DNA of 64,000 nt from Vibrio sp. B1FLJ16 (lineage in GTDB: Bacteria > Pseudomonadota > Gammaproteobacteria > Enterobacterales > Vibrionaceae), in NCBI RefSeq assembly GCF_905175385.1, contig NZ_HG992749.1:62001-126000 (forward strand), read 5' to 3'. A program made the position numbers and the translations under genes. Under the pieces are notes generated by a model. It saw only the letters and a program-made list of their open reading frames with translations. It ran no database searches and was not told the origin of the DNA. Of the stretch, positions 1 to 64,000 are shown piece by piece (the first letter of the stretch is position 1; every line of letters begins with the position of its first letter).

Positions 1-347
1 ATTGCTTCAGTTGAACTAATCATACCTAGTTCTTCTGCGATTTTAATGGACTCTCTTGTAGTAATAATATCGTTGATATCATCATCTTCGGTGACGTCAG
101 CTTTACCTAACATTTCACCTATTAGACTAACACCGACATTCGATAGTTCTGCTTTAAGCGCATTTATCGTGCGAGACCAAAGGTAGTTCATACCCATTTC
201 ATAAAAGCCGTTGTCTAAAGCAAAAGATATCTGATGTTTATCTTTTGTATTTAGCTGTAGAGCACAATCTGCAATTGCAGTAGCTGTAACTGCTGTTTCA
301 GGAATAGTGACGATGTTATCTGGCTGCCAGAGTGTGATATTACTCAT
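1..347 (-). CDS. Unknown protein, N-terminal 115 residues (runs off the window)
   Basis: This reading frame was translated by hand from the ATG at 347 leftward; it stays open to the window edge and begins MSNITLWQPDN. Its start overlaps the stop of the upstream DisA_N-like gene by 8 bases, which implies translational coupling and a shared job. The visible part is soluble and mostly helical, with an acidic stretch (TEDDDIND, about residues 88-95) and the phrase AEELGMIS near the end. I do not recognise the family. The tight coupling is the main clue: it is probably a partner or effector of the protein encoded upstream. Confidence 0.75.
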   Translation of the reverse strand, partial: MSNITLWQPDNIVTIPETAVTATAIADCALQLNTKDKHQISFALDNGFYEMGMNYLWSRTINALKAELSNVGVSLIGEMLGKADVTEDDDINDIITTRESIKIAEELGMISSTEA

Positions 348-1380
348 TATCAGCTCCTTTAAATTGAGTTAAACCATCTTGCGATTGCATATAAGCTCCA
401 CAAAGCTCTGTATCAAGTTTTGAACACAGTGCTTCAAATGCGCGACTTCGTGCCCCTCCAAAAGAATTTGTCGAAGAGGATTGAATAAAAAAATTAAAAC
501 CTAGTAGCTGGGCTTTTTGATTGAAGATAACTATACCATCTGTGTTTATCATACTTTCCAGAATATGAGTAAAGCTGATTAGTGTGCCAGCTTCTTTATC
601 TTCATTAATACATAGAGTTACGAGTTTATGGAAGTCTATTACAGGTGACAATTGTATCCCATCGCCATTGAAAGTGGTCGGGGTTTGCTCGGAGGTCGAT
701 ACGGCAATTAAGCATCCATGACTCTTTTTAATTGCTTCTGATAGAGAATCAGACAGTATTCTATGCACGAACTCTTTATTTTCTTGCACTTCATTTGTTA
801 TGCAGTCTATGAGCTTTGATAAGTCGCTTTGTGTTGATGTGTGTTTGTTCGCCGCTGGGCTTAAAGATATGTATAAAGTAGGGCCTTTGTTCGATCTTAC
901 TTCAACTTGGTCTTGTGTGACTTGGTGGACTTTAATTGTGTTGTAAGGAACATCTGTAGTAAGAACCACTTCATCGATTGAAGTCGTAATGGGATTGGTG
1001 TCACCTCTAAATATACCGTAGCATACTTGTGCATCTTCTTGGGCTATGTAAATACACCAACCATTATTAGCGAGAGGGGCACACTTTTTAAGCGCAGATC
1101 TCATAGCGTTAGATAAGTTAACTTCTGAGCCAATCTGCATCGAATCTGAACCAGGTAACATCTGGAGCGCAAGTGTAATATTGCTGGTGAGATACACTTT
1201 TGGATGAAGCTTAGTGCCTTCTTCTTGATACCTAGAAATATTGAAAACGAGCTCGGTCAGCGCTGTGTTCTGTTCGTCAGCACAGGCGGAAACAAGAGAA
1301 TCATCGCAGAAGGTCTTCGTACTATCTAATAGTTTTGAGTGCAGGTTAATATGGGTCATTTTCGCAGTATATCCGTTCAT
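340..1380 (-). CDS. Protein with a degenerate DisA_N (diadenylate-cyclase-like) domain, possible nucleotide sensor
   Basis: The protein has 346 residues. Residues about 205-342 follow the DisA_N pattern: a strand-like HGCLIAVS at 221-228, then TDGIVIF (D281-G282, where active enzymes have DGA), then GGARSRAF at 308-315 (active enzymes have a G-x-RHR-x-A motif), and a terminal strand near 327-341. The RHR triad reads R-S-R and DGA reads DGI, so catalysis is doubtful and a binding or sensing role fits better. Related DisA_N-like domains have been proposed as sensors in bacterial conflict systems. The N-terminal 200 residues have no motif that I recognise. The gene overlaps the next leftward gene by 8 bases. 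A second in-frame ATG at residue 8 is an alternative start. The family call rests on motif reading only. Confidence 0.6.
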   Translation of the reverse strand: MNGYTAKMTHINLHSKLLDSTKTFCDDSLVSACADEQNTALTELVFNISRYQEEGTKLHPKVYLTSNITLALQMLPGSDSMQIGSEVNLSNAMRSALKKCAPLANNGWCIYIAQEDAQVCYGIFRGDTNPITTSIDEVVLTTDVPYNTIKVHQVTQDQVEVRSNKGPTLYISLSPAANKHTSTQSDLSKLIDCITNEVQENKEFVHRILSDSLSEAIKKSHGCLIAVSTSEQTPTTFNGDGIQLSPVIDFHKLVTLCINEDKEAGTLISFTHILESMINTDGIVIFNQKAQLLGFNFFIQSSSTNSFGGARSRAFEALCSKLDTELCGAYMQSQDGLTQFKGADNE

Positions 1381-1446
1381 ATGCGCAGAGAATGATATAT
1401 CACAACCTCTTAGTTTTAATAGTACTTAGCTCAAGCAATAGTAAAA

Positions 1447-1764
1447 CTAGCTATCAACATCTAGCTGTGAGATGTAGTTGAGAAGTACTTCTTTTTGTGA
1501 AGGAGTTAGTCGACTTATGGCAATAGCTAGGTGCGCAGATAACTTATCCTCACAGAAAAAGTAACTTAACGGTACATCAAGCTCATCCGCAATCAGTTTC
1601 AGCGTTTGAACATCAGGCGAATGTTTCCCTTTTTCGTACTGATTCATCCTTGGGCTTGCCGAGCTTTCATCCATACCTATTTTTACTCCCAAGGCCTTCT
1701 GAGAGAGTTTTGCTTTTTTACGCGCTTCTTTGAGGCGCAGTGGAATTGGGTTTTGGAATGACAC
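1447..1764 (-). CDS. XRE-family transcriptional regulator
   Basis: This 105-residue protein has a classic Cro/CI helix-turn-helix at about residues 9-65 (RLKEARKKAKLSQKALG, then NQYEKGKHSP and LKLIADELDVP). A short helical tail probably serves in dimerisation. The start is GTG at 1764. It is transcribed away from the winged-helix/helicase operon. The intergenic region holds two copies of ACTAAG-N5-CTTAGT, which are good candidates for its operators. The likely role is repression of the rightward operon and possibly of itself. The gene also lies directly upstream of, and in the same direction as, the DisA_N-like gene, with a 66-base gap. Confidence 0.9.
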   Translation of the reverse strand: MSFQNPIPLRLKEARKKAKLSQKALGVKIGMDESSASPRMNQYEKGKHSPDVQTLKLIADELDVPLSYFFCEDKLSAHLAIAISRLTPSQKEVLLNYISQLDVDS

Positions 1765-1794
1765 TTATGGTTCATATCTTAAAGCTCAACGGTA

Positions 1795-1811
1795 ACTAAG
1801 ATTTTCTTAGT
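1795..1811. promoter_or_regulatory. Candidate XRE operator 1 (ACTAAG-N5-CTTAGT)
   Basis: This is a perfect inverted repeat, ACTAAG-ATTTT-CTTAGT. The half-sites and spacer length are identical to those of the second site, whose centre is 34 bases away. It covers the expected -35 position of the rightward promoter. That the XRE protein next door binds here is inference. Confidence 0.7.
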
Positions 1812-1828
1812 TTTACTGATTTCTGTAT

Positions 1829-1845
1829 ACTAAGCAATCCTTAGT
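1829..1845. promoter_or_regulatory. Candidate XRE operator 2, overlapping a -10 element
   Basis: ACTAAG-CAATC-CTTAGT is the second perfect copy of the operator. It overlaps TATACT at 1826-1831, a strong -10 element for the rightward operon that starts at 1869. A weak -35 lies at about 1803-1808 with a 17-base spacer. Binding here would block RNA polymerase. Confidence 0.7.
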
Positions 1846-1868
1846 TTTTCTGGTGGTGTTAGCAATAC

Positions 1869-2393
1869 ATGAAACGTTCTATGAAGATCAGTACAGATAT
1901 GTATAACTTGTTGATTGAAAGAACAATGGATGGTTTTTCAGTAATTGAATTAAGGGATGAGTTTATTGTTCTAAAAGGCTCTCCTGTTGATCCTGATGAA
2001 GCGCGCAAAAAGGTTTATCGACAAATCTTACGGTTTATAAAGAAAGGCTGGCTTAGAAGTGAAGGGAGCGGTCGTCAAAAAAGATACTTTCAGACAGACA
2101 CCTTTAAATCTCTTAATGTGGAGCCAAAATCAGGAAATGTAGATATTGATATTTATTCGAGCCGTGACTACTCGGTGTTAGTGAGTGAGTGCAATCAATA
2201 CAAAGGAGAGCTAGAAATTGTTTTAGGTGAGATTGATGAATACCAGTCCCTTAAAGTTCGATTTCCTGAATTGGAACCGAAATTAACCATGCTTCTTGAT
2301 GAAGCAAAAGAACGCTCTGCGTACCTACTGGGAAAGGTTAATGGGTTAACAAATGTTCTGAAAATGCTCTATGAAGGAAAACAAACGTGTTAA
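1869..2393 (+). CDS. Winged-helix and coiled-coil protein, partner of the helicase
   Basis: The protein has 174 residues and I do not recognise its family. Residues about 5-75 look like a winged helix: a helical start, ARKKVYRQILRFIKKGWL, then a short basic wing (GSGRQKRYF). Residues about 100-165 are predicted as a long coiled coil rich in Glu, Lys and Leu. The gene overlaps the helicase start by 7 bases (its TAA ends at 2393, the helicase GTG is at 2387), so the two products are probably made together and may form a complex. Expression is probably controlled by the divergent XRE repressor. A DNA-binding or specificity role for the helicase is a guess. Confidence 0.8.
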   Translation: MKRSMKISTDMYNLLIERTMDGFSVIELRDEFIVLKGSPVDPDEARKKVYRQILRFIKKGWLRSEGSGRQKRYFQTDTFKSLNVEPKSGNVDIDIYSSRDYSVLVSECNQYKGELEIVLGEIDEYQSLKVRFPELEPKLTMLLDEAKERSAYLLGKVNGLTNVLKMLYEGKQTC

Positions 2394-3760
2394 GAGTTTG
2401 GCAAATAGAGTGTTCAGAAAGAACATTAAGAAAATTTAAAGATAATCATCGTCACTTCTTTTGCCAAGCCACACCGGGGGCTGGTAAAACCGTTCTTGCA
2501 GCTACGATTGCTTCAAGACTGTTGCAAGATGATATGGTCGAACTTGTATTGTGTTTTTCGCCGTCTTTAACGGTTTCGGATGGAATAAAAAAAACCTTTT
2601 CGAACACTCTAAATTGCACTTTTAATGGTGGGTTAGGTTCAATTGGGCAGTCGCTAACCTATCAATCCATTCAATTCCTTAATGATGAATTTTGGCAAAC
2701 CCTCCGTTACCGAAGAGTGTTTGTTGTCTTTGACGAGATTCATCACTGCTCGGGCTCAGAGATAGAAAATGCAAATGTTTGGGGTCAACAAGTACTTACA
2801 AAAATTCAGGGACTTGCGACCTATACACTTGCTATGTCGGGAACCCCATGGCGTTCGGATGCTTTACCTATCGTATTGGGTGAGTACAGTGACTCTGAGG
2901 GGCAGCTTCAGGTCGACTATCAATATACGTTGAAGCAAGCTATTGCTGATAAGGTTTGCAGATCTCCAAAGTTGGTCCTAGTAGACAATGAACATTTGTC
3001 GGTAATTTGTGATGAAAAGGTTGAATCATTTTCCTCAATACTAGAGATGATTAAACAGACTAAAACCTCCTATCAGAGTGTCATACATAATCAAGAAGCG
3101 ATGGAGTACTTGCTTGGTCTTGGTTGTAAAAAGCTTGCAGAAATACGCTCTGAATCGCCAAGTGCGGGAGGGTTAGTTGTTGCTTCATCCGTTCAGCATG
3201 CGAAAGTAATTAAGAGAATACTTTCTCATAAATACTCCCAAACAGTCTCAATAGTTACATACCGTCATGAAGAGCCTTTAGTTGAAATAGAACGATATCG
3301 TCAAAGTGATGCTCAGTGGATCGTTAGTGTTGGAATGATTAGCGAAGGTACTGATATTCCTCGTCTTCAAGTTTGTTGCCATATGAGTTCGGTCAAAACT
3401 GAATTGTACTTTAGGCAAGTACTTGGACGCATTCTTAGAGTAAATGGGCTGATAAACCAGCAAGCTTGGCTATTTACTTTTGCAGAGAAAAGCTTGATTG
3501 AATTTGCAGAACGGATAGAACAAGACATTCCTGAATCATGTCTTTTTGCCAAACTTGCCACGCAAGAAGAATCTGAATTTGCTGATAACCGTAGTCTAAT
3601 AAATCAAAATAACTCTTTGTTAGGTGAAGAAGTAGTTAACTCAAATCTTATCTGGGGGAATACAGTTAAAAGCGGCTCCAGTTCAGGTGGCTCGCTTAGT
3701 GCTGTTGATGACCTTCGGCTAGGGGGATTCAAACAGCGCGTCATTTCTGCTTTTTCGTAG
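2387..3760 (+). CDS. DEAH-type superfamily 2 helicase
   Basis: The 457-residue protein has the SF2 helicase motifs in order: Walker A ATPGAGKT at 28-35, motif II DEIH starting at D116, motif III-like SGTPWR, and in the second RecA domain GTDIP followed by the motif VI region QVLGRILR. It carries no obvious nuclease or methylase domain. The start is GTG at 2387 with an AAGGA site about 10 bases upstream, inside the preceding gene. It is larger than a bare helicase core only by a short Ser-rich C-terminal tail. The context (XRE repressor, winged-helix partner, IetAS pair downstream, mobile island) suggests a defence or element-maintenance role, but the function is not known. Confidence 0.9.
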   Translation: MLRVWQIECSERTLRKFKDNHRHFFCQATPGAGKTVLAATIASRLLQDDMVELVLCFSPSLTVSDGIKKTFSNTLNCTFNGGLGSIGQSLTYQSIQFLNDEFWQTLRYRRVFVVFDEIHHCSGSEIENANVWGQQVLTKIQGLATYTLAMSGTPWRSDALPIVLGEYSDSEGQLQVDYQYTLKQAIADKVCRSPKLVLVDNEHLSVICDEKVESFSSILEMIKQTKTSYQSVIHNQEAMEYLLGLGCKKLAEIRSESPSAGGLVVASSVQHAKVIKRILSHKYSQTVSIVTYRHEEPLVEIERYRQSDAQWIVSVGMISEGTDIPRLQVCCHMSSVKTELYFRQVLGRILRVNGLINQQAWLFTFAEKSLIEFAERIEQDIPESCLFAKLATQEESEFADNRSLINQNNSLLGEEVVNSNLIWGNTVKSGSSSGGSLSAVDDLRLGGFKQRVISAFS

Positions 3761-3820
3761 TTCTCATTGGTTACCAGTTCGGGTGGGTTTTTTTTGACTT
3801 CATGGTGGTTAAATTATTAT

Positions 3821-3854
3821 TTTTTGTGGTAAGTATTGGATGTTTTTGTGGTAA
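3821..3854 (+). promoter_or_regulatory. Two 12-bp direct repeats upstream of ietA
   Basis: TTTTTGTGGTAA occurs at 3821-3832 and again at 3843-3854, exactly 22 bases apart (about two helical turns). A third partial copy (TTGTGG) follows at about 3857. Tandem sites on one face of the DNA upstream of a gene are typical of activator or repressor binding. The cognate protein is unknown. Confidence 0.45.
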
Positions 3855-3888
3855 TCTTGTGGTGGTTGGTTTACCATTTTGAAATTGA

Positions 3889-3906
3889 AACCTAAACATG
3901 TAGGTT
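3889..3906. promoter_or_regulatory. Inverted repeat just before the ietA start
   Basis: AACCTA-N6-TAGGTT has perfect 6-base arms and ends 3 bases before the ATG at 3910. It could be an operator or an RNA hairpin that limits ribosome access, since only a poor ribosome-binding site precedes this ATG. IetA itself carries a C-terminal helix-turn-helix and could act here. Confidence 0.4.
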
Positions 3907-3909
3907 AAA

Positions 3910-4983
3910 ATGGAAGATAAATTCATATTAAATTTGATAGATGTTGCCCTTAAGGGAGATAAATCTACAGCTCAAATGATTGTTAGAAAGTTGGCTTCAA
4001 AAGTTCGACTAGATAGCCCATCGCTATATGAGCAGATAAATAAAAAATTGGCTACAGATGCTTTAAGGAGCAGTAACGTTAGGCGGTTACCTCTACCTGT
4101 AGATGCAGATAGCAGACAAAGTTTAATCAAAGTAGAAGAGCCAGTGTCGCTTCTGAAGGAGCCCATTTACTCTAAGGATGTTTCGGAAGCTTTTGAGCAA
4201 GTGCTATTAGAAAGAGAGTATAAAGACGCTCTTTTATCAGAGGGGCTACAGCCAACTAAGTCGATTATATTCCAAGGCCCACCTGGAGTTGGTAAAACTC
4301 TTTCCGCTAGGTGGTTGGCAAATCAGTTGGATCTTCCACTGTTAACTCTAGATTTAGCGACCGTGATGAGTAGCTTTTTAGGAAAAACAGGAAGTAATGT
4401 AAGGGCTGTACTCGAGCATGCTATGTCTTTTCCTTGCGTACTGCTGCTTGATGAGTTTGATGCTATAGCGAAACGTCGAGATGATGATCGTGAGCTAGGT
4501 GAACTTAAAAGGCTGGTTACGGTACTTCTCCAGACTATAGATGAATGGCCTGCAACATCATTACTTATTGCAGCAACAAATCATGGTGAGCTTCTAGATC
4601 CTGCTATATGGAGACGGTTTGATATGGAAATATCATTTACAATGCCTACAAAGGGAATGGTAAATGAGTACTTATCCAATTATTGGTCAGATGTTGCTGA
4701 TAAGAAAGAAGAATATCTCGATAAATTTGAAGGTATGTCATTCAGCAATATTGATCGTGAATTGACGCAGCAAAAGCGAGCTAATGTAATTTCATCACTG
4801 ACGCTTAGGAAGCTAGTTGGAGAAGAGAATGTAAGTTATCACGAAGAGTTGAGCTTGGAAGAGAAGAAAGTAATGGCTGTAAAGCTTCATAAACAAGGAC
4901 TCTCTCAAAGAGCTATCTCAAATAAGCTTGGTATTAGTAGACCAACGGTTAAAAAGTCGATTGAAGACTCTGGGGAAGGGTAA
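3910..4983 (+). CDS. ietA: AAA+ ATPase of an IetAS-type system, with C-terminal helix-turn-helix
   Basis: The protein has 357 residues. A helical N-terminal part is followed by a AAA+ domain: Walker A GPPGVGKT at 123-130, Walker B LLLDEFD with D181-E182, sensor 1 near IAATNH, and an RRFD arginine-finger region. Residues about 318-352 form a helix-turn-helix (KQGLSQRAISNKLGISRP). Only 5 bases separate it from the subtilase gene. A AAA+ ATPase paired with an S8 protease is the layout of IetAS, named as a toxin-antitoxin pair on a Ti plasmid and later reported as an anti-phage system. The ATPase probably controls or feeds the protease. The symbol rests on architecture and pairing; no alignment was run. 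Confidence 0.85.
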   Translation: MEDKFILNLIDVALKGDKSTAQMIVRKLASKVRLDSPSLYEQINKKLATDALRSSNVRRLPLPVDADSRQSLIKVEEPVSLLKEPIYSKDVSEAFEQVLLEREYKDALLSEGLQPTKSIIFQGPPGVGKTLSARWLANQLDLPLLTLDLATVMSSFLGKTGSNVRAVLEHAMSFPCVLLLDEFDAIAKRRDDDRELGELKRLVTVLLQTIDEWPATSLLIAATNHGELLDPAIWRRFDMEISFTMPTKGMVNEYLSNYWSDVADKKEEYLDKFEGMSFSNIDRELTQQKRANVISSLTLRKLVGEENVSYHEELSLEEKKVMAVKLHKQGLSQRAISNKLGISRPTVKKSIEDSGEG

Positions 4984-4988
4984 AAGTA

Positions 4989-7178
4989 ATGAAGAACTTT
5001 ATTATTGGCTATGGTGAATCGCTTACTAACTCTGTGGAAGTAAGGAGCGGTGGGGGTGAAAAGAAGCATCCATACACTTTTTATGAAGCAAGAGATAGAT
5101 TGGTAAAAGACCTGTCTAGTGTTATCGAAGACATAGACTTAAAACCAGAGGCACAATGTGCAAATGGTGAGGTTGTAATAAAGTTCTTACAACACCCTTC
5201 TTACCTTGCCAAGTCCTATTACCCGACAAAGTTATTTAATCGATATGATATTAAGGATGTAGGCTCAAAATCCCAGCGTATAAAACCCGAAAAGTGGGCC
5301 GTTAAAAAACACCCTGAAGAAGGGCTTACATCGTGTATTTTTGTGTCAGGAACTAAATCGAAGTTCGAAGCAATGTTGAACAGTATTCAGCATGACAACT
5401 TACCTGAGACTACAAAAGATATCATTAGATCAATCGAAAATATTAGCTCTATAACTCCTGATGAAAAGATCAAGCATATAGACGAGCAGAGTGATGAACT
5501 CAAGCTAGAGGTAGTGTTGCATGCTTCTGAGCATGATGAATTCGTTAAACGTTCATTTAACGACTATTCAGTCTCCCTAGGGGGAATTGTTGATTGGAAA
5601 AGAGCTAAAACTGTAGGGGGACTGACTTTCTTGCCCGTGACTATTGGCACTGGTACAGAACAGGAATTGGCACAATTTTCTCATCTAAGGGCACTAAGGA
5701 GTATGCCTCAACTCAGGTTTAATCACCCTGATGTGCTGAGAGAGTCCCTAAAAGAAGCCTTTGAACTACCTCAGTTCAAAGCGTTAAACAATGATTTTAA
5801 GGTATGTATATTCGATGGCGGAATAGGTACGGAACATATTCTCCATGATTGGGTGACAGAGTATATTCCATCCGATGTTACTCATGGACACCCAAGCTTG
5901 TTAGCCCATGGCAGTGAAGTATGTTCTGCATTTCTCTTTGGGCCATACATAGATGGAAGTCCCCAAATGGGAGAACCATATTCTAAAGTCGATATTGTTC
6001 GTGTTTTATCAGCTACGGATACAGATCCCGATCTATTCGATGTATTGACTAGAGTAGAAGATGTTTTAAAGAAAAAGGAATATAAATACATAAATTTGAG
6101 TCTAGGGCCAAGACTGGCGATAGATGATGATGATGTGCACGTATGGACCTCGGTTATTGACAGGCTTCTACAAGATGGCCACTGCTTTGCCACTGTTGCC
6201 ATTGGTAATGATGGAGAGCTAGACGGTGAGTTTGCTAGGATACAACCTCCAAGTGACATGGTTAACTGTTTTGCTGTTGGGGCGAGTGACTCTAAAAGTG
6301 ATAAGTGGGAAAGAGCTCCCTACAGCTGTATTGGACCAGGCAGAAGCCCAGGAGTAGTTAAGCCTGATGGTGTCATTTTTGGAGGTTCATACAGTGAACT
6401 TTTCAAAGTTTACTCTCCTTTGACTCATTCAATCATAGGGACATTAGGGACAAGCTATGCTGCCCCTTATGCTTTAAGAGTAGCGGCTGGCATCGATGCG
6501 ATTACAGACTTTGACTTGAATCCGTCTACAGTAAAGGCGCTAATGGTGCATCATGCGAGTCGTGAGGAAAAAGAACAAAATGATGTTGGGTGGGGGTTAT
6601 TGCCAAATTCCCCAGAGTCCATTGTGGAATGCTTGGATGATGAAGCAATTATCGTGTATCAAGGTGAACTGAATAAGTCAGAACATTTGAGAATACCTAT
6701 CCCTATTCCTGATGGGATTGATTGTACTTGGGTTCACCTCAAAGCGACGTTTTGCTTCAACGCAATTACAGATCCAGAGCACCCATTGCATTATACGAGA
6801 AGTGGTCTTGATATTGTGTTTAGAGGAAATGAAAGTAAGAAAAAAAGCGATGAATCTGATCATGCTGATTCTAAAACGTTCTTTTCCGTTGGTAATCTAT
6901 ATGAAACTGAAGAGGAATTAAGGGAAGATGCACACAAATGGGAAACGTGTATTTCTAGATCTCAACGATTCAAAAAAGATACCCTCTTCAACCCGGTGTT
7001 TGACGTTAAGTATCACGCTAGAGAGCAAGGTGGAGATAGCCAAACAGAACTGGAACCACTTAACTACTCACTTGTGATATCTATTAGAGCGCAGGGTGAT
7101 AACAATACTTACAACTTGGTTCTTCAGCAAAACCAGACGTTACAAGCGGTGAAAGTTGCCAACCGAGTTAGAGTATAG
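4989..7178 (+). CDS. ietS: S8 subtilisin-like protease of an IetAS-type system
   Basis: This 729-residue protein has a subtilase domain with a complete catalytic triad: D276 (VCIFDGG), H307 (LLAHGSE) and S489 (GTSYAAP). About 260 residues of N-terminal extension precede the domain and about 190 residues follow it. There is no signal peptide, so it acts in the cytoplasm. The ribosome-binding site GAAGGG lies inside the end of the ATPase gene. The protease is presumably held inactive until the ATPase partner responds to a trigger such as phage infection; the trigger and substrate cannot be read from sequence. It ends 26 bases from the convergent recombinase module. Confidence 0.88.
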   Translation: MKNFIIGYGESLTNSVEVRSGGGEKKHPYTFYEARDRLVKDLSSVIEDIDLKPEAQCANGEVVIKFLQHPSYLAKSYYPTKLFNRYDIKDVGSKSQRIKPEKWAVKKHPEEGLTSCIFVSGTKSKFEAMLNSIQHDNLPETTKDIIRSIENISSITPDEKIKHIDEQSDELKLEVVLHASEHDEFVKRSFNDYSVSLGGIVDWKRAKTVGGLTFLPVTIGTGTEQELAQFSHLRALRSMPQLRFNHPDVLRESLKEAFELPQFKALNNDFKVCIFDGGIGTEHILHDWVTEYIPSDVTHGHPSLLAHGSEVCSAFLFGPYIDGSPQMGEPYSKVDIVRVLSATDTDPDLFDVLTRVEDVLKKKEYKYINLSLGPRLAIDDDDVHVWTSVIDRLLQDGHCFATVAIGNDGELDGEFARIQPPSDMVNCFAVGASDSKSDKWERAPYSCIGPGRSPGVVKPDGVIFGGSYSELFKVYSPLTHSIIGTLGTSYAAPYALRVAAGIDAITDFDLNPSTVKALMVHHASREEKEQNDVGWGLLPNSPESIVECLDDEAIIVYQGELNKSEHLRIPIPIPDGIDCTWVHLKATFCFNAITDPEHPLHYTRSGLDIVFRGNESKKKSDESDHADSKTFFSVGNLYETEEELREDAHKWETCISRSQRFKKDTLFNPVFDVKYHAREQGGDSQTELEPLNYSLVISIRAQGDNNTYNLVLQQNQTLQAVKVANRVRV

Positions 7179-7204
7179 TCTGTAAGTATCGTGAATCTGA
7201 ACTG

Positions 7205-7648
7205 TTATTGGTGGCTTTTAGGTTTAGGATAAGGAAGCATAGATACTCCAGAATCTAACTCAGCAATCTTGTACTGATATTGCTGAATCATTAAGGCGAG
7301 CTGGTTGTGTTGGCTCGCCATATTAGAGAGTTGTTCTTTTAAATCTTCTGTTTGCGTTCGGTATTTTTCTTTCAGGCTTATTTCTTTTTTTAACCGTTCT
7401 CTTAAGCTGGAAATCTTATCTTCATATGCGTTTTGAGCTTTGGCTTTCGGTGAGTTTTGGATAGCTGAGTCTTTTATTTTTTGTACTATATCTTTGTAGT
7501 AATAGGCAGAACCATCACCGAGTCCTGCTTCTTCTTCGACAGCCTTAACGGACATCTTCCTTGCAGGATCTACGCGGTGAGTTTTTCCCGATAAAATTCT
7601 TTCTAGTGCTTGCTCTAGTTCAACCTTCGTAATTTGGGATTTGCTCAT
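7205..7648 (-). CDS. Small coiled-coil recombination accessory protein (Srap/TnpC-like)
   Basis: The protein has 147 residues. Its N-terminal half contains GDGSAYYYKDIVQKI, and the C-terminal half (about 75-130) is a heptad-rich coiled coil. It is the last gene of the four-gene recombinase module and overlaps the upstream recombinase gene by 29 bases. In Tn554 the third gene (tnpC) encodes a small coiled-coil protein that affects transposition orientation and frequency. In strand-biased circularising elements the equivalent position holds srap. I infer the same role from position, size and coiled coil. Confidence 0.7.
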   Translation of the reverse strand: MSKSQITKVELEQALERILSGKTHRVDPARKMSVKAVEEEAGLGDGSAYYYKDIVQKIKDSAIQNSPKAKAQNAYEDKISSLRERLKKEISLKEKYRTQTEDLKEQLSNMASQHNQLALMIQQYQYKIAELDSGVSMLPYPKPKSHQ

Positions 7649-9731
7649 AATTTTCGTTGCCTATCTCAAATCTTGTGAATGGAATCTGAAATTTGTGGAG
7701 AACTTTTTCAGCGGCTCTGATTTGGGTAATAAAATGTGAATACATGGAAGCGGTTAACGAACCGATTGCTTCCATATCAATAACTTGTTTGCATACCCAT
7801 TGATAGCGTTTGTTCCAGTTTTCAGCTTTTTCTTTATCTATGAGTTGATTTTCACAGCTCATACAGTTGGCTGGGGAACTAACCTTATGCATCTGGCATT
7901 CGTAGCCAGCCATACAGTAAGAGTGTAGCGTGCCTACAAGGGTTAATCGACCTGCTTTTACATGCTCATTAATCGCATCCCATGATTTATATTTTTTGTG
8001 AAGAGATATTCGGTTTTTATTGATTGAACCGGCCATGTGACCCATCAGTTGACCTGAATCCCAGCCTTTATACCATTCATGAATTTTTTGTGTCGTAGAC
8101 TCTTGGATTACGTCATTGAGGAATGATTGAAGCTCTGTATCGATCTGTAGTGCTTTTATTTTGCTGGCAAGACCACCTTCTCCATACCATTCTGTTGTGG
8201 GTAGATCTAGGTGTTTGAACTGTTGTTTTATCGCAATATCGTGACAAAGATTATGACGTTTTGAAAATACAGCGAAGGTTCGTCTTAGTTGGTGGGTCGT
8301 CAAGGGCCAGACATTTCCGACTTTTAAACGCTCATCCGCATTATTTGGTTCACGGTTTGGATTGATGACTCTAAACTCATCGAGGTCATCTTCGGTTATT
8401 AAAGCACCCGCTTTCTCGCATATTTTTAAAAAATGAGTACGCATATTATTGTCTTGTCGAATAATGGGCTTTTGCGATTTTCGTCCTTGGCCTAACCATA
8501 AGCAGCTAGAATTATGAACGCTCATTGGATCATCGTCTTCAAGTAATTGTATGCGCATATACCTTGATATTGCTTCTGCTAGTTCAATTGCTTTTTGAGT
8601 AAATTTTGTTGTTACCCATTCCGCCACTTTTCCTCGACCTTGAGAAAATTTATGTTGTTCTGATTGAAGTGTGTAGTATTTTTTACCGTACATTTCTTTT
8701 TCTTTGAAACTATTTGAATGGAGACAAAAAAGCTCTGAACGGCGCATACCGGTTAATGCACCACAGACAATAAAGCATATGGTTTGAATTTCAATGATGG
8801 TTCCTTGAATGCGTAATGCACTTTTGGGGAGTAAGCTTTCTAAGTGGGTATCTTTAATGTGGGCGTCAATAATGCTGCTGTAACTTGCTGGTTGATGTTT
8901 ATTAACTTCAACTCGATATTCATTGGATTCTTCACTTATCCATTGCCATATACCGCTTTGTATTTTGTCGTCTACTCTCCGTTTCCCTTCTTCATAGTTT
9001 TGCCTCATGTCATAGAGTAGTTCATGTATTGCTTCTTTATAGGGATGGTAAGTTTCTACTACATCAAAACAATATCGGTATATTTTTTCCATGAGTCTGG
9101 TCGGAATTGCATAGAACTGATTTTTTCCTTCATAGAGTCTCCCCGTTATTTCCCTACCAAATTTACACTGGGTGCGTCCTTGTGGTATTTCAAATTGTAT
9201 GGGGAGATACCTCGCTGCTTTTTTTACATGCATCAATGCATTGTAAATACCTTCGACTTGCCCAGAACTGTAGTTTTGCCCTTTAAGGTATTCACAAAAT
9301 TCACTAAAAACGATTTCAGATGATAATGAGTTAATAGATTGGAAGCCTTTAGAATCAATAAATTTATAAAGAATGCTTAATTTGGCAAATCTAGCAATTA
9401 ACGTTGAAGGCTTTATGACAGCACCTTTTCTATGATGTCCTGCAATATAAAGCCAGCAAAAGCAAATTAGCTTCATTTCTCTAGCCAAATCATCACTAAC
9501 TATTTTTGAGAAAACAATGCGTTTTTTATAAACGATTCTTGCATCTAAATATGCACGGAAATCCCATTCTTCATCACCAAAATGGCTGTTGGGAGAACCG
9601 TCAAAATTCTTTGTTACTACAACATCATCGAGTTTTTTTAGTTTTCCGTCAGAATAAAGTTGAACAATGTTTTTATATTCAGAAAGGTTCTCTTTGAGGA
9701 TGTTTTTAGGCAGTTCAAACAATGGTGTCAT
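7620..9731 (-). CDS. Large tyrosine recombinase (IntB-like)
   Basis: This 703-residue tyrosine recombinase has the full catalytic set readable: R330 (TGMRRSE), H480-x-x-R483 (HQLRRTF), H507 (FKHLDLP) and nucleophile Y516 (EWYGE). An unusually long C-terminal extension follows, with a cysteine cluster ending in CMSCENQ that is matched in the catalytically poor neighbour protein. The start is ATG at 9731, preceded by AAGGA; 9 bases separate it from the upstream gene. It probably cuts and joins one end of the element together with the other module proteins. Confidence 0.88.
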   Translation of the reverse strand: MTPLFELPKNILKENLSEYKNIVQLYSDGKLKKLDDVVVTKNFDGSPNSHFGDEEWDFRAYLDARIVYKKRIVFSKIVSDDLAREMKLICFCWLYIAGHHRKGAVIKPSTLIARFAKLSILYKFIDSKGFQSINSLSSEIVFSEFCEYLKGQNYSSGQVEGIYNALMHVKKAARYLPIQFEIPQGRTQCKFGREITGRLYEGKNQFYAIPTRLMEKIYRYCFDVVETYHPYKEAIHELLYDMRQNYEEGKRRVDDKIQSGIWQWISEESNEYRVEVNKHQPASYSSIIDAHIKDTHLESLLPKSALRIQGTIIEIQTICFIVCGALTGMRRSELFCLHSNSFKEKEMYGKKYYTLQSEQHKFSQGRGKVAEWVTTKFTQKAIELAEAISRYMRIQLLEDDDPMSVHNSSCLWLGQGRKSQKPIIRQDNNMRTHFLKICEKAGALITEDDLDEFRVINPNREPNNADERLKVGNVWPLTTHQLRRTFAVFSKRHNLCHDIAIKQQFKHLDLPTTEWYGEGGLASKIKALQIDTELQSFLNDVIQESTTQKIHEWYKGWDSGQLMGHMAGSINKNRISLHKKYKSWDAINEHVKAGRLTLVGTLHSYCMAGYECQMHKVSSPANCMSCENQLIDKEKAENWNKRYQWVCKQVIDMEAIGSLTASMYSHFITQIRAAEKVLHKFQIPFTRFEIGNENYEQIPNYEG

Positions 9732-9740
9732 AGGTTGTCC

Positions 9741-11429
9741 TTAAAAATCGATGTTGATTCCTTCTGGCCATAGAGGGTGTCTTCCTTCATTCTGCAGTTT
9801 CTTTTCTGCTAATCTTTTTACTTTGGGATGGATGGTGAAGACAATGCGATTGATCGAGTTTAAAAGGTCTGAATAGTTTTTATTAAAATGCTGCTCATTG
9901 AGGTGGTGAACTTTTGAATCAATGATCGATTCTCGATAACTCAGTAGACACCAGATATCCTCGACACTTTCAATGATGACCTGATTTTCACAATCGAAGC
10001 AATTATGAATGTCAGAACAAGCCAGGTGGTCAACATTAAAGTCTTTCGGGCTAAAGTGATTCCTCCTTCGATATTTGTCAGCCTGACTGGAATAGACATT
10101 TTTACAGCCTGTTCCTATAATCGTTTTTTCGCCGTGCTTATCTGCATATTTTGCAAGGAACTCCTCGTACGGAAGAACTTCTACTCCCAACTCTTTTTTT
10201 GCAAATTTTTTTGCGGAATTAATATCTGAACACCGAGCTGCGCCTTCAATTGTGTGAGTTGCTGCAAGCAATTGTTTTTGGTTCTCAACCTGATTTCCGG
10301 AAGAATAGTGCTTTGATAACGTGTATGGGGTGTTGCCTAAGAGCAATGCTGTTTCAGTTGTATTTCCCGTTTTTGCTAAATAGCGGCAACTTCCACTGGC
10401 ACGAAATTTCGAAGCCATTGGCCTTAGTGGCTCACCATCATCAGATTTTAGATCAAACGTCTCATACAGCCATTTAGAGAAGGTTTGTATATGTCCTTGT
10501 TCCAAAGGAGCAATATGGTCTCTTTTGGTTTGCCAGAGCAAATGGGGATCCGAAGAAATAAGGCTACTAAGCTGCAATAGCTGCTCAAAAAATCTAAGTG
10601 CTATTTTGGGAACATGAAATGTACCGTTATCCCCAATCGATATAGATACATACTTATTTGCCCTAGGCTTTAAAACACTTTGCTCAAACCATTTACCACC
10701 TTCAAATATTTTTTCTTTCGGCTTTGTCATGTTGAGGAGGACGGTTGTATTGCCCCAAGTGTAATAGGACAACATGAAGTAGGCGGCACTAAAGCATTTT
10801 GTTATTGGTGAGGCGATTTCATGTGTATGATTGTTGTAGGTAAAGGTCGCGGTTCTTTTATTGGTTGAGGCATTCAAATGTATGCTTGGGTTCTCCATGA
10901 TTTGTTTGGATACCTGTCTGAAAAATGAGTTAATAATTTTGATTAAGGAAGACAGCTCTCGATCTGAATAACCTTGAGTAGGATTAAGTTCAGAGCGAAA
11001 CAATCCATAAGGAGAGAACCATTCTGAGCTTGGGTTACCAAGCATTTCCAAGCATTTTTTTGAACAAGAAATCATTTTCCGCGCAGAATTGACGTTCATT
11101 GAAGATATACGAACTTGCTCTATTAAGTGTCTCTCCCATGACTCAACTGCGGCTGAGCTTTCCGGATTAAGTCTTTTCGTATCACAAAAGCGAACGTATT
11201 TCGCAAAATCTCTTAGGTAGCTTTGTTTTGTCAGATCAGAGTATTCGTTTGTCTCAGTAAAGATTCTGTACCATCTCAGAACATCAGCATCTCGATGTGC
11301 TGGTTCTGCTCGCTGTAAATCTCTTTTAAAAGCAACTCCTTTGTAGAAAAAACGAGTGAAGTCATAAGTGAACGTTTGTTTGATTCCGGTGCGAAGTTTG
11401 ATTGTTAGCTTAGGAGGCGTGTAAGTCAT
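9741..11429 (-). CDS. Tyrosine-recombinase-fold protein lacking most catalytic residues (Tfp-like)
   Basis: This 562-residue protein sits between two active recombinases. In the catalytic region, TWGNTTVLLNM (about 224-234) replaces the first arginine motif, SKFR at 340-343 replaces H-x-x-R, and LLGNTPYTLSKHY (to Y375) lacks the usual GH. Only R343 and Y375 are in recognisable places. The C-terminus has cysteines ending in CFDCENQ, the same ending as in the 703-aa recombinase. Its start overlaps the upstream gene stop as ATGA. It is probably a DNA-binding partner and not an enzyme; this fits the tfp gene of strand-biased circularising elements. Confidence 0.75.
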   Translation of the reverse strand: MTYTPPKLTIKLRTGIKQTFTYDFTRFFYKGVAFKRDLQRAEPAHRDADVLRWYRIFTETNEYSDLTKQSYLRDFAKYVRFCDTKRLNPESSAAVESWERHLIEQVRISSMNVNSARKMISCSKKCLEMLGNPSSEWFSPYGLFRSELNPTQGYSDRELSSLIKIINSFFRQVSKQIMENPSIHLNASTNKRTATFTYNNHTHEIASPITKCFSAAYFMLSYYTWGNTTVLLNMTKPKEKIFEGGKWFEQSVLKPRANKYVSISIGDNGTFHVPKIALRFFEQLLQLSSLISSDPHLLWQTKRDHIAPLEQGHIQTFSKWLYETFDLKSDDGEPLRPMASKFRASGSCRYLAKTGNTTETALLLGNTPYTLSKHYSSGNQVENQKQLLAATHTIEGAARCSDINSAKKFAKKELGVEVLPYEEFLAKYADKHGEKTIIGTGCKNVYSSQADKYRRRNHFSPKDFNVDHLACSDIHNCFDCENQVIIESVEDIWCLLSYRESIIDSKVHHLNEQHFNKNYSDLLNSINRIVFTIHPKVKRLAEKKLQNEGRHPLWPEGINIDF

Positions 11430-12628
11430 AACATTGCTTCCTCCAATATTTGGTCAAGCATTACAATCGCATTTTGATTTGCTTTTTCTTTTCTTAAATA
11501 TCGAAGGTATTTCCATGTGGTTTTGTCATCTTTGTGCCCCATCCATCCCATAATTAAAGCTAAAGCATCACCAACTGGAAGGTGATCCAACAATGAGTCT
11601 AAGCGATAGGTACCATAAGTTGCCCTTAAATCGTGAGTCCGATGACTAAAAACAATATTATGTTTATTTTGAATATGATGTCTTAATCGACGAAAATGTT
11701 GTTGGATGTTATTGCTGCAAAGAGGGTTTCCAAGATTATTAAGAAGTAGTGTTTTATTTACACCATCTGTTTTCTTTTCTCTCTTTAGTCGACGTTCACT
11801 AACCGAGTAATCATACATTTTTCGCATTAGCTGGTTGGGTATTTCGACTTTACGTGTTTTGTTGAATTTTGTGTGTACACCATTGTGAATACCAATTTCT
11901 ACTTCATATCTATGAATATGTGGGTTAGGCATCTCAACAATAGAAAATGGAAATGTACAAGCTTCTTCAACGCGCAACCCAGACTGTATTTGGAGTAATT
12001 GATGAATGATAAATTCTTCGGAACATTCTCTGAGGCAGTCAGCGAAAAAAAGTAGTTCTTGTTGAGATAATGGATTGAGTTTTTGTTGTTCGTTTCTTGC
12101 TGGTTTTCTGATTCTGAGGTCAGTTGAACGTACTGCAAACCTAGGGTTGTTGTGGCTCATCATCCCAGAGTTAGCTATATGGACTATCTGATAATTAAAT
12201 GGTTTGTTCTCTTCAGTGAAGGTTATGAATCTCTCATGAGCTGCCCATTCATAGAATTTGATAACATGAAGAATGTACATAGACGCTGTAGAAAAGGCGA
12301 TCTCACCACATCTGGCCGCTTTTAACAGATCATCATTTCGGAATCGATAGGTCGGTTTTAAGTAGTCGTTCGCAGGGAAGTTGTCCCAGGAATAATTATT
12401 CGATTCTAAGAACTGCCAATATCTTTTAAGAGCGCGAACACTTGCTGTTATATCGGCTGCTTTTCGAATGTTCACTAAATAATTGAGCCAAAGGTTTACC
12501 GGCAGTAGATATTCGTGGTCTTTGGAGTAAAAGGTAGGAAACCCAGTTAGATGAATAGATGTTGATTTACTTGAAGGCGGATAGATTCGGGGAACGTCAA
12601 AATTGTTCGAATTTACGACAGTAACCAT
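11426..12628 (-). CDS. Tyrosine recombinase (IntA-like), nearest the element end
   Basis: This 400-residue recombinase has the complete set R219 (SGLRVEE), H332-x-x-R335 (HDLRATY), H365 (WMGHKDD) and Y374 (WKYLRY). The longer frame begins with TTG at 12640, but ATG at 12628 is the better start because GGAGG lies 5-9 bases before it. That ribosome-binding site falls inside a 44-base palindrome at the element end. The gene begins about 90 bases from the gor junction, the usual place for an integrase next to its attachment site. It overlaps the next gene by 4 bases. Confidence 0.9.
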   Translation of the reverse strand: MVTVVNSNNFDVPRIYPPSSKSTSIHLTGFPTFYSKDHEYLLPVNLWLNYLVNIRKAADITASVRALKRYWQFLESNNYSWDNFPANDYLKPTYRFRNDDLLKAARCGEIAFSTASMYILHVIKFYEWAAHERFITFTEENKPFNYQIVHIANSGMMSHNNPRFAVRSTDLRIRKPARNEQQKLNPLSQQELLFFADCLRECSEEFIIHQLLQIQSGLRVEEACTFPFSIVEMPNPHIHRYEVEIGIHNGVHTKFNKTRKVEIPNQLMRKMYDYSVSERRLKREKKTDGVNKTLLLNNLGNPLCSNNIQQHFRRLRHHIQNKHNIVFSHRTHDLRATYGTYRLDSLLDHLPVGDALALIMGWMGHKDDKTTWKYLRYLRKEKANQNAIVMLDQILEEAML

Positions 12629-12669
12629 ACTAGCCTCCAATGTATTTGATATACATAGAGGCTAGTATG
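12626..12669. repeat. 44-bp palindrome at the element end, overlapping the recombinase start
   Basis: CATACTAGCCTC (12626-12637) is repeated inverted as GAGGCTAGTATG (12658-12669). Within the spacer, ATGTAT (12640-12645) pairs with ATACAT (12651-12656). The left arm contains the start codon and ribosome-binding site of the recombinase gene. It is likely to be a recombinase binding or autoregulatory site; the function is inferred from position. Confidence 0.75.
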
Positions 12670-12721
12670 TTTTCCAGTGTTTACAAATCTACAGGGTGGA
12701 TTTTCCAGACACCGATCTACA
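12670..12721. other. Element-gor junction region with short direct repeats
   Basis: TTTTCCAG occurs at 12670-12677 and 12701-12708. ATCTACA occurs at 12687-12693 and 12715-12721, the last copy straddling the new gor stop codon. Repeats of this kind between an integrase gene and its target are candidates for the attachment core and accessory binding sites. The exact crossover point cannot be fixed without the other end of the element or an empty site. Confidence 0.5.
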
Positions 12722-14069
12722 TGGTAACGAACTCTTCTGAGCCCGTTGGGTGGATAGCAACTACAGAGTCGAAGTCTGCTTTAGTTGCGCCCATCTTCAT
12801 TGCTACGCCGAAGCCCTGAATCATTTCGTCTACCGTGAAGCCGATGCCGTGCAGACCAACAACGGTCTCTTCTTCACCAGCACATACCAGTTTCATCTTA
12901 CATGGCTGACGGTGCTTGGTTACTGCGGTGTACATCGCAGTGAAGCCCGATTTGTACACTTTCACATTGTCTTCACCGTATTTCGCGATTGCTTCCGGCT
13001 CAGTCAGACCAATGGTGCCGATAGGCGGGTGACTAAATACCACGGTCGGAACCAAGTCGTAATCCATCTTCGCGTTTGGTTTGTTGTTGAACAGACGCTC
13101 AGATAGCTGGCGACCCGCTTTAACCGCGACTGGCGTCAGCTCAATACCGCCTTCCATGATGTCACCTACACAGTAGATGCCTTTCACGTTAGTCTCTTGG
13201 TATTCGTCTACCTTGATGTAACCTTTATCATTAGTCGCGACACCAGTTGATGCAAGGTTGATTGCATCTGTTGTTGGGTGACGGCCGATTGCCCAGATTA
13301 GCTGGTCAACGTTTTGGCTTTCACCGTTCTCCAGATGCAGAGTCAGGCTGCCATCTGCTTCTTTTACAATTTCTTTCGGTACTGAGTGCGTATGCAGTTT
13401 AGGACCTTCTGCGTCCATCACTTCAACCAAGGTTTCGATGATCATCGGGTCGAAGCTGCGCAGTGGCGACTCTTTACGTACGAACAAGTGTGTTTCTGTA
13501 CCCAGTGCATGTAATACGCCTGCGATTTCAACTGCGATGTAACCTGCACCAACCACAGCAACACGTTTTGGTTGCTCAGCTAGGTCGAAGAAGCCGTTTG
13601 AATCGATGCCGAATTCTGCGCCCGGGATGTTTGGAATCGTAGGACGACCACCCACGGCGATCAGGATGTGATCCGCTGTGTAGTGTTCACCGTTTACTTC
13701 AACTGTCTTTTCGTCAACAAACTTAGCAAAACCTTTGATAACATTCACTTTGTTGTTGCCAAGAACACGATCGTAAGACTCGTGGATACGGCCAATGTAA
13801 GCCTGACGACTCTCTACCAGTTTGCTCCAGTCGAAACCTTTCACATCGACATCAAATCCGTAATCTTCCGCGTATAGGTTCATTGCTTCTGCGATTTGCG
13901 CGCCATGCCACATCACTTTCTTTGGTACACAACCTACGTTTACACAGGTGCCACCAAGATCTTGTGCTTCAATCAGCGCGACTTTCGCGCCGTACATGGC
14001 TGCACGGTTTGCAGATGCGATGCCACCACTGCCGCCACCGATACAGATATAGTCAAAATGAGTCGCCAT
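12717..14069 (-). CDS. gor: Glutathione-disulfide reductase, last codon altered by the island
   Basis: Gor reduces glutathione disulfide with NADPH in the cytoplasm. The 450-residue protein shows the FAD-binding CIGGGSGG at the N-terminus, the redox-active [11 protein letters not shown], the NADPH-binding [10 protein letters not shown], and the C-terminal [11 protein letters not shown] with the catalytic His-Pro. The frame extends to TTG at 14081, but ATG at 14069 with GGAG 7 bases upstream is the real start. E. coli GorA ends VTMR; here the arginine is replaced by a stop, which marks the island junction. Loss of one terminal residue probably leaves the enzyme active. Confidence 0.97.
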
Positions 14070-14286
14070 TACTTTCTCCAAGAGCGTATGAATTTCTGGT
14101 TAACCAATACATTGGGGTAATGAGATGTTAACTCAATATCGCCGCAACATTTTGTTAAGAACTCTGCCTATGATAAATCGAATCTGACTAATTCCTAAAT
14201 GGGAAAAAGCGACAATGCTTATGACAAATAGCGATGAAAGAAACGAAAGAAGAATAAATGGTGATGTAATGAATAAGTGGAGGCAT

Positions 14287-14315
14287 AAAAAAGCGCAGCG
14301 AAAAGTCGCTGCGCT
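14287..14315 (-). terminator. Intrinsic terminator of rlmJ
   Basis: AGCGCAGCGA-AAAG-TCGCTGCGCT forms a 10-bp stem. Read on the minus strand it is followed by a T run, just downstream of the rlmJ stop codon. Confidence 0.9.
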
Positions 14316-14335
14316 CAGGCGATTTGGTATGAGTG

Positions 14336-15175
14336 TTACTCAGGAACAATCCAGTCGACTTTCCAGTGACCAGTTGCAGGCGCGATGGCGTCTTGTAGGA
14401 ACGGCAGAATCTCTTTCATCTGGCTTTCCAGTTTCCATGGCGGGTTAATCACGATCATGCCAGATGCAGTCATACCGCGCTCATTGGTGTCTGGTGAGAC
14501 GCCAAGTTCAATTTGCAGAATCTTACGAATGCCCAGCGCTTCTAATCCTTCGATCATATCGTCAATGTCGATGCGGTTAACCACCGGATACCAGATAGCG
14601 TAGATACCCGTTGCCCAACGTTTGTAACTTTGATGAATCGCGCGAACTACATCGCGGTACTCTTTCGCCAGCTCGTACGGTGGATCAATCAGCACCAAAC
14701 CACGTCGCTCTTGCGGAGGCAGACTTGCTTTTAGACGCTGGAAACCATCTTCTTTGTATATGCTTACCTGACGATCGCGATGGAACTCTTGCTCCAGTAG
14801 CGGGTGGTCAGCTGGGTGAAGCTCAGTTAATACCATACGGTCTTGTTCGCGGATCTGAGCTCGGGCCACGCGAGGAGAACCAGGGTAGTAACGCAGGTTT
14901 TCACCATTATTGAGCGCTTTAACTGAGTCGATGTAGCTTTTGATTTCTTCAGGAATATTCGGGTTATCCCAGATACGGGCGATGCCTTGTTTGTACTCGC
15001 CGGTTTTTTCAGACCACTCGTGAGTCAGATCGTAACGGCCCACACCCGAATGGGTATCGTGATATACGAATGGCTTATCTTTTTGTTTTAGTGCATCAAG
15101 GATAAGGCTTTGAACGATGTGTTTGACCACGTCAGCATGGTTGCCTGCGTGGAAGCTGTGGCGGTAACTTAACAA
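14336..15175 (-). CDS. rlmJ: 23S rRNA (adenine2030-N6)-methyltransferase
   Basis: RlmJ methylates A2030 of 23S rRNA. The protein starts LSYRHSFHAGNHADV, nearly the same as E. coli RlmJ, and carries the catalytic LIDPPYE. An upstream GTG at 15193 would add six residues. The TTG at 15175, preceded by GAGAG at good spacing, gives 279 residues, which matches the family length (280 in E. coli), so I choose it. It is divergent from prlC and has its own terminator. Confidence 0.95.
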   Translation of the reverse strand: MLSYRHSFHAGNHADVVKHIVQSLILDALKQKDKPFVYHDTHSGVGRYDLTHEWSEKTGEYKQGIARIWDNPNIPEEIKSYIDSVKALNNGENLRYYPGSPRVARAQIREQDRMVLTELHPADHPLLEQEFHRDRQVSIYKEDGFQRLKASLPPQERRGLVLIDPPYELAKEYRDVVRAIHQSYKRWATGIYAIWYPVVNRIDIDDMIEGLEALGIRKILQIELGVSPDTNERGMTASGMIVINPPWKLESQMKEILPFLQDAIAPATGHWKVDWIVPE

Positions 15176-15582
15176 ATTAAACTCTCGAAACACTCTTTGA
15201 CTGAGTGTGGTCTGTGGTGTCAGATAAAATAGTTAAGAGCATTATATACCCAACTACTGCCAATATGCAGACTATGCTTTGGCTTTGTATAACGAATGAA
15301 CACATCACTATTGAAATGTCGTTAAGTCACCCATACTTACTAAACATATTGAACCTAAGTGAGAGTGCGTACTCCAATAGTGCGAACCTCCTATAGAGTA
15401 AAAGCCTCACTTAGGCATAAATTACCAAGCTCAAGGACAGAGTTGCTCTCGCTGACCCAATGGTCATTGCCGCACAGAGAAAGAGGACGGATATCTCTTC
15501 ATCCATGTTGTTGGCTTTCCTGTACCTTGAGTTGACCTATTTTATAGGTAGTCACACAGCCAAAACACAAAAGGAATTATTC
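15176..15582. other. rlmJ-prlC intergenic region with a long-range inverted repeat
   Basis: About 400 bases carry no gene that I can support. CCTAAGTGAG at 15354-15363 and CTCACTTAGG at 15406-15415 form a perfect 10-bp inverted repeat around a 42-base loop, which could structure the prlC leader or bind a regulator. The region must hold the rlmJ and prlC promoters. An open frame runs upstream in phase with prlC, but without family support. Confidence 0.4.
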
Positions 15583-17625
15583 ATGTCTAATCCACTTCTT
15601 ACGTTTACGGAACTGCCTCCGTTTTCGCAAATTAAACCAGAACATATCAAACCAGCGGTAGAGCAGGCGATAGCGGATTGCCGCGCCAAAGTCGAAGAGG
15701 TGCTAAAAGATAACGAGCATCCCACTTGGGCGAGCATCGTTGCGCCGATGGAAGAAACGGATGATCGTCTCAGCCGTATCTGGTCACCAGTCGGTCACAT
15801 GAATTCTGTGGTCAACAGCGAAGCATTGCGCGAAGCGTACGACAGCTGCTTGCCTATTTTGTCTGAGTACGGCACTTGGGTTGGTCAGCACAAAGGGTTG
15901 TACGACGCGTACAAAGCAATTAAAGCCAGTGATGAGTTCGCAGCCCTGACCCGTGCGCAGCAAAAAACCATTACCGATGCACTGCGTGATTTTGAGTTGT
16001 CGGGTATTGGCTTGCCATCTGACGAGCAGCAACGCTATGGCGAGATCAGCAAACGCATGTCTGAGTTAAGCTCTAAGTTCTCTAACAATGTGTTAGATGC
16101 AACCATGGGTTGGACCAAGCACATTACCGATGAAAAAGCCTTAGCGGGCATGCCGGAATCTGCTTTAGCAGCTGCGAAAGCGGCAGCGGAAGCGAAAGAG
16201 CTGGAAGGCTATCTGATCACGCTGGACATTCCGTCTTACTTACCTGTGATGACTTACTGTGATAACCAAGAGCTTCGCCGAGAAGTGTACGAAGCGTACG
16301 TCACTCGTGCCTCTGATCGCGGTCCAAACGCGGGCAAGTGGGACAACACAGAGATCATTACTGAGCAGCTAAAACTGCGTCATGAAATCGCACGTATGCT
16401 TGGCTTTAACACTTTTAGTGAGAAGTCACTGGCAACAAAAATGGCAGAAACGCCAGACCAGGTTTTGGGCTTTTTGAATGATCTGGCAACCCGCGCGAAG
16501 CCACAAGGGGAGCGTGAAATTGAAGAGCTGCGTGCATTCACCAAAGCTGAGTTCGGCGTTGAAGAGCTGAACGTGTGGGACATCGCTTACTACAGTGAAA
16601 AGCAAAAGCAGCACCTGTTCCAGATTTCTGATGAAGAGCTGCGTCCTTACTTCCCAGAATCTAAGGTAGTGAGTGGCTTGTTTGAAGTGCTGAACCGTGT
16701 GTTCGGGATGAAAGTTGAAGAACGTCAAGGTGTTGATACCTGGCACAAGTCAGTTCGTTTCTTTGATATTTTTGATTCTGAAGGCACCCTGCGTGGTAGC
16801 TTCTATCTCGATCTTTACGCGCGTGAACACAAACGTGGCGGCGCGTGGATGGATGACTGCCGTGGTCGCCGAGTTAAGTTATCTGGCGAGCTACAAACGC
16901 CAGTTGCATACCTGACCTGTAACTTCAACCGTCCGGTTGGTGACAAGCCTGCCCTGTTTACCCATGATGAGGTAGTAACATTATTCCACGAATTTGGTCA
17001 TGGCATTCACCACATGCTAACGCAAGTAGATACCGGTGCAGTATCTGGCATCAACGGTGTGCCTTGGGATGCGGTCGAGTTGCCAAGTCAGTTCCTGGAA
17101 AACTGGTGCTGGGAAGAAGAAGCGCTGTCGTTCATTTCTGGCCATTACGAAACGGGTGAGCCTTTGCCTAAAGAAATGCTGGAAAAAATGCTGGCAGCGA
17201 AGAACTTCCAGTCGGCAATGGGTATCCTGCGTCAGCTAGAGTTCGGTCTGTTCGACTTCACGTTGCATACCGAATACGACCCAGAAGTAGGTGCGCGAGT
17301 GCTGGAAACACTAGCAGAAGTGAAACAGAAAGTAGCGGTGGTTCCGGCGGTTGAGTGGGCACGTTTCTCGCACAGCTTTGCGCATATTTTTGCTGGTGGC
17401 TACAGCGCTGGTTATTACAGCTACTTGTGGGCGGAAGTGTTGTCTTCGGATGCGTTCTCACGCTTTGAAGAAGAGGGCATCTTCAACAAAGACACAGGTC
17501 AAAGCTTCCTGAGCAATATCCTTGAGATGGGGGGCAGTGAAGAGCCGATGGAACTGTTTAAACGCTTCCGTGGTCGTGAGCCACAAATTGATGCTCTGCT
17601 GCGTCATTCTGGTATTGCTGCGTAA
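15583..17625 (+). CDS. prlC: Oligopeptidase A
   Basis: PrlC is a cytoplasmic zinc metallopeptidase of family M3 that degrades short peptides, including cleaved signal peptides. The 680-residue length equals that of E. coli. The HEFGH zinc motif lies in TLFHEFGHGIHHML. The open frame reaches back to 15460, but the ATG at 15583 follows an AAGGA site and gives the conserved start MSNPLLTF. A strong terminator follows. Its position next to rlmJ is conserved in related bacteria. Confidence 0.97.
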   Translation: MSNPLLTFTELPPFSQIKPEHIKPAVEQAIADCRAKVEEVLKDNEHPTWASIVAPMEETDDRLSRIWSPVGHMNSVVNSEALREAYDSCLPILSEYGTWVGQHKGLYDAYKAIKASDEFAALTRAQQKTITDALRDFELSGIGLPSDEQQRYGEISKRMSELSSKFSNNVLDATMGWTKHITDEKALAGMPESALAAAKAAAEAKELEGYLITLDIPSYLPVMTYCDNQELRREVYEAYVTRASDRGPNAGKWDNTEIITEQLKLRHEIARMLGFNTFSEKSLATKMAETPDQVLGFLNDLATRAKPQGEREIEELRAFTKAEFGVEELNVWDIAYYSEKQKQHLFQISDEELRPYFPESKVVSGLFEVLNRVFGMKVEERQGVDTWHKSVRFFDIFDSEGTLRGSFYLDLYAREHKRGGAWMDDCRGRRVKLSGELQTPVAYLTCNFNRPVGDKPALFTHDEVVTLFHEFGHGIHHMLTQVDTGAVSGINGVPWDAVELPSQFLENWCWEEEALSFISGHYETGEPLPKEMLEKMLAAKNFQSAMGILRQLEFGLFDFTLHTEYDPEVGARVLETLAEVKQKVAVVPAVEWARFSHSFAHIFAGGYSAGYYSYLWAEVLSSDAFSRFEEEGIFNKDTGQSFLSNILEMGGSEEPMELFKRFRGREPQIDALLRHSGIAA

Positions 17626-17643
17626 GCGCAAAAGTTAATATTG

Positions 17644-17669
17644 AGGCCAACCATTCGGTTGGCCTTTTT
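17644..17669 (+). terminator. Intrinsic terminator of prlC
   Basis: AGGCCAACC-ATTC-GGTTGGCC is followed by TTTTT, 20 bases after the prlC stop codon. Confidence 0.92.
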
Positions 17670-17700
17670 AATGCCGCTGCTTTTTGCGGTTGACGGTCAA

Positions 17701-18165
17701 CTATGGATTCACATTGCGGTTGATCGGGTTTTGCAATGAGATTAACGTTTCAGTCGATTGCACTTCATCAATCGCCTGCAACTTGTCGATCAGGACAAAT
17801 TGCAGCTCTTCAATTGATTTACACATCAGTTTGACGAAAATATTGTACGCACCGGTGGTGTAGTAAGCTTCAACCACTTCGTCGAGCGCATTGAGCTTCT
17901 CCAGTGCAGAGTGGTAATCACGAGCCGCATTGAGGTTGATACCGATAAAACAACACACGTCGTAGCCAAGTTTCTTGGTGTTGATGATCACCTCAGTACC
18001 TTCGATGATTTCCGCGGCTTTCATTTTCTCAATCCGCACGTGGATCGTGGCAGGGCTGACATCGAACTGCTTTGCCATTTCTGCATAGGGCGTTCTGGCA
18101 TCCGCCATCAGGGTTTTTAAAATTGCGCGATCGAGATCATCGAGTTTCGGCAGGCTCGTATTCAT
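17701..18165 (-). CDS. asnC: AsnC, Lrp-family regulator
   Basis: AsnC activates asparagine synthetase expression in E. coli and senses asparagine. The 154-residue protein aligns closely with E. coli AsnC: LDRAILKTLM, FDVSPATIHVRIEKM (helix-turn-helix), LGYDVCCFIGI and DEVVEAYYTTG (the ligand-sensing RAM domain), ending LQNPINR. No asnA gene lies beside it in this window. The convergent prlC terminator separates the two genes. Confidence 0.95.
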   Translation of the reverse strand: MNTSLPKLDDLDRAILKTLMADARTPYAEMAKQFDVSPATIHVRIEKMKAAEIIEGTEVIINTKKLGYDVCCFIGINLNAARDYHSALEKLNALDEVVEAYYTTGAYNIFVKLMCKSIEELQFVLIDKLQAIDEVQSTETLISLQNPINRNVNP

Positions 18166-18286
18166 ACGATTCGTTCCATAGGTTTTTGTTATCGGTTCAT
18201 TTTAACCCGCTTCGCAGTTACTGCAAGAAAGCCTGTAGTGAGGTAAACTCAGCGCCAGTTACCGCGATTTTTATTGGAGCCTCCTT

Positions 18287-19066
18287 TTGCAACTGCAATT
18301 GATTTGTGAAGACTCGTCTCAACAGTCTCATCTTGATGAGCTTGCTACTCGATGGCAGCTTTCCCATTCTGACGACAGCGACTTTGCTTTGGTGCTAACC
18401 GCAGAGCGATTAGAGTTGCGTAAAGTAGATGAGCCTAAGTTGGGGGCGATTTTTGTAGACTTGATTGGCGGTGCGGTGGGGCATCGGCGTAAATTCGGTG
18501 GCGGCAAAGGTCAGGCAATCGCAAAAGCAGCCGGTCTTAATAAGGGGGCGACACCAACTGTACTCGATGGTACGGCGGGTTTAGGGCGAGATGCATTTGT
18601 ACTGGCTTCTTTAGGCTGTAACGTGCAAATGGTCGAGCGTCACCCAGTTGTTGCAGCGTTGCTTGATGACGGTCTGGCTCGCGCAAAACAAGACCCGGAA
18701 ATCGGCACTTGGGTGTCTGAGCGCATGTCGCTGATCCATGCTTCAAGCCATGATGCGCTAGAAAAGCTGGCGCAAGACAGCGAGTTTGTGAAGCCGGATG
18801 TGGTTTATCTCGATCCAATGTATCCGCATCCGGAAAACAAAAAGAAATCGGCATTAGTCAAAAAAGAGATGCGTGTATTTCAGTCTTTAGTTGGTGCCGA
18901 TCTCGATGCGGACGATCTGTTAGAACCAGCGATGGCATTGGCGACTAAGCGTGTAGTGGTAAAGCGCCCGGACTACGCCAATTGGTTGCACGACAAAAAA
19001 CCAAGCATGGCGATAGAAACCAAAAAGAACCGTTTCGACGTGTATGTCAAAGCTTCCATGTCATAA
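18287..19066 (+). CDS. rsmJ: 16S rRNA (guanine1516-N2)-methyltransferase
   Basis: RsmJ methylates G1516 of 16S rRNA. The 259-residue protein carries [15 protein letters not shown], the SAM-binding [19 protein letters not shown], and the catalytic YLDPMYPHP. The likely start is TTG at 18287, with GGAG 7 bases upstream. It is divergent from asnC. Confidence 0.96.
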
Positions 19067-19249
19067 CTATCTGACACTTCAATCTTTCTCATTACAGCGC
19101 TGTTTCTGGCGCTGTGAGCTTACCTAGCTTTCGCAATTCGTGACGACAGTTTTCACTTGCTAATTCGCCATTCTGACTGTATATCTAAGTAAGAATTATT
19201 ATTATTTCACATTGTGGTGAAGTAATGCTTAGCTATCTGGAGTCAAAGT

Positions 19250-19825
19250 ATGGCTAAACGATTATGTAAAATGAACCGCAAGCAGATCGCGGCTAATCTG
19301 GGTGATATTCACCGCTTGGTCGTGGCACCGAAATTTGTCTGTCGTTCATGCGCACGTTCTTCTGCTTCTAAAAATACCTTGTGCAAACCTGCTGCGATTC
19401 CACCGCAGGCGTGCCAGGATAAATCGCTTCATGAACATCAAGCCTGTGGTCTGCTCGCAGAAGCCTTGCCTGCTAAACCAATTGCAATGACTCCGGAACA
19501 AAGTGCAGAAAAAGCGGCCATCGTTAAACGTGTGGTGGAAAGAGCAAAAGCGAAAAAACTGGCAGCCAAAGTCGCAGCACCAGTGACTGATTTAAAAGCT
19601 CCTGACCTATTTGACTTAGCCGATGGGAAAGCGTTGAAGAAGGCGAAAAAGGCACTGAAAAAACAGTACAAGCAGCAGAAGAAGTTGCTTAAACTGGCCA
19701 AAAAGCAGCAAAAACTGCTCAAGCGTCAGCGTAAACTAGAAAAACGAAATGCCCAGTTAGAGGTATTGTTGCCAACACCCCTAAACGCTTTTATCAGTGA
19801 CAGCCAACAAGCTAAAGTGCATTGA
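19250..19825 (+). CDS. Hypothetical protein with Cys-rich N-terminus and Lys-rich coiled coil
   Basis: The 191-residue protein belongs to no family that I recognise. Residues about 29-67 contain six cysteines (CRSC, then single Cys and a HEHQAC segment), which could bind zinc. Residues about 85-185 are very rich in Lys, Ala, Gln and Leu and should form a long basic coiled coil, possibly binding nucleic acid or the ribosome. It has GGAG before the ATG and codon use like the neighbouring core genes, so it is probably a real gene. Confidence 0.75.
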   Translation: MAKRLCKMNRKQIAANLGDIHRLVVAPKFVCRSCARSSASKNTLCKPAAIPPQACQDKSLHEHQACGLLAEALPAKPIAMTPEQSAEKAAIVKRVVERAKAKKLAAKVAAPVTDLKAPDLFDLADGKALKKAKKALKKQYKQQKKLLKLAKKQQKLLKRQRKLEKRNAQLEVLLPTPLNAFISDSQQAKVH

Positions 19826-19843
19826 TCAAATATAACGCTCTCC

Positions 19844-19882
19844 ACCAAGAGCAATTCTTTTAAGTTTAGTATTGCTCTTGGT
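19844..19882. repeat. Inverted repeat between the hypothetical gene and the lipase gene
   Basis: ACCAAGAGCAAT and ATTGCTCTTGGT form a perfect 12-bp stem with a 15-base loop. No T run follows on either strand, so it is not a standard terminator. It lies at the left edge of the AT-rich lipase module and may mark that insertion. Confidence 0.5.
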
Positions 19883-19960
19883 AGAAACCTCCCCACTTAA
19901 TGACTAGGCCTCTCTTTTTACCTTCAACCTCTAGTTATCTTAAGAAGTAGAAACGATGAA

Positions 19961-21100
19961 TTAAGAGGAAATAGCCAGCCTTGCAGCTCGGTATAGTCGA
20001 GTTACCGTAATATCAAATACCCACTTTATAAACTTATATGACAAGTCGGTAATTTCTTTGACGGCTTTTCCTGCAAAAACGAGCATGTGACCAAGCAGAC
20101 CTTTAGTTTGCTCCGCCAATTTTTTAGAAGCCTTACTTACTTTTTCTAGCGCTCTTGCAATGAGATCATAGAAGCTCATACCTGCTATCACTAATCCTTG
20201 TGCCGTAACCAAAGAAGCATACCCTGCATCTTTGAGTAGTGTAATAATCGCTGAGGCGATTTTGTCAGACCAACGTTGGCTAAAGGTAACTTGATTACGA
20301 TTGTGGAAGTGCAGACGTTCTGGACGGCTTAACGTTTTTGATGAGACTTTATTTAAATGTTCCCAATTGTCAGACTTCAATGTTTTGACGTAGCCTGTTT
20401 CTGAATGCAATTTATGCATTGTAAAATTGATACCATAAGAATTGTCCAACCTATACTCGGGTTTATCTATTGGAGCATGGGTAAATGGCCACAGTGGGAT
20501 CATAGGTACGGGATCTGCACCATTAGTGCAGCGAAAGATCTTTACATTTGAGTGAGAGGACTTAATTGCATATGGCTTTAAGCCAACCCGCGGAGCCCCG
20601 AAAGTATAGAGAAATACTTGAACTTTATATTTAGTGCGAAGCCAATCTGCGCAGATAGAGGCAATAGCTCCGCCTAAACTATGCCCGACGCAGTGAATCA
20701 CTTTTATTTTTCCGATTGAGTTTGAAAGATGTTGAGATATTTGGCTTTTCAAACTATCTAATACGTTTATGAATCCTGCATGAGCTAATGAACCGTTGGG
20801 ACTTCCTTTTAAATCTACATGCAAATCAGTCAGAACATCAGCAGCATAGCCAAAGTTAGTACCGCGAAAAGCTAAAACTAAGCTGCCGTTATGTTTACCC
20901 TTTTGTTTTCCTTCTGCAGTTAATACGAACTTTGAGCTGCGACTTTTAAAGGTCGCTCCTGTTTTTGCTTCGAAATACATTTTGTTGAATCTGAAAAGCT
21001 TTTCTAATCTGGGAGTGGGCTCAAAAAATTTGGAGTTAAATTCCACATCGTAAGCTTGATCAGCAAAATCTAGGGCGCATTTGGGTGAAAGCGAGTTCAT
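19961..21100 (-). CDS. Class 3 lipase-like protein, possible secreted effector
   Basis: The 379-residue protein has the alpha/beta-hydrolase core of class 3 lipases: the AFRGT strand near 77-81, nucleophile S141 in VGHSLGG, and D196 in NGADPVPM. The third triad member is probably H229 or H232 (FTMHKLHSE). The last 120 residues are helical and amphipathic with hydrophobic stretches. There is no signal peptide. Its start overlaps the stop of the exported-protein gene upstream by one base. A lipase without a signal peptide, coupled to a periplasmic-type protein in an AT-rich insert, resembles a type VI lipase effector with its immunity protein. That role is inference; no vgrG or PAAR gene is nearby. 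Confidence 0.8.
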   Translation of the reverse strand: MNSLSPKCALDFADQAYDVEFNSKFFEPTPRLEKLFRFNKMYFEAKTGATFKSRSSKFVLTAEGKQKGKHNGSLVLAFRGTNFGYAADVLTDLHVDLKGSPNGSLAHAGFINVLDSLKSQISQHLSNSIGKIKVIHCVGHSLGGAIASICADWLRTKYKVQVFLYTFGAPRVGLKPYAIKSSHSNVKIFRCTNGADPVPMIPLWPFTHAPIDKPEYRLDNSYGINFTMHKLHSETGYVKTLKSDNWEHLNKVSSKTLSRPERLHFHNRNQVTFSQRWSDKIASAIITLLKDAGYASLVTAQGLVIAGMSFYDLIARALEKVSKASKKLAEQTKGLLGHMLVFAGKAVKEITDLSYKFIKWVFDITVTRLYRAARLAISS

Positions 21101-21624
21101 TAGTAAAATCCTTTATATTTTATATTGTGTAAATTACAGATAGTGTATATGTCGCTTTCAATGGCGTTATTGAGCCCATAACTGATAGAAAACACTTTAA
21201 GTGGTGAATGTATGTCACAACTAAGAGTGTTTAAGTTTTTGGATAACTGCTCGACAGGAGAGAGAGAAAAAATAACGGAATGCCAAATCTTCTTATCTTC
21301 ATCGTCAATATTCGCTGATATATAAGTTATGACCCTTTGCTCGTCTAGTGGGTGTAAAGGTTTTCTGGTTTCATATTCATGAACAGGGAAGGAAAAATAT
21401 CCTTCATTATCAGTTGTTGTAGTACTTACATATTCTTTTTCGTAAGCTATTCCACGCTCTATAGTCACACCACTAAGAGGCTTATCGCCATCCATTAATC
21501 GCCCATTTATTTCTGGGCATAAATGGACAAGTCTTTTCTTAAACATGCTCATTGAGTCCGCTTTAACTAAAAGAGGAAAAAGTGAAATAGAGGTGAGGGT
21601 GTATATTAATAGTAGTATTTTCAC
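21100..21624 (-). CDS. Exported protein with a carboxypeptidase-regulatory-like domain
   Basis: The 174-residue protein begins with a signal peptide (MKILLLIYTLTS, cleavage near KADS). Residues about 38-80 have the pattern of a beta-sandwich regulatory domain: NGRLMDGDKPLSGVTI, then TTTDNEGYFSFPV. The C-terminal part has four cysteines in the mature protein, probably in disulfides. It is made just ahead of the lipase with a 1-base overlap. A periplasmic protein coupled to a lipase could protect the cell from that enzyme or chaperone it. I do not recognise a precise family. Confidence 0.75.
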   Translation of the reverse strand: MKILLLIYTLTSISLFPLLVKADSMSMFKKRLVHLCPEINGRLMDGDKPLSGVTIERGIAYEKEYVSTTTTDNEGYFSFPVHEYETRKPLHPLDEQRVITYISANIDDEDKKIWHSVIFSLSPVEQLSKNLNTLSCDIHSPLKVFSISYGLNNAIESDIYTICNLHNIKYKGFY

Positions 21625-21781
21625 AATTGCCCCAAGATTAATAATGAATGAGGCTTAAATTACTTTGTGGATCTTTTAATGGAAATGCTTAATAACTGTT
21701 GAGATTAAATACTTAGCTGATGCTCGAAGAGTTAGGAAAATGATGAGATTATCTGTTGTGATTTTATTGGGCTATATCGCA

Positions 21782-21811
21782 AAATAGGCGAACCAATTGG
21801 TTCGCCTATTT
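21782..21811. terminator. Probable bidirectional terminator
   Basis: AAATAGGCGAACC-AATT-GGTTCGCCTATTT is a 13-bp perfect hairpin, 19 bases beyond the stop of the EamA transporter gene. The T run is short (TATTT). Confidence 0.7.
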
Positions 21812-21829
21812 AGGATCAAGATACCCTAG

Positions 21830-22723
21830 TTATTTTGCTTGGGCTGTTTTATTTGCGTAGCTCATTTCAACGCGCTTTTTCACCCAGGTTTCGTTCACCC
21901 ACAGTGAGAAAAGGATGATTGCACCGCCAATGGCGAGGCGAGTAATGTCCACATCCCGGTTCCAAATCACTATATTGACAATCAAGCCAGCCGGAACCAA
22001 CGCGTTATTCATAACGGCCAGTGCGCCCGCGTTGACTAAGGTTGCGCCTTTGTTCCATGCAAAGTAACCAAAGCCGGATGCGATCAAGCCAAGGTAAGTC
22101 AGAATACCCCATTGGGTTGCGGTAGTTGGCAGTTTGTCGAGGTTACCCATTAATGCAAATGCGACTGTCGCAACACACAAAGCACCAAGGTAGAAGTAGC
22201 CAAACACGGTATGCTGTGGCAGTTCGATAGGTTCTTTTTCCATTATGTATTTGTAACCAACCTGACCGATAGCAAAACACAGGTTCGCCCCTTGAACGAC
22301 CAAAAAGCCGAGCAGGAAGTTTTCGTTGATACCGGCAAACTTAATCCACGCTGCACCTAAGACAGCAATCAATGCCGTGACCAAATACCAAGGTGAAAAG
22401 CGACCTTTAAGTAAGTCGTAAATCAGCGTGACGTAAATAGGGGTGAAAACAGTGAACAGCAGTACTTCTGGTACAGAAAGGAGTAAGAAAGACTGGTAGT
22501 AGAAGCAATACATTAGCCCGAGCTGGAAGCCGCCGACGATCATCAGTTTCGCGATTAACGATTTACTGACGCCACGAAATTTCAGGAATGGGATAAATAC
22601 GATGCTGGCGAGCGCCACACGCATAAATACTGAAAACCATGAATCAACCTGACCAGCAAGGTAAACGCCGATCAGGCTGAATGAAAATGCCCATAGAAGG
22701 GTGACTGCAGATAGATAAGCCAT
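21830..22723 (-). CDS. EamA/DMT-family transporter
   Basis: The 297-residue inner-membrane protein has about ten hydrophobic segments in two EamA repeats, the usual size for drug/metabolite exporters. It begins MAYLSAVTLLWAFSFSLIG and shows the second-repeat IASGFGYFAWNKG. The substrate cannot be read from sequence; relatives export amino acids or their derivatives. It stands alone with its own terminator. Confidence 0.9.
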   Translation of the reverse strand: MAYLSAVTLLWAFSFSLIGVYLAGQVDSWFSVFMRVALASIVFIPFLKFRGVSKSLIAKLMIVGGFQLGLMYCFYYQSFLLLSVPEVLLFTVFTPIYVTLIYDLLKGRFSPWYLVTALIAVLGAAWIKFAGINENFLLGFLVVQGANLCFAIGQVGYKYIMEKEPIELPQHTVFGYFYLGALCVATVAFALMGNLDKLPTTATQWGILTYLGLIASGFGYFAWNKGATLVNAGALAVMNNALVPAGLIVNIVIWNRDVDITRLAIGGAIILFSLWVNETWVKKRVEMSYANKTAQAK

Positions 22724-22786
22724 AGATGATAACTTTTATCAATAACAAATATGCCGCAGTCTAACCAAGTTTTATTAAACCGCCAA

Positions 22787-23212
22787 TCAGTCTTTTAGCG
22801 GTATGACCAGCATATCGACAGGCGAATGGTTAATCAGCTGCCTGGTCGAAGAGAGAATCTTGCTCCAGAAGTCCTGGTGATGACCACATACGACTAAATC
22901 AATATTGTAATCCTGAATGGTATCGCACAGCTCATGACTTAAATCACCGCTGCCCACCAAAGTATGAGCTATAGGGTATTCGGCGAATTCTGCAAAGTTT
23001 GCCAATTGTGTGCGTGATGCTTCCATCGCCTGGTGTTGTGCTTCAGCCATATTGATATCGATAAGGCCAGTATAGAGCTCGGCGTAGTTCACATCGATGT
23101 GAATAAAAGAGACTTTCGCATCCAGAGGTTTAGCCAGCGATACCGCTTTTGTAATCAGTACTTTACTGTCATCAGACAGATCGACTGCCACAAGTATGTG
23201 TTTGTAACTCAT
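22787..23212 (-). CDS. uspA: Universal stress protein A
   Basis: The 141-residue protein aligns with Usp[15 protein letters not shown] at the start and a C-terminal [10 protein letters not shown]. UspA is a cytoplasmic protein made on growth arrest and other stresses. It is divergent from ftnA, and uspB lies just beyond, the same uspA-uspB neighbourhood as in E. coli. Confidence 0.95.
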
Positions 23213-23368
23213 ATTGCTATCTCCTTGGTAAGGTCATAGTTTCAGATTAGCATTAACCTCAGATGAATTTTGCTAAAGTGATCCCATATCAATAGTGTAG
23301 GTACAAAGTCTTAAATCGCTAATCATGTTATAGTTATATCAAACGCATGAATAGAAATAGGAGTTAAC

Positions 23369-23896
23369 ATGCTGTCTCAAACTATGGTCGATCAATTGAA
23401 TGATCAAATTAACCTGGAATTTTTTTCATCCAATCTATACTTACAAATGAGTGCTTGGTGTGAAGACAAGGGTTTTGAAGGCGCGGCTGAATTTCTACGC
23501 AAGCATGCGGTAGAAGAAATGGAGCACATGCAACGTCTGTTTACCTACGTAAGTGAAACTGGCGCACTGCCAATTCTGGGCACAATCGATGCGCCTAAGC
23601 ACGACTTTGCAAGCCTGGGCGATGTATTCCGTGAGACTTATGAACATGAACAAATGATCACGGAAAAAATCAATAAGCTGGCACATGGTGCATTTACAAG
23701 CCAAGATTACTCAACGTTTAACTTCCTACAGTGGTACGTGGCTGAACAGCACGAAGAAGAGAAGTTGTTTAAAGGGATTTTGGATAAGATCGAACTGGTT
23801 GGTGAGGATGGTAAAGCACTGTTCTTCATTGACAAAGATCTGGCACAAATGGCAAAAGAAGGTTCATCTTCAATTATGGATGCTCCAGCTACATAA
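23369..23896 (+). CDS. ftnA: Bacterial non-heme ferritin
   Basis: The 175-residue protein stores iron as a 24-subunit shell. It has the ferroxidase ligands in E. coli-like places: [16 protein letters not shown], then [13 protein letters not shown] and [15 protein letters not shown] precedes the ATG. The location between uspA and uspB suggests a shared stationary-phase role. No Fur box is obvious upstream. Confidence 0.96.
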
Positions 23897-23968
23897 AGCT
23901 GTCCCGGCGCAGTAAGTAGCGGTTAAAAGAGATCGCAGTGATCGTCTTTTTCTCTTGAGCATTGTTGA

Positions 23969-24310
<342 letters not shown>

Positions 24311-24344
24311 CACTTACCATAAAGGTCGCATTGAGGTTGATATT

Positions 24345-24374
24345 AAAAAGCCAGTGACACGCACTGGCTTTTTT
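24345..24374. terminator. Bidirectional terminator between uspB and the PstS-like gene
   Basis: AGCCAGTG-ACACG-CACTGGCT is flanked by A and T runs on both sides and lies between convergent genes. Confidence 0.92.
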
Positions 24375-24389
24375 GACTTTCTCAGGTGG

Positions 24390-24800
24390 TTACAGCTTTA
24401 GTAGCACTTTTACATCACCAGTCAGCGCGGATTCTTCAACATAACCGATAGCGTCGCTATTACCTGATACTTCAGAGATAACACCAGCGTAGTCTGCAAC
24501 CTGAATTGGTGCTTCCGCTTTACCTGTAAATACCAGGCGAGACCAGGCCGATTGCAGCTGAGATTCGCTGCGCCCTGTTGTTAATTCATGGAAAGCGAGA
24601 CGGCCCGCTGAGCCATCTGCCAGCTCTACGATACGAGCAGTAGAACCATTGTCTAGTTTAGTTTTCTTACCTAAAAAGAGTTTCTTTACATCACTCTGAG
24701 ATAAAGCATCGACGCCGGATACATTGCCAATGACAACCATACCCGCCATTGCGTTAAAAGACAGCAGTGAAGCCGCGAAAAGCGTAATCAGTTTTTTCAT
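24390..24800 (-). CDS. Small periplasmic PstS-like binding protein
   Basis: The 136-residue protein has a signal peptide (MKKLITLFAASLLSFNAMAG) and the start of a phosphate-binding PBP-like fold: SGVDALSQSDVKKLFLGK, later DAIGYVEESA. It is about half the length of PstS, like many stand-alone proteins annotated as phosphate ABC transporter substrate-binding protein. It lies 10 bases downstream of a porin-like gene and shares direction with an upstream chemoreceptor, so all three may be one unit. The ligand is unknown. Confidence 0.85.
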   Translation of the reverse strand: MKKLITLFAASLLSFNAMAGMVVIGNVSGVDALSQSDVKKLFLGKKTKLDNGSTARIVELADGSAGRLAFHELTTGRSESQLQSAWSRLVFTGKAEAPIQVADYAGVISEVSGNSDAIGYVEESALTGDVKVLLKL

Positions 24801-24810
24801 GATGGTCTCC

Positions 24811-25974
24811 TTAGAATACGAAATCTAGACGGGCTGAATAAACAACACTGTCTTGTTCGTTGAACGCACCCGTTTGATCGATGTTGCTCTGAAAACCACC
24901 GCTGGTCTCCTGGTAATCGGCAAAAGTAACATCGAACTTAAACGCCATATTGGTGTAGAAGTCCCAGCGAGTGCCCACTGAGTACGACATGCGCTCGTAG
25001 TTCATCAGACGGTTTAATCCCAGCGTTTGTGCATACGCTGTTGGATCAGTTGCAGCCAGCGCTAAACTTGGCTCCGGACGTTCTTCGTTGTCAGTGGTCT
25101 CCACCCAGCTTGCAGCCAGGTATGGAGTAAACTCACCGATGCGGTAGCCGAAAAGACCTGAGACAGACTGTGTATCACTGTACTTACCATCAAGTTGTAC
25201 ATCTGTGCCTTCTACATTAGCCAGGAAGTCCCCATTGTCATACTGCATTCCCAGTGAGACAAATTGGCCATCCTGCCCGTGAATACCGACTAAAGCCGCT
25301 TTCTGACACTGCGTTGTCGATAGATCAGAAGCGTCACACTCTGGGTTAGCTTCTGCAATGAAGTAAGAAGCCCGAAGCGTCAGGTCTTCGTAGTTCCAGT
25401 TTGCCGACAGACCAAACATTTGATCTAACTTTACTTCACCAATTCTGGAGTCATCTTCGTCGATAGTAGCGATGCCCATTACAGGCTGCAGAAGTAAGCT
25501 GGAATTTTCAAATTCAACAGGAATAAGAAGATCTGCACCGGTGTAGCCTTTGAGTACAATGTTCTCGTAAGTCTCTTGCGACGGACGAATCATAGGGTAG
25601 GCATAACCTAAGTCGATGTAGTCAGAGTAGAAGAACAAAGGCAGACGAAGCTTACCAGCGCGAGCTGTGAAGTGATCAAAATCGTACGATGCGTAAGCCA
25701 TTTCGATTTTTGGTTCGTAATCGTAGCGGCTGTTTGCCACGATCTGGGTAACAAACTTGGCTCTATCGTTAATCTGAAAGTCAAACTGGAGACCCGCCAG
25801 TGTTTCCTGCTCCCAATCGACTTTCTCATCCGTGTATTTAGCATAGCCAATGTTGTTATCTGATTTGCCCACACCTACGGAGCCAAACCCACTAATGGAC
25901 AGGCCGTCAAGACTGGCTGCGTTAGCGCCAAATGCAGAAGCTGCAAGCAGGCTGGCTAAAACTGTTTTTTTCAT
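24811..25974 (-). CDS. Outer-membrane beta-barrel (porin-like) protein
   Basis: The 387-residue protein starts with a signal peptide (MKKTVLASLLAASAFGANA). Its body has many alternating beta-strands, ending in an aromatic residue (SARLDFVF), which is typical of outer-membrane barrels. The frame extends to GTG at 25986, but ATG at 25974 follows GGAG. It is similar in layout to porins found beside PstS-like proteins and chemoreceptors in marine gammaproteobacteria. A role in letting an anion or nutrient cross the outer membrane is inferred. Confidence 0.85.
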   Translation of the reverse strand: MKKTVLASLLAASAFGANAASLDGLSISGFGSVGVGKSDNNIGYAKYTDEKVDWEQETLAGLQFDFQINDRAKFVTQIVANSRYDYEPKIEMAYASYDFDHFTARAGKLRLPLFFYSDYIDLGYAYPMIRPSQETYENIVLKGYTGADLLIPVEFENSSLLLQPVMGIATIDEDDSRIGEVKLDQMFGLSANWNYEDLTLRASYFIAEANPECDASDLSTTQCQKAALVGIHGQDGQFVSLGMQYDNGDFLANVEGTDVQLDGKYSDTQSVSGLFGYRIGEFTPYLAASWVETTDNEERPEPSLALAATDPTAYAQTLGLNRLMNYERMSYSVGTRWDFYTNMAFKFDVTFADYQETSGGFQSNIDQTGAFNEQDSVVYSARLDFVF

Positions 25975-26078
25975 TCTGAACTCCACTACTGTGATTGTTA
26001 TTTTTGTGTTTTTCTAAACTCAAGATGCAACAACCCTCACTTGGCCAGAATGACCAAGTGGAATTGGATGTACGAGGG

Positions 26079-27692
26079 TTATTTCACCTTAAAGTGACCG
26101 GTCAATCCCGATAGGTTTGCCGTAATTGAATTGATGTTTTGCGCAACATCATCAAGTTCGTCGACGCTGTCTGCGGTGCCCTGAGCCATACTGCGGATGT
26201 TGTCCACAATGGCTTCAATTTCACTTGATGCTCGCTCTTGCTCTTCCGTTGAAGAGGCAATGAGATCATTTTTGCTGCTAATATCCGAAACATCACTGGT
26301 GATGCGTTGTAAGGATTGTTCTGCAATCAAGGACTTTTGCACACACTCTTCAGCTCGGGCTGCACTTTCGGAGATAATATTGGATGCCGTCGTTGTCTGC
26401 TCCTGGAGCTGATGCAGTACAGTCTGGATCTCCTGAGTTGAAGACTGGGTGCGTGACGCAAGCGTTCTGACTTCATCAGCAACAACCGCAAATCCGCGGC
26501 CCTGCTCACCCGCTCGTGCTGCTTCTATTGCCGCGTTTAAAGCAAGCAGGTTGGTTTGTTCTGCAATCGCACTGATTGAATCTAGAATGGAACCAGCATT
26601 TTGAGTGTTTTGGTCTAATTGCTGAACAACCAAAGCGGCATTGCGAACTTCTTCTGTCAGATCCTGTACCGCCTGAATGGTGCTTTTGACCTGTACTTCG
26701 CCATTATGCGCTTCTTGACTGGCACTGTTTGCCGATGTGGACGCTTCACTCGCATTCGAGGCGATATGTCTTGCTGCACTAAATAACTGACTCAGAGATT
26801 CGGAGACTTCTTCAATCGCTTTGTATTGATTACTCGATAAGTTCGCAGTATCGCGGCTTGATGTAACCAAGGTATTTGAAATTTGATCCAGTTTACTTAT
26901 GTTTTCGATGGTTTGTGTGACATTATGCTGTAGTTTGTCGACAAAAGCATTGAAGGAGTCGACAACAGGCTTTAACTCATCATTTTTATCATGGTTGATG
27001 CGAACAGTAAGGTCGCCTTCGCCTTCCGCAATATCTCGCATCTTATCGGCAAACGAACCTAAATCGACACGGATTCCACGCGAGACAAACCATCCCATAA
27101 CGACGATCAGCAGCAACGCGAGCGCACCCAGCACCATCATCAGCTGTGTCGCTGAAACATTATCTTCTTCTAACTCATTGACTGAAGTTTCAAATTCGCT
27201 AATACGAGCTTTAGAAAAAAGCTGCATTTCATTGGTAAGTAATTCCAGTTGCTTATTATTTGCTTCCGCTTTTTCGGCTGCTGCAGTTAAGTCAAGGTCA
27301 CCATCGATCATGCCGAGTGCTAACTCATAAGTGTTTTGGAAGTAGGACTCTAACAGCTGTTCTGTGGTGGATATTTGTTGTTGCAGAGCAGGCTGCAGGT
27401 CTGCCTGTAATGCAAAGTTAGCGTTGATCTTGTCAAGAGTAGATCGATTCAGTTCAAGCAACTCTTCGTCACCTAATGTCACTGCAAGATTGAAGCGTTC
27501 CGCAAGTTGGGAAAGCAGGATCGAGTTAAGCGATGCGGAGTTCATGACCGGGTAATATAACTCGTTGATGTCACGAACTTGTTCGGTGTTGTTCGTTAGT
27601 GTCGAGCCGCTTATGGATAATATGCTAGAAAAGCCGAACAAGGATAGTAGACATAGGGCAAGCACTTTTCCCCGAATAGACAGTGACAACAT
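26079..27692 (-). CDS. Methyl-accepting chemotaxis protein
   Basis: The 537-residue transducer has a first membrane helix (about 8-30), a periplasmic helical-bundle ligand domain of about 150 residues, a second membrane helix ([16 protein letters not shown], about 184-203), a HAMP linker, and the conserved cytoplasmic tip [19 protein letters not shown]. It signals to CheA through CheW. It lies 105 bases upstream of the porin-like gene in the same direction; a 7-bp inverted repeat (CACTTGG/CCAAGTG, 26038-26060) lies between. Confidence 0.95.
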
Positions 27693-28186
27693 GCGTAGAC
27701 ATCCTTTTCTATAAAGCAGAATAAATGCTTATGTTCTAATTAGTGAGATATATAATTGCCCTGAATATATTACACTCATCAATAATTAAGGCAAATCAGT
27801 ATTTGTTCTGTTTGCAATTTAGACGAAATGTACCCTCTGTTTTAAAGCGACTTGTATGGCCGATAAATGAACTTTGATTTTATATTTATTTGATATTTGT
27901 CCATGCGCTTACCATAGTCAGTCAGACGTATCTTATGAAATTATAATTTTTCCTCGTTTAGCAATGCTTTGAGTTGGCCGTGACGACTTTTCGGGGCACC
28001 CATAAAGCTACCACCTGATTGACCCGTGTTTAAATGGATGGAAAACGTTGTTGATTTAGTCTGGAATTTAAGCGCTTTTCCCAGAAAACATTTCTCGGTA
28101 GAATATCGCTTAAACAAAGCAAGGATGTGCATTGAGCACATCCTTTTTTATTTGCTGTTGCCAAGCCCTAAGTATAAGAGTTACCG
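27693..28186. other. Intergenic region holding a terminator without an assigned gene
   Basis: About 490 bases separate the chemoreceptor from the flavoprotein gene. AGGATGTGC-ATTGA-GCACATCCT followed by TTTTTT (28122-28149) is a clear plus-strand intrinsic terminator that ends only 38 bases before the next ATG. No plus-strand gene precedes it. It may end a small RNA or act as a leader attenuator. A TAGAAT -10-like hexamer lies at about 28099, too near to give a normal RNA. Confidence 0.5.
28122..28149 (+). terminator. Intrinsic terminator with no assigned upstream gene
   Basis: A 9-bp perfect stem (AGGATGTGC/GCACATCCT) with a 5-base loop is followed directly by a T run. It lies immediately upstream of the flavoprotein gene and is readable only on the plus strand. 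Confidence 0.85.
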
Positions 28187-29380
28187 ATGAGTAAGAAATT
28201 TGATGTTGTAGTTATTGGCGCGGGTGCTGCGGGTTTGATGTGTGCGGCAGAAGCGGGCAAGCGTGGTCGCAGTGTATTAGTGCTTGATCATGCCAAAAAG
28301 CCGGGTCGTAAGATTCTTATTTCTGGCGGTGGTCGTTGCAACTTCACCAACTATGACGTGTCGGCGAATAACTACTTATGCCAGAACCCTCATTTCGTTA
28401 AATCGGCGCTCTCTCAGTATACCAACTGGGACTTCATCTCCTTGGTCAGCAAACACGGTATTGAATTTGAAGAGCGCGATCATGGTCAGTTGTTCTGTGT
28501 GGATGCGTTTACCGCCAAAGACATCGTCAAAATGCTGCTGGCCGAATGTGATATGCCAAATATTGAGCAGCGCTATCAGTGTGATGTTCACTCAATTGAA
28601 CAGAAGGACACTGGCTTCACACTGCATGCGGGTACTGAAGTGGTGGAATGTACATCTCTGGTAATTGCAACCGGCGGTCTGTCGATGCCAAAGCTCGGTG
28701 CGACGCCATTTGGCTATAAAGTTGCGGAGCAGTTTGGTATTCCCGTTATTCCAACCACGGCAGGGCTGGTTCCTTTTACGTTACACAAAGAAGACAAAGA
28801 GGACTTCGCTGAGCTGTCTGGTATAGCAGTACCTGCGGAAATTACCGCAGAAGACGGCACCATGTTCAAAGAAGCGCTGCTTTTTACTCACCGCGGCCTG
28901 TCCGGCCCTTCGGTTTTGCAAATTTCTTCATTCTGGCGGGCAGGACAAAAAGTTTCTGTCAATCTGGTGCCTAATGAAGACATTGCGCTTCTACTGGAGC
29001 GAAGCCTTGAGAAACATCCTAATCAATCGCTGAAGAATACTCTGGCAAAAGTGCTGCCAAAGCGTTTAGTGGAAGTACTGATTGAGCGCAAAGAGCTGAC
29101 GGACAAACCCCTCAAGCAGCTCAACCCGAAGGAGCTCGCAAGCATAGTTGAGCGTTTAGAGAACTGGCATGTGGCACCTAACGGTACCGAGGGTTATCGT
29201 ACAGCGGAAGTGACTTTGGGTGGTGTGGATACTGATCATCTATCTTCTAAAACCATGGAATGTAAAAACATCAAAGGCTTGTACTTCATCGGAGAAGTGA
29301 TGGACGTTACCGGTTGGTTAGGTGGCTATAACTTCCAATGGTGCTGGTCGAGTGGCTTTGTGGCAGGTCAGTGGGTGTAA
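28187..29380 (+). CDS. NAD(P)/FAD-dependent oxidoreductase, HI0933/YhiN family
   Basis: The 397-residue flavoprotein has an N-terminal Rossmann motif (VVVIGAGAAGLMCA), the family signature KPGRKILISGGGRCNFTN, and the C-terminal FIGEVMDVTGWLGGYNFQW. Members bind FAD; their physiological substrate is not settled, though some have been linked to reductase activities. It stands alone, with a terminator on each side. Confidence 0.93.
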   Translation: MSKKFDVVVIGAGAAGLMCAAEAGKRGRSVLVLDHAKKPGRKILISGGGRCNFTNYDVSANNYLCQNPHFVKSALSQYTNWDFISLVSKHGIEFEERDHGQLFCVDAFTAKDIVKMLLAECDMPNIEQRYQCDVHSIEQKDTGFTLHAGTEVVECTSLVIATGGLSMPKLGATPFGYKVAEQFGIPVIPTTAGLVPFTLHKEDKEDFAELSGIAVPAEITAEDGTMFKEALLFTHRGLSGPSVLQISSFWRAGQKVSVNLVPNEDIALLLERSLEKHPNQSLKNTLAKVLPKRLVEVLIERKELTDKPLKQLNPKELASIVERLENWHVAPNGTEGYRTAEVTLGGVDTDHLSSKTMECKNIKGLYFIGEVMDVTGWLGGYNFQWCWSSGFVAGQWV

Positions 29381-29415
29381 TAAAGCGCTGCATACCAAGA
29401 TAGAAAGAGACGATG

Positions 29416-29451
29416 AAAAAAGAGCACTGAATTCAATTTAGTGCTCTTTTT
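29416..29451. terminator. Bidirectional terminator between convergent genes
   Basis: AGAGCACT and AGTGCTCT form an 8-bp stem with an 11-base loop, flanked by A and T runs, between the flavoprotein and the sigma-54 activator gene. Confidence 0.9.
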
Positions 29452-29468
29452 CTATTTGCGGTGGTTAT

Positions 29469-30812
29469 TTACTCGTCTTGATACTTTTCGAGCTTGTTGT
29501 ACAGCGTTTTAACGCTGATCCCAAGCTCCTGAGCCGATTCCGTTTTGTTGCCTTGATTCTCTTCAAGCGTATTGAGAATAGCGGCCTTTTCCAACTCTTC
29601 TAACGATACGCCAGCAGGCACCATATCTTCTAGTTGGGTGCCAGTTTCTAGTGGCGGCGTATCGAAAATCAGATGTTCATCTTTAATAGTATCGTCGGCG
29701 AGAATGAACGCACGCTCGATAGTGTGTTTGAGTTCTCGAACGTTGCCAGGCCAATCGTGAATAGCGATTTTTTGGATTGCCGAGTCGAGAATCGTCTTGG
29801 TTTTGGATTCGTTAGCGTTGCGGTGCGCAATAAAGTGTTTGGCTAATCCTACGATGTCTCCGCTGCGTTCGCGCAATGGTGGAACGGTTAGCGGGAAGTG
29901 CGATAGCCTGAAAAATAGGTCTTCACGCAGAAATTGTTCTTCGATCGCGTCTTTAGGATCGCGGTTGGTCGCTGCGACGATGCGGGTATTGGCGATGTGG
30001 ACGGTATTACTGCCCACTGGGCGGTATTCACCAGTTTCTAGCACGCGTAGCAGTTTCACTTGATGCTCGATTGGCATCTCAGTAATTTCATCCAAAAACA
30101 GCGTGCCGCCTTCGGCTTGCTTAAATACCCCTTGGTGAGTTTTATTCGCACCAGTGAACGAGCCTTTTTCGTGGCCAAACAGTTCGCTGTCGACCAGCTC
30201 CGGGCTAATGGCACCACAGTTGATGGCAATAAAAGGTTGCTGCTTACGTTCACTGGCGAGGTGGATGGTTTGCGCCACAAGCTCTTTACCTGAGCCACTT
30301 TCTCCGACAATCAACACGTTGGCTTCGGTTTTCGCGACTCGGCGAATCATGCGATACAGCTGATGCATTGGAGAAGATGAACCAACTAGCAAGCCAAACT
30401 GATCCAAATCGCTGGTGGCGACTTTACGTCCTTGCTCTTGCTTGTGTTGATAATACTCGCTCACTTCGATCAGCGTATCAGACAGGATAGTGAGGTCGAC
30501 GGGTTTTCTGTAGTGAAAAATGGCACCTAGGTTCATCAGCTTATCGAGGTTCTCGTTAGGCGCGCCTGAACTGATGATGATTAAGTCCATGTCGTAACTG
30601 GCTTCGATATCGGAAAGTCGCTGGTAATCAGCGTGACTGAAATGTGCTACTTCGACAATCGCGACGTCCGGTTGAATGTCGACGAAGTGATCAATCCAAT
30701 CATCGTCCGTTTCGGTGTCATACAAACGGAACTTATGTAATTCCTGACAAGAAGCGATAGCCTCTTTGAGGGTGGGGTCTTGTATTCTTAGAAACAGGCT
30801 TGGCAGTGACAT
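29469..30812 (-). CDS. Sigma-54-dependent activator with an atypical receiver domain
   Basis: The 447-residue protein has an N-terminal receiver-like domain (about 1-125), a AAA+ domain (GESGSGKE Walker A; GSFTGA, a variant of the GAFTGA loop that contacts sigma-54; TLFLDEITEMP Walker B) and a C-terminal Fis-type helix-turn-helix (ESAQELGISVKTLYNKL). At the normal phosphorylation site the sequence reads PDVAIVEVAH, so E54 stands where Asp is expected; the protein may be constitutively active or gated another way. The start is ATG at 30812 with GAGGA upstream; the frame is open to 30875. It is divergent from a cluster that has sigma-54 promoters, which it probably controls. No histidine kinase is adjacent. 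Confidence 0.93.
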   Translation of the reverse strand: MSLPSLFLRIQDPTLKEAIASCQELHKFRLYDTETDDDWIDHFVDIQPDVAIVEVAHFSHADYQRLSDIEASYDMDLIIISSGAPNENLDKLMNLGAIFHYRKPVDLTILSDTLIEVSEYYQHKQEQGRKVATSDLDQFGLLVGSSSPMHQLYRMIRRVAKTEANVLIVGESGSGKELVAQTIHLASERKQQPFIAINCGAISPELVDSELFGHEKGSFTGANKTHQGVFKQAEGGTLFLDEITEMPIEHQVKLLRVLETGEYRPVGSNTVHIANTRIVAATNRDPKDAIEEQFLREDLFFRLSHFPLTVPPLRERSGDIVGLAKHFIAHRNANESKTKTILDSAIQKIAIHDWPGNVRELKHTIERAFILADDTIKDEHLIFDTPPLETGTQLEDMVPAGVSLEELEKAAILNTLEENQGNKTESAQELGISVKTLYNKLEKYQDE

Positions 30813-31192
30813 AGAAATGTCCTCTTCACTATAACAGAAACAATGTACGTGTATTATTTGAACTGTACAAGACAAAATATTGTCAAAGTCTGTTTAGAAT
30901 CTGGTTGGTTATTAATATAGTGAGAGCAACAGAAAGTTAAATATCTGAAACGTTTTTCTTTCCTTATTTGTTGTGTGGAATTGTAATCCTTAGAAATTAA
31001 TCTCTCCTGATGGTCTTTGCGTACAAAAGTAAAAGAAAGGACGAGGTGATATTTCTTCTCTATTTATCTTTTCTTTTTCAATGATTAAAAATTACATTTC
31101 TTCTGTGTAAATTATTCACGAATGATTTCTTTCTCATCTTAAATATAATGGCTGTTTTTAAATAAACTCTTTAAAAATAGTTACTTATAAAG
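30813..31192. promoter_or_regulatory. Divergent regulatory region of the activator and stress cluster
   Basis: About 380 AT-rich bases separate the activator from the sigma-54 promoter at 31193. A consensus-like TTGACA (minus strand, near 30882) could be the -35 of the activator promoter. The length is suitable for upstream enhancer sites and bending protein sites, but I could not pick out a clear repeated activator motif. Confidence 0.45.
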
Positions 31193-31209
31193 TTGGCACA
31201 TGCTTTGCT
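31193..31209 (+). promoter_or_regulatory. Sigma-54 promoter of the BON-protein gene
   Basis: TTGGCAC-N5-TTGCT matches the -24/-12 consensus with GG at 31195-31196 and GC at 31207-31208, exactly 12 bases apart. It lies 37 bases before the BON gene start and next to a sigma-54 activator gene. Confidence 0.88.
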
Positions 31210-31245
31210 CTATTAGAACTGCAACGTCAATATAGGAGAATTACC

Positions 31246-31797
31246 ATGAATAACATCGCAGCTAAAATTGTACTTACTTCAGTTCTTGCAACGTCATCTA
31301 CCGCAGTATTAGCCAGTGATAAATGGGAAAAAGAATCCATGGACGCTTGGCTAGATGGTAAAGCAGAAACCACCTTACTGCTCAACAGCAACCTGAACTC
31401 TTTTGATATCAACACTGATGTTGAAAATCAGGTAGTTACGCTAACAGGTTCGGTCAATAACGATTTGGAAAAGTCGCTGGCAGAAGAGTTGGTTTCAGGC
31501 CTTGATGGTGTGAAAAAAGTAAATAACGAGCTAACGGTAGTGAGTGAAAATAAACAAGATGCCGATTCTGATGCATTTGCTGCATTAACGGATTCAAAAA
31601 TTACTACTATTGTGAAAACTCGTTTACTGATGGATACCAGCGTTAGTGGTACAGACATTGATGTTACCACAGAAAATAAAACCGTAACCTTAACCGGTAA
31701 AGTGAACTCAGATGCCGAGCACGATCTGGCATTATCGATTGCAAATAATACCAACGATGTAAATAAGGTTGTCGATAAGCTTGAAGTTGTTCAGTAA
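31246..31797 (+). CDS. Periplasmic protein with two BON domains (OsmY-like)
   Basis: The 183-residue protein has a signal peptide (cleavage near VLAS) and two BON domains, about 45-105 (VVTLTGSVNNDLEK) and 120-183 (TVTLTGKVNSDAEH). BON domains bind phospholipid membranes; E. coli OsmY is an osmotic and envelope stress protein. AGGAG precedes the ATG. Expression is probably from the sigma-54 promoter just upstream. It leads a run of short envelope genes. Confidence 0.92.
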   Translation: MNNIAAKIVLTSVLATSSTAVLASDKWEKESMDAWLDGKAETTLLLNSNLNSFDINTDVENQVVTLTGSVNNDLEKSLAEELVSGLDGVKKVNNELTVVSENKQDADSDAFAALTDSKITTIVKTRLLMDTSVSGTDIDVTTENKTVTLTGKVNSDAEHDLALSIANNTNDVNKVVDKLEVVQ

Positions 31798-31842
31798 TAA
31801 CTGATATTGAGCTTTCACTTAAAAAAATAAGGAGACAACACC

Positions 31843-32019
31843 ATGGTTCGTTGGATGTTTATTTTCCTTGCCTTGGCTCTTGTTTCAGCGGTGCTCGGAT
31901 TTAGTGGTATTGCCGGTGCCGCCGCAACTGTCGCGCAAGTGATATTTTATCTGTTCCTGTTGTCATTAATTGTATCAATAGTATTTGTGATACTTGGAAA
32001 GAAAAACGTAAATAGATAG
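31843..32019 (+). CDS. DUF1328 small membrane protein (YtjA-like)
   Basis: A 58-residue protein translated by hand begins MVRWMFIFLALALVS and ends LGKKNVNR. It has two membrane helices and the GFSGIAGAA turn seen in YtjA-family proteins. AAGGAG lies 9 bases before the ATG. The lipoprotein gene starts 8 bases after its stop. A truncated copy of its C-terminal part lies at 38284-38364. Confidence 0.9.
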   Translation: MVRWMFIFLALALVSAVLGFSGIAGAAATVAQVIFYLFLLSLIVSIVFVILGKKNVNR

Positions 32020-32027
32020 GAGTTAGC

Positions 32028-32225
32028 ATGCGAGTTACGTCATTTATTTATCGTATCGCCGCAGTATTTGGATTGGTGTTTGCTTTAGCGGCGTGTAGTG
32101 ATGAAGGGCCAATGGAAAAAGCGGGCAAAAAATTGGATGAGACTGCGGAAGAAGCGCAAAACGCCATTGAAGATGGTTGTGAAAACCTTAAAGAGAATCT
32201 GAACGCGGAAGACAAAGAGTGTTAA
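32028..32225 (+). CDS. Small entericidin-like lipoprotein
   Basis: The 65-residue precursor has a lipobox (LAAC-S at about 21-25). The mature part is about 42 residues, acidic and helical, with the motif EGPMEKAGKKLDETAEEA. A close paralogue lies at 38373-38603. The gene is tightly spaced behind the DUF1328 gene and followed by a terminator. Its function is unknown; the form resembles entericidins and other small stress lipoproteins. Confidence 0.88.
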   Translation: MRVTSFIYRIAAVFGLVFALAACSDEGPMEKAGKKLDETAEEAQNAIEDGCENLKENLNAEDKEC

Positions 32226-32251
32226 GCGTTCACCTCATCCACCAACAGCAA

Positions 32252-32280
32252 AAAAGGGCGGCGTGATAACCGCCCTTTGT
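32252..32280 (+). terminator. Intrinsic terminator after the small lipoprotein gene
   Basis: A run of A, GGGCGG-N8-CCGCCC, then TTTGTTTT. The second lipoprotein copy at 38373 is followed by a similar hairpin. Confidence 0.85.
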
Positions 32281-32316
32281 TTTACCAACTATTCTTAATC
32301 CGATAAGGAGTCAGAG

Positions 32317-32748
32317 ATGAAGAACATATTCGATGTGCTAAAAGAAAGTCATGAAAAACAGCGCCTTTTGCTGGATGCATTGATGGAAACATCCGGAGAT
32401 TCCCCAACTCGTCGAGAGTTTTATCGCGACCTAAAGCACGAGCTTGAGCAACATGCCGCCGCTGAAGAGCGTTACTTTTACGCACCGCTGATTGAGAGCG
32501 ATAAGACGATCGATATGACACGTCACGGTATTGCTGAGCACCACGCCATCGACAAAGTGATCGCTCAGTTGGATGACACCGCTTGGAGCTCGCCCGTTTG
32601 GCTTATGCATATGAAAACACTGCGTCATAAGGTACTGCACCATTTGGAAGAGGAAGAGCAACGCTTTTTCCAAATGGCAGGTAAGGTGATGTCCGACAAA
32701 CAAAAACAACAGTTGGCTAATGATTATATCGAAGCGATGGCCAGCTAA
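32317..32748 (+). CDS. Hemerythrin-like (HHE) domain protein
   Basis: The 143-residue four-helix protein has the metal-ligand pattern of hemerythrin domains: HEKQRLLLDAL, ELEQHAAAEERYFY, AEHHAID and LHHLEEEEQRFF. It should bind a di-iron centre and may sense or carry oxygen, nitric oxide or iron. It has a good ribosome-binding site (AAGGAG) and its own position after a terminator. Confidence 0.92.
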   Translation: MKNIFDVLKESHEKQRLLLDALMETSGDSPTRREFYRDLKHELEQHAAAEERYFYAPLIESDKTIDMTRHGIAEHHAIDKVIAQLDDTAWSSPVWLMHMKTLRHKVLHHLEEEEQRFFQMAGKVMSDKQKQQLANDYIEAMAS

Positions 32749-32782
32749 GCGTTATCTCATCGCTAAGGATTAAGGAGGTCGA

Positions 32783-34420
32783 ATGTTCATCGTCAAATAT
32801 TACCTACTTGGCGCGCTGGTTGCGTTGCTTGCTGCTATCTACATACCTCAAATCGTAGTGAGTTTACTGCTGCTTTGGGTTTCGCTGTCCTTGGCGTTAG
32901 TTAGTGCGGCTTATTTGTTTGATTTCCCGTCCATCTTTAGAAAAAGCCAAGACGGAAAAATTGTCTGGTGGATTCGCTGGGCATTCATTCCCTTCTTACT
33001 TGGGGCGAAAGCCTACAATGCCTGGGAGAGGCGGCGCGATACCGTCCCTCCCATTCAGCAAGTCAGCGAAAATCTTTACCTCTCTCGGCGCTTGTTCCCG
33101 AGCGATTTAGAGTTTCTCGACTCTCACGACATTTCCTGCATTGTTGATGTCACGGCGGAGTTCGCAGGTTTAGAAAGCGCCATGACTGACAAGCAATTCA
33201 ATTACCTTTCTATTCCCGTGCTGGATCATAAAGCGCCGACCTTGGAGCGCTTACGTCATGCGATTAATTGGATTGATACTCAAATCGCCTGCGGGCGCTC
33301 TGTGGTTGTGCATTGCGCGCTTGGGCGTGGCCGTTCGGTGTTTGTGGTGGCGGCTTATTTGCTAAGTAAAGACCCATCGCTCTCGGTGGAATCGGTGATG
33401 CAGAAAATCAACAGCGTGCGCAGCACCGCAAGGCTCAATAACTTGCAGATCAAAACCCTGCGCGCGATCAGCGAGAAAGGCGTGCTAACACTCGATGAGC
33501 CGACCTGGATGGTGGTGAACCCTGTCGCGGGCGGCGGGAAATGGCAGCAATACGAACAGCATGTGATTCGTGAGTTGACCAAAAAATATCGTCTCAGTAT
33601 TCACCTAACGGACGAAACCACCAGTGCAGAAAGCCTCGCTCTGCAAGCTGAACAAAGTGGTGTGAACCAAGTGATAGTCTCTGGTGGCGATGGCACGGTG
33701 ACCGAAGTGGCGAGCCAACTGGTCGGCACGGACATCAAGCTCGGTATCATACCGCTGGGGACGGCGAATGCGTTGTGCCATGTGCTGTATGGCATCGGCG
33801 TGAAACTATCACCGGTTGAAAAAGCGTGTGAAGCCATTCTCACAGGCCATTGCCAACGCATAGACACCGCACAATGTAATCAGCGTTTGATACTGTTGGT
33901 GCTGGGTATTGGCTTGGAACAGAAGATGATTGAACACGCGCATCGTGAAGAGAAAAATGCTTTTGGGCAGCTGGCATATTTAACGGGCTTTTTTAACGCC
34001 GTTATTTCCGAAGAGGTGCAAAGTCTGCAAGTAAGCCTAGAAGGGCAGGCGGTGAGTGAACAAGGATGGAAGAGTCAGGAGATGGAAGTACACAGCTTCG
34101 TCGTTGCCAACATCGCGCCATTCAGTACCGTGTTAGCGCAAGGTGGTGACGTGCCGCAGCCAGATGATGGGAAACTGCACATTACCTACCTTGATAATAC
34201 TCAGTCGCTGGGTGGACGCCTAGTGGCATTGTCGGATCTAACTTTAACCAGCGTCGGCGCACAGGATGAGTCGAATCAGTTTCAGTATGCGAGCGCAACG
34301 GGGGTGACGATTACTGCTGATACGCCGGTTGACTACGTCATTGACGGTGAGCTCTATTCTGACCGTCGTTTAGAGATCAAGATTCGTCCCCAGTCGCTCA
34401 ATGTGTTTGTTCCCGGTTAA
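32783..34420 (+). CDS. Fusion of dual-specificity phosphatase and diacylglycerol-kinase domains
   Basis: The 545-residue protein has an N-terminal membrane region (about 5-50), a dual-specificity phosphatase domain with the signature HCALGRGRS (C178, R184), and a lipid-kinase catalytic domain from about 245: VNPVAGGGKWQQY and SGGDGT at 300-305, followed by LGTANAL. The two domains could act on phosphorylated lipids or on proteins and lipids in turn at the inner membrane. It is 34 bases after the hemerythrin gene, so it probably shares its transcript. Similar fusions are known in other bacteria, but the substrate is not established. Confidence 0.9.
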   Translation: MFIVKYYLLGALVALLAAIYIPQIVVSLLLLWVSLSLALVSAAYLFDFPSIFRKSQDGKIVWWIRWAFIPFLLGAKAYNAWERRRDTVPPIQQVSENLYLSRRLFPSDLEFLDSHDISCIVDVTAEFAGLESAMTDKQFNYLSIPVLDHKAPTLERLRHAINWIDTQIACGRSVVVHCALGRGRSVFVVAAYLLSKDPSLSVESVMQKINSVRSTARLNNLQIKTLRAISEKGVLTLDEPTWMVVNPVAGGGKWQQYEQHVIRELTKKYRLSIHLTDETTSAESLALQAEQSGVNQVIVSGGDGTVTEVASQLVGTDIKLGIIPLGTANALCHVLYGIGVKLSPVEKACEAILTGHCQRIDTAQCNQRLILLVLGIGLEQKMIEHAHREEKNAFGQLAYLTGFFNAVISEEVQSLQVSLEGQAVSEQGWKSQEMEVHSFVVANIAPFSTVLAQGGDVPQPDDGKLHITYLDNTQSLGGRLVALSDLTLTSVGAQDESNQFQYASATGVTITADTPVDYVIDGELYSDRRLEIKIRPQSLNVFVPG

Positions 34421-34514
34421 CGCCGGTGAAGACGATCGCGAGTAGAGTAGACAAAGCAAAAGATCGGAGGGCAAAAATAGAGAAGGTAAAGCGAAGGGAA
34501 AAAGGTGAGCAGAG

Positions 34515-34913
34515 CTACTCACCTTGGGGTAGATGTTTTTCCAGCTCGTCGTTTTCGACTTGCAACGCCGCCACCCAGTACGAGACCAGCGCTGTTAAGT
34601 TGGCATCATCCAACTCTCGGAGGAGCTGTTTTAACTCACTCAGTAATTGCGCATTCATAAAATGCATCTCTTTATAATTACCGAGAGTAGCAATTCCCGT
34701 TTTGTTGGCGTGTTCTGCGATAAAGTCGTCGCCATTTTGATCAAAAAACAGGTCGACCATTTTTTTGATCATCACTTTTTCTATTTTAACGAACCGATAG
34801 GCTGATCGAGCAATATTCATATGTGAATGAGGATCGACAAGCGGTAAACACGTTTGGCGATGGTGCGCCATTTTAATGAGTAATTCCCTTACTCGCGTAT
34901 TATTCAATGTCAT
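34515..34913 (-). CDS. Hypothetical helical protein
   Basis: The 132-residue protein is soluble and helical, with His-rich stretches (MAHHRQTC, DPHSHMN) in the N-terminal third. I do not recognise the family. It ends convergent with the phosphatase/kinase fusion gene, 94 bases away. Its base composition is like that of its neighbours. Its place among stress genes is the only hint at a role. Confidence 0.7.
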   Translation of the reverse strand: MTLNNTRVRELLIKMAHHRQTCLPLVDPHSHMNIARSAYRFVKIEKVMIKKMVDLFFDQNGDDFIAEHANKTGIATLGNYKEMHFMNAQLLSELKQLLRELDDANLTALVSYWVAALQVENDELEKHLPQGE

Positions 34914-35028
34914 ACTGACCTCTTTTCAGTATTTCAGCATTATGCTTTGGAATGTGTGAATATTCATCAATGGTTCTGAATAAGAATGGCCAATAATGTT
35001 GACCATTCTTTTTAGGGTTATTTATCGA

Positions 35029-35460
35029 TTAGCTGATCAGGCTAATGTTGCTGAGTTTTTCTTTACAGCTTTTGATGTCACTGCGCACTTTGAGTAGCAC
35101 GGCATTATCTGCTTGCTCTGGCTGCGCGGTGATGACGTTTTCGATCTCTTTCAATACCTTACTTTCCACGCCTTCGAGCTGTTCCAAGTACATCGATTCT
35201 TTGTCTGACGACACTTCTTTCATTACATCACTGTACACTTCGCGTGCCTTGATGGTGTAAGACACGGGCGTGTCGTCGGCAGTTTGAGGATTCGCAATCG
35301 CATAAGGCTTCAACTCTAATGCGGCGTGTTCTCGTACATGAACCAGATCCTGCAATACATGGTTTAGCGATGTGTTGTCGATGTTATCAATCGCTTTCTT
35401 GTAAATATCATTACCGCTGTGAATAAGCTCAATGATTGAGGCGATGTTTTCATTTCTCAT
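35029..35460 (-). CDS. DUF2383 / PA2169-type four-helix-bundle protein
   Basis: The 143-residue protein has the all-helical ferritin-like pattern of the PA2169/DUF2383 family: ASIIELIHSGNDIYKKA, DLVHVREHAALELKPY and YLEQLEGVESKVLKE. Its function is unknown; members are often stress-induced. Its leader contains a perfect 38-bp tandem duplication. A TCTCCTTT ribosome-binding site (minus strand AAGGAGA) lies just before the ATG. Confidence 0.87.
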   Translation of the reverse strand: MRNENIASIIELIHSGNDIYKKAIDNIDNTSLNHVLQDLVHVREHAALELKPYAIANPQTADDTPVSYTIKAREVYSDVMKEVSSDKESMYLEQLEGVESKVLKEIENVITAQPEQADNAVLLKVRSDIKSCKEKLSNISLIS

Positions 35461-35472
35461 ATCTTCTCCTTT

Positions 35473-35548
35473 ATTTTACTGCGGATACTTTATTGCAGTG
35501 TTTAAGTGCAATTTTACTGCGGATACTTTATTGCAGTGTTTAAGTGCA
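35473..35548. repeat. Perfect 38-bp tandem duplication in the DUF2383 leader
   Basis: The 38 bases at 35473-35510 are repeated without change at 35511-35548. Each copy contains an ACTGC...GCAGT inverted repeat. The position just upstream of a start codon means that it may double a promoter or an operator. Confidence 0.95.
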
Positions 35549-35822
35549 ATTTATATTGCAACGACTTAGTCATTAAATATGACCAATATTTATCACGTGG
35601 CATTTTATATCTAGCATTTTGTATGCCATGAATATTGAATGTGAGTGATGCCAGACAATATAAGGAGTAAGAATGGAGGTGGTTATTTATTGCGCGTGAT
35701 TGCTTGTGGGGAATAAGAAAAAATTACAAATAAGAATCCATTCAAAGGAAATAATTACAGGTCATTTTGCAATGGCTGAAGATATTTGAGTTCTATTTCA
35801 ATAAAAACAATGACTTATCAAC

Positions 35823-35839
35823 TTGGCATGGTAATCGCT
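35823..35839 (+). promoter_or_regulatory. Probable sigma-54 promoter of the YqjD-like operon
   Basis: TTGGCATG-GTAA-TCGCT has GG at 35825-35826 and GC at 35837-35838, 12 bases apart, and departs from consensus at two places. It lies 105 bases before the ATG at 35944 and inside the upstream extension of that open frame, which supports the later start. Confidence 0.7.
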
Positions 35840-35943
35840 GTATCACTCATGAGGAAACGAAAAAAATTCACTTTTATCAGATTACTTATCAGCGGAATCA
35901 CAACCGCTTAATCCAAGGTAATCTCAATCATTGGAGGCTAGTT

Positions 35944-36192
35944 ATGACTAATACAAAAGAAAGCGCAGTAAAACCTCAAGAGCAATTTGAAGAAGCGTAT
36001 CACCTTGCAGGGCAAGCCACTTCCGAAGCGGTTGGCGCAATGAAAGAACATGCCAAAGAAAAGCTGGAAGTTGGCGCGGAGAACATTCAACAAGCGACCA
36101 AATCCGCAGAAAACGTCATTAAAGAGCGTCCGCTGTTGAGTATCGGTTGTGCATTCCTGGCGGGTTGGGCTGTCTCTAAGCTCATCAAATAG
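35944..36192 (+). CDS. DUF883 / YqjD-like membrane-anchored protein
   Basis: The 82-residue protein has a helical N-terminal part (residues 10-60, Ala/Glu/Lys-rich) and a single C-terminal membrane anchor (SIGCAFLAGWAVSKLIK). E. coli YqjD and ElaB have this form and bind stationary-phase ribosomes to the membrane. The frame is open back to 35767, but GGAGG lies 7 bases before the ATG at 35944 and a promoter-like element lies in the extension. It leads a four-gene run ending in the AI-2E family gene. Confidence 0.9.
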   Translation: MTNTKESAVKPQEQFEEAYHLAGQATSEAVGAMKEHAKEKLEVGAENIQQATKSAENVIKERPLLSIGCAFLAGWAVSKLIK

Positions 36193-36235
36193 GTCTGTTC
36201 CTAACATTTCGCTTTAATCATGAAGGAAGAGTTCT

Positions 36236-36748
36236 ATGAATGACTCCGAGCATACCATCAATGAGCGCCAAGGCTCGGCTACTGCAGACAGTAGCCGAGC
36301 CCTAAACGGGGCTAAAAATCAGGAAGTTGAACAAGCCATTAATGGGCTACGAGCCATTTTGTCGCAGATTGACGACCTTTCGACGTCACTGCGAACGTGG
36401 TCGGGCTCGACGTTGGATTTGTTTCTGCTAGAGATGAAAGTCAACGTAGCGGCTGCGCGTCAAATCGTGATATTCAGTATCATTTTTACGCTGCTGTCGG
36501 TGTTGTTTATCTTCAGTGTGTGTTTGGCAGCGGGCATGGTGACGTACTACTTTACCGCTCAAATATTGCTAAGTGTTGGCGTGTTTATTGTTTCGTTGGG
36601 GTTGGCGCTAGTTGGTCTGGCGTGGTGGCAGAAGCGACTGACGTACTTCCTTGGTTTCAAAAATACAACCGACCAATTGCAGGAGGGCTGGCATGCGTTC
36701 TCTAACCAAACTCGACCGAGCCATGCAGATAAAACGCATCGAGGGTAA
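36236..36748 (+). CDS. YqjE/phage-holin-family membrane protein
   Basis: The 170-residue protein has two membrane helices in the middle (VIFSIIFTLLSVLFIFSVC and a second at about 105-128), as in YqjE (DUF1469). It follows the YqjD-like gene, as in the E. coli yqjCDEK arrangement. The reading frame overlaps the next gene by 56 bases. Its function is unknown. Confidence 0.87.
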   Translation: MNDSEHTINERQGSATADSSRALNGAKNQEVEQAINGLRAILSQIDDLSTSLRTWSGSTLDLFLLEMKVNVAAARQIVIFSIIFTLLSVLFIFSVCLAAGMVTYYFTAQILLSVGVFIVSLGLALVGLAWWQKRLTYFLGFKNTTDQLQEGWHAFSNQTRPSHADKTHRG

Positions 36749-37040
36749 AGCAGCTCTGGAGCAATGTTTGTTGGATAAACAAACCCTCAAATTTACCTCG
36801 AACCGATTCGTGCGAGAATACCCATGGACAGCGCTTGGGTTGAGCGCTTTTGCCGCGATTGCTGTTGCAAACGCTGGGCGACTGTCTCGCGTCACGTCAT
36901 CTCTCTCCTCCATCAGTTTGTTGCTTAATGGCGCGATGGATATGAGTGGTCAGTTAGCCAAATCTTCTTCATCGTCTGCTACATCTTTAAAAGTGGCTGG
37001 TGACGAAGCGGCTCAACCATCCGATTTACCACCTCAATAG
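36693..37040 (+). CDS. YqjK-like protein
   Basis: The 115-residue protein has a basic N-terminal helix (TKLDRAMQIKRIEGK) and a short hydrophobic segment (WTALGLSAFAAIAVANAG). The start at 36693 follows AGGAGGG and is preferred over an upstream ATG at 36651. Position after YqjD- and YqjE-like genes supports the YqjK assignment; sequence similarity is weak to the eye. The AI-2E gene starts 8 bases after its stop. Confidence 0.75.
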   Translation: MRSLTKLDRAMQIKRIEGKAALEQCLLDKQTLKFTSNRFVREYPWTALGLSAFAAIAVANAGRLSRVTSSLSSISLLLNGAMDMSGQLAKSSSSSATSLKVAGDEAAQPSDLPPQ

Positions 37041-37048
37041 AGGCGCGT

Positions 37049-38059
37049 ATGAGTGGAAAATTAAACCTTCCCGTTAATACCGTGATTGGTGTATCTCTGC
37101 TGGTTTTATTGCTTGTCCCAGCGCTGTACTTCGCCAAATCAGTGCTGCTACCTATGGTGATTAGCACGTTTGTGGCGCTGCTGTTTAGCCCGCTGATCAA
37201 TTATTTTGAAGACAAAGGCTGGCCACGCACGATAACGGTGGTGATAACGCTAACGTTGTTGGTGAGTGCTTCAATACTCGGTTTATCGGCGATGTCAGAA
37301 CCCGCGAAACAATGGTGGGCTGAGTTGCCAAGCATCATCAAAAACGTTTCGCAGGAAGTGAATGAAGTGACCAAAACGTCGTCAGAGCACATGAATGCGC
37401 CGCTTGAACTCGCCAGTGACATGAACATTAACGAGGTGGGCAACAACACGGTGTTTTCTCTGCTCAAAGCGCTCGCGACCACCACACCAACGCTGTTAAT
37501 TCAGGCGATGATTGTGCTGTTTATGGTTTATTTCATGCTTAATCATGGTCGAAGTCTATTTCGTAAATCGGTATCGCGTTTGAGTGGTTTTTCGAAACAA
37601 CGTCAGGCGGTGGAGTTGGTGCAGGCTTTGCAGAAAGATTTATCGCGCTACATCGGCACCATTACTTTGGTCAATGCGGGTTTAGGGCTTTGTCTTGGGT
37701 TGGTGTTTTTTGTCCTCGGCCTTGAAGATCCTTTTCTATGGGGGGCGTTTGCGGGTGTGATGAATTTCGCTCCGTATTTGGGGCCAGTGATTTCGATGGT
37801 GAGCTTTGGTTTTGTCGCGTACCTGCAGCTGGATTCGGTCAGTTTTACGCTGACGGTGGTGTCGATATACTTGTTGTTGAATTTGATTGAGAGTCAGTTG
37901 GTCACCCCAACCTTGCTGGGTAAGCGTTTTAACCTCAACCCGTTAGTGATCTTTATGTGGCTAGTCTTTTGGGGTTGGTTGTGGGGCGGAATGGGGCTGT
38001 TGATTGGCGTGCCGCTATTGGTGTGCATTAACATTTTGGCGGATCGTTTGGCGCTTTGA
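37049..38059 (+). CDS. AI-2E transporter family (PerM/YdiK-like) membrane protein
   Basis: The 336-residue protein has about seven or eight membrane segments with the family patterns LPMVISTFVALLFSPL and GAFAGVMNFAPYLGPV. Despite the family name, most members do not carry autoinducer-2; some act as ion or solute exporters. It is the last gene of the YqjD-like operon and ends 14 bases before a broken EAL gene on the other strand. Confidence 0.9.
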   Translation: MSGKLNLPVNTVIGVSLLVLLLVPALYFAKSVLLPMVISTFVALLFSPLINYFEDKGWPRTITVVITLTLLVSASILGLSAMSEPAKQWWAELPSIIKNVSQEVNEVTKTSSEHMNAPLELASDMNINEVGNNTVFSLLKALATTTPTLLIQAMIVLFMVYFMLNHGRSLFRKSVSRLSGFSKQRQAVELVQALQKDLSRYIGTITLVNAGLGLCLGLVFFVLGLEDPFLWGAFAGVMNFAPYLGPVISMVSFGFVAYLQLDSVSFTLTVVSIYLLLNLIESQLVTPTLLGKRFNLNPLVIFMWLVFWGWLWGGMGLLIGVPLLVCINILADRLAL

Positions 38060-38073
38060 GGTTCGACGAATAT

Positions 38074-38250
38074 CTAACCGCAAAGCGGCCACTTTGTTGA
38101 AAGTTGTCTTTGGTTAAACAACTTTTCCGCCGCAATGGGTGGAATGAGTAAATATCCCTGACCGTAGATACGTTCTTTGTCGACCAGGTAAGCTACTTGT
38201 TCTTTCGTCTCGATGCCTTCGGCCACGACTTTGGGTGTAACTTTATTATT
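38074..38250 (-). pseudogene. C-terminal remnant of an EAL-domain protein
   Basis: The minus strand encodes about 58 residues that match the end of an EAL domain (PKVVAEGIETKEQVAYL, YGQGYLLIPP), closely like the end of the GGDEF-EAL protein at 38677. It stops at TAG (38074-38076). Upstream of the match the frame meets a stop, so the rest of the gene is missing. It is a recombination or deletion scar. Confidence 0.88.
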
Positions 38251-38283
38251 TCAAGATAGTCACTTTAGGAATGTGATGTCGAG

Positions 38284-38364
38284 TCTCATCTTTGGTTTTT
38301 CCTACTTGCAGCAATTGTGTCTATAGTTTTTACGGTACTTGGAAAGATGAGCATTAATAGATAG
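38284..38364 (+). pseudogene. C-terminal remnant of a DUF1328 gene
   Basis: The plus strand encodes HLWFFLLAAIVSIV and onwards to a stop at 38362-38364, matching the end of the intact DUF1328 protein at 31843-32019 (FLL-x2-IVSIVF-x2-LGK). The first half of the gene is gone. It stands before the second lipoprotein copy at the same spacing as in the intact pair. Confidence 0.88.
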
Positions 38365-38372
38365 GAGTTCAC

Positions 38373-38603
38373 ATGCGTAATACACCATTTGTTTATCGTT
38401 TACTTGCAGTTCTCGGTTTGGTATTTGCTATTGCAGCATGTACTGATGAGGGGCCAATGGAAGAGGCAGGCAAATCACTGGATAACGCTGCGGAAGAGGC
38501 GGGGCAAACACTGGATGATGCGGCAGAAGACACAAAAGACGCGGTAAAAGAAGAGTGTGAGAAGCTTAAAGAAAGCATGAACGCCGACGACACTGATTGT
38601 TAA
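38373..38603 (+). CDS. Small entericidin-like lipoprotein, second copy
   Basis: The 76-residue precursor is a paralogue of the protein at 32028. It has the same layout (RLLAVLGLVFAIAAC lipobox, then TDEGPMEEAGKSLD), but an extra acidic repeat (AAEEAGQTLDDAAEDT) lengthens the helix. AGGAG precedes the ATG. Its natural upstream partner, the DUF1328 gene, is truncated, so its promoter may be lost or replaced. Confidence 0.87.
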   Translation: MRNTPFVYRLLAVLGLVFAIAACTDEGPMEEAGKSLDNAAEEAGQTLDDAAEDTKDAVKEECEKLKESMNADDTDC

Positions 38604-38627
38604 GCGTAATTTGTATCAGAAAACATC

Positions 38628-38653
38628 AAAGGGCGGCACTACAGCCGCCCTTT
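38628..38653. terminator. Bidirectional terminator
   Basis: AAAGGGCGGC-ACTACA-GCCGCCCTTT lies between the lipoprotein gene and the convergent GGDEF-EAL gene. Confidence 0.88.
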
Positions 38654-38676
38654 ATATTTTTCAGACAGACGTCAAA

Positions 38677-41112
38677 CTAACCGAACAGTGTCTCCGGGCT
38701 AACGGGAGGGCTGAAAAGGAACCCCTGCCCGTAAATGCACCCGCCATCTGACAGGTACTTTGCCTGCTCCGAAGTTTCTATCCCTTCTGCTACAACTTTC
38801 AGTGATAAAGTCTTACTCATAGCAATGATTGCGTTGACGATAGCATTACTGTCACCATGCCCAGGAATGTCTTTGACGAAGGAGCGGTCTATTTTCAGTT
38901 TGTTGATCGGCAAGCCTTTGAGGTATGACAGAGAGGAGTAGCCTGTACCAAAATCATCCAAAGAAATTTCAATGCCGAGATCCCTGAGTTTATTCAGTGA
39001 GGCGATGGCTTGCTGCGGGTCGTTCAGTAAAAAGCTTTCGGTAATTTCGATGTCGAGATAGTGCGCAGGAAAGCCGGTTTCCTGAAGTATCATGCCAAGT
39101 CGCGCGATAAAGTTGGATTGCTGCAGTTGCAGTGCTGAAACGTTCACTGCGATTTTGCCGAAATTAATGCCTGCTGCCAGCCATGACTGACCTTGTAAGC
39201 AGGCCTGTCTGAGTACCCACTCACCAATGCTCTGGATAAGCCCGGTCTTTTCTGCAATAGGAATAAAATCAGCGGGGGATACCATGCCGAATTCAGGATG
39301 CTGCCAACGCAGCAGGGCTTCTACGCCCACAATACTTTTTTGCTCCAGGCAGTATTGAGGCTGGTATGCCAGATGCAGTTGCTGCTGCTCGATAGCCTGA
39401 TGTAATGCTGAATGAATCCGCAAGTGTGAGATGGACTTGTCGGTCAGGTCTGGCGAATAGAATGCGTAGCCATTACGTCCATTTTGTTTTGCCAGATGCT
39501 TTGCAGTATCGGCATTTTTCAGCAGGGTTTCGCTGTCTTGTCCGTCGGATGGGTACAGTGCAATACCAATACTTGCGGAAACACGAAGTGAGTCGTGACT
39601 GGCGAGCTTAAACGGACGCTGGAATAAGCCCAGTATGTTTTCTACCGTCTCAATCAGAGTAACATCGCTCTGGACATCGGGAAGAATAATAACAAACTCG
39701 TCTCCGCTGATACGAGATACATGTGCACTGAGATGTAGGGTGTTGCGCAGACGTGTTGCTAACTTGGCCAGCAGTTGATCACCACACAGATGACCCATAC
39801 TGTCGTTGATGTGTTTAAAATGATCAATGTCGAGGAACAGCGTGGCGAAGCTTTGGGTGCTCTTTTGACCTTCTTCGATGTGCTGCTCAAGTAAACTCTG
39901 TAAATGTGAGCGGTTTGGCAGGTTAGTCAATGGGTCATAAAACGCCATTCTTTGCAGCTTTTCCTCATGCGCTTTACGCACTGAGATGTCTTCAAACACG
40001 CAGATATAGTTACTTAACTGATCTTTGTCGTCCATGACCGCGCTAATGGTAGCAAGCTGAGGATAAAAGCTGCCATCTTTCTTGCGGTTGATAAATTCAC
40101 CTGTCCACTGACCTTTGCTTTCGATGTCCTGCCACACCTTCTGATAAAAATCGTTATCATGATGTCCTGAGCGGAGAATTCTCGGCGTCAGACCTTGAAC
40201 TTCTTTTGCGCTGTAGCCCGTAATATGAGTAAACGCAGCGTTAACATCGATAATGCGCGCGTCACTATTAGTGACGATCATACCTTCTTGTGAGTTATTG
40301 AAGATCTTTGATGCCAGCGTCAGCTGTGTTTCGATCGTCTTTCTGCGTGTAATGTTACGCGTCATGCCGAGCACGCCGATCAGTTCACCTGTCTGATTGC
40401 GTACTGGTGACTTAACGGTTTCCAGCCACTTTACACCATTGCTCTCATCTTTTTGCCGGCACTCTTCGATAATAATCTGGTTGCCCGTTTCGATAACAGA
40501 AGCGTCGGCACTGATGAACTTGTCTGCGCGCTGCGGACTGAAAAGGTCAAAATCGTTTTTGCCGATGATCTCGTGATTGGTTTTTTGCCAGGCTCTCTCA
40601 ACACTCCGGTTTGTCATGGCATATCGGCCATCCGTGCCTTTAATCCAGATGTGGTCTTCAAGGCTATTGATAAACTCCTGGAGTGATGGCAGCTGGCTCA
40701 GGGTTTGGGTCTTCTCTTGTTGGTCATGCTGGCTTGCATCAAAACTGAAGCGGCCTGCCAGTGCGCTCATCCACGCCGGAATCATCTGATTTTTGAGCTC
40801 TGAGTATGTCAGCGCTATGGCGGCGCACAACTCACCATTTGGTAACCACACCGGCCAAATGCTGATGGCTTTACTTCCCAGCTCACTGTTCACTGGGTTG
40901 AACTGTAAGGGAGAAAATTGTTCAGTGGTCTGCTCAATGATGCTGATAATTGCGCTGTGGTCTGCAGGGGAAGTTGAGACCTCGCCGGGAATCCATTGCT
41001 GGCTGTGGCTGAGGAGATAAACATGTCCCTCAGCTTGGTTGGCATCACAGCACTGCTGCAGAGCGTGTTGCCAGTCTTCTGATAAACAAGACGGAATAGA
41101 GAAGCGAAACAT
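38677..41112 (-). CDS. PAS-PAS-GGDEF-EAL cyclic-di-GMP protein
   Basis: The 811-residue cytoplasmic protein has an N-terminal region of about 145 residues, two PAS domains (about 145-265 and 266-390; the second contains SDARIIDVNAAFTHITGYS), a GGDEF domain with SGDEF at 469-473, and an EAL domain with EAL at 598-600 followed by LRWQHPE. SGDEF is a tolerated variant, so both synthesis and breakdown of cyclic di-GMP are possible. There is no membrane segment. A broken relative of its last exon-like segment (the EAL tail) lies 430 bases downstream. Confidence 0.95.
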   Translation of the reverse strand: MFRFSIPSCLSEDWQHALQQCCDANQAEGHVYLLSHSQQWIPGEVSTSPADHSAIISIIEQTTEQFSPLQFNPVNSELGSKAISIWPVWLPNGELCAAIALTYSELKNQMIPAWMSALAGRFSFDASQHDQQEKTQTLSQLPSLQEFINSLEDHIWIKGTDGRYAMTNRSVERAWQKTNHEIIGKNDFDLFSPQRADKFISADASVIETGNQIIIEECRQKDESNGVKWLETVKSPVRNQTGELIGVLGMTRNITRRKTIETQLTLASKIFNNSQEGMIVTNSDARIIDVNAAFTHITGYSAKEVQGLTPRILRSGHHDNDFYQKVWQDIESKGQWTGEFINRKKDGSFYPQLATISAVMDDKDQLSNYICVFEDISVRKAHEEKLQRMAFYDPLTNLPNRSHLQSLLEQHIEEGQKSTQSFATLFLDIDHFKHINDSMGHLCGDQLLAKLATRLRNTLHLSAHVSRISGDEFVIILPDVQSDVTLIETVENILGLFQRPFKLASHDSLRVSASIGIALYPSDGQDSETLLKNADTAKHLAKQNGRNGYAFYSPDLTDKSISHLRIHSALHQAIEQQQLHLAYQPQYCLEQKSIVGVEALLRWQHPEFGMVSPADFIPIAEKTGLIQSIGEWVLRQACLQGQSWLAAGINFGKIAVNVSALQLQQSNFIARLGMILQETGFPAHYLDIEITESFLLNDPQQAIASLNKLRDLGIEISLDDFGTGYSSLSYLKGLPINKLKIDRSFVKDIPGHGDSNAIVNAIIAMSKTLSLKVVAEGIETSEQAKYLSDGGCIYGQGFLFSPPVSPETLFG

Positions 41113-41266
41113 AATTAGTAGAGTATCCTGGAACGCCCATAAATATTGTTATAGAAACATTACAATTCAAGAGGCTATTGGGCTATGGATGTATCGTACT
41201 AAAGGTCTAGATAATTCCAAGCAATAGAATGCTTTAGTTTAGAAAAATGCGAATTGATAACGTTTT

Positions 41267-42178
41267 TCATTGAGAAGCCTGCGTTGTTTTCTGTTTTTTC
41301 TTGCCGAGCGTCACTTGTTGAATGACCAATCCACTGATGATCAGTATCAGCCCAATCAGAGTCGATGGGTGAATTTCCTCACCTATAATGGAAGCCAGCA
41401 GCATGAGAGAGATAAATGGTGAGGCAAAAATCAGGTTACTGATGCGGGCGGTATTTTGTGTGGACTTCAGTGCGCTTAGCCAAAGAACGAACGTAATGCC
41501 CATTTCAAACAGGCCGACGTAAGTGACCGCAGCCCACCCTTTGGCTGAAATGGTTTCCCAGCTTGCCCCTTCATACACACTCAGAAATATAGTGAGAGGA
41601 ATGGCTACCAAAAAGCCAAGCAATACGCCAATCACCGGATCGGCTTTATTTTTGGTGTTGAGAATCCAGTAGCCGGCCCACAGTAGCGTTGAAAGCAGTG
41701 CGAGTCCGACACCGAGTGGGCTTTCAAACTCCATTCCCAGAACGTTGCCCTGAGTGGCAATCACAATCACACCTAAATAGCTAAATGCGCAGGCTATCCA
41801 GTCTTTGGTGCGAATTTTCTGGCCGAGAAATACCGCAGCCATAAGAGTCAGGGTAATCGCCCAGCTGTAGTTAATGGCTTGTGCCTGTGATGCAGGCAGC
41901 AAATCATAAGCTTTGAACAGGATCAGATAGTAAGCTAACGGGTTAATCAGCCCCAGCAGCAGGTAATACCAGGGATTAGAGGCAAAAGTGCCGGTAAGCT
42001 GATTTAGCTTGCCTTGAATGCCACACACGATGGTCAGGGCGATAGCAGAAACGATACTGGCAACACACAGCATCTGAACAGGAGTGAACTCGGCTAACGT
42101 GAGCTTAAACGCGGTCGCAACCGTTGACCAAAGTAATACTGCTGAGAGCCCGAATCCTAGGGCGCGACGCTCATTCAT
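41267..42178 (-). CDS. EamA/DMT-family transporter
   Basis: The 303-residue inner-membrane protein has ten hydrophobic segments in two EamA repeats and starts MNERRALGFGLSAVLLWST. The substrate is unknown. It is not close in sequence to the EamA protein at 21830. It is divergent from rmuC, with a 205-base gap in which I see no further gene. Confidence 0.9.
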   Translation of the reverse strand: MNERRALGFGLSAVLLWSTVATAFKLTLAEFTPVQMLCVASIVSAIALTIVCGIQGKLNQLTGTFASNPWYYLLLGLINPLAYYLILFKAYDLLPASQAQAINYSWAITLTLMAAVFLGQKIRTKDWIACAFSYLGVIVIATQGNVLGMEFESPLGVGLALLSTLLWAGYWILNTKNKADPVIGVLLGFLVAIPLTIFLSVYEGASWETISAKGWAAVTYVGLFEMGITFVLWLSALKSTQNTARISNLIFASPFISLMLLASIIGEEIHPSTLIGLILIISGLVIQQVTLGKKKQKTTQASQ

Positions 42179-42383
42179 GATGCCTCTGTATCGTAATGGA
42201 AGGCTCGGTGTTCAGCGGTTGCAGGGAATAACAACCCATTTTGGTGACAAAAAGTCAGGCGAGCCAAAGAATATAATTTTGAATGCGTAGTGTATGCGAG
42301 GATTTTTCATCCAACAAACTGGACATTTATCCAGTGTCTAAATACCATTGATACAGATATAAAACACAGGCTAACCCGCTATT

Positions 42384-43928
42384 ATGCAATGGATTCTTGA
42401 GCACCAGACCCTTATTATCTCTTCTCTTTGTGCAGCTGCTGCCAGCAGTGCCACTGTAGGCTGGTGGATAAAACAGCGTCTTACCACTCAAACGCAGCTT
42501 CTCGAACAACAACTGACTTCAGAAAAACAGCTTCATCTACAGCAACTTGAGCAGGTCAATCAGCGTCTGGCTGACGCGCAGCAAGAGCTGGATGAACTCG
42601 ATGATGAGCGTGATAAAGCCGCCTTTGAAGTACGTCAGTCGCACGGTAAGTTAATGGCTGCGATGGAAAAACTACGCTACTTCGAAGCGGTAAAACAGGA
42701 ACGCCAGCAGTATTTTGAGGAGCTCGGACTGATGCGTGAGCAAAAATCACGTCTGGAAACCCAGCTTCGCGAGCAGCAGGCGCGCCACGAGCAGATGAAT
42801 CAGGCTAATGCGGAGAAACTGCAGATACTCGAGCAAGCCGAAGTCAGGCTTAAGCAGCAGTTTGAGCACCTTGCGAACCAGTTGTTTGAGGAAAAAACCG
42901 CTAAGGTGGATCTGCAAAACCGTCAGAGCCTGGAAGGTCTGCTCTCACCACTGAGAGAGCAGTTGGACGGATTTAAAAAACAGGTCAATGACAGTTTTAG
43001 TCAGGAAGCTAAAGAACGGCATACACTGGTGCATGAGCTGAAAAACCTGCAACGCCTGAATGAACAGATGACGCGTGAAGCAGTCAATCTGACCCAGGCT
43101 CTCAAAGGCGATAACAAGCAGCAAGGCAACTGGGGTGAAGTGGTTTTAGCCAGAGTGTTAGCTGAATCTGGGCTGCGTGAGGGGCATGAATACCAGACTC
43201 AGGTGAACTTGCAGGACGAAGCGGGCAAGCGTTACCAACCTGATGTGATTGTACATCTGCCGCAAAACAAACAGGTCGTGGTCGACTCAAAAATGGCATT
43301 GGTCGCTTACGAACGCTACTTCAACGCTGAAACGGATACAGAGCGGGATCAGGCGTTGAACGCTCACCTTATTGCGCTGCGCGCGCACATTAAGGGTTTG
43401 AGCATGAAGGATTATCACAAGCTGAAAGGTATCCAGAGCCTCGATTATGTGCTGATGTTCATTCCGGTTGAGCCCGCTTTTCAGGTCGCGATTCAGGCGG
43501 ATCCGAGTCTGGTCAAAGACGCTATGGAGCAGAACATCATCCTGGTCAGCCCGACCACACTGCTGGTGGCACTGCGTACCATCGATAACTTATGGCGTAA
43601 TGAGCGTCAGAATGACAACGCCAAACTGATTGCCGAGCGTGCGACCAAGCTCTACGACAAACTGCGTTTGTTTGTGGATGACATGGAAGGGCTTGGCGGT
43701 GCTCTGGACAGAGCCAATCAGTCTTATCAGGGCGCAATGAATAAACTCGCAACGGGGCGTGGTAATGTCATCCGTCAGGCTGAGGGTTTTAAGCATCTCG
43801 GAGTGGAAGTCAAACGTCCTATCTCTTCTGACCTTGTACAGTTGGCACAAAGTGAATCATTTTCGGAAAATGAATCATCAAATGAACCTTTAGTAGAAAG
43901 ACATCCGGCTGAGGATAAAGTAAACTAA
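42384..43928 (+). CDS. rmuC: DNA recombination protein RmuC
   Basis: The 514-residue protein has an N-terminal membrane anchor, a long coiled coil (about 30-190), and the RmuC nuclease-like domain ([34 protein letters not shown]). RmuC limits inversions at short inverted repeats. Its place before ubiE is conserved in gammaproteobacteria. A transcript running on into ubiE is possible. Confidence 0.96.
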
Positions 43929-44005
43929 TCGCCCGCAGTGCATTGGGCGACTCTATTTGTCAGCAACCGCCCAGCAGTGAAACGTGCTGCCCAAGAGGAA
44001 TTAGA

Positions 44006-44785
44006 ATGACGGACACAAGCTTGCAATCCAATACAGCATTAGAGAACGAAACCACCCACTTTGGTTTCACTACCGTAGCGAAAGAAGAAAAAGTAACCAA
44101 AGTTGCCGAAGTTTTTCACTCCGTGGCAGCGAAGTACGACATTATGAATGATCTGATGTCTGGTGGTATTCACCGCTTATGGAAGCGTTTCACCATTGAT
44201 TGCAGTGGCGCTCGTCCGGGTCAGCGTGTTCTGGATCTTGGCGGTGGTACTGGTGATCTTACCGCAAAATTCTCGCGTATTGTCGGTGACCAGGGCCACG
44301 TTATTCTGGCTGATATCAATAACTCAATGCTCAATGTCGGCCGCGATAAGCTGCGCGATAATGGCATTGTAGGTAATGTGCATTACGTTCAGGCAAACGC
44401 AGAAGAGCTGCCATTCCCTGATGATTACTTTGATGTCATTACCATCAGTTTCTGTCTTCGTAACGTAACCGATAAAGACAAAGCTTTGCGCTCTATGTTC
44501 CGCGTGCTTAAGCCGGGTGGTCGTCTGCTGGTGCTTGAGTTTTCAAAACCGATTCTTGACCCGTTGTCTAAAATTTATGACGCGTACTCATTCCACCTGC
44601 TGCCAAAAATGGGTGAACTGGTCGCGAACGATGCGGAAAGTTACCGTTATCTGGCAGAGTCTATCCGCATGCACCCAGACCAGGATACGCTGGAAGGTAT
44701 GATGAAGGATGCCGGTTTCGAAAACACCAAATACTACAACCTGACGGGCGGTATTGTGGCACTGCACCGCGGTTACAAGTTCTAA
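44006..44785 (+). CDS. ubiE: Ubiquinone/menaquinone C-methyltransferase
   Basis: UbiE methylates the ring carbon in ubiquinone and menaquinone synthesis. The 259-residue protein has the family motif [17 protein letters not shown] and the SAM-binding [12 protein letters not shown]. The frame is open to 43943, but ATG at 44006 follows AGAGGAA and gives the family length. It begins the ubiE-ubiJ-ubiB run. Confidence 0.97.
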
Positions 44786-44796
44786 GGGGTAAAGGC

Positions 44797-45444
44797 ATGC
44801 CATTTGAACCTCTTATCACTGCCGTCATTGAAACCTCGCTGAACACGCTGATTAAAGACGATCCGGCACTGGGTCGTCGCTTAGCGCGTCTTAAAGGTCA
44901 GGTTATTCAAGTGCACCTTAAAGAGATCAATAAGACTCTGACCTTTATATTCAGCCAGCAAATTGATGTGCTGGGTAACTATGAAGGACAGCCGGATTGT
45001 TACCTGTCTCTTAATCTGAGCGTGTTGCCGGAGCTGCGTGATCAGGCCAATATCACCCGACTTATCAAGCAGGATAAACTTGAGCTTGAAGGGGATATCC
45101 AACTGGCGCAGAAATTCTCCCAGCTAATGGTCGATTGCAAACCGGACATTGAAGAGTGGCTGTCACGAGTCACCGGAGATGTGGTCGCGCATACCGTTGT
45201 GCAGGGATCAAAAAACGTCGGAAACTTTTTCGTCTCTCAGGCAACAAAACATCAGCGTCACTTATCTCAGGTGGTGACTGAAGAGTGGAAATTTGCGCCG
45301 CCACCACTCGAAGTGGCTCACTTTTGTGACCAGGTGGATGAGGTACGCAGCCAGGCTTCAAGAATAGAGGCTCGCCTGAATGCATTGCTTGAAAAATCGA
45401 GGCTAGATAAACTGTCGGATAAGACTTCGCTGGAGAAACCATGA
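44797..45444 (+). CDS. ubiJ: Ubiquinone biosynthesis accessory factor UbiJ
   Basis: The 215-residue protein has an N-terminal SCP2 lipid-binding domain and a C-terminal helical tail ([16 protein letters not shown]). UbiJ helps hold ubiquinone intermediates in the Ubi complex with UbiK. It overlaps ubiB by 4 bases. Confidence 0.94.
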
Positions 45445-47075
45445 CTCCGGCAGAAATAAAACGCTTATATCACATTGTAAAAGTACAACTGGAATATGGT
45501 CTGGATGAGTTATTGCCAGAGCATCAGCTGACCAAAGCTCCACTCTGGATGCGTAAAAGCCTGTTCTGGATTAAGAACAAGCATCCGGAAAAACCGTTAG
45601 GTGACCGTCTTAGGTTAGCTCTTCAGGAGCTGGGGCCGGTATGGATTAAGTTCGGCCAGATGATGTCGACCCGCCGTGATCTGTTTCCTCCTCATATCGC
45701 TGATCCGCTCGCACTGCTTCAGGACCAGGTCGCACCATTTGATGGTGAATTGGCCAAGCAGCAGATGGAGAAAGCGTTAGGTGGGCCGCTTGAAAACTGG
45801 TTCACTGAATTTGATGTCAAACCACTTGCTTCTGCGTCCATTGCTCAGGTACACACGGCACGGTTAAAAGACACTGATCAGGAAGTCGTGCTGAAAGTAA
45901 TTCGCCCGGATATTCGCCCGGTCATCGATTCCGATCTAAAATTGATGCACCGGATGGCACGCTTAGTTGCGGGGGCAATGCCTGATGCACGTCGCCTGAA
46001 GCCGGTTGAAGTGGTTCGTGAATACCAGAAGACTCTGCTTGATGAACTGGATTTACGTCGTGAGGCGGCGAATGCGATTCAGCTGCGCCGGAATTTCGAA
46101 GGCAGTGAAGAATTGTACGTTCCTGAAGTTTTTCCTGACTTCAGTAATCAAACTGTCATGGTTTCTGAGCGAATATATGGCATTCAGGTTTCTGATATTG
46201 AAGGCCTGAAAGCAAATGGCACCAATATGAAGTTGCTTGCCGAACGCGGCGTGAGTGTGTTTTTTACTCAGGTGTTCAGGGACAGCTTCTTCCATGCCGA
46301 TATGCATCCCGGCAATGTGTTCGTTAAACCGGAACATCCGGAGAATCCGACCTGGATCGGGTTAGATTGCGGGATCGTTGGTACACTTAACAGTGAAGAC
46401 AAACGTTATCTGGCGGAAAACTTCCTTGCGTTCTTCAATCGTGATTATCGCCGAGTGGCGGAATTGCATGTGGATTCAGGTTGGGTGCCGGCAGATACCA
46501 ATGTTGACGAGTTTGAGTTTGCGATTCGCATTGTTTGTGAGCCGATTTTTGCTAAGCCACTGTGTGAAATCTCCTTTGGTCACGTGTTATTGAATCTGTT
46601 CAATACGGCACGTCGCTTCAATATGGAGGTTCAGCCTCAGCTGGTGTTGCTGCAAAAAACCTTGCTGTATGTGGAAGGGCTTGGCAGACAACTTTATCCG
46701 CAGCTTGATTTGTGGGAGACCGCGAAACCATTCCTTGAGGAGTGGATGATGAACCAGGTTGGTCCGCAAGCTTTGGTTAATGCGATCAAAGACCGCGCGC
46801 CATATTGGGCGGAGAAGTTACCGGAGTTGCCGGAGCTGCTTTATGACAGTCTCAGACAAGGTAAAGCGATGAACCAACGCATGGATCAGCTTTATCAGGG
46901 TTACCGTCAGAGCAAGCGGCAGCAGGCAACAGGAAAGTTTTTATTTGGTGTTGGCGCCACTTTAGTCGTATGCTCGGCAATATTGGTGGATAACGCGTAT
47001 GAGCAGCTATCTTTCGCCTGCGGGATTGCAGGTGTCACATTCTGGCTGTTTAGTTGGCGAGCTTATCGTCGATAG
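45441..47075 (+). CDS. ubiB: Ubiquinone biosynthesis kinase-like protein UbiB
   Basis: The 544-residue protein has the ABC1/ADCK kinase-like motifs: the KxGQ-type [10 protein letters not shown], the alanine-rich [11 protein letters not shown], and [12 protein letters not shown], with two C-terminal membrane segments. UbiB is an atypical ATPase needed for ubiquinone synthesis. It follows ubiJ with a 4-base overlap and leads into tatA 50 bases on. Confidence 0.97.
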
Positions 47076-47124
47076 GCGGTAAACTCTTGAAATACATTTT
47101 ATTTAGAGACCCGAGGTAAAAAGA

Positions 47125-47382
47125 ATGGGTGGTATCAGTGTTTGGCAACTTCTAATCATTGCTGTAATTGTTGTATTACTATTCGGAACCAAGAAACTAC
47201 GTGGCATTGGTGGCGATCTGGGCGGTGCCGTTAAGGGCTTCAAAAAAGCAATGAGCGATGATGAAGATGCTGCGAAAAATGCTAAAGACGTGAAAGACGC
47301 AGACTTCGAGCCAAAAAGTTTAGAGACGCAGCAACAAAAAGAAGCTGCTCCTGAAACGAAAAAAGACAAAGAGCAGGCGTAA
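47125..47382 (+). CDS. tatA: Twin-arginine translocase subunit TatA
   Basis: The 85-residue protein has a short membrane helix ([19 protein letters not shown]), an amphipathic helix ([15 protein letters not shown]) and an acidic tail. TatA forms the pore-like component of the Tat export system. tatB follows 3 bases later. Confidence 0.96.
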
Positions 47383-47385
47383 AAC

Positions 47386-47784
47386 GTGTTTGATATCGGT
47401 TTTTGGGAACTGGTATTAATATCTGTTGTTGGTCTGGTCGTTCTTGGACCGGAGCGTTTGCCTCATGCTATCCGCAGCGTGTCCCGCTTTATCGGTGCCG
47501 CCCGGAGTATGGCTAGTAGCGTCAAAGACGAACTGTCACATGAGCTGAAAGTCCAAGAGCTGCAAGAAAACTTGCGTAAAGCTGAGCAGATGGGGATGAA
47601 AGATTTATCTCCTGAGCTGAAATCTTCTGTAGAAGAGTTGAAACAGGCTGCGCAATCTGTAAACCGCCCTTACGCGGAAAAAACTGAGTCTGACGCTAAA
47701 CCTGCGCAAGCAGAGCAAACCGTTGAGTCGGTAGAAAAAGCGGAAGATATCAAGGTTACAGCGGCAGATAAGAAAGCCGAATAG
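47386..47784 (+). CDS. tatB: Twin-arginine translocase subunit TatB
   Basis: The 132-residue protein starts with GTG and begins [25 protein letters not shown], the TatB signature with the conserved glutamate. A long amphipathic helix and charged tail follow. An intrinsic terminator lies just after the gene. Confidence 0.96.
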
Positions 47785-47795
47785 TCTCATTAGGA

Positions 47796-47825
47796 GGAGC
47801 TACTAGGATAGGTAGCTCCTTTTTG
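47796..47825 (+). terminator. Intrinsic terminator between tatB and tatC
   Basis: GGAGCTAC-N8-GTAGCTCC is followed by TTTTTG. It lies inside the tatABC cluster, 28 bases before the tatC start, so part of the transcripts may end before tatC. Confidence 0.85.
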
Positions 47826-47852
47826 ATTTGGTTCTTTATAAAGAGGTTTGCC

Positions 47853-48602
47853 ATGTCTACCGTCGAGCAGACACAACCTTTAATTAGTCATTTGTTGGAG
47901 CTTCGCAACCGGCTACTGCGTTCAATCGTGGCAGTGTTGGTGGTGTTTGTCGGGCTAGTTTATTTCTCTAACCACATTTACGAGTTTGTCTCTGCGCCTT
48001 TAGTTGAGCGCTTGCCTGAAGGGGCGACGATGATTGCGACGGATGTTGCATCGCCGTTTTTTACTCCCCTGAAGTTGACACTGATCGCCTCGGTATTTGT
48101 TGCCGTGCCATTTATCCTGTATCAGGTCTGGGCGTTTGTTGCGCCGGGCCTATACAAGCATGAACGCCGTCTGATCATGCCGCTGCTGTTTTCCAGCTCT
48201 TTGCTGTTCTACTGCGGTGTGGCATTTGCGTATTTTGTGGTGTTCCCGCTGGTGTTCGGTTTCTTTACCGCAATTTCACTCGGCGGAGTTGAGTTCGCCA
48301 CGGACATCTCCAGCTATCTGGATTTTGTACTGGCGCTGTTTATGGCCTTCGGTATCGCGTTTGAGGTGCCGGTCGCGATCATTCTGCTGTGCTGGACAGG
48401 CGCTACTACGCCAGAAGAATTAAAGCAAAAGCGTCCATACATTATTGTTGCAGCGTTTGTGGTCGGGATGGTGTTAACGCCACCTGATATGATTTCCCAG
48501 ACTTTGCTGGCAATCCCGATGTGCTTACTGTTTGAAGTCGGTTTGCTGTTTGCGCGTTTCTATACCCGCAAAGGTGAGGAGGAAGAAGAGGCCGAAGAGT
48601 AG
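47853..48602 (+). CDS. tatC: Twin-arginine translocase subunit TatC
   Basis: The 249-residue protein has six membrane helices and starts [22 protein letters not shown], the conserved signal-peptide recognition region. The frame is open to 47823, but ATG at 47853 follows AGAGG. A terminator separates it from tatB. Confidence 0.96.
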
Positions 48603-48627
48603 TCTTCTTCTCCCACAAGTTACTCGC

Positions 48628-48655
48628 AAAAAGCGGCTCTGTTGAGCCGCTTTTT
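48628..48655. terminator. Bidirectional terminator after tatC
   Basis: AGCGGCTC-TGTT-GAGCCGCT is flanked by A and T runs between tatC and the convergent antiporter gene. Confidence 0.93.
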
Positions 48656-48672
48656 CGTTTCTGACATGAGTT

Positions 48673-49875
48673 CTAATCGCTGCCAACGCGCTCCGATAAA
48701 GCCCGCGCAGTAATGCCATGCAATACAAGACTCAATATCACGGTACACACTACGGTCAGAGCAATAAAGCGCCCTCCCGGTAACTCAGCGTCTAATACGA
48801 TGATTGTAAACACAATGCTTGCTAAACCACGCGGACCAAACCACCCCATAAACCAGCGATGACGGGGAGGGACGGATGTGCCGAGGAAAGAGAGATAGAT
48901 AGGCAGCATCCGCACCAGCGTCAAGCTGATAAGGGCGTACGCGATCATACTGACGGAGAATAGCCCCAATACCTGTCCAACCACGGCTGCACCAAAGAGA
49001 ATCCAGGTTAACATCGCCAATAACTCGGCGATGCCCTCTGTCGCTAGCACCAACTTGTGTGTATGGCTTGAAGCTAAATGACCAAACAGAAGCCCGCCCG
49101 TAAATGCCGCGATGTAGCCACTGCCGTGCAGGGTTTGTGCTAAACCAAAGCTGGCCAGGGCCATAGCGCCTACCGTCAGTTGTGCCCACACTTCACCAAG
49201 CCATCCTTTTTTTGCACTCCAGTGAAGGAGCTTTGCGCCAATGTAGGCCAGAGACATTCCAACAGCCATACCGATACCAAGTTCCTCAGCAAACACCATC
49301 AGGGCATGCCAAGTACTGATTTCAGTGTGAGTGGCACTGGTTTCCACTGCAATCAGCAGCAAAAGTATCGGAACGCAAAGACCATCATTGAGGCCGCTTT
49401 CTACGTTGAGCCCTTCACTTACCGGAGTCGGAACCTTGGGATTTGATATCACCGCTTTACCCAGCGCTGCATCAGTTGCGGCAAGCATGGTGGCAAGAAT
49501 CGCGGCTTCGGTGACGGACAACACGTCAAACAGTACAACCGCGACTAACGTTCCCAGAATAATGGCACCCGGCAAACCAAACAGGAGCATTCTGACCGGA
49601 TACACGGCTTTCTGTTTTAATACGGAGAGATTGGAGTGAGCGGCATCAGAGAAGAGAATTAATGCCAGAGTCAGGTCGGCAAGCAGCCGCAGGTCATTGG
49701 CTTGTGCTGATAAGCCTATAAGCCCCAGGCCATGTCCGCCGAGCAGCAGGCCGAGTAAGACATAGACAATCGGGCCAGAAATTGAGGAGTTTTCGATCCG
49801 TTTAGCGACTAAGGTATATAAGAAAACGATGCCTGCGAGAATGCTGATAACGAAATAAACACGCTCCAAATCCAT
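48673..49875 (-). CDS. Cation:proton antiporter, CPA1/NhaP type
   Basis: The 400-residue membrane protein has about twelve membrane segments and the family patterns ESGLNDGLCVPILLLL (with the conserved ND pair) and FGPRGLASIVFTIIVL. It probably exchanges Na+ or K+ for protons across the inner membrane, a common need in marine bacteria. It is a single gene convergent with tatC. Confidence 0.92.
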   Translation of the reverse strand: MDLERVYFVISILAGIVFLYTLVAKRIENSSISGPIVYVLLGLLLGGHGLGLIGLSAQANDLRLLADLTLALILFSDAAHSNLSVLKQKAVYPVRMLLFGLPGAIILGTLVAVVLFDVLSVTEAAILATMLAATDAALGKAVISNPKVPTPVSEGLNVESGLNDGLCVPILLLLIAVETSATHTEISTWHALMVFAEELGIGMAVGMSLAYIGAKLLHWSAKKGWLGEVWAQLTVGAMALASFGLAQTLHGSGYIAAFTGGLLFGHLASSHTHKLVLATEGIAELLAMLTWILFGAAVVGQVLGLFSVSMIAYALISLTLVRMLPIYLSFLGTSVPPRHRWFMGWFGPRGLASIVFTIIVLDAELPGGRFIALTVVCTVILSLVLHGITARALSERVGSD

Positions 49876-49942
49876 GAGTACTTCCTTGTACGTAATGCAG
49901 ATTTTTGAACAAGTTATAAGTGTAGCAACTGGTTTCTCGAGT

Positions 49943-50707
49943 TCAGCTTAAATTGAACAAAGACTCTGCATTTTTCGTGGTCAGCGCGTCCACCTCTTCA
50001 ACCGACATATCGCGCAACTCTGCAACGCGCTGAGCAACTAAAGAGGTATAAGCCGGTTCGTTACGTTTTCCGCGATGCGGCACGGGTGCCAGGTAAGGGC
50101 AGTCTGTTTCCAGAATGACCCACTGCATATCAAGGTGTGGAATGACTTTATCCATGCCGCCGTTTTTAAAGGTCGAAACACCACCTAAACCGAGATGGAA
50201 GCCTAACTCGTTAATAGCTTGCGCTTCTTCGATGCTGCCACCAAAGCAGTGGAACACACCGCGCAGACGTCCGTCTTGCTCCTGACGCAGCAGAGTGAGA
50301 GTTTCTTCAATCGAATCACGGGTGTGAATCACAACGGGCAAATCCATCTCTTTCGCCCAGTTGAGCTGAGTGATAAATGCCATCTCTTGCTCGGCGCGGA
50401 AGGTTTTATCCCAGTACAGATCAATGCCTATCTCACCCACAGCGATGAATTTATGTTTTTCAAACCAGCCCCGAACGATTTCCAGCGTTTGCTCGACATT
50501 GCCGTCCACATAGCAAGGGTGAAGCCCCATCATTGAATGACAGACGTCGGGATAAGCCGCTTCAGTTTGCAGCATAGGTTCAATCGAATCCAGATCGATA
50601 TTCGGCAGCAAAATCTTACTAATGCCTTGTTCTAAGGCGCGTTTTACTACTTCATCACGGTCATTATCAAATTCGCTGGCGTATATGTGCGCATGGGTAT
50701 CGATCAT
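49943..50707 (-). CDS. tatD: TatD-family deoxyribonuclease
   Basis: The 254-residue metal-dependent hydrolase starts MIDTHAHIYASEFD, with the metal-binding HAH, then VGEIGIDLYWD, VIHTRDS, FHCFGG and ETDCPYLAPVP. TatD-type enzymes have 3'-5' exonuclease activity. In E. coli the gene sits at the end of tatABCD; here the antiporter gene separates it and it reads in the opposite direction. YcfH and YjjV are alternative family names. Confidence 0.85.
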   Translation of the reverse strand: MIDTHAHIYASEFDNDRDEVVKRALEQGISKILLPNIDLDSIEPMLQTEAAYPDVCHSMMGLHPCYVDGNVEQTLEIVRGWFEKHKFIAVGEIGIDLYWDKTFRAEQEMAFITQLNWAKEMDLPVVIHTRDSIEETLTLLRQEQDGRLRGVFHCFGGSIEEAQAINELGFHLGLGGVSTFKNGGMDKVIPHLDMQWVILETDCPYLAPVPHRGKRNEPAYTSLVAQRVAELRDMSVEEVDALTTKNAESLFNLS

Positions 50708-50855
50708 GGTTAGTCTCTGTACTTCGTTGTCTTAGTGCTCAGAGAAGTATACTTGAGTGTGAGTGCTGGGTCATTTTCAGTTTTTTTCCGTGCCTTTTTC
50801 TCGATTGTCACTCGCAAGGTGCATCAAGAGTGATATGATTTTGTCCATCAGATGA

Positions 50856-51953
<1,098 letters not shown>

Positions 51954-52002
51954 TTCTTGCTTAGTGAGAAAAACCAGACCGACAATAGTTGTTCGTCTGT
52001 AT

Positions 52003-52071
52003 ATACCCAAGTAACCTCTGGCGGATCAATTAAGGCTAATTAAATAGCGGCAGTCCAAGGTGCTTGGGTAT
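52003..52071. repeat. Imperfect palindromic element with ATACCCAAG/CTTGGGTAT ends
   Basis: ATACCCAAG (52003-52011) and CTTGGGTAT (52063-52071) frame about 50 bases with further partial pairing (ACCT/AGGT). The form looks like the dispersed palindromic repeats common in Vibrio intergenic regions. Whether it recurs elsewhere in the genome cannot be tested here. Confidence 0.55.
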
Positions 52072-52092
52072 TAAATTTCTGGAGAGATAACA

Positions 52093-52527
52093 ATGACAAT
52101 GCTGATTCGTGAAGGCACGTTGGAAGAGGCACTTCAGGTGGTAACTCATGTGAAAGAGTTTGCCAATGGAGAAACAATGGAGTCTATGGCACAGCGGCTT
52201 GGCGATAAAAATAGTTTGATTCTGGTAGCGGAAAAGAACGGTGCCGTTGTCGGCTTTAAAATTGGCTATGAACTGGATGAAGATACCTTCTACAGTTGGT
52301 TTGGTGGTGTTGCGCCGCAAGCCCGCAAAGAAGGCGTGGCACAGATGCTGTTAGAAGCACAGGAAGAGTGGGTTGCCGAACAAGGTTATAAAACGCTTAA
52401 AGTGAAGTCGCGTAACCAGTTTCCCGCTATGCTCAGACTATTATTGAGAAATGGTTACCTCATTGAAAAGTTTGAGGAAAAAGTGAATCTTCGTGAGTCC
52501 AGAGTACATTTCATTAAAGCACTGTGA
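52093..52527 (+). CDS. GNAT-family N-acetyltransferase
   Basis: The 144-residue protein has the GNAT core: a strand ending VVGFKIGYE, then the acetyl-CoA loop region GVAPQARKEGVAQMLLEA and the C-terminal LLRNGYLIEKFE. The substrate is unknown. It lies between hemB and ryhB. Confidence 0.9.
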   Translation: MTMLIREGTLEEALQVVTHVKEFANGETMESMAQRLGDKNSLILVAEKNGAVVGFKIGYELDEDTFYSWFGGVAPQARKEGVAQMLLEAQEEWVAEQGYKTLKVKSRNQFPAMLRLLLRNGYLIEKFEEKVNLRESRVHFIKAL

Positions 52528-52557
52528 AAATAAATGAGATTTTTTCTCATTTAACTG

Positions 52558-52586
52558 TTGACTGTCAAATGAGAATCATTATTATT
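52558..52586 (+). promoter_or_regulatory. Fur-controlled promoter of ryhB
   Basis: TTGACT (52558-52563) is a strong -35 and TATTAT (52580-52585) a -10 with a 16-base spacer. The Fur box TGAGAAT-C-ATTATTA (52570-52584, 13 of 15 against TGATAAT-N-ATTATCA) covers the spacer and -10, so iron-loaded Fur would block transcription. Confidence 0.85.
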
Positions 52587-52591
52587 AATTC

Positions 52592-52822
52592 TGTCTTAGG
52601 GAATGAGGAAAAGTTCACAGGGACGTTGAATTACCTATTAACAAAAGTTGATTAACAGATGTTGAGAAGATAATGAAACATACTCTCCGAACTTGTACGA
52701 ACTCTTTTTGACACGACATTGCTCACATTGCTTCCAGTGTAATTTATAGCTTCTTGGTTAAGCAGCTTAATAAAAATTGCTTCACCACTTCTGCTAGGCG
52801 ACCCAATAGGGTCGCTTTTTTC
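52592..52822 (+). ncRNA. ryhB: RyhB iron-responsive small RNA
   Basis: The conserved RyhB core, ACATTGCTCACATTGCTTCC, is present at about 52716-52735. The RNA starts about 6-8 bases after the -10 and ends at the terminator GCGACCC-AATA-GGGTCGC-TTTTTT (52798-52821). About 230 nucleotides is much longer than the 90 of E. coli but fits the long RyhB known in Vibrio. RyhB represses iron-using proteins under iron shortage with Hfq. The 5' end is estimated from the promoter. Confidence 0.93.
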
Positions 52823-52858
52823 TTTTCTGCGATTTCATTTGACGCCACGAAATATAAC

Positions 52859-53009
52859 TTGTCCACACAGGATGATCATTTTAAGATCGTCGATCTTTTT
52901 CGCTTGTTGGAAATAAATACTTTAATTACAATGAATTATCTTGATATTTTCTTGTCACCTTTCGACTGGGATAACCAGTGGATAAATACTATAAACAGAG
53001 TTATCCACA
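52859..53009. promoter_or_regulatory. Cluster of DnaA boxes upstream of polA
   Basis: TTATCCACA at 53001-53009 is a perfect DnaA box. TTGTCCACA (52859-52867) and AGTGGATAA (52977-52985, minus strand) differ at one base each, and CTGGGATAA (52966-52974) at two. The 320-base region between ryhB and polA holds no gene that I can support. DnaA has been reported to stimulate polA in E. coli, so a regulatory role is plausible. Confidence 0.6.
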
Positions 53010-53140
53010 GGGTGGTGGTTGTTTTGCGTATCCACTCGAAATATTTCCGCGATCTGGATCGAGCGAACAGGATAGATTCAGATCAGCAGTCATGGCATTC
53101 TAGGCAGATCTATTAAGTACTGACTTGGATACAGACAATT

Positions 53141-55936
53141 ATGGCAAGTATTCCTGAAAATCCGCTGATTCTGATCGACGGTTCTTCTTACCTATATCGC
53201 GCTTTCCACGCCTACCCTGGCACGATGAGTAACGGTGATATCCCAACCAACGCCGTTTACGGTGTAGTAAACATGTTACGCAGTATGATGCGTCAGTTTG
53301 CGTCTGAACGTATTGCGGTGGTTTTTGATGCGAAGGGTAAAACCTTCCGTGACGATATGTATGCAGAATACAAAGCAAATCGTCCGCCAATGCCAGATGA
53401 TCTTCGCTGCCAGATTGAACCTCTGCATGACGTGATTCGTGCGATGGGCTTGCCATTAATTTGTGTTCCCGGCGTTGAAGCTGATGACGTCATTGGTACT
53501 CTGGCGTACCAGGCGTCGCAAAAAGGCATGCCTGTATTGATCAGTACTGGTGATAAAGATATGGCGCAGTTGGTGGATGACAACATCACCCTGATCAACA
53601 CCATGACCAACGTAGTGATGGATCGTGAAGGTGTGATTGAAAAGTTCGGTATTCCACCTGAGCTGATCATCGATTATCTCGCACTGATGGGCGATAAAGT
53701 CGATAACATTCCTGGCGTACCAGGTGTTGGTGATAAAACCGCAACGGCATTACTACAGGGTATCGGCGGTCTGACTAAGCTGTATGAAAACTTAGATGAT
53801 ATCGCTCCGCTGGGTTTCCGCGGATCTAAAACCATGGCGAAGAAGCTGGTCGACAACAAAGACAATGCGATGTTGTCTTACGAACTGGCTACCATCAAGC
53901 TGGATGTGGAACTGGAAGAGACGCCGGAATCTTTGCTAAAAGCAGAGCCAAACAAAGATGAACTGATTAAGCTTTATGGTCAGCTGACCTTTAAATCCTG
54001 GCTGAACGAATTGCTAGAAGGCGGCTCTGGTGCAGTGGAAGCGGTAGAGATGGCCGGATCTTCTCAGGCTGCATCATCTGCTTCTTCTCATGCAGAGATG
54101 GAAACGTCAGCAGTAACTATTGATCGCAGTCAGTACGAAACGATTTTAGACGAAGCGTCTTTTAACGCTTGGCTGGAGAAACTAAAAGCGTCTGAGTTGT
54201 TTGCTTTCGATACCGAGACCGACAGTCTTGACTACATGGTGGCGAATCTGGTCGGCCTGTCGTTTGCAACTGATGAAGGCATCGCTGCTTATGTTCCGGT
54301 AGCGCACGATTACCTGGATGCGCCAGAGCAATTAGATCGTGATTGGGTACTAGAGCAGCTAAAACCAATTCTTGAAGATGAAGCACAAGCCAAAGTTGGT
54401 CAGAACCTCAAATATGATGCTTCTGTGTTGGCTCGTTACGGCATTGAGATGAAGGGCATTAAGCACGATACCATGCTCGCTTCTTACGTTTACAACAGTG
54501 TAGGCGGTAAACATGACATGGACAGCTTGGCGCTGCGTTTCCTTCAGCACAGCTGTATCTCATTTGAGCAAATTGCCGGTAAGGGCAAAAATCAGCTGAC
54601 TTTTAACCAAATCGAACTCGATCAGGCTTCTCCTTATGCGGCGGAAGATGCAGATGTGACACTTCGCCTGCATAACCGTCTGTTCGCTAATATTGAGCAA
54701 GACGACAAACTGAAATCGGTTTATGAAGAGATCGAAATTCCGCTGGTTCCGGTACTTTCCCGTATTGAGCGTACCGGGGTATTGATTGATGACATGAAGC
54801 TGGGTGCCCAGTCGGTCGAAATCGCGGCCCGTCTTGAAGAACTTGAGAAAAAAGCTTACGAAATTGCTGAGCAAGAGTTCAACATGAACTCTCCGAAACA
54901 GCTGCAAGCGATCCTGTTTGAAAAAATGGGCTTACCTGTGGTTAAGAAGACTCCGTCTGGCACGCCGTCAACCAATGAGGAAGTATTGCAGGAGCTGGCA
55001 TTGGATTACCCGTTGCCAAAACTGATTCTGGAATACCGTGGTCTGGCTAAGTTGAAGTCGACTTACACAGATAAGTTGCCGAAGATGATCAACCCAACCA
55101 CAGGTCGTGTACATACCTCTTACCATCAAGCGGTTACGGCGACAGGTCGTTTGTCATCGACTGATCCAAACCTGCAGAACATTCCAATTCGTAATGAAGA
55201 GGGCCGCCGTATTCGTCAGGCATTCATCGCACCTACCGGCTACAAAATATTAGCAGTCGACTACTCGCAAATTGAACTGCGTATCATGGCGCACCTATCA
55301 GGTGATCAGGCGCTGCTTGACGCGTTCCGTGATGGAAAAGACATTCACGCGGCTACAGCGGCTGAAATTATGGGCGTGAGTATTGATCAAGTATCGAGCG
55401 AACAGCGTCGTCGGGCGAAAGCGGTGAACTTTGGTCTTATCTACGGTATGAGTGCATTTGGCCTTGCTAAGCAGCTGGGTATTCCACGTGGAGAGGCTCA
55501 AACCTACATGGATAAGTACTTCGAGCGTTATCCTGGCGTAATGCAGTATATGGAAGACACGCGTAGCGCAGCCGCTGATAAGGGTTATGTAGAAACCATC
55601 TTCGGTCGTCGTTTGCACCTGCCAGAAATCAAATCGCGCAATGGTATGCGTCGCAAAGCGGCAGAGCGTGCTGCGATTAACGCACCAATGCAAGGTACCG
55701 CGGCAGACATCATCAAGAAAGCGATGCTGTTGGTGGATCAGTGGATTCAGGCTGAAGGCAATGGCCGGGTGAAGCTTCTGATGCAAGTACACGATGAACT
55801 GGTGTTTGAAGTGGAAGAGTCAGCATTGTCCGAAATTGAAAGTAAAGTACAGAAATTGATGGAATCAGCGGCTGAGCTGAAAGTGCCTCTTGTTGCAGAA
55901 GCAGGCCATGGTGACAGCTGGGATCAGGCTCACTAG
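53141..55936 (+). CDS. polA: DNA polymerase I
   Basis: The 931-residue enzyme repairs DNA and replaces Okazaki primers. It has an N-terminal 5'-3' exonuclease/FEN domain (to about 290), an intact 3'-5' proofreading domain (D357 and E359 in [10 protein letters not shown]), and the polymerase domain ([44 protein letters not shown]). E. coli PolA has 928 residues. A terminator and then Spot 42 follow, the same order as in E. coli. Confidence 0.98.
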
Positions 55937-55970
55937 TCATTTTTAAAGCAATTTAGTCAATTTATTATGA

Positions 55971-55996
55971 GCCAGCGCACAAACGCTGGCTTTTTT
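55971..55996 (+). terminator. Intrinsic terminator of polA
   Basis: GCCAGCG-CACAAA-CGCTGGC is followed by TTTTTT, 34 bases after the stop codon. Confidence 0.93.
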
Positions 55997-56111
55997 GTGC
56001 GATAAATAAAGCTAGGCTTTTCTGCGGTTTACTGTCATTTAATAAAACCTTAATGAAAATAAACTACAAAAGTACTTTTCAATTATGACCAATTGTTGTA
56101 CATTAACTCTC

Positions 56112-56217
56112 GTAGGGTACAGAGGTAAGATGTTCTATCTTTCAGACCTTTTGTTTCACGTTATTGGATTAGGCTGATTCAGCCGCCCCAGTCAGTTTTT
56201 GACTGGGGCGTTTTTTA
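56112..56217 (+). ncRNA. spf: Spot 42 small RNA
   Basis: The sequence from GTAGGGTACAGAGGTAAGAT is nearly the same as E. coli Spot 42 and ends in its terminator CGCCCCAGTCA...TGACTGGGGCG-TTTTTT. It is 106 nucleotides, close to the E. coli 109. Spot 42 acts with Hfq on carbon-metabolism genes and is repressed by cAMP-CRP in E. coli. Location after polA is conserved. TACATT at about 56099 is the likely -10. Confidence 0.97.
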
Positions 56218-56316
56218 TTGGGCGAAAGAAAATTTTCAGCTCAAGCTATTTTCTGTTTTTGAATATGTAAAGAGGGAAGCAATTGGCTTCCCTTTCTTGT
56301 TTTTGCGCATGTGTTT

Positions 56317-56727
56317 TTAGCGCATACGGACCACATTGGTCTCTTGTTGCTTTTTCATCTGTTCGAAGCTCAATATGAATGGCTCAGACTGACGTACGTT
56401 GTGAGGCAGCTTCTGAATTGCGCGATAGGCTTCATCTTTAGTCTTGAAGTCTCCTGCTGTCACTGCATACCAACGAGTCCCACGGCTTGATTTCCAGTTT
56501 ACCCATACAGGGTAGCTCGGCTCAATATGACGAATATACTCCTGAACATCCGCTTCCTGCTTAAGCGCTAATACCTGAACTGTAAAGTGGTTGGGATTCA
56601 TATGTCCGTAAGCATCCTGGGAAGTCATTACACCTACGCACTGTGCTTCCTGGGTTGGAGAGGGTGCAATACTACATCCCGCCAAGGCTATGCTAAGTAA
56701 TAGGGGAGTGACTTTAGATAGCTTCAT
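56317..56727 (-). CDS. SPOR-domain lipoprotein
   Basis: The 136-residue precursor has a lipobox (LSIALAGC-S). The mature part is mostly one SPOR domain (about 47-120): HFTVQVLALKQEADVQEYI, then WYAVTAGDFKTKDEAYRAI and LPHNVRQSEPFI. SPOR domains bind denuded septal peptidoglycan, so it probably sits at the division site. It is a single gene. Confidence 0.9.
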   Translation of the reverse strand: MKLSKVTPLLLSIALAGCSIAPSPTQEAQCVGVMTSQDAYGHMNPNHFTVQVLALKQEADVQEYIRHIEPSYPVWVNWKSSRGTRWYAVTAGDFKTKDEAYRAIQKLPHNVRQSEPFILSFEQMKKQQETNVVRMR

Positions 56728-57230
56728 AATTTTCTCTAATTAATAAATGACTGCTTATAGCAACACATTACTAAAAAGAAGGCAGAAATCATGTCAGGAT
56801 TGCCTGAAAATGCCGATTCCGAGTACTGTGCCAAAGACTTTCATTACAAGCTGAGTAGCTAAGAGCGCTGGCTTGTACGCTGTGTAAATTTATTACAATC
56901 ACACTATGATTTATTCTCGCAAGAAACTAAGTGAGCTAAAAATGTGGAGTTCGTGTTTCAAGGTGTTGAATATAAAGATTTTTGTTGTTGGTTGGGGTGT
57001 CGGGTGAGGCGCTGAGTTACGAAAGTCACGTATCTCATGCTATTGAAATCATTCAAAAGTTCGGCAATGCTTTGTGGCATAACAATAATTACTACGTTTT
57101 CTCTCCCGTTATCCCTGCCAGGAAGGTGGGGATTTTTTATTTTTATCCGCGTAAGATAAGCAAAAGCCCCGCCGGAATGGCAGGGCTGGGTCGAAAAATT
57201 TAACAAAGCTTGTTAAATAGTCTTCGTTAA
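56728..57230. other. Intergenic region with an unassigned plus-strand terminator and the engB terminator
   Basis: About 500 bases without a gene that I can support. ATCCCTGCC-AGGAA-GGTGGGGAT followed by TTTTTATTTTT (57111-57144) is a plus-strand terminator with two G-U pairs and no assigned upstream gene. TATGAT at 56905-56910 is a possible -10. An RNA of about 220 nucleotides between the two is possible. A 21-codon frame at 56942 has no support. Confidence 0.45.
57161..57187 (-). terminator. Intrinsic terminator of engB
   Basis: On the minus strand AGCCCTGCC-ATTCC-GGCGGGGCT is followed by TTTTG, 44 bases after the engB stop codon. Confidence 0.85.
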
Positions 57231-57887
57231 TTATTCTTCACTGCTTTCTGGTGCTTCTGACTCTTCTTCAATCAGATGTGCAAACGCTGGCGCAAACCAG
57301 GTATCCAGTTTCGCGCGTAGCTGATCAACACCTAAACCTTTCAGTGAAGAGAATACGTCAACATCGACATCACCACCGAAAGTTTCAACCTGTTTGCGCA
57401 CTTTCAGTAGCGTCTGCTTACGTGCTCCGCTCTTAAGTTTATCGGCTTTGGTCAGCAGTACTTGCACTGGAATACGGCTGTCTATAGCCCAGTAAATCAT
57501 TTGCTGGTCGAGATCTTTCATCGGATGACGAATGTCCATCAGAACCACAAGGCCTTTCAGACACTCGCGCTTCTGCAGGTATTCACCTAACGACTTCTGC
57601 CACTTATTTTTCATCTCGATTGGGACTTGAGCAAATCCGTATCCTGGTAGATCGACGATGTGGCAACCTTCTTCTACTTTGAAAAGGTTGATTAACTGGG
57701 TACGACCCGGTGTCTTTGACGTCTTAGCTAAACTCTTTTGGTTAGTCAGACGGTTAAGTGCACTCGATTTACCAGCGTTTGAGCGTCCTGCAAACGCGAT
57801 TTCGACACCTTCGTCCTCCGGCAGGTGACGAATATCGGGTGCGCTGGTGATGAAATGCGTGTTTTGGTAATGAATTTTTACGCTCAC
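57231..57887 (-). CDS. engB: Ribosome biogenesis GTP-binding protein EngB (YihA)
   Basis: The 218-residue GTPase has the G1 loop [16 protein letters not shown]2 TPGRTQ, G3 DLPGYGFAQ and G4 LLTKADK. It is essential in E. coli and helps assemble the large subunit. The frame is open to ATG at 57899, but GTG at 57887 with GGAG upstream gives a start ([11 protein letters not shown]) that aligns better with relatives. It is divergent from the cytochrome gene. Confidence 0.95.
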
Positions 57888-58046
57888 TGTTAACTCCATC
57901 TCGACTTTGTGTAGTCGATTGATTACTTTTTTGTGAAAATGTGTAAAATAACCGTGCTCGGCATAAGGTCGCCTATTGTACCATGAGTGTACACGGTATG
58001 TTCACATTCCGTGGTACTGGAAGCTTGATAATTATAATGGAATGTC

Positions 58047-58664
58047 ATGAAGAAATTAGCGCTAATTTTGAGTGTTTTAGCCAGCTGCTCAGTATGGGCC
58101 CAAGGTAGTATTGAGGCTGGTAAAGCAAAATCCCAAACCTGTGTCGCCTGTCATGGTGCAGATGGCAACAGTGCAATCGCAATGTACCCTAAACTAGCAG
58201 GCCAACACGCTAAGTATCTTGAGAAACAGCTACAAGATCTTAAGTTAGGTATGACAAGTGGTGGTAAGCAGGGTCGTTACGATCCGGTCATGAGTGGTAT
58301 GGCAATGCCGCTAAGCGATGAAGACATCGCGGATCTGTCTGCATACTTCGCTTCTCTCCCGATTTCAGAGAACTCGACGCCTGAAGATGTCGTTACAAAA
58401 GGTAAAGTGCTTTACACTGCCGGTGACGCTGAGCGTGGTCTGACAGCATGTATTGCTTGTCACGGTGCGCGTGGTAACGGTACTGAGCTTTCAGGGTTCC
58501 CTAAAATTTCTGGTCAGCATGCTGACTACATTAAAGCTCAGCTGACTAAATTCCGTGATGGTAGCCGTGGTAACGATATGAATGCCATGATGCGTGACAT
58601 CGCGAAGAAAATGACAGACGAAGATATCGAAGTTCTGTCGAAGTACGTTGGCGGTCTGCACTAA
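58047..58664 (+). CDS. Cytochrome c4, diheme
   Basis: The 205-residue precursor has a signal peptide (cleavage near VWAQ) and two class I cytochrome c domains, each with a heme site (CVACH and CIACH). It carries electrons in the periplasm towards terminal oxidases, probably the cbb3 type. The location next to engB is common in Vibrio. Confidence 0.95.
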   Translation: MKKLALILSVLASCSVWAQGSIEAGKAKSQTCVACHGADGNSAIAMYPKLAGQHAKYLEKQLQDLKLGMTSGGKQGRYDPVMSGMAMPLSDEDIADLSAYFASLPISENSTPEDVVTKGKVLYTAGDAERGLTACIACHGARGNGTELSGFPKISGQHADYIKAQLTKFRDGSRGNDMNAMMRDIAKKMTDEDIEVLSKYVGGLH

Positions 58665-58791
58665 TTTATACCCCTACATAGTTCGAGCAATTTTTTGCAA
58701 AAATGCCCCAGCGAAATCGTTGGGGCATTTTTGTTAGTGATGCAGATCACGTCCGGATTTAGGGGGCAAGTAGAGATCTGGCTCGGCAGTT

Positions 58792-58937
58792 TGTAAGACA
58801 TTCGCCATACTAATTAGTGTCTTTTTCTCGTTGCTGGTTTTAACTTTATGATTAAGTTGTTCTTTTCCTTGTGTCTAAAAAATAGTCTGATATTTTTTCT
58901 GGCGTTGGCTTGAGAGTCGTTCTGATCGGCGTAAAGT
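58792..58937 (+). promoter_or_regulatory. Promoter region of the CsrB-type RNA with a possible VarA/GacA box
   Basis: TTGAGA (58910-58915) and TAAAGT (58932-58937) form a -35/-10 pair with a 16-base spacer. TGTAAG at 58792-58797, about 150 bases before the start, is the left half of the GacA/UvrY/VarA box TGTAAG-N6-CTTACA, and the right half is poor. Control by VarS/VarA is known for Vibrio Csr RNAs; binding here is inferred. Confidence 0.5.
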
Positions 58938-58943
58938 AGCAAA

Positions 58944-59290
58944 TGTTCACAGGGAGTGAGCAAAAGGAATACAGGCCAAGGTTTCGGTCTCAGGGACTCA
59001 GGCTAGGAATGCTTGGCAAGTGAAAAAGGATTTGGGCAGGCAAGGAGCCTGTCGGATAAGGATGGTCATCTCGTCTGACGGTTAAGACAGTGAAAGGGAT
59101 CAGGCACAGGAAGTTGCCCAGTAGACAGGAAGTAAATGGATAGCCAGAATTCATCAGGAAGATGAAGAACAACACTTTCGCAGGGAAAGCTCGAAAAACA
59201 AAAGGATTCTTGGGGCACTTAATGCGTGCAACACGATTTCGCCTCATATGTTGGCATTAGAAAGCGGCAGTTTAACTGCCGCTTTTTTTA
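58944..59290 (+). ncRNA. CsrB/CsrC-family small RNA that binds CsrA
   Basis: About 350 nucleotides contain 15 GGA triplets, many as AGGA or AGGGA and several in hairpin loops, between 58965 and 59215. This repeated motif is the hallmark of RNAs that sequester CsrA. A strong terminator AGCGGCAGT-TT-AACTGCCGCT-TTTTTTT closes it at 59290. Vibrio have three such RNAs (CsrB, CsrC, CsrD); I cannot tell which this is. A minus-strand open frame across it is not a gene. The 5' end is estimated. Confidence 0.9.
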
Positions 59291-59450
59291 TATCATCAGC
59301 GCGGTAAATTTACCTCTGACGTCAGTGTGTGGTTTCGTCTGGCGGCCTTATTCAGTTTTTTTAACAAAAACTGCTGAAAAAACACTCAATAGCACTCCAA
59401 TATAAGTCTAGTTTCTGGTATGTTTCGCATCCCTGTTTGAGGAAGTCAGC

Positions 59451-60089
59451 ATGCATACCTGTCCTTTATGCCACAGTCAGCACACTCACCACTATTTTGA
59501 AGATAAGCGACGCGAGTACCTTCAATGTGAGCAGTGCTGTTTGGTGTTTGTAAATCCAGACCAACGTTTGGATGCAGATACTGAAAAAGCTCACTATGAT
59601 TTGCATGAGAACAATCCAGAAGATATCGGATACCGACGTTTTCTGTCGCGGATTGCTGATCCGATTACAGCGCGAATTTCACCACAATCGAACGGAATCG
59701 ACTTTGGTTGTGGGCCGGGACCGACACTTTCTCTGATGCTAGAAGAAGTAGGTCACACCATGGCGTTGTACGATATTTACTATCACCCTGATACATCGGT
59801 GTTAGAAACGCAGTATGACTTCATGACAGCAACAGAGGTGATAGAACACCTCTACCACCCAGATATGGTGTGGAAGCAATGGTTGAATTTAGTTAAGCCC
59901 GGGGGCTGGATAGGTCTGATGACGAAGATGGTTATCGACGCAGAAGCATTTCAGTCATGGCACTATAAGAATGACCCGACGCATGTGGTGTTCTTTAGCC
60001 GTGATACATTCCGGTTCCTGGCTGAGCGGGATAAGCTCGAACTTGAATTTATAGGTAATGATGTAATTTTACTGAGGAAAACCCAGTAA
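59451..60089 (+). CDS. SAM-dependent methyltransferase with N-terminal zinc ribbon
   Basis: The 212-residue protein has an N-terminal Cys cluster (CPLC at 4-7 and CEQCC at about 26-30), a SAM-binding GIDFGCGPGPTL and the post-motif TEVIEHLYHP. The class I methyltransferase family is clear; the substrate is not. Its stop overlaps the yihI start (TAATG), so the two are coupled. Confidence 0.9.
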   Translation: MHTCPLCHSQHTHHYFEDKRREYLQCEQCCLVFVNPDQRLDADTEKAHYDLHENNPEDIGYRRFLSRIADPITARISPQSNGIDFGCGPGPTLSLMLEEVGHTMALYDIYYHPDTSVLETQYDFMTATEVIEHLYHPDMVWKQWLNLVKPGGWIGLMTKMVIDAEAFQSWHYKNDPTHVVFFSRDTFRFLAERDKLELEFIGNDVILLRKTQ

Positions 60090-60631
60090 TGAGCCGTAGT
60101 AAAAAATCTAGAAAGCCGGGCGCTGCAGGCGCACCTGATATTATTGTCACTCGTAACCGTACAGAATCGGACGTTGAAGGCCGCCTGCGCAAGCGTGCGA
60201 AAAAACGCAAAGGTCTGAAAACCGGTAACCGTAATTCGGAGGCGAACGAGCAGAAGAAACACGCAGCTGCTCAAAACCGCGATCCTCGCTTAGGCAGCAA
60301 GAAGAAGATCCCTCTGATTGTTGAGCCTGCGAAGAAAATGACTAAGCAAGAGCGTCGTTTATCTGCAGAGCAAGAGCTGGAGATGCTGGAAAATGACGCG
60401 CAGTTAAACGTGTTGCTGGATCGTATCGAAGCGGGTGAAAATCTGGGTACTGGTCTGCAGAAGTACGTTGATGAGAAGCTGGATCGTATTGAGAAGCTGA
60501 TGAGTCAGCTTGGTCTGCTAGAACCGGAAGAAGAGGAAGACTTCACCGCACCAGCAGAGAAAGGTCCTCGTAATGACGATGATCTGCTTGCAGACTTCGA
60601 TGACATCAACTTCGATGACTACAAAGGATAA
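60089..60631 (+). CDS. yihI: Der GTPase-activating protein YihI
   Basis: The 180-residue protein has a very basic N-terminal half (SRSKKSRKPGAAGAPDI, RLRKRAKKRKGLKTGNR) and an acidic C-terminal half ending DLLADFDDINFDDYKG. YihI stimulates the GTPase Der during ribosome assembly. DUF2489 gene follows 7 bases later. Confidence 0.95.
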   Translation: MSRSKKSRKPGAAGAPDIIVTRNRTESDVEGRLRKRAKKRKGLKTGNRNSEANEQKKHAAAQNRDPRLGSKKKIPLIVEPAKKMTKQERRLSAEQELEMLENDAQLNVLLDRIEAGENLGTGLQKYVDEKLDRIEKLMSQLGLLEPEEEEDFTAPAEKGPRNDDDLLADFDDINFDDYKG

Positions 60632-60638
60632 TTGAGTT

Positions 60639-61127
60639 ATGAACGTAACCTTATTAGCAACGGCAGGGGCGGTAATTATTATCGCTCTGGCTTCTTATGC
60701 AGGTTACCTTCTGCTTCAGTTAAAAAAGCAAAAGGAATTGCAGCTGCAGCATCAAAAATTGGCTATCGAAAAACGTAATGCCAACATTTTTGATAATGTG
60801 CATACCTTGTGTCAGGCGGGTATTCAGGGCCAGTGCGATTTGTCGGAAATCAGTATTCGTGTCTACTGCATCATGGACTACGTTCAGGGTGAAGAACGCA
60901 TCGATTTCGATAAAACGTATCCTGCAATTTCTGAGCTTTACCATATTGTAAAAGATATGGCGCGTGGTGAAGATCGCCAGCAACTTGCTAAGAAAGAGCG
61001 TATGCAACAAAATTTAGCTCGTCAGAAAGCTGAAAGCCGCTTAACAGAGACGATTGTTGAAGAGCTCAAATTGTTGAAGAAAAACGTCCAGCCGCTGAAT
61101 AATCAAATTAATATTCAGATGATCTAA
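60639..61127 (+). CDS. DUF2489 membrane-anchored protein
   Basis: The 162-residue protein has one N-terminal membrane helix (LLATAGAVIIIALASYAGYLL) and a cytoplasmic helical domain. DUF2489 genes commonly follow yihI in Vibrio. Its function is unknown. Confidence 0.88.
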   Translation: MNVTLLATAGAVIIIALASYAGYLLLQLKKQKELQLQHQKLAIEKRNANIFDNVHTLCQAGIQGQCDLSEISIRVYCIMDYVQGEERIDFDKTYPAISELYHIVKDMARGEDRQQLAKKERMQQNLARQKAESRLTETIVEELKLLKKNVQPLNNQINIQMI

Positions 61128-61189
61128 CCCGTCTCTGACCAAGTTGGCGGTTAGACACTGAGTCTTCATTTTGACTGCTTTAGAAATTA

Positions 61190-61222
61190 CCCCAGTTATG
61201 TCCTTAAGACAGCTGGGGTTAT
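61190..61222 (+). terminator. Weak hairpin terminator after the DUF2489 gene
   Basis: CCCCAG (61190-61195) and CTGGGG (61213-61218) enclose a nested TGTC/GACA pair. Only two T residues follow, so termination may be partial or Rho-assisted. Confidence 0.5.
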
Positions 61223-61366
61223 CGTGATCACGCTAGCACTTCTTTGGTTTTATAATTAAAAAGCCAAAAGGTATTGCCGCGGTTGTCTTTATCGTATGGC
61301 AAAATAACGGCTCTGATTATTGGGCGACGGTTTTCATTGCCCTAGTATTTAACGGAAAGTACCACC

Positions 61367-62758
61367 ATGTCGAATCAACACACTGAATCGGAACAGCAAA
61401 TCGTTTGGGATCAAGCAGTATTGGATAAGTACAATTATTCCGGTCCTCGCTATACGTCTTACCCGACTGCATTGGAGTTTCATGAAGCATTTACCATTTC
61501 TGATTATGATATGGCTTGTGCTCAGTACCCGGATCGCCCATTGTCGTTGTACGTCCACATTCCGTTCTGTCATAAGCTGTGTTACTACTGTGGCTGTAAT
61601 AAGGTTATAACCCGTCATTCGCACAAAGCAGATGAATACCTTGATGTGCTTGAGCACGAAATTCGTCAGCGTGCTTCACTACTGGTTGGCCGCACTGTAA
61701 CCCAACTCCATTTTGGTGGTGGTACACCAACCTTCCTGTCTGAAAAGCAGATCTCGCGCGTGATGGACTTATTACGCCAGGAGTTCTTCTTCAGTGATGA
61801 TGCAGAAATCAGCATTGAGGTCGACCCGCGTGAAATTGAGCTTACCATGCTGGATCACCTGCGTGGTGAAGGCTTCAACCGCCTGAGCATCGGTGTTCAG
61901 GATTTCAACAAAGAAGTGCAGCAGTTAGTAAACCGTGAACAGGATGAAGGGTTCATTTTTGATATGGTGGCTCGTGCGAAGGAGCTTGGCTTCCGTTCGA
62001 CAAACCTAGATCTGATCTACGGCTTACCGAAACAAACCAAAGATTCTTTTGCTAATACACTAGAAAAAGTGCTGGAAATGCAACCGGGTCGTCTGTCGGT
62101 ATTTAACTACGCCCACATGCCACAGCTGTTTGCCGCTCAGCGAAAGATTAAAGATGAAGACCTGCCACAGGCTGAAGAAAAGATGGCGATTTTGCAAGAT
62201 ACCATCGCGACGCTGACGGATGCGGGCTATCAGTTTATCGGTATGGACCACTTTGCTAAGCCAGATGACGAACTGGCAGTGGCACAACGTGAAGGAGTGT
62301 TGCATCGCAACTTCCAGGGTTACACTACTCAGGGCGAATGTGATTTAGTTGGTTTCGGTGTATCTGCGATCTCAATGGTTGGTGACGCTTATGCACAGAA
62401 CCAAAAAGAGCTAAAGAAATACTATGCTCAGGTGAACGATCTTCGCCATGCTCTGTGGAAAGGTGTTTCTCTGGACGCGGATGATTTACTCCGTCGTGAA
62501 GTTATCAAGCAACTGATATGTAACTTTAAACTGGATAAAAAAGCCATTGAGGCAGAGTTTAAGGTTAAGTTCAGCCAGTACTTCAGAGAAGATTTAGAGT
62601 TACTGCAAACCTTCATCAACGATGAGCTGGTGGAAGTGGATGATAACGAAATTCGTGTAACGCTGCGTGGTCGTCTGCTGATCCGTAATATCTGTATGAG
62701 TTTCGATAAATACCTGCGTGCAAAAGCTAGACAGCAGCAGTTTTCGCGGGTTATCTAA
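61367..62758 (+). CDS. hemN: Oxygen-independent coproporphyrinogen III oxidase
   Basis: HemN converts coproporphyrinogen III to protoporphyrinogen IX without oxygen. The 463-residue radical-SAM enzyme has the cluster motif CHKLCYYCGC, the SAM-binding HFGGGTP and the family length (457 in E. coli). No clear FNR box is visible just upstream. It is a single gene with a bidirectional terminator after it. Confidence 0.97.
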   Translation: MSNQHTESEQQIVWDQAVLDKYNYSGPRYTSYPTALEFHEAFTISDYDMACAQYPDRPLSLYVHIPFCHKLCYYCGCNKVITRHSHKADEYLDVLEHEIRQRASLLVGRTVTQLHFGGGTPTFLSEKQISRVMDLLRQEFFFSDDAEISIEVDPREIELTMLDHLRGEGFNRLSIGVQDFNKEVQQLVNREQDEGFIFDMVARAKELGFRSTNLDLIYGLPKQTKDSFANTLEKVLEMQPGRLSVFNYAHMPQLFAAQRKIKDEDLPQAEEKMAILQDTIATLTDAGYQFIGMDHFAKPDDELAVAQREGVLHRNFQGYTTQGECDLVGFGVSAISMVGDAYAQNQKELKKYYAQVNDLRHALWKGVSLDADDLLRREVIKQLICNFKLDKKAIEAEFKVKFSQYFREDLELLQTFINDELVEVDDNEIRVTLRGRLLIRNICMSFDKYLRAKARQQQFSRVI

Positions 62759-62810
62759 TTTTTACTTCGCTATTTCTGATCACTTATTTACTGTGATTGG
62801 TATGAACATA

Positions 62811-62839
62811 AAAAATGCCAGCAAATACTGGCATTTTTT
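62811..62839. terminator. Bidirectional terminator between hemN and add
   Basis: AAAAATGCCAG-CAAATA-CTGGCATTTTTT lies between the two convergent genes. Confidence 0.94.
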
Positions 62840-62855
62840 GTATTTTTACGCGCAA

Positions 62856-63860
62856 TTAAACGCGATCTTTTACTTTTTCTTTCAGCGCTGTTTTCTCAGC
62901 GTCTGACAGGAACGCCAGCTCAAGGCCATTAATCTGTGCCTGACGGATCTGCTCCTGACTCAGACCTGCTGCTGGTGCTGCAACTTCGTATTCGTAAGGA
63001 AGCTCAATACCTTCCACTGCCGGGTCATCAGTATTAAGACACGCCAGTACGCCGTGTTCGAGGAATTGTTTCAGTGGGTGGTTCGCAAGCGATTCTACTG
63101 TGCTGGTCTGGATGTTTGATGTCAGGCAAGATTCAATACCAATGCGGTGTTCTGCCAGGTAATCCATCAGTTTAGGGTCTTCAATCGCTTTTACACCATG
63201 GCCGATACGTGTTGCGCCTAGCTTATTGATTGCCTGCCACATGCTTTCTGCGCCAGCGGCTTCGCCAGCGTGCACGGTGACGTTAAGTCCAGCATCATTT
63301 ACTTGTTTAAAGTGAGAAACAAAACGGTCACCCGGCTGGCCCAGTTCGTCACCGGCAAGGTCAACGGCCACAATGTGGTCCTTCTGACTAAGAATGGCAT
63401 CAAGCTCCTGTTGGCACGCATCGGTACCGAACGTACGGCTCATGATTCCGATAAGGTTAGCTTTCACACCGAAATCACGCATACCAGCCTGAACACCATC
63501 AACAACGGCTTCCACCACACCAGCAACTGGCAGTTTGTGTTTCATTGCCATGTAGTAAGGTGAGAAACGCAGCTCTGCGTAATCAATCTGAGCGTTGAGT
63601 GCGTCTTCAACGTTTTCATAAGCGACACGGCGGCATGCGTCTAAATCACCAAGTACGGCAACGCCCCAGTCAAGCTTAGAAAGGAAAGCAACAAGAGAAG
63701 GTTCCGCTTCGACAATTTGAACGTGTGGAGTTAAAGATTCGATGTCGTACGCAGGCAGAGCAACACCAAACTTCTGGCCAAGCTCAAGAATGGTCTTAGT
63801 ACGAATGTTACCGTCAAGATGGCGGTGCAAATCAGTGAGAGGAAGATTCTTAGTTATCAT
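62856..63860 (-). CDS. add: Adenosine deaminase
   Basis: The 334-residue enzyme turns adenosine and deoxyadenosine into inosine and deoxyinosine for purine salvage. It starts [18 protein letters not shown], with the zinc ligands HRH, then [10 protein letters not shown] and RIGHGVKA, and [10 protein letters not shown]. The frame is open to 63899, but ATG at 63860 gives the family start and length. No gene is visible from there to the window end. Confidence 0.96.
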
Positions 63861-64000
63861 TATGTCGATCCGGATAGTTAGAACAGGAACAAGCCCCAAA
63901 CATTATCTGTGACAATCATTGGGTAAAGATGCAGTGCTAATATCAGCAATAAGGATGAGGCAGTTGCTGATATAGGTATAAGTATAATTAACAGGTTAGT

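Follow-up and report, generated by a model that had tools for sequence, protein, structure and literature searches.

At the left end of the window, the 64,000-nucleotide stretch of the Vibrio sp. B1FLJ16 chromosome analysed here, lies a gene whose product resembles a diadenylate cyclase (DAC), but with changes in both catalytic motifs. This raises the question whether the DAC-fold protein is a dead relative of these enzymes or the signalling part of a system of its own, and which of its neighbours belong to it. A preliminary description, made from the letters of the DNA, had proposed a degenerate, non-catalytic DisA_N fold coupled to an unplaced partner in a defence-like island. The open reading frame, the motif letters (D281-G282-I283, and G308 G309 A310 R311 S312 R313 A314 F315, hence DGI and GGARSRAF) and the overlap of eight bases with the next gene (340-347) were all confirmed. 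The reading frame is not a product of chance, because the protein has 94 homologues at E<=0.001 and 19 columns are invariant in the alignment of 67 family sequences (A2, also used as a profile). The features of the locus are collected in Table 1, in which L001 stands for the part of this chromosome that borders the window on its left, and other L numbers denote further loci.

Table 1. Features of the DAC-fold operon, its island neighbours and one related locus (window positions unless a locus is named; domain limits in residues).
Feature	Position	Strand	Details
Partner gene, start	1..347	(-)	rest left of the window
Partner gene, full	L001:17022-18347	(-)	441 aa, helical
Third gene	L001:16408-17022		204 aa, predicted two-TM protein, outside the window
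DAC-fold gene	340..1380	(-)	ATG, 346 aa
DAC-fold protein, N-terminal domain	about 11-185		no known fold assigned
DAC-fold protein, C-terminal domain	about 194-345		diadenylate-cyclase-type; D281-G282, R311-x-R313, S333-x-D335
XRE-type regulator	1447..1764	(-)	66 bp upstream of the DAC-fold gene; HTH_3 3.6e-12; PADLOC 'Control_protein' 2.1e-26
174-aa protein of no family and SF2 helicase	1869..3760	(+)	ResIII 4.1e-14, RadD-like 1.7e-14
IetA and IetS homologues	3910..7178	(+)	PADLOC 1e-88 and 1.8e-48
Mobility block	7205..12640	(-)	intA 404 aa, tfp 562 aa, intB 703 aa, srap-like 147 aa
Caspase-partner fusion and neighbouring SIR2_2 protein	L036:4018-7155 and 7194-9278

The proposed fold was borne out, and the lack of any DisA_N match that would have refuted it did not come about: residues 194-345 have the DAC domain fold and belong in this sense to PF02457, with the limit that a Pfam scan of the window protein gave no match to this family (curated cut-off 27 bits) and that only eight of the 67 A2 members matched it at E<=0.1, the best with 23.9 bits and thus under the cut-off. 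Assignment as a canonical DAC was rejected, since this cut-off is missed and the DGA and RHR motifs are incomplete. The nearest known relatives are the DACNV-DAC proteins (PF21751 plus PF02457), one of which, L064, aligned with the C-terminal domain of A2 at E 3.5e-7 in hhalign and was found by hmmsearch with the A2 profile at 4.7e-5. In L064 DGA and RHR are intact, and G-G-x-R-x-R-A and S-Q-D-G are common to both proteins. Among the sequences of solved structures A2 found a single entry besides one chance row, namely the CdaS analogue of B. cereus, 2fb5 (E 0.099). DACN-type Pfam domains (DACNV, DACNG, DACNH) were matched neither in the N-terminus of the window protein nor in the list of A2 members, in a search that barely probed the N-terminal fold, and a DACN-type N-terminal domain has no support at this level. 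PADLOC and NCBIfam searches gave nothing meaningful for the DAC-fold protein, the partner or the third gene, and a description of the pair was not found in the papers searched; an earlier mention is possible. As a side observation, PF02457 was matched four times in a single Hymenobacter genome (L062-L064), among others by DACNG-DACNH-DAC and DACNV-DAC proteins with differing residues at the RHR site; this genome also has a member of the DAC-fold family (L020).

The changes from DGA to DGI and from RHR to RSR, which had been read as marks of a dead site, are present and are shared in kind by nearly the whole family, where DG[IV] and R-x-R stand in place of complete DGA and RHR motifs; as proof of inactivity they do not suffice. 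Position 283, the alanine of DGA, is I in 65 and V in 2 of the 67 sequences, and position 312, the histidine of RHR, is K in 28, S in 15, R in 12, T in 8, and Y, M, Q or H once each, so that H is retained in a single case. By comparison, D281, G282, G309, R311, R313, S333 and D335 are identical in 67/67; G308 and A310 are likewise among the 19 invariant columns, and I283 and S312 are not. Five divergent homologues outside A2 (L029, L033, L034, L035, L045) retain DG, GGARxRA and SQDG. According to the available parts of two mutational studies, replacement of RHR by AAA removed ATP binding and activity of Mycobacterium tuberculosis DacA, which G73A did not (PMC3328451), and in CdaS DGA to AAA and RHR to AAA each removed c-di-AMP formation (PMC4568413); these parts hold no test of the RHR histidine alone. 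Judged from the alignment, the site appears altered, but with its charged residues held as if under selection, a pattern that would suit a re-tuned site no less than an inactive one and points to nucleotide chemistry. The label 'degenerate, non-catalytic' seems unsupported for a family in which D281, G282, R311, R313 and S333 never vary, and on these grounds neither 'non-catalytic' nor 'catalytic' would count as established.

The coupling to the partner is a property of the family. With the DAC-fold family as query, the partner was found directly downstream and on the same strand in 18 of 20 loci (L002-L021). This is the fair figure for the pairing, since the sum of 25 of 27, reached by adding the window and L028, L029, L033-L035 and L045 through either gene, is biased by loci most of which came via the partner. 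Re-fetched copies (L022, L023, L026, L027, L038, L053, L077) were left out of the counts, and near relatives (L006/L007 and L034/L035) lower the number of independent cases. In all 24 measured paired loci besides the window the two genes overlap or are at most 3 bp apart, with starts set mechanically. Overlapping genes and pairing point to a complex of the DAC-fold protein and its partner. The exceptions are two Oligoflexus loci with a DAC-fold gene and no partner, L018 and L021, possibly a chromosomal, non-mobile branch of the family; these solitary homologues (L018:7815-8963, L021:7899-8960) adjoin a gene that by eye resembles a GAF-histidine kinase. Among the close partner homologues only L036 is without a DAC-fold gene.

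The partner itself had no match at E<=0.001 in PDB or BFVD, where HEAT/ARM rows were generic, and A3 gave nothing meaningful against the sequences of solved structures. A HEPN RNase was rejected because the R-x4-6-H motif was not found, and a PADLOC match to IteS (E 0.047) was discarded as noise. The partner carries the motif H-x4-N-F-x2-E ... G-N-x2-G, by which the distant homologues L030-L032 and L046-L052 (E 1e-17 to 1e-31) may be grouped as an undescribed all-helical superfamily. The DAC-fold gene was present in 0/10 of their fetched flanks, and two of these ten loci lie near OLD-family ATPases.

Next to the pair stands a third gene, which differs between loci. In the Vibrio locus it has one base in common with the end of the partner gene and encodes a protein with hydrophobic stretches at 67-85 and 175-193; this 204-aa gene is also next in L002, L003 and L028. 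It has no family match, and its BLAST match to the SLATT_5 protein of L004 is not significant (E 0.48). In relatives, the corresponding place is taken by SLATT_5 (L004, 5.8e-24, 84 bp off), PLDc_2 (L010, 4.6e-8, 107 bp off) or SIR2_2 (L012, L013 and L020, at 49, 28 and 559 bp; E values 5.9e-8, 2.3e-9 and 2.2e-19). Candidate effectors were thus counted in nine of the 25 paired loci, four of them Vibrio relatives, and family searches recognised none in the remaining 16. In the prophage-like L036, the locus without a DAC-fold gene, a caspase domain (1.4e-13) is fused to the partner and a SIR2_2 protein (2.9e-10) adjoins; coupling to effectors may thus be a general function of the partner domain. 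A third gene that changes from locus to locus among known kinds of immune effector, together with the caspase fusion, points to an effector-triggering system.

On the other side of the DAC-fold gene, the XRE, helicase and IetAS neighbours of the preliminary description are all present. The XRE gene, which likely controls the operon, accompanies it in the window, in L003 and on the plasmid of Vibrio sp. dhg and is absent from L002. Divergent from it runs the module of the 174-aa protein and the RadD-like helicase, possibly a defence module of its own, which is kept in L003; the helicase gene is a remnant in L002, and on the dhg plasmid it is split in two by an annotated IS21 helper gene. IetA and IetS together make up an IetAS pair by PADLOC, but neither reaches its NCBIfam equivalog cut-off: IetA scores 256.9 bits against 510, and IetS 105.1 bits against 900. 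The idea that IetAS acts in one system with the DAC-fold pair was given up: across the loci examined, Vibrio alone has it next to the pair (window, L002, dhg plasmid), and in the Vibrio locus L003 CBASS genes (PADLOC Cyclase 5.3e-118, patatin) take its place, so that it is probably a separate neighbouring defence system.

At one end the island has a mobility block that resembles an SE element, with the intA-tfp-intB-srap order and sizes of the SE core as given in the accessible part of PMC10214605, a Vibrio host and, as candidate terminal repeats, imperfect motifs of the CTGGAAAA type in inverted orientation close to either end. With a recombinase HMM the 404-aa protein gave the only clear match (3.4e-8; 562-aa protein 0.0083, 703-aa protein 0.47), and catalytic residues could be made out by eye in just two of the proteins, those of 404 and 703 aa. 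For comparison with the 13-19 bp imperfect terminal inverted repeats of SE elements, window positions 12668-12682 match L001:16368-16382 in inverted orientation at 13 of 15 positions; homology to L002, L003 and L028 extends about 100 bp further out. It differs from the SE elements in its cargo of defence-type genes. The flanking genes are eda-like and gor-like by eye, and in one of 12 fetched relatives' loci (L068) about 1 kb separates two such genes. As such, this is a case of an SE-type block with defence-type cargo between an eda-like and a gor-like gene.

Beyond this chromosome, 4 kb of the block match the dhg plasmid with 98.7% identity; there the DAC-fold protein is 100% identical and IetAS as well as annotated restriction-modification genes are found. 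The pair also occurs on L033-L035, prophage-like contigs of a viral-contig collection found via the partner query (L037 ends at a contig edge and is uninformative); in that collection A2 as query found no match. In L033 (9972-11144) an AimR-like (arbitrium-type) regulator follows the pair at a distance of about 0.7 kb. In tblastn against named phage records the window DAC-fold protein and two partner proteins remained unmatched, as did two partner genes in E. coli genomes at the DNA level. The distribution is patchy: the partner was found in four of 274 genomes of the class and seven of 247 of the family (two close ones in each case), and the DAC-fold gene in two of 398 genomes of the phylum. 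From 143 listed neighbour ORFs, 23 distinct proteins were taken to family searches, and five of ten further neighbours had no PADLOC match. As a descriptive count, not an enrichment, at least eight of the 25 paired loci have recognised defence genes, the third gene excluded, at a distance of up to about 8 kb, among them Cas3f (L004), a type IV restriction enzyme (L015), two HsdM-type methylases (L045), and in L029 an annotated nucleotidyltransferase (SMODS match under the cut-off) with a patatin. Several loci have ordinary neighbours only, for example a FAD oxidase near L006. The defence-like mobile setting claimed earlier recurs in part of the homologues, and homologues were not found mostly outside mobile islands and without the partner.

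Compared with the diadenylate cyclases, the DAC-fold protein has the same fold, the D and G of DGA and both arginines of RHR, but a changed DGA alanine, a changed RHR histidine and a Pfam score below the cut-off; from DACNV-DAC it further differs by the lack of a DACN-type match at its N-terminus and by its fixed downstream partner. To CBASS it is similar in having a signal-type enzyme, a tightly linked second protein and exchangeable effectors of the same kinds (SLATT, SIR2, with patatin nearby). However, the operon has no CD-NTase, as none is present among the window genes 1-7178 or in the third gene, and its signal enzyme is of another fold; CD-NTase-type genes stand beside the pair only in L003 and L029. 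The partner is presumably unlike Cap2/Cap3 or HORMA/TRIP13 of CBASS. A DAC-domain protein also occurs in DS-2, which DefensePredictor found and which, in the available text, consists of phospholipase, cGAS and DAC, is of CBASS type and needs its DAC for phage defence; for 15 of 30 DAC homologues CBASS is reported as a neighbour (PMC13092281), and CBASS-type genes are near two of the 25 paired loci here. DS-2 differs in having three genes and, as far as this part of PMC13092281 goes, no helical partner is mentioned, a comparison that covers the published description.

Taken together, we lean towards a mobile conflict operon, probably antiphage, with a CBASS-like mode of action in which a DAC-fold protein takes the part of the CD-NTase. 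This protein and the helical partner would form the core of the operon, probably as one complex, and the N-terminal domain and/or the partner would register the trigger upon infection. Through D281, R311, R313 and S333 the DAC domain would then make a nucleotide signal, c-di-AMP or a related product, the latter being considered because of the changes to DG[IV] and R-x-R. This signal would act through the partner and switch on an effector from the exchangeable slot, which holds the predicted membrane protein in Vibrio and SLATT_5, PLD or SIR2 at related loci, with the caspase-partner fusion as a further form on one prophage-like contig. The adjacent XRE regulator probably represses the operon. 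The DAC fold with its invariant charged residues and the bridge to L064, the pairing, the effector-type third genes and the caspase-partner fusion, the carriage on plasmid, SE-like island and prophage-like contigs, and the essential DAC of DS-2 in the accessible text of PMC13092281 all favour this reading. Against it stand the 16 of 25 loci with no recognised effector, the Vibrio third gene of no family, the Oligoflexus copies without partner, L036 and the distant partner homologues without a DAC-fold gene, the changed alanine and histidine, and the ordinary neighbours at several loci.

The DAC domain could instead be non-catalytic and bind a nucleotide, either ATP or a cyclic one from the host or a neighbouring CBASS, in order to gate partner and effector as a sensor, which we regard as rather unlikely. 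The changed motifs of nearly all 67 sequences, one of which keeps the H, the loss of ATP binding and activity of DacA upon RHR to AAA (PMC3328451, as far as available) and the CBASS-type genes in L003 and L029 would fit a sensor. However, the invariance of D281 and both arginines seems more than ligand binding alone would need, and a canonical DAC is present in eight of 14 host genomes tested, absent from six and not found in the own Vibrio genome, so that host c-di-AMP is not generally there to sense. That the two genes form a pair of toxin-antitoxin type, in which the DAC-fold protein modifies or restrains a harmful partner, e.g., by nucleotidylation, appears improbable, and least probable of all is cargo that serves regulation or metabolism and takes no part in conflict. 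The latter would be in line with the solitary Oligoflexus copies beside the GAF-histidine-kinase-like gene and with the loci of ordinary neighbours, but it is at odds with the patchy presence, the association with SLATT, SIR2 and caspase, and the carriage on plasmid, island and prophage-like contigs. These readings overlap in part, and their probabilities need not sum to one. Among them, the CBASS-like circuit with a DAC-fold signal enzyme is the one we judge somewhat probable.

The known forms of second-messenger immunity are mainly based on CD-NTases, TIR proteins, Pycsar cyclases and Cas10-like polymerases. Conceivable, though short of probable, is a stand-alone, CD-NTase-independent form of immune signalling, with a re-tuned DAC-fold enzyme, a helical partner with a conserved H-x4-N-F-x2-E ... 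G-N pocket and interchangeable effectors (membrane protein, SIR2, PLD, caspase). Such a system would parallel CBASS by convergence from a different fold; SE-like elements, plasmids and prophages would have carried it into several phyla, and its nucleotide product is possibly new. Since DS-2 already has an essential DAC, it would be a variant of a known theme rather than a new category; the one defence role of a DAC met in the papers searched (available part of PMC13092281) lies inside a CBASS-type system, and the operon described here has no CD-NTase. The altered motifs make the product of the DAC-fold protein a directly testable question, and because the own Vibrio and six of the 14 tested hosts are without a canonical DAC, its signal would be free of housekeeping cross-talk there. 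If the favoured reading is true, chemistry of the c-di-AMP type would stand as a branch of bacterial immunity in its own right, in which a DAC-fold protein has a conserved partner of its own and an effector slot with changing content.
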